Below, piece after piece: positions 1 through 6,819 of a stretch of 6,819 bases of DNA. A program made the position numbers and the translations under genes. Below the pieces are notes generated by a model. It was not told the origin of the DNA, ran no database searches, and worked only from the letters and a program-made list of their open reading frames with translations. Position 1 is the first letter of the stretch. The number at the start of each line of letters is the position of its first letter. Source of the DNA: Actinomycetota bacterium (GTDB taxonomy: Bacteria > Actinomycetota > Thermoleophilia > Solirubrobacterales > 70-9); contig JAFDWD010001078.1 in assembly GCA_018268695.1 (NCBI GenBank), forward strand, positions 1 through 6,819. Direction: 5' to 3'.

Positions 1-16
1 CTCCCGCCGCTCTCGC

Positions 17-22
17 TAAACT
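17..22 (+). promoter_or_regulatory. Probable -10 box of the tRNA-Glu promoter
   Basis: The hexamer TAAACT fits the TAnnnT pattern of bacterial -10 boxes and lies 11 bases before the mature tRNA 5' end, which would give a leader of about 4-5 bases. The matching -35 box would fall just outside the left edge of the window, so it cannot be checked. Inference from spacing and consensus only. Confidence 0.45.
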
Positions 23-33
23 GCTGCTCCCTC

Positions 34-106
34 GCCGCTATCGTCTAGGGGACTAGGACGCCGGATTCTCAGTCCGGAAACCGGGGTTCGAATCCCCGTA
101 GCGGTA
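34..106 (+). tRNA. tRNA-Glu (anticodon CTC)
   Basis: All four arms can be folded by eye. The acceptor stem pairs 34-40 with 99-105 (one G-U pair at the end), the D stem pairs 43-46 with 56-59, the anticodon stem pairs 61-65 with 73-77, and the T stem pairs 82-86 with 94-98 around the TTCGAAT loop. The anticodon loop is TTCTCAG, with CTC at 68-70, so it reads GAG codons as glutamate. The discriminator is A106 and the CCA end is not encoded (CTCC follows). It is 73 bases long with a short variable loop. It has its own -10 box upstream and an intrinsic terminator at 127-150, so it is probably transcribed alone. The 3' half of a tRNA gene is a common integrase target, but no integrase gene is visible in this window. 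Confidence 0.96.
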
Positions 107-126
107 CTCCAGATGTAGAGCGAAAT

Positions 127-150
127 GGCCGCCCGCGAGGCGGTCTTTTT
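127..150 (+). terminator. Intrinsic terminator after tRNA-Glu
   Basis: GGCCGCC (127-133) pairs with GGCGGTC (139-145) through one G-T wobble around a five-base loop (CGCGA), and is followed directly by five T residues (146-150). It sits 20 bases past the tRNA and is a standard rho-independent terminator on the plus strand. Confidence 0.85.
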
Positions 151-157
151 CGTTCTC

Positions 158-178
158 GGGTCAAGGCCTGGGTCAAGG
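158..178. repeat. Short direct repeat GGGTCAAGG x2
   Basis: The 9-mer GGGTCAAGG occurs at 158-166 and again at 170-178, a 12-base period, in the gap between the tRNA terminator and the end of the minus-strand endonuclease-like gene. It could be a small tandem slippage product or part of an arm-type protein-binding site next to the tRNA. The gap 107-249 holds no other feature I can support besides the terminator. Function unknown. Confidence 0.4.
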
Positions 179-249
179 GGACGATTTCTCGATGCTCTCC
201 AAGGCGGGACGCTCGACCGGGATCGGCTACCACAGGCGGAGCGATGCGA

Positions 250-939
250 TCAGCCGTTGAGGTGGAGCAGCGCCAGAAATTCGGCGACGACCTGATCGGG
301 CGTGGCCCAGCACTCGCTGGCGGAGAACCTCTCGACGACGCGTATTCCGTGTTGGCGAAAGGCGCGGTCGCGTGCATGGTCCTCGTGTGCGCTCTCGGGC
401 GGGTGGAACTCGTCGCCGTCGACCTCAAGGATGCCGACCTTCCCCTCGACGAGGACCAGGAAGTCGGACTCGCGAGTCTCCCGGAGGTCGGGAACTGTGC
501 CAAGCCGAGCGCGGCAATTCGGCCAGAAGGCGACGTTCACCCGGTCGAGCGCGGCAGCCATCCGGCACTCGGTCTTCGAGCGGAAGAGCATCCCGCGCCA
601 CCGGTAAGGCGCGGCGATCCCCTGGTTGCTCCACGATCGACCCGGCCCGGGCGCGAGGCTCCATTCGTTCAGATGACCGTCGAGCGCCTCCCCGAGGGCC
701 CAACCGATGGTTCTTTCATTCGTGACGGCGCCGGAGAAGAGGTCTCCCGGGACGGTCAATCTGGCGATCGTCCGCGGGTACCAGTGCGGATAGTCGGAGC
801 CGATTGGGGCGAGCGAGTAGTCCGGTTCCTGCCAGACGTCCAGTCTCGATTCGTGGACCAAACGGGCGAGAGCAGGGTCGCCGTTTCCTTCAATGAACCC
901 GGCGGCCCAGTCAAGTGGGGTCGGTTCGCGCATCGCCAC
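250..939 (-). CDS. DUF559-type PDDEXK endonuclease-fold protein
   Basis: The 229-residue protein has an N-terminal part I do not recognise (residues 1-110) and a C-terminal half that reads like the DUF559/Vsr-like branch of the PDDEXK fold. Visible marks are the SKTE helix (E124), ESDFLV (D159), LEVDG (E172, D174), then H179, an H-x2-D-x3-R stretch around D187-R192, and VVERF at 201-205. The active-site pattern is E...D...ExD rather than the commoner ExK; family knowledge says E-x-D occurs in this branch, so nuclease activity is plausible but not shown. The start is taken as GTG at 939; an ATG two codons later (933) is the alternative. No ribosome site is seen, but TAGTCT lies six bases upstream, suggesting a leaderless start. 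The gene is divergent from the zinc-knuckle gene and runs toward the tRNA. Related proteins occur as stand-alone genes in high-G+C genomes, often with no known role. Confidence 0.8.
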   Translation of the reverse strand: MAMREPTPLDWAAGFIEGNGDPALARLVHESRLDVWQEPDYSLAPIGSDYPHWYPRTIARLTVPGDLFSGAVTNERTIGWALGEALDGHLNEWSLAPGPGRSWSNQGIAAPYRWRGMLFRSKTECRMAAALDRVNVAFWPNCRARLGTVPDLRETRESDFLVLVEGKVGILEVDGDEFHPPESAHEDHARDRAFRQHGIRVVERFSASECWATPDQVVAEFLALLHLNG

Positions 940-945
940 AGAGAC

Positions 946-973
946 AGACTAGGGCTCAATACGGTCAGCGCAA
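946..973 (-). promoter_or_regulatory. Promoter of the endonuclease-like gene, probably leaderless
   Basis: On the minus strand TTGCGC (968-973) and TAGTCT (946-951) are separated by 16 bases and fit -35 TTGnnn and -10 TAnnnT. The -10 ends six bases before the GTG at 939, so transcription would start at or next to the start codon. No Shine-Dalgarno sequence is present, which agrees with a leaderless message. Inference from consensus and spacing. Confidence 0.5.
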
Positions 974-1039
974 CCGTGCCTTTACGCAGCCTGCGCGAGC
1001 GCCGGAGTCGACCGGGCCAGGCGACGGTTCACGCGGGAC

Positions 1040-1045
1040 TACGAT
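1040..1045 (+). promoter_or_regulatory. -10 box of the zinc-knuckle gene, probably leaderless
   Basis: TACGAT ends seven bases before the ATG at 1053 and no ribosome-binding site lies between, so the message probably begins at the start codon. I see no convincing -35 box at 16-18 bases upstream. The same layout appears at two other genes in the window. Confidence 0.45.
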
Positions 1046-1052
1046 CGCGTCC

Positions 1053-1268
1053 ATGAGCTCGAATATCGAAGTGCAGGTCCGCGCAGAATGCGACCGCTGC
1101 GATGGGACCGGCAAGGTCCCGCTTCCCCACGGGCAGGTCAGCCCGGGAACCGGAGAGGGCGAGCGGCGTTGTCCTGTGTGCGATGGGGCTGGAGGCGGCG
1201 AGGCGTCGGGCTGGATGAGTCGCGAACAGTTTGAGGAGAGTTATCCCGCGTCTGACGTGAGCAGCTAG
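1053..1268 (+). CDS. Small two-knuckle (CxxCxGxG) zinc protein
   Basis: This 71-residue protein carries two copies of the DnaJ-type zinc knuckle: CDRCDGTG (residues 13-20) and CPVCDGAG (40-47). Together the four cysteines can bind one zinc ion, as in the DnaJ central domain and in many small stand-alone zinc proteins of actinobacteria. There is no J domain, signal peptide or membrane segment; the C-terminal 20 residues are polar and acidic. The reading frame stays open upstream to 915, but that stretch is antisense to the endonuclease-like gene and looks non-coding, so the ATG at 1053 is chosen, supported by the -10 box seven bases before it. Its TAG stop shares the palindrome CTAG with the stop of the convergent gene. 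Metal binding is well supported by the motifs; the biological role (nucleic-acid binding, chaperone-like or structural) is unknown. Confidence 0.75.
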   Translation: MSSNIEVQVRAECDRCDGTGKVPLPHGQVSPGTGEGERRCPVCDGAGGGEASGWMSREQFEESYPASDVSS

Positions 1269-1786
1269 GCGCTGCGCAGAACCGTCGCCTGCTGGCGACC
1301 CGAGAAGTCGACACCGGGATAGAAGGAGTCGAGGATCTCCTCCCAGGTGGGTAGCGGGCCCTTCGATCTCACGCGGCGACGATCGCCGCTGTAGTCCCAG
1401 GCGTATTCCTCGCCGTCTTGGCTGCGGCCGTAGGCGAGGGCCTGGAAGGATTCGTCGATCTGCAGGTCAGTGGCAAACGAGGCGATCTCGTCTGGTCGAA
1501 GGAAGCCCAGGCTCGCTTGAACCAACGCATCGGGCGTTATTACGAAGAATCCGACCCGAGTAGCGAGAGCGTTGCCTGCATTGAGGACCGTCACCGCTGC
1601 GGTCCCATCTACTGCTCCCGTGCCTTCGGTCCGGCCGACCTCGATGTGGAGGACCGGAAGGCGAGAGTCGCGGACCAAGCGTCGCGTCTGCAGGACGGCG
1701 GCCCAGGAAGCCACCGCTGCCGCAGCGGCGACCAGGGTGCTTGCGAACTGCAGCCAGGAGCCGGAGGTGGCGGAGAGGGGGATCAT
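1265..1786 (-). CDS. Single-pass membrane-anchored protein of unknown function
   Basis: The 173-residue product opens with a short polar stretch and one alanine-rich hydrophobic segment (about residues 11-32), followed by TRRLVRDSR. By the positive-inside rule, the rest of the protein would face the cytoplasm. Residues 44-110 look like a beta-rich domain with a VLNAGNALATRV stretch, a pattern often seen in small membrane proteins that end in a beta-sandwich; residues 110-173 are polar. No catalytic motif is visible. The start ATG at 1786 overlaps the stop of the upstream gene (ATGA), so the two are very likely translated together. The frame stays open upstream to 2131, but that part is arginine/glycine-rich and lies inside the neighbouring gene, so it is rejected. 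The final stop is embedded in a CTAG shared with the convergent zinc-knuckle gene. I cannot name the family. Confidence 0.72.
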   Translation of the reverse strand: MIPLSATSGSWLQFASTLVAAAAAVASWAAVLQTRRLVRDSRLPVLHIEVGRTEGTGAVDGTAAVTVLNAGNALATRVGFFVITPDALVQASLGFLRPDEIASFATDLQIDESFQALAYGRSQDGEEYAWDYSGDRRRVRSKGPLPTWEEILDSFYPGVDFSGRQQATVLRSA

Positions 1787-2802
1787 CGGGCCTGCCGAAG
1801 CTTGACCAGCGAGAAGAGCCCGTTTTCCCGCTGTTCGGCCCGCTCGCCGAGCGCGGCGACGATGCCGGCAGCGGGGCCGAGTGCCGCCCCAGCGATTGGA
1901 ACGAACGAGACTGCCACGTTTACCGCTTCCCTGCCGACCACCTCCGGCAGGTTGACCTCGGTTTCCAGGAGCGCCGCTGCCAGCGCATCCATGACCGAAC
2001 CTTTGACCTTCTCGAGGTAATCCGCGACGTCCCCGGGTTCTTCGACCAGGGCTTTCACCTCGAATTCGCGCAGCAGGGCACGAGCCTCGACGCTTCCCGG
2101 ACGCTCTCGATGTTCGGCGATCACCTCCCAAGGAAGGTGGCCCAAATCGGGAACCAGGAACGCTAAAGCGTCGGCGCCGGTCCCTCGCAGGGTGGGGGAG
2201 TCTTCGATCATCCGACCGAACATCGGCGTCACGTTGATGGCGGCTCCTAGGACGGCGGCGAAGAGGGCGTCGCGTGCCAGGGCCTTCGCGGCGAAGTCGA
2301 CCTGCATCGGCGAGAGTCCCTCGTCCTCTATCCGGCCGGCGAGCTCGCGAGCAGCCTGCGCCATCGGCGTCGCGAGGTTCTGCAGGGTCTCGTCGGTCGG
2401 GGTGGCGATGCCGAACCAGGGAACTTCAAGCGCCCGCAGCTCGTCGATCGCCGCCGAGTGCCACTGTGCTTTGTAGGCCTCCATCACCATGGTCTCGCCG
2501 ATCGTTCGCATCTCCTTGGCCCCCTCCCCGGGGGCGTCTTCAGTTCCGATCGCGATCACCATCGACTCGCCGGGCCCTGCAGGAGCGCGGGCTTCCTCAA
2601 GGTCCTCTTTAGTCAGTTCGTGGCGTGGGCGGTGCATCGCCCAGTTCATCTTCTCGCCGACGGTGGCGATCAGCTGCCCATCCTCGAAGAGGATTTCCTC
2701 AAAGAGGACGGCACCCTCCTTCGCGCGGGCCATCGGGGTCAGCTGGTTGGGGTCGGCGAAGAACTCGACGCTTGACCTCAACGGAAAGTAGAGCCGGCTC
2801 AT
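1783..2802 (-). CDS. Unrecognised 339-residue protein, first gene of a two-gene operon
   Basis: I do not recognise this protein with confidence. It begins MSRLYFPLRS and has an early FEEILFEDGQ stretch (35-44), a long helical, alanine-rich middle (140-190), PDLGHLPWEVIAEHRERPG at 218-236, and a C-terminal hydrophobic, glycine/alanine-rich segment (about 293-318) that could insert in or lie on a membrane. The opening and the LPWEVIAEHR stretch faintly recall uncharacterised families found beside phage-defence genes (DUF6236-like), but that is only a resemblance. There is no nucleotide-binding or nuclease motif. The start is the ATG at 2802; a weak GGGA lies about 12 bases upstream. The gene is divergent from the KAP NTPase gene 41 bases away, so they share a control region. 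Its stop overlaps the start of the membrane-protein gene, implying coupled expression and possibly a complex. Confidence 0.72.
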   Translation of the reverse strand: MSRLYFPLRSSVEFFADPNQLTPMARAKEGAVLFEEILFEDGQLIATVGEKMNWAMHRPRHELTKEDLEEARAPAGPGESMVIAIGTEDAPGEGAKEMRTIGETMVMEAYKAQWHSAAIDELRALEVPWFGIATPTDETLQNLATPMAQAARELAGRIEDEGLSPMQVDFAAKALARDALFAAVLGAAINVTPMFGRMIEDSPTLRGTGADALAFLVPDLGHLPWEVIAEHRERPGSVEARALLREFEVKALVEEPGDVADYLEKVKGSVMDALAAALLETEVNLPEVVGREAVNVAVSFVPIAGAALGPAAGIVAALGERAEQRENGLFSLVKLRQAR

Positions 2803-2843
2803 GTTCAGATGATCCCGCGTCCGCCGGAGGTAGGTGACTGACC

Positions 2844-4964
2844 GTGCGCGGATCGAAAGTTCATCCCAGTGGATACGCTTTTTCTGTGTCTGAGGGGGAA
2901 CCTGTCAGCGGCTTGTCTGCCGACCAGCCCATCAGGGGGGCCGGGGAAGACCTGCTGGGCCGCGGGCTGCTGGTCGACCTACTAAAAGATGAGATCCGAG
3001 GCGCACCCACGAACGATGGGTTCGTCATGGCTCTGACCGCCCCATGGGGAGAGGGAAAGACCTCGGTCTTGAACCTGGTTGCGGATGGATTGGCTGACGA
3101 GATGGTCGTCATTCGCTTTAACCCGTGGCTCTATTCCGACACTGAAGCGCTCGTCATTCGTTTCTTCGGCGAACTCGGAGCCCAAGTCCAGAAGAACCAA
3201 AGCCTTCGCCGTGTCGGAAAACACCTCCTTTCGTATGGGCAATCGCTGGCTCCTCTGGGCTCACTACTGGCTGGTCCGGCTGCAAGCGTCGCGGGCCAAT
3301 CCCTTGCAGCGTTGGTCGCGCTGGGAAGTAGAGGGGTAATTGAGGAGGGCGAGCAACTGAGAAACGCGCTTCTCCAGAGGGAACGAAGGATCCTTGTCCT
3401 AGTCGACGACATCGATCGCCTCCATCCCGACGAAATCCTCGATGTCTTGCGTCTGGTGAAGCTGGTTGGCGACCTGCCGTACGTGACCTACCTGCTGGCA
3501 TTCGATCGTCCCTACGTCGAGGGCGCCCTAGGAAGGGGGACCCAGTTCGGCGGACGCTCCTATCTGGAGAAGATGATCCAAGTCAGTTATGACCTTCCCG
3601 CGATCCGCCCGAGCGAGCTCGAAGGGATATTGCTGGCGAAGCTGAACGCCGTGATCTCCAGGCTGGAGTATCTCCCGATAAATGACGTTCGGTGGTCCGA
3701 ACTGCTGGGGCGAGGAATCGCCCCCTTCTTTAGGAATCTGCGGGACGTCGCTCGCTACGTAAGTGGTGTGTCGACCAGGGTCCGATTGTTGGGACAAGAG
3801 GTTGCGTTGGAGGACATCCTGGGCCTGGAGGTACTCCGTGTGTTCGAGCCAGAGGTACACCAGAAGCTTCCTGGTCTTGTTGACGCGTTGACCAAACAAC
3901 GGACCGATCTATTCATCAACGAGGACACGACGACAAAGCGGGAGCAAGGGCAGATCGCCGAGCTCCTCGCAGCTGCCTCCGAGCCTCGGCGAGATCAGGT
4001 CAGGGTTCTCTTGGGCCAGCTCTTTCCACTCGCATTCGAATCACACTTTGGTCGAGATCGCCATGTTCCCAACGAGTGGCGAGCAGCTAGGCGCGTGGCC
4101 TATGCGCCAGCGTTTAGGGCGTATCTCCACGCCACCCTTGATCCAGGCGCGGCTAGCTATGCCACGGTCACTGAAGTGGTCGAGGTGTTTGGACAACGCG
4201 ACAAACTGCGGGATTTACTGGCGAATTTGCAGGCCGAGCAGCTTGGGGACCTTGTCCAGCGCTTCCCGGACTTCGCGAGCCGGGTCAACCCGGCCTCGAT
4301 TTCGTCGGGCATCTCTGAGCTACTTCGCACGCGACATCGCCTCTCGGACGAGTGGGAAGGTCTGCGACCTGCTCCACAGCTATTTCTCAAGAGGGCGATG
4401 CAGAGCGCCGCAGAAGTTCTGCCGAAAGGCGAGGACCGGGAAGCTGCACTCCGACACGCCTTTGACCTAGCCGAGACCGATTCCGACCGTTACGCGATTT
4501 TTCTCTGGTTTGGCACGCATCCGCAGCGTGGGAGGAAGGAGTCAGGTGAATTCCTCAGCGAGGCCGTCACCCAGGAACTCGAAGAGGATCTGCGCGCTCG
4601 TTTGCGACTCTGGGACCTCAAAGATCTCATGGGCGAGGACGAATTCGCTTGGTTGGTAGTTCTGGCCTATGGCCATGACGAGGAAGGTAGACGCAGACTG
4701 GACGAGCTCGCCGACGACGCTTGCTGCCTGGCTCTTCTGCGGTCCTGTGTTGGCTTTTCGATCGATGGCCAGTCGTCTTTCAGTGTCGCGAAAGCCGAAC
4801 ACCTCTTCGAGCGGCCAGTTCTTAGCCGACGGGTAGCGCGTATGGGGAATGGCGATCTCTCCGAGAACGACCGAAATCTCCTCGGGATGGCCGAGCGTGC
4901 TCTCGCTGACCTCTCCCAGGCGAAATTCGAGGAGCAGGGCGGCTCGCCGGCCAGTCAGAAGTAG
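2844..4964 (+). CDS. KAP-family P-loop NTPase
   Basis: This 706-residue protein shows the KAP (Kidins220/PifA) signature. DQPIRGAGEDLLGR (28-40) is the usual opening, followed by Walker A APWGEGKTS (66-74), with Ala instead of the first Gly. RFNPW (91-95) is a family hallmark, Walker B is LVLVDDIDRL (184-193), then AFDRPYV (219-225), YLEKMIQ (240-246) and NLRDVARYVSG near residue 300. Between Walker A and B lies a weakly hydrophobic insert (128-163), the place where KAP proteins often carry membrane helices. The C-terminal 380 residues are helical and not recognised. KAP members are membrane-associated ATPases; PifA of plasmid F blocks phage T7, so a defence role is possible but unproven here. 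The start is uncertain: GTG 2844 lies 13 bases after GGAGG (2826-2830), while GTG 2886 has TACGCT six bases upstream and would be leaderless. Sampled lines are 55-57% G+C against 73% in the Xre array, hinting at a different origin. Confidence 0.9.
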   Translation: MRGSKVHPSGYAFSVSEGEPVSGLSADQPIRGAGEDLLGRGLLVDLLKDEIRGAPTNDGFVMALTAPWGEGKTSVLNLVADGLADEMVVIRFNPWLYSDTEALVIRFFGELGAQVQKNQSLRRVGKHLLSYGQSLAPLGSLLAGPAASVAGQSLAALVALGSRGVIEEGEQLRNALLQRERRILVLVDDIDRLHPDEILDVLRLVKLVGDLPYVTYLLAFDRPYVEGALGRGTQFGGRSYLEKMIQVSYDLPAIRPSELEGILLAKLNAVISRLEYLPINDVRWSELLGRGIAPFFRNLRDVARYVSGVSTRVRLLGQEVALEDILGLEVLRVFEPEVHQKLPGLVDALTKQRTDLFINEDTTTKREQGQIAELLAAASEPRRDQVRVLLGQLFPLAFESHFGRDRHVPNEWRAARRVAYAPAFRAYLHATLDPGAASYATVTEVVEVFGQRDKLRDLLANLQAEQLGDLVQRFPDFASRVNPASISSGISELLRTRHRLSDEWEGLRPAPQLFLKRAMQSAAEVLPKGEDREAALRHAFDLAETDSDRYAIFLWFGTHPQRGRKESGEFLSEAVTQELEEDLRARLRLWDLKDLMGEDEFAWLVVLAYGHDEEGRRRLDELADDACCLALLRSCVGFSIDGQSSFSVAKAEHLFERPVLSRRVARMGNGDLSENDRNLLGMAERALADLSQAKFEEQGGSPASQK
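2874..2879 (+). promoter_or_regulatory. Possible -10 box for a leaderless KAP start at 2886
   Basis: TACGCT fits TAnnnT and ends six bases before an in-frame GTG at 2886 (residue 15 of the longer reading). The spacing equals that at the endonuclease-like gene. If real, the KAP protein begins at 2886 and is 692 residues long. No clear -35 box is seen. Confidence 0.35.
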
Positions 4965-4975
4965 GCTCCTCCGAA

Positions 4976-5176
4976 ATGGCTGTCGACCCCAGGGAGAAGG
5001 CTCGTGAGACCTTGCGGCGTGCGCAGGCGGAGTACGAGCAGGATGCCGCGGCCGTCAAGGAGGCTAGACAAAGGGCGTTTGCTGAGGCCAAGGCAGCTGG
5101 CCTCTCGCTCCGCGAAATCGCCAAAGAGGTCGGCTTGCACTATTCGCGAGTGAGCGAAATCCTCAGAGGCAAATAG
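4976..5176 (+). CDS. Small helix-turn-helix DNA-binding protein
   Basis: The 66-residue protein has a charged, helical N-terminal part (residues 4-40, possibly a short coiled coil for pairing of two chains) and a C-terminal helix-turn-helix at about 42-64. GLSLREIAKEVGL is the first helix and turn, and HYSRVSEILRGK the recognition helix. It starts 11 bases after the KAP stop and is on the same strand, so it is probably co-transcribed and may regulate that module. No good ribosome site precedes the ATG, so translation may depend on ribosomes leaving the KAP gene. The protein ends 10 bases before the perfect inverted repeat at 5187-5209, making that site a plausible target for it as well as for the downstream Xre proteins. 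It is not an Xre paralogue: the LLDGI-W-P tail of the downstream genes is absent. Confidence 0.78.
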   Translation: MAVDPREKARETLRRAQAEYEQDAAAVKEARQRAFAEAKAAGLSLREIAKEVGLHYSRVSEILRGK

Positions 5177-5186
5177 AGGTACGAAT

Positions 5187-5209
5187 AGTGTTGGGGAAAA
5201 CCCAACACT
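5187..5209. repeat. Perfect 9-bp inverted repeat, candidate operator
   Basis: AGTGTTGGG (5187-5195) and CCCAACACT (5201-5209) are exact inverse complements around a GAAAA spacer. The repeat spans the -35 region and part of the spacer of the promoter at 5191-5220, the classical place for a repressor site, and is flanked on both sides by genes for HTH proteins. It is not followed by a T-run, so it is unlikely to work as an intrinsic terminator. A second, weaker inverted repeat, CACTC (5206-5210) with GAGTG (5217-5221), overlaps both this element and the -10 box. Confidence 0.7.
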
Positions 5210-5220
5210 CATGCTAGAGT
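5191..5220 (+). promoter_or_regulatory. Promoter of the winged-helix/Xre operon
   Basis: TTGGGG (5191-5196) as -35 and TAGAGT (5215-5220) as -10 are 18 bases apart, and the TG at 5212-5213 makes the -10 an extended TGcTAgagT. Transcription would start near 5227, leaving a leader of about 65 bases that contains a strong hairpin and the ribosome site. The candidate operator palindrome covers the -35 box. Based on consensus and position, not on experiment. Confidence 0.6.
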
Positions 5221-5237
5221 GCCTGCGCAGACAAAAA

Positions 5238-5270
5238 GTGCCCCCGCGACGCTGGAACGTCCGGGGGCAT
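5238..5270 (+). promoter_or_regulatory. Leader RNA hairpin just upstream of the ribosome site
   Basis: TGCCCCCG (5239-5246) pairs with CGGGGGCA (5262-5269), and inside it GACG (5248-5251) pairs with CGTC (5258-5261) around CTGGAA. The result is a 12-bp stem with one bulged C (5247), extendable by a G-U pair at 5238/5270. It ends six bases before AGGAGG. No T-run follows, so it is not a terminator; it could protect the message or tune ribosome access. Confidence 0.6.
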
Positions 5271-5275
5271 GGCAC

Positions 5276-5281
5276 AGGAGG
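5276..5281 (+). promoter_or_regulatory. Strong ribosome-binding site (AGGAGG)
   Basis: A consensus AGGAGG ends 10 bases before the ATG at 5292 and fixes that start, ruling out the in-frame ATG at 5211 that would lie inside the promoter. It is the strongest ribosome site in the window. Confidence 0.75.
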
Positions 5282-5291
5282 CATAGCTCCC

Positions 5292-5603
5292 ATGCACCCG
5301 CAACATAATCCGGGAGGCGCATCCGCGCCTTCCCGGCGCGCCGAGCGCAGCCCGCAGGAGATCTACGAGTCCGAACAGCGAGGGCTCCTCGACCTTCTGC
5401 TGAAGGAGTTCCCCGGCGTCCTCACCCACCGCGAGGCCCTCGTCGCCAGGGTCGACGACCCCGAGGACTTCGGCCAGTCCGACCGCTTCGGCAACGCGGC
5501 CCGTGGCCTCGTCGCCTCCGGTCTCGTGATCCGCCAGGGCGAGCTGGTGATCCCGAGCCGCCCGGCCCGCGAGATGGTCGTCCTCGGCTGGGAGCTCGGC
5601 TGA
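5292..5603 (+). CDS. Small winged-helix-like protein, first gene of the Xre operon
   Basis: The 103-residue protein has a disordered, Pro/Gly/Arg-rich head (1-22) and then a compact domain. Helix LLDLLLKEFPG (32-42), helix THREALVARV (45-54), a likely recognition helix FGNAARGLVASG (66-77) and a two-strand wing LVIRQGELVIPS (78-89) follow the order of a winged helix. It is probably a DNA-binding or protein-binding adaptor, not a member of the Xre family that follows. The start ATG is set by AGGAGG ten bases upstream. The stop TGA at 5601-5603 overlaps the next ATG by one base (TGATG), so it is coupled to the first Xre gene. Being first in the operon and under the palindromic promoter, it may partner or antagonise the Xre proteins; that is inference. 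The fold assignment is by reading the pattern only. Confidence 0.72.
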   Translation: MHPQHNPGGASAPSRRAERSPQEIYESEQRGLLDLLLKEFPGVLTHREALVARVDDPEDFGQSDRFGNAARGLVASGLVIRQGELVIPSRPAREMVVLGWELG

Positions 5604-5893
5604 TGGTCGAGGCCACCGGGACCGTGACCGAAGTGATCGCCCGGCGGGTGAGGCGCCTGCGCCGCGACCAGGACCTGAGCCAGGAAGCGGTCGCCGAACG
5701 GGCCGAGATCCACCGCACCCAGATGACCCTGATCGAGCGGGCCGAGCGCCTGCCGCGTATCGACACCATGATCAGGCTGGCGGGCGCCCTCGGGGTCTCG
5801 CCCGCCGAACTCCTCGACGGACTCGTCTGGAGGCCGGGCATCCACAGCCCGGGCCGGATGATCGTTCCCGAGAAGGACCCCCGTCGTGGCTAG
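5603..5893 (+). CDS. Xre-type HTH protein, tandem copy 1
   Basis: The 96-residue protein is a single Xre/HTH_3 domain. Helix 1 is VIARRVRRLR (11-20), helix 2 LSQEAVAERA (25-34), recognition helix IHRTQMTLIERAER (36-49), and helices 4-5 run through MIRLAGALGVSPAELLDG (56-73). After W76-x-P78 comes a tail with GRMIV (84-88), which aligns with a short strand in the other three copies. GGGAG lies eight bases before the ATG, which overlaps the previous stop by one base. Such proteins bind short operators, usually as dimers. No effector domain is present, so it is probably a plain repressor or activator. It shares with copy 2 the 13-base string CCACCGCACCCAG in the recognition-helix codons (5712-5724 and 5991-6003). 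Its stop TAG lies inside an 8-base overlap with the next gene. Confidence 0.9.
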   Translation: MVEATGTVTEVIARRVRRLRRDQDLSQEAVAERAEIHRTQMTLIERAERLPRIDTMIRLAGALGVSPAELLDGLVWRPGIHSPGRMIVPEKDPRRG

Positions 5894-6179
5894 CCTCCGC
5901 CCGCCCTCGACCCGCTTCGCCGCGAACCTGCGGCGACTGCGTGCCGAGGCGGGCTACTCCCAGGAAGAGGTCGCCTTCCGTTCCGCCGTCCACCGCACCC
6001 AGGTCAGCCTGCTGGAGACGGGGGAGAGGATGCCCCGCGTCCTCACCCTGGTCTGCCTGGCCGGAGCGCTCGGCGTCACCCCGGACGACCTCCTCGACGG
6101 GATCACCTGGGAGCCGATCGTCTCGGTCACCGGCGGCCTGACCGTGAGCCCGCCGGAGGGAGATGCCGAGGATGTCTGA
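5886..6179 (+). CDS. Xre-type HTH protein, tandem copy 2
   Basis: The 97-residue paralogue of copy 1 has helix 1 FAANLRRLRA (11-20), SQEEVAFRS (25-33), recognition helix VHRTQVSLLETGER (35-48) and the helix 4-5 block LVCLAGALGVTPDDLLDG (55-72). W75-x-P77 is followed by a tail with GGLTV (83-87). The GTG start is chosen because AGAAGGA lies eight bases upstream and because the frame gives the full family N-terminus; it overlaps the stop of copy 1 by eight bases (GTGGCTAG). The recognition helix differs from copy 1 at only a few positions, so both may bind the same or related sites and may form mixed dimers. One oddity is C57, where copies 1 and 4 have Arg and copy 3 Lys. No other domain is present. 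Confidence 0.9.
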   Translation: MASLRPPSTRFAANLRRLRAEAGYSQEEVAFRSAVHRTQVSLLETGERMPRVLTLVCLAGALGVTPDDLLDGITWEPIVSVTGGLTVSPPEGDAEDV

Positions 6180-6459
6180 GGGGAGGACGGACAGCCTCGT
6201 CGCGGAGCGGATCGGCGCCAACCTCAGAAGGCTCCGCGCGGCGGCCGGGATCAGCCAGGAGGAGCTGGCTTTCCGCGCCGGCATCCACCAGTCCGAGGCC
6301 AGTCTCATCGAGGGCGGTCGACGAGTCCCTCGCGCGAGGACGCTGATCAAGCTCTCCGGCGCTCTCGGCGTCACGATCGACGACTTGGTCGACGGCATCA
6401 CCTGGGATCCATCCCGTGGCTTCGGCGTCTCCGAGGACGGGGAGGACCCGGGTGCCTAG
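6172..6459 (+). CDS. Xre-type HTH protein, tandem copy 3 (divergent recognition helix)
   Basis: This 95-residue paralogue has IGANLRRLRAAAG (14-26), SQEELAFRAG (28-37), recognition helix IHQSEASLIEGGRR (38-51) and LIKLSGALGVTIDDLVDG (58-75). W78-x-P80 is followed by a short tail with RGFGV (82-86). The recognition helix begins HQSEAS where the others have HRTQ or HRTE, so this copy may have changed its DNA target. The ATG at 6172 is preferred over the one at 6163: GGGAG (6158-6162) is nine bases upstream of it, and it reproduces the 8-base overlap seen at the neighbouring junctions (here ATGTCTGA). Starting at 6163 would add only three residues. As a single-domain protein with no effector part, it probably acts only by binding DNA or by pairing with its siblings. 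Confidence 0.88.
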   Translation: MSEGRTDSLVAERIGANLRRLRAAAGISQEELAFRAGIHQSEASLIEGGRRVPRARTLIKLSGALGVTIDDLVDGITWDPSRGFGVSEDGEDPGA

Positions 6460-6763
6460 GCGACCCCCGGAATCGGTCGCCCGCCGCTTCGGGGAGAACC
6501 TCCGTCGGGTGCGGCGGAGGGAAGGGCTCTCCCAGGAGGAGCTGGGCCGGAGGGCCTCGCTCCACCGCACGGAGATCGGGAAGCTGGAGAACACGGAAAG
6601 GGTCTGCCGGATCGACACCCTGATTCGGCTCGCGGGGGCGATGGCCGTCCTCCCGGCGGAGCTTCTCGACGGGATCGTCTGGGTCCCTGCACCCGAGACG
6701 GAAGGAGCGTTCACCTTCAACCGAAGGCCATTCAGCAATCAACGAAGAGGAGAAGAGAGCTAG
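6452..6763 (+). CDS. Xre-type HTH protein, tandem copy 4
   Basis: The 103-residue last copy has FGENLRRVRRREGLSQ (13-28), EELGRRASL (29-37), recognition helix HRTEIGKLENTER (38-50) and LIRLAGAMAVLPAELLDG (57-74). W77-x-P79 is followed by a tail with GAFTF (85-89) and an extra basic end, RRPFSNQRRGEES. The GTG at 6452 is chosen because GGAGGA (6441-6446) is five bases upstream and it again overlaps the preceding stop by eight bases (GTGCCTAG). The frame is open upstream to 6416, but that ATG lacks a ribosome site and would lengthen the overlap. C52 replaces the proline found after the recognition helix in the other copies (VCR versus LPR, MPR, VPR), and AMAV replaces ALGV. The basic tail could add nonspecific DNA contacts. 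Confidence 0.9.
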   Translation: MPRRPPESVARRFGENLRRVRRREGLSQEELGRRASLHRTEIGKLENTERVCRIDTLIRLAGAMAVLPAELLDGIVWVPAPETEGAFTFNRRPFSNQRRGEES

Positions 6764-6798
6764 GACCAGACGGCGAGAAACGAGAGAGCAAGAAAGAC

Positions 6799-6819
6799 AT
6801 GGATCCAGGCCAGGTGACC
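6799..6819 (+). CDS. Possible start of a further gene (partial)
   Basis: An ATG at 6799 opens a frame (MDPGQVT) that runs off the right edge. It lies 35 bases after the last Xre stop on the same strand, and a purine-rich stretch with AAGAAAG (6790-6796) ends two bases before it, too close to be a good ribosome site. It may continue the operon, but only seven codons are visible, so no product can be suggested. Confidence 0.3.

Follow-up and report, generated by a model that had tools for sequence, protein, structure and literature searches.

Why would a bacterial operon keep four near-equivalent regulators in a row? The question is raised by a 6,819-nt contig of a Solirubrobacterales bacterium (Actinomycetota; GCA_018268695.1), analyzed here over its entire length and called the window, in which four tandem single-domain Xre genes occupy positions 5603-6763 of the plus strand. 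The ORF coordinates bear out the arrangement described in an earlier note on this DNA, with start-to-start steps of 283, 286 and 280 bases and three 8-base overlaps (GTGGCTAG, 5886-5893; ATGTCTGA, 6172-6179; GTGCCTAG, 6452-6459), and the ribosome-binding sequences reported there can be read by eye as a purine-rich, Shine-Dalgarno-like (SD) stretch ahead of every start. All four proteins belong to the Pfam family HTH_3 (32.6-54.4 bits, cut-off 23) and also pass the HTH_31 cut-off; copies 2-4 share 45-47% identity with copy 1. Comparison with related array loci (labeled L0xx; L-numbers are also used for leader loci) suggests that the window is likely to hold the regulator operon of an element that is tRNA-integrated and mobilizable, bears anti-phage genes and is governed by the control scheme proposed below. 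The array loci were picked mainly for tandem matches, with the best 12 candidates per genome scored, so we make no claim as to the frequency of such arrays.

A further gene belongs to the operon on its upstream side: the head gene (c2), which overlaps copy 1 by a single base (TGATG); the same one-base overlap is found in L001, L053, L054, L056, L061, L064 and L071. The comparison shows the head gene and two to four Xre genes to form what appears to be one overlapping operon. Members of the head-gene family (61 relatives) are present in 24 of the 42 loci, and in 19 of them the gene ends no more than 60 nt ahead of the first Xre domain. AlphaFold predicts a winged helix (pLDDT 81 for the best model, 51-61 for the other four); a Foldseek search returned nothing below an E-value of 0.001, the best match being a MarR winged helix (E = 0.029), and a sequence search for a solved relative found none.

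Features of the window (positions in nucleotides from its first base)
Feature	Position	Strand	Basis or remarks
tRNA-Glu (CTC) at the cargo end, candidate attachment site	34..107	+	ARAGORN, Rfam
Cargo, weakly DUF559/REase-like protein	250..939	-	Pfam, 17.3 bits, below the cut-off of 20.6
Cargo, weakly SLATT_1-like protein	1265..1786	-	Pfam, 17 bits (longer frame 1268-2131), cut-off 26.3
Cargo, 339-aa protein without family	1783..2802	-	ORF, Pfam, defense models
Cargo, PifA-like KAP P-loop NTPase, anti-phage exclusion family	2844..4964	+	Pfam KAP_NTPase, 8e-36
c5, small HTH protein	4976..5176	+	Cluster of 6 loci; conserved directly upstream of the operon in one element class
Perfect palindrome with 9-bp arms over the -35 region, candidate operator	5187..5209		AGTGTTGGG-5-CCCAACACT
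Putative operon promoter (TTGGGG, 18, TAGAGT)	5191..5220	+	Read from the sequence
Predicted antisense RNA spanning the head gene's 5' leader and start codon	5231..5296	-	Covariation, strand test, fold z -4.13; ends estimated
Head gene c2, 103-aa winged-helix protein	5292..5603	+	Family in relatives; AlphaFold
Putative antisense -10 element TATGTT, within head-gene codons 4-6	5302..5307	-	TAnnnT in leaders of relatives
Xre copy 1 (first group), 96 aa	5603..5893	+	Pfam, tree
Xre copy 2 (middle group), 97 aa	5886..6179	+	Tree; 82% identity to the L001 counterpart
Xre copy 3 (middle group, divergent), 95 aa	6172..6459	+	Tree
Xre copy 4 (last group), 103 aa	6452..6763	+	Tree

The operon very likely belongs to a tRNA-integrated, mobilizable element with anti-phage genes. 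Only 56 bases of contig follow copy 4, and with a length of 6,819 bases the window does not show an integrase, a relaxase or a second attachment site; no second repeat of its tRNA-Glu was found in it. The relatives supply the missing parts. The 3' part of a tRNA gene is repeated directly (31-46 bp) in five of the nine relatives tested (43 bp in L053, 44 in L071, 46 in L054, 40 in L073 and 31 in L074), and no such repeat was detected in five of the ten sources tested (the window, L064, L067, L075 and L087). A TrwC relaxase, an HTH_17 protein and a tyrosine integrase adjoin the array in L053 and L071, Replic_Relax is encoded in L001 and L056, and HTH_17 and integrase genes directly follow the array in L054. 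Thus, L053 and L071 display the complete organization of an integrative mobilizable element, a tRNA and its direct repeat around an integrase and a relaxase, of which the window shows the tRNA. The KAP NTPase of the window matches the PADLOC PifA model over its full length (1.1e-57, residues 24-679 of 706), and defense models were matched in four elements: PifA in the window (one of four cargo proteins), TIR and AbiU in L053, PDC-M55C in L061 and PDC-M68B in L001, with the proteins of the relatives selected after Pfam hints of defense. Pfam assigned no family to two cargo proteins of L071 and one of L056.

Several features of the relatives recall a lysogeny-type switch, in which the Xre copies would be CI/Cro-like repressors of a phage or a phage satellite. 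The short relatives L054, L061, L064, L073 and L075 have an Xre gene on the opposite strand upstream of the operon, the operons of the short relatives are followed by a small HTH gene and a gene of the integrase cluster (the Pfam assignment being from L054 only), and an Xre gene of L058 overlaps an integrase-like gene. However, the relaxases indicate conjugative mobilization, and no phage structural family was found among the Pfam-scanned proteins of the window and relatives, a set short of whole elements; neither structural genes nor phage relatives, the marks of a temperate phage immunity region, are seen in the window as sequenced. None of 50,697 phage records matched in DNA, and an IMG/VR scan gave 37 loci, the best protein match being 50% identical, so that a viral origin was rejected and a phage-type switch appears unlikely.

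Returning to the operon of a mobilizable element, the palindrome over the putative -35 region seems to track c5, not the Xre copies (six elements, two of them without a palindrome by the rule used). A generic consensus scan for promoters and terminators over 4900-6819 yielded none. No operator of the Xre copies was identified among the inverted repeats sought in 14 stretches, of which 13 lie directly after arrays (12 relatives and the window) and the other is an additional stretch of L053. Short relatives have in common an inverted repeat ahead of the excisionase-integrase genes (ACGGACC-5-GGTCCGT in L054), of which L064, L073 and L075 have imperfect versions recognized by eye; ATCACC-4-GGTGAT is, also by eye, common to L053 and L071.

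The leader of the head gene may contain a second layer of control. The antisense RNA predicted here is quite likely made, and would end in a hairpin (5270-5238) followed by a U run (5237-5233). Sixty leader regions were collected, of which 49 were scanned and 11, without a start or with an ORF shorter than 60 aa, were excluded; a set of 101 leaders was reduced to the 91 with a placeable start and sufficient flank. An antisense -10 element of the form TAnnnT lies early in the coding sequence in 86 of these 91 leaders versus 0-1 of 91 in control windows, counts that are uncorrected for kinship. No antisense -35 element was found (16 of 86 versus 1, 8, 12 and 13 of 86 in controls). Two-sided changes occur in 16 of the 17 base pairs in alignment A7, which was fitted to the structure before counting, and in 6 of 17 when an alignment without such fitting was used. 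The antisense RNA might also work as a translational brake, a role that we propose tentatively.

The same leader could instead act in translation on the sense strand, for example as a hairpin hiding the ribosome site, with no antisense RNA involved. The sense strand folds too (z -2.66), and in the second hairpin the SD is base-paired to CUCC immediately ahead of the AUG. Yet the antisense strand gives the lower fold in 40 of 41 cases, on the sense strand A-C mismatches outnumber G-U pairs (26 versus 7, some of which share ancestry), the opposite-strand TAnnnT recurs outside the RNA model, and an antisense RNA, scr4677, has been published (PMC3896431). A purely sense-strand element is therefore distinctly unlikely.

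The predicted antisense RNA seems to be part of a wider module. The same leader module is found ahead of DDE transposases, tyrosine integrases, a Cas1, a LAGLIDADG gene and the regulator operons of mobilizable elements; it would consist of an antisense promoter around codons 4-7, a body over the ribosome site and, within the 5' leader, a terminator hairpin. We lean towards the view that this is one phylum-wide family of cis-antisense RNAs common to unrelated mobile machinery of Actinomycetota, with scr4677 as a stray studied member; if so, unrelated elements may have converged on, or swapped, a single RNA control of their own expression. The RNA models were run on unshuffled genomes of this one phylum, so weak matches in the tallies may be due to chance. 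Streptomyces scr4677 (RF02673) may be the sole described member of the family. The published account (PMC3896431) describes an RNA of about 70 nt that overlaps the 5' leader of SCO4676 on the opposite strand. Its 5' end lies 14 nt ahead of the annotated start, which is some 20 nt away from where our prediction would put it. According to that paper (PMC3896431), the authors expected scr4677 not to pair with the SCO4676 ribosome site and were unable to measure its effect on translation, and its overexpression left the SCO4676 transcript similar or slightly reduced. RF02673 gives no match in the window at E-values up to 10 and does not reach its gathering cut-off there; a tRNA is the sole credible Rfam match in the window. 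Among 10 other leader loci, L179 (50.9 bits) and L180 (148.4 bits) pass the cut-off of 41, L096 (30.6) and L138 (31.7) fall short of it, and six have no match at E-values up to 1. All four matches lie on the strand of the downstream gene, opposite to the published strand of scr4677. Plasmid records contain no match to the leader of L180, which comes from a 9-Mb genome.

The junctions of the array are themselves informative. Operon spacings commonly include 1-, 4- and 8-base overlaps, and a 4-base ATGA/GTGA overlap is impossible with a TAG stop. Further start codons lie upstream of those used here for copies 3 and 4 and would create overlaps of 17 and 44 bases. The choice of the 8-base overlap is supported for copy 2 by a nearly identical junction in L001 and L053 (GTGGCTAG versus ATGGCTAG), and for copy 4 by ATGCCTAG ahead of the last copy of L053; for copy 3, comparison favors neither start. 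Both 4- and 8-base junctions are common in the arrays of relatives, where most junctions of separate ORFs allow an overlap or a direct abutment, the exceptions with gaps being L077, L081 and one junction of L060. In the clade of the window's array, 10 of 15 junctions are of the 8-base type, which seems to have been passed down in part together with array position. Translational coupling of the array is consistent with this conservation.

Where the copies come from was assessed with a tree of 84 Xre rows that excludes partial or weak matches, such as the third copy of L001 with its in-frame TAG. A count of copies per locus, a check proposed in the earlier note, gives one to four Xre copies for the same operon in relatives. 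In the tree, copies that share an array position group together irrespective of their locus, so that first copies cluster with each other and last copies likewise; since it clusters them in this way, the window copies are old, differentiated paralogs rather than recent duplicates. By comparison, the first and last Xre genes are shown to represent two apparently ancient, distinct subfamilies held in position. The middle slot is empty in L054, L061, L064 and L071, single in L001, L053 and L056, and double in the window; copies 2 and 3 as sisters are a borderline case, weakly excluded (p = 0.0465). This variable slot could reflect a repertoire of immunity, with the middle copies being repressors captured from other elements that block rivals, so that the array grows by capture; among the close kin of copies 2 and 3 (in L079, L057 and L058) are solitary Xre genes, others located after the fusion proteins and others again that overlap an integrase. 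The middle group, however, was named once the tree was seen, and ordinary divergence explains the same pattern; capture is quite improbable.

Recent local amplification of a single Xre gene, unit by unit and with the overlaps copied along, is very improbable and refuted for the four copies as a set. The earlier note had suggested unit-by-unit duplication from the shared junction; the similar step lengths and identical overlap lengths speak for it, and a block of two genes was duplicated in L065 (p1-p3 and p2-p4 are sisters). But the hypothesis that the four window copies form one clade is rejected (p-AU 4e-48), each of them has its closest tree row in another element, for copy 3 by a slight difference (1.04 versus 1.22 to copy 2), and the first junction recurs in nearly the same form in other elements. 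That note had also held that genes at scattered loci, each closer to orthologs elsewhere than to its neighbors, would refute local amplification; the copies are indeed closer to such orthologs, but these sit in equivalent arrays, not at scattered loci.

The recognition helices of the copies differ by a Q/E switch, whereas a C-terminal LLDGIxWxP region is largely common to them, and L057 encodes two consecutive proteins with four fused Xre domains each; on these grounds joint action is plausible. That the copies act as mixed oligomers is possible, if somewhat doubtful. In the scheme that we propose, the Xre proteins would be C-protein-like dimers with related, non-identical DNA specificities, coupled translation would produce them in fixed proportion, and together they would set the activity of the adjoining relaxase, excisionase and integrase genes. 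The c5 protein may bind the palindrome and so repress the operon promoter, and the cis-encoded antisense RNA, running from inside the head gene to the leader hairpin, would tune the head gene and, via coupling to it, the array.

An odd row of genes thereby becomes a recognizable, recurring control unit of mobile elements able to carry defense genes. The relatives form a natural series, with one to four copies, fusions and positional subfamilies, in which to ask why elements keep several near-equivalent repressors. If it is transcribed, the antisense RNA would offer one shared point of access to the expression of mobile genes throughout Actinomycetota, and it could account for what scr4677 is. 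Our literature search found no paper on XRE in integrative elements of Thermoleophilia, and the titles and abstract openings covered contained nothing on tandem overlapping XRE paralogs in actinobacterial integrative elements.

The nearest solved sequences to the Xre copies are C.BclI (3.9e-11) and C.AhdI (6.9e-11). C proteins of restriction-modification systems are dimers involved in feedback control; they share with the Xre copies a single-domain Xre fold of about 75-100 aa, but the operon described here encodes several differentiated copies with a GIxWxP C-terminal tail beyond the aligned part, and no methylase family was detected with Pfam among the proteins of the window or 20 proteins of the relatives. 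Elements of the pSAM2 and SLP1 type likewise integrate into tRNA genes and encode an integrase and an excisionase beside small regulators; the positionally conserved array of Xre paralogs, the winged-helix head gene and the defense cargo set the present elements apart. IS10 RNA-OUT and CopA, which act in cis on transposition and plasmid copy number, are antisense RNAs over a ribosome site with a GC-rich hairpin and a small loop, as predicted here, whereas the present RNA would be one family across unrelated recombinase types and regulators. A further parallel is scr4677, described as an antisense RNA of similar length across the 5' leader of a gene for a DNA-binding protein (PMC3896431); unlike it, the module described here precedes transposases, integrases, Cas1, LAGLIDADG and Xre/winged-helix operons.

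The row of four single-domain Xre genes is real and conserved. Re-reading of the sequence bore out what the earlier note described: four open reading frames of the stated lengths, joined by three 8-base overlaps and spaced by the stated start-to-start steps. The head gene, which encodes a winged-helix protein and overlaps copy 1 by one base, also belongs to the operon. The window seems to be the entire contig (its own contig in the protein search has 6819 bases). The nearest genome locus is L001 (Actinomycetota MAG SZAS-9), where copy 2 is 82% identical, and the relatives of copy 4 among the 120 matches listed include two labelled Solirubrobacterales and two Actinobacteria. A four-copy profile, with the top 12 candidates scored in each genome, matched 104 of the 399 genomes in the class of genome G001 (E up to 1e-10). 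At least two Xre matches, consecutive or fused and some of them partial, stop-split or weak, were found in 22 of the 42 closely read loci (the window, L001 and 40 fetched loci; about half picked for tandem matches). In L057, two successive proteins carry four Xre matches each as well as further HTH-like segments and are followed by one Xre of the MIDDLE type, neighbouring genes overlapping by 4 bases; L058 contains the end of a similar multi-Xre protein and, elsewhere, an Xre gene that overlaps an integrase-like gene by 8 bases. The third Xre copy of L001 contains an in-frame TAG and is broken or misassembled.

Features of the window and of related loci, in the coordinates of each locus
Locus	Feature	Position	Strand
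Window	PifA-like KAP NTPase (phage exclusion), cargo	2844-4964	
Window	c5, small HTH gene	4976-5176	
Window	Perfect palindrome	5187-5209	
Window	Predicted antisense RNA	~5296-5231	minus
Window	Head gene, 103 aa	5292-5603	
Window	Xre copy 1	5603-5893	+
Window	Xre copy 2	5886-6179	+
Window	Xre copy 3	6172-6459	+
Window	Xre copy 4	6452-6763	+
L001	In-frame TAG, third Xre copy	8377-8379	
L054	tRNA-Arg 3' repeat, three copies	6209; 13427; 14617	
L057	Two multi-Xre proteins, 583 and 607 aa	4196-7767	
L074	Stretch between tRNA-Arg and repeat	1765-4351	
L162	Zinc-finger-like + Cas1 protein	214-1518	

In a tree of 84 copies, one group (FIRST; 99/98) unites the first copies of nine arrays with copy 2 of L059; a second (LAST; 89/96) unites the last copies of seven arrays with the single Xre of L063. 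One change each suffices for FIRST, LAST and MIDDLE (which includes window copies 2 and 3) in a 26-copy tree, the MIDDLE group and the placements of L059 copy 2 and L063 having been named post hoc from the larger tree and the 81 columns being few. The local, unit-by-unit duplication proposed earlier is thus not upheld for this locus by the tree of copies: monophyly of the four window copies is rejected (p-AU 4e-48) and, though weakly, so is a sister relationship of copies 2 and 3 (p 0.0465). Several copies of a second array type (L060, L062, L066, L068, L069) likewise group by position in the 84-copy tree; L065, with a duplicated two-gene block, is the exception. Copy 1 shares 45-47% identity with the other three copies. 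The recognition helix reads HRTQ in nine of ten FIRST copies and RTE in all eight LAST copies (HRTE in six), and the L, G and W of the C-terminal LLDGIxWxP region are invariant in all 18. We take the helix to contact DNA and the C-terminal tail to form the dimer face, a mapping carried over from C proteins and 434 Cro. Judged from their sequences, the window copies are old specialists.

Given the analyst's choice among candidate start codons, on which these counts rest, 8-base overlaps account for 10 of the 15 junctions within the window's clade: three in the window, two in L053, one of two in each of L001 and L056, and one each in L061, L064 and between copies 2 and 3 of L059. The others are those of L071 (20 bases or a gap of 7), L054 and L072 (4 bases each), and the rest (14 and 20). 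The window junction GTGGCTAG is inherited, since L001 and L053 have ATGGCTAG in the equivalent place. Outside this clade, an overlap of 4 bases is the most frequent junction; overlaps of 1, 8, 11 or more bases also occur, and L077 and L081 have gaps.

The Xre array most likely belongs to a mobile defence element. In L053, an element of ~14 kb closed by a 43-bp repeat, the order is tRNA-Met, tyrosine integrase, HTH_17, TrwC relaxase, array, head gene, c5, and TIR and AbiU genes; in L071, it is tRNA-Met, cargo, c5, head gene, array, TrwC relaxase, weak HTH_17, integrase and a 44-bp repeat. The window has the same layout as L071, showing tRNA-Glu, PifA-like and other cargo, c5, head gene and array, and the contig ends ahead of the expected transfer genes. 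A tRNA gene is present in 10 of 15 relatives scanned, and a direct repeat in five of the nine tRNA-bearing relatives tested (L053, L054, L071, L073, L074), with none in L064, L067, L075 and L087. PADLOC matches were obtained in all four elements checked, the relatives' proteins having been preselected, and for one of four window cargo proteins; no Pfam family was found in the scanned cargo proteins of L071 and L056. In L074, a stretch of ~2.5 kb ending at a 31-bp repeat contains leader, head gene and one Xre gene and is perhaps a very small element. The three repeat copies of L054 suggest two elements in tandem.

The palindrome of the window lies over the operon's putative -35 region. In c5-bearing elements, the palindrome core seems to track the c5 helix, TCTAGA occurring with SRIGQIIEGK (L053, L071) and CTCGAC with SRIAQIIKGE (L085); among six elements, L001 and L056 had no palindrome by the rule used. 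As a lead, the operon promoter may be held by c5, not by the array. Between array and excisionase gene, L054 has an inverted repeat, ACGGACC-5-GGTCCGT, with imperfect kin in L064, L073 and L075, a candidate operator.

The most unusual result is a common predicted antisense RNA module at the head of the array, in a conserved leader upstream of the head gene. Searching the 42 loci with a model of eight leaders produced 26 matches (E up to 0.1), of which four were the reverse strand of hairpins already matched. With a wider model, candidate matches (E up to 0.001) came from 110 of the 399 genomes of the class and from 51 of the 296 genomes of the phylum, including genomes of 7-10 Mb. Pairing reached 95.0% versus 78.2% in shuffled alignments (0 of 500 reaching that level) and at most 55.1% in slid controls; these values come from an alignment that had been fitted to the structure. 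The eight-row alignment, made without such fitting, has two-sided changes in 6 of 17 pairs. The antisense strand folds lower than the sense strand in 40 of 41 leaders, and mismatches able to pair on the antisense strand alone number 26 versus 7, partly through common descent. The A-rich stretch that precedes the hairpin on the sense strand corresponds, on the antisense strand, to a run of U following the hairpin. TAnnnT is found on the opposite strand at coding +8 to +16 (0-based) in 86 of 91 leaders, whereas each of eight control windows has it in 0 or 1 of the 91; the motif lies outside the RNA model, in several codon phases and in unrelated proteins. No -35 element for an antisense promoter was found among the leaders examined, and a generic scan of 4900-6819 in the window called no promoter or terminator.

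Sixty leader regions were fetched. Forty came from the class list, taken approximately by rank from the top and without loci already in the set or a small number of others; 20 came from the phylum list, where large genomes had priority. An ORF of at least 60 aa lies behind the leader in 49. Pfam (1e-3) identified DUF772 transposases in five (DDE_Tnp_1 in three), Phage_integrase in two, an integrase N-terminal domain in L191, SWIM in two, and Cas1 (L162), LAGLIDADG (L184), DUF2637, MarR and HTH_36 in one each; most ORFs, winged-helix head genes included, had no family at this threshold. The first leader scan showed DDE transposases in L107, L111, L112, L116 and L117, integrases in L106 and L108, a bare Xre gene in L105 and, by eye, a transposase-like frame in L115. 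DNA-mobility genes are therefore prominent behind the leader; it does not follow that the module is confined to mobile DNA. The Cas1 protein of L162 (Cas_Cas1, 2.3e-47), directly behind the leader in a 1.8 Mb genome, is possibly a Cas1-based mobile integrase.

A known RNA that resembles this module is scr4677 of Streptomyces (RF02673). RF02673 matched four of ten leader loci, two above the cut-off (L179, L180) and two below (L096, L138), with no match in the window. All four matches fall on the strand of the downstream gene, whereas scr4677 was published as antisense, and the orientation of the Rfam entry may be wrong. According to Hindra et al. (PMC3896431), scr4677 is an antisense RNA of ~70 nt that is conserved and highly expressed, starts 14 nt upstream of SCO4676 and has 37 nt in common with the SCO4676 leader. 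This published start differs by 20 nt from the antisense start predicted here, a difference that would disappear if the SCO4676 start were annotated too far downstream.
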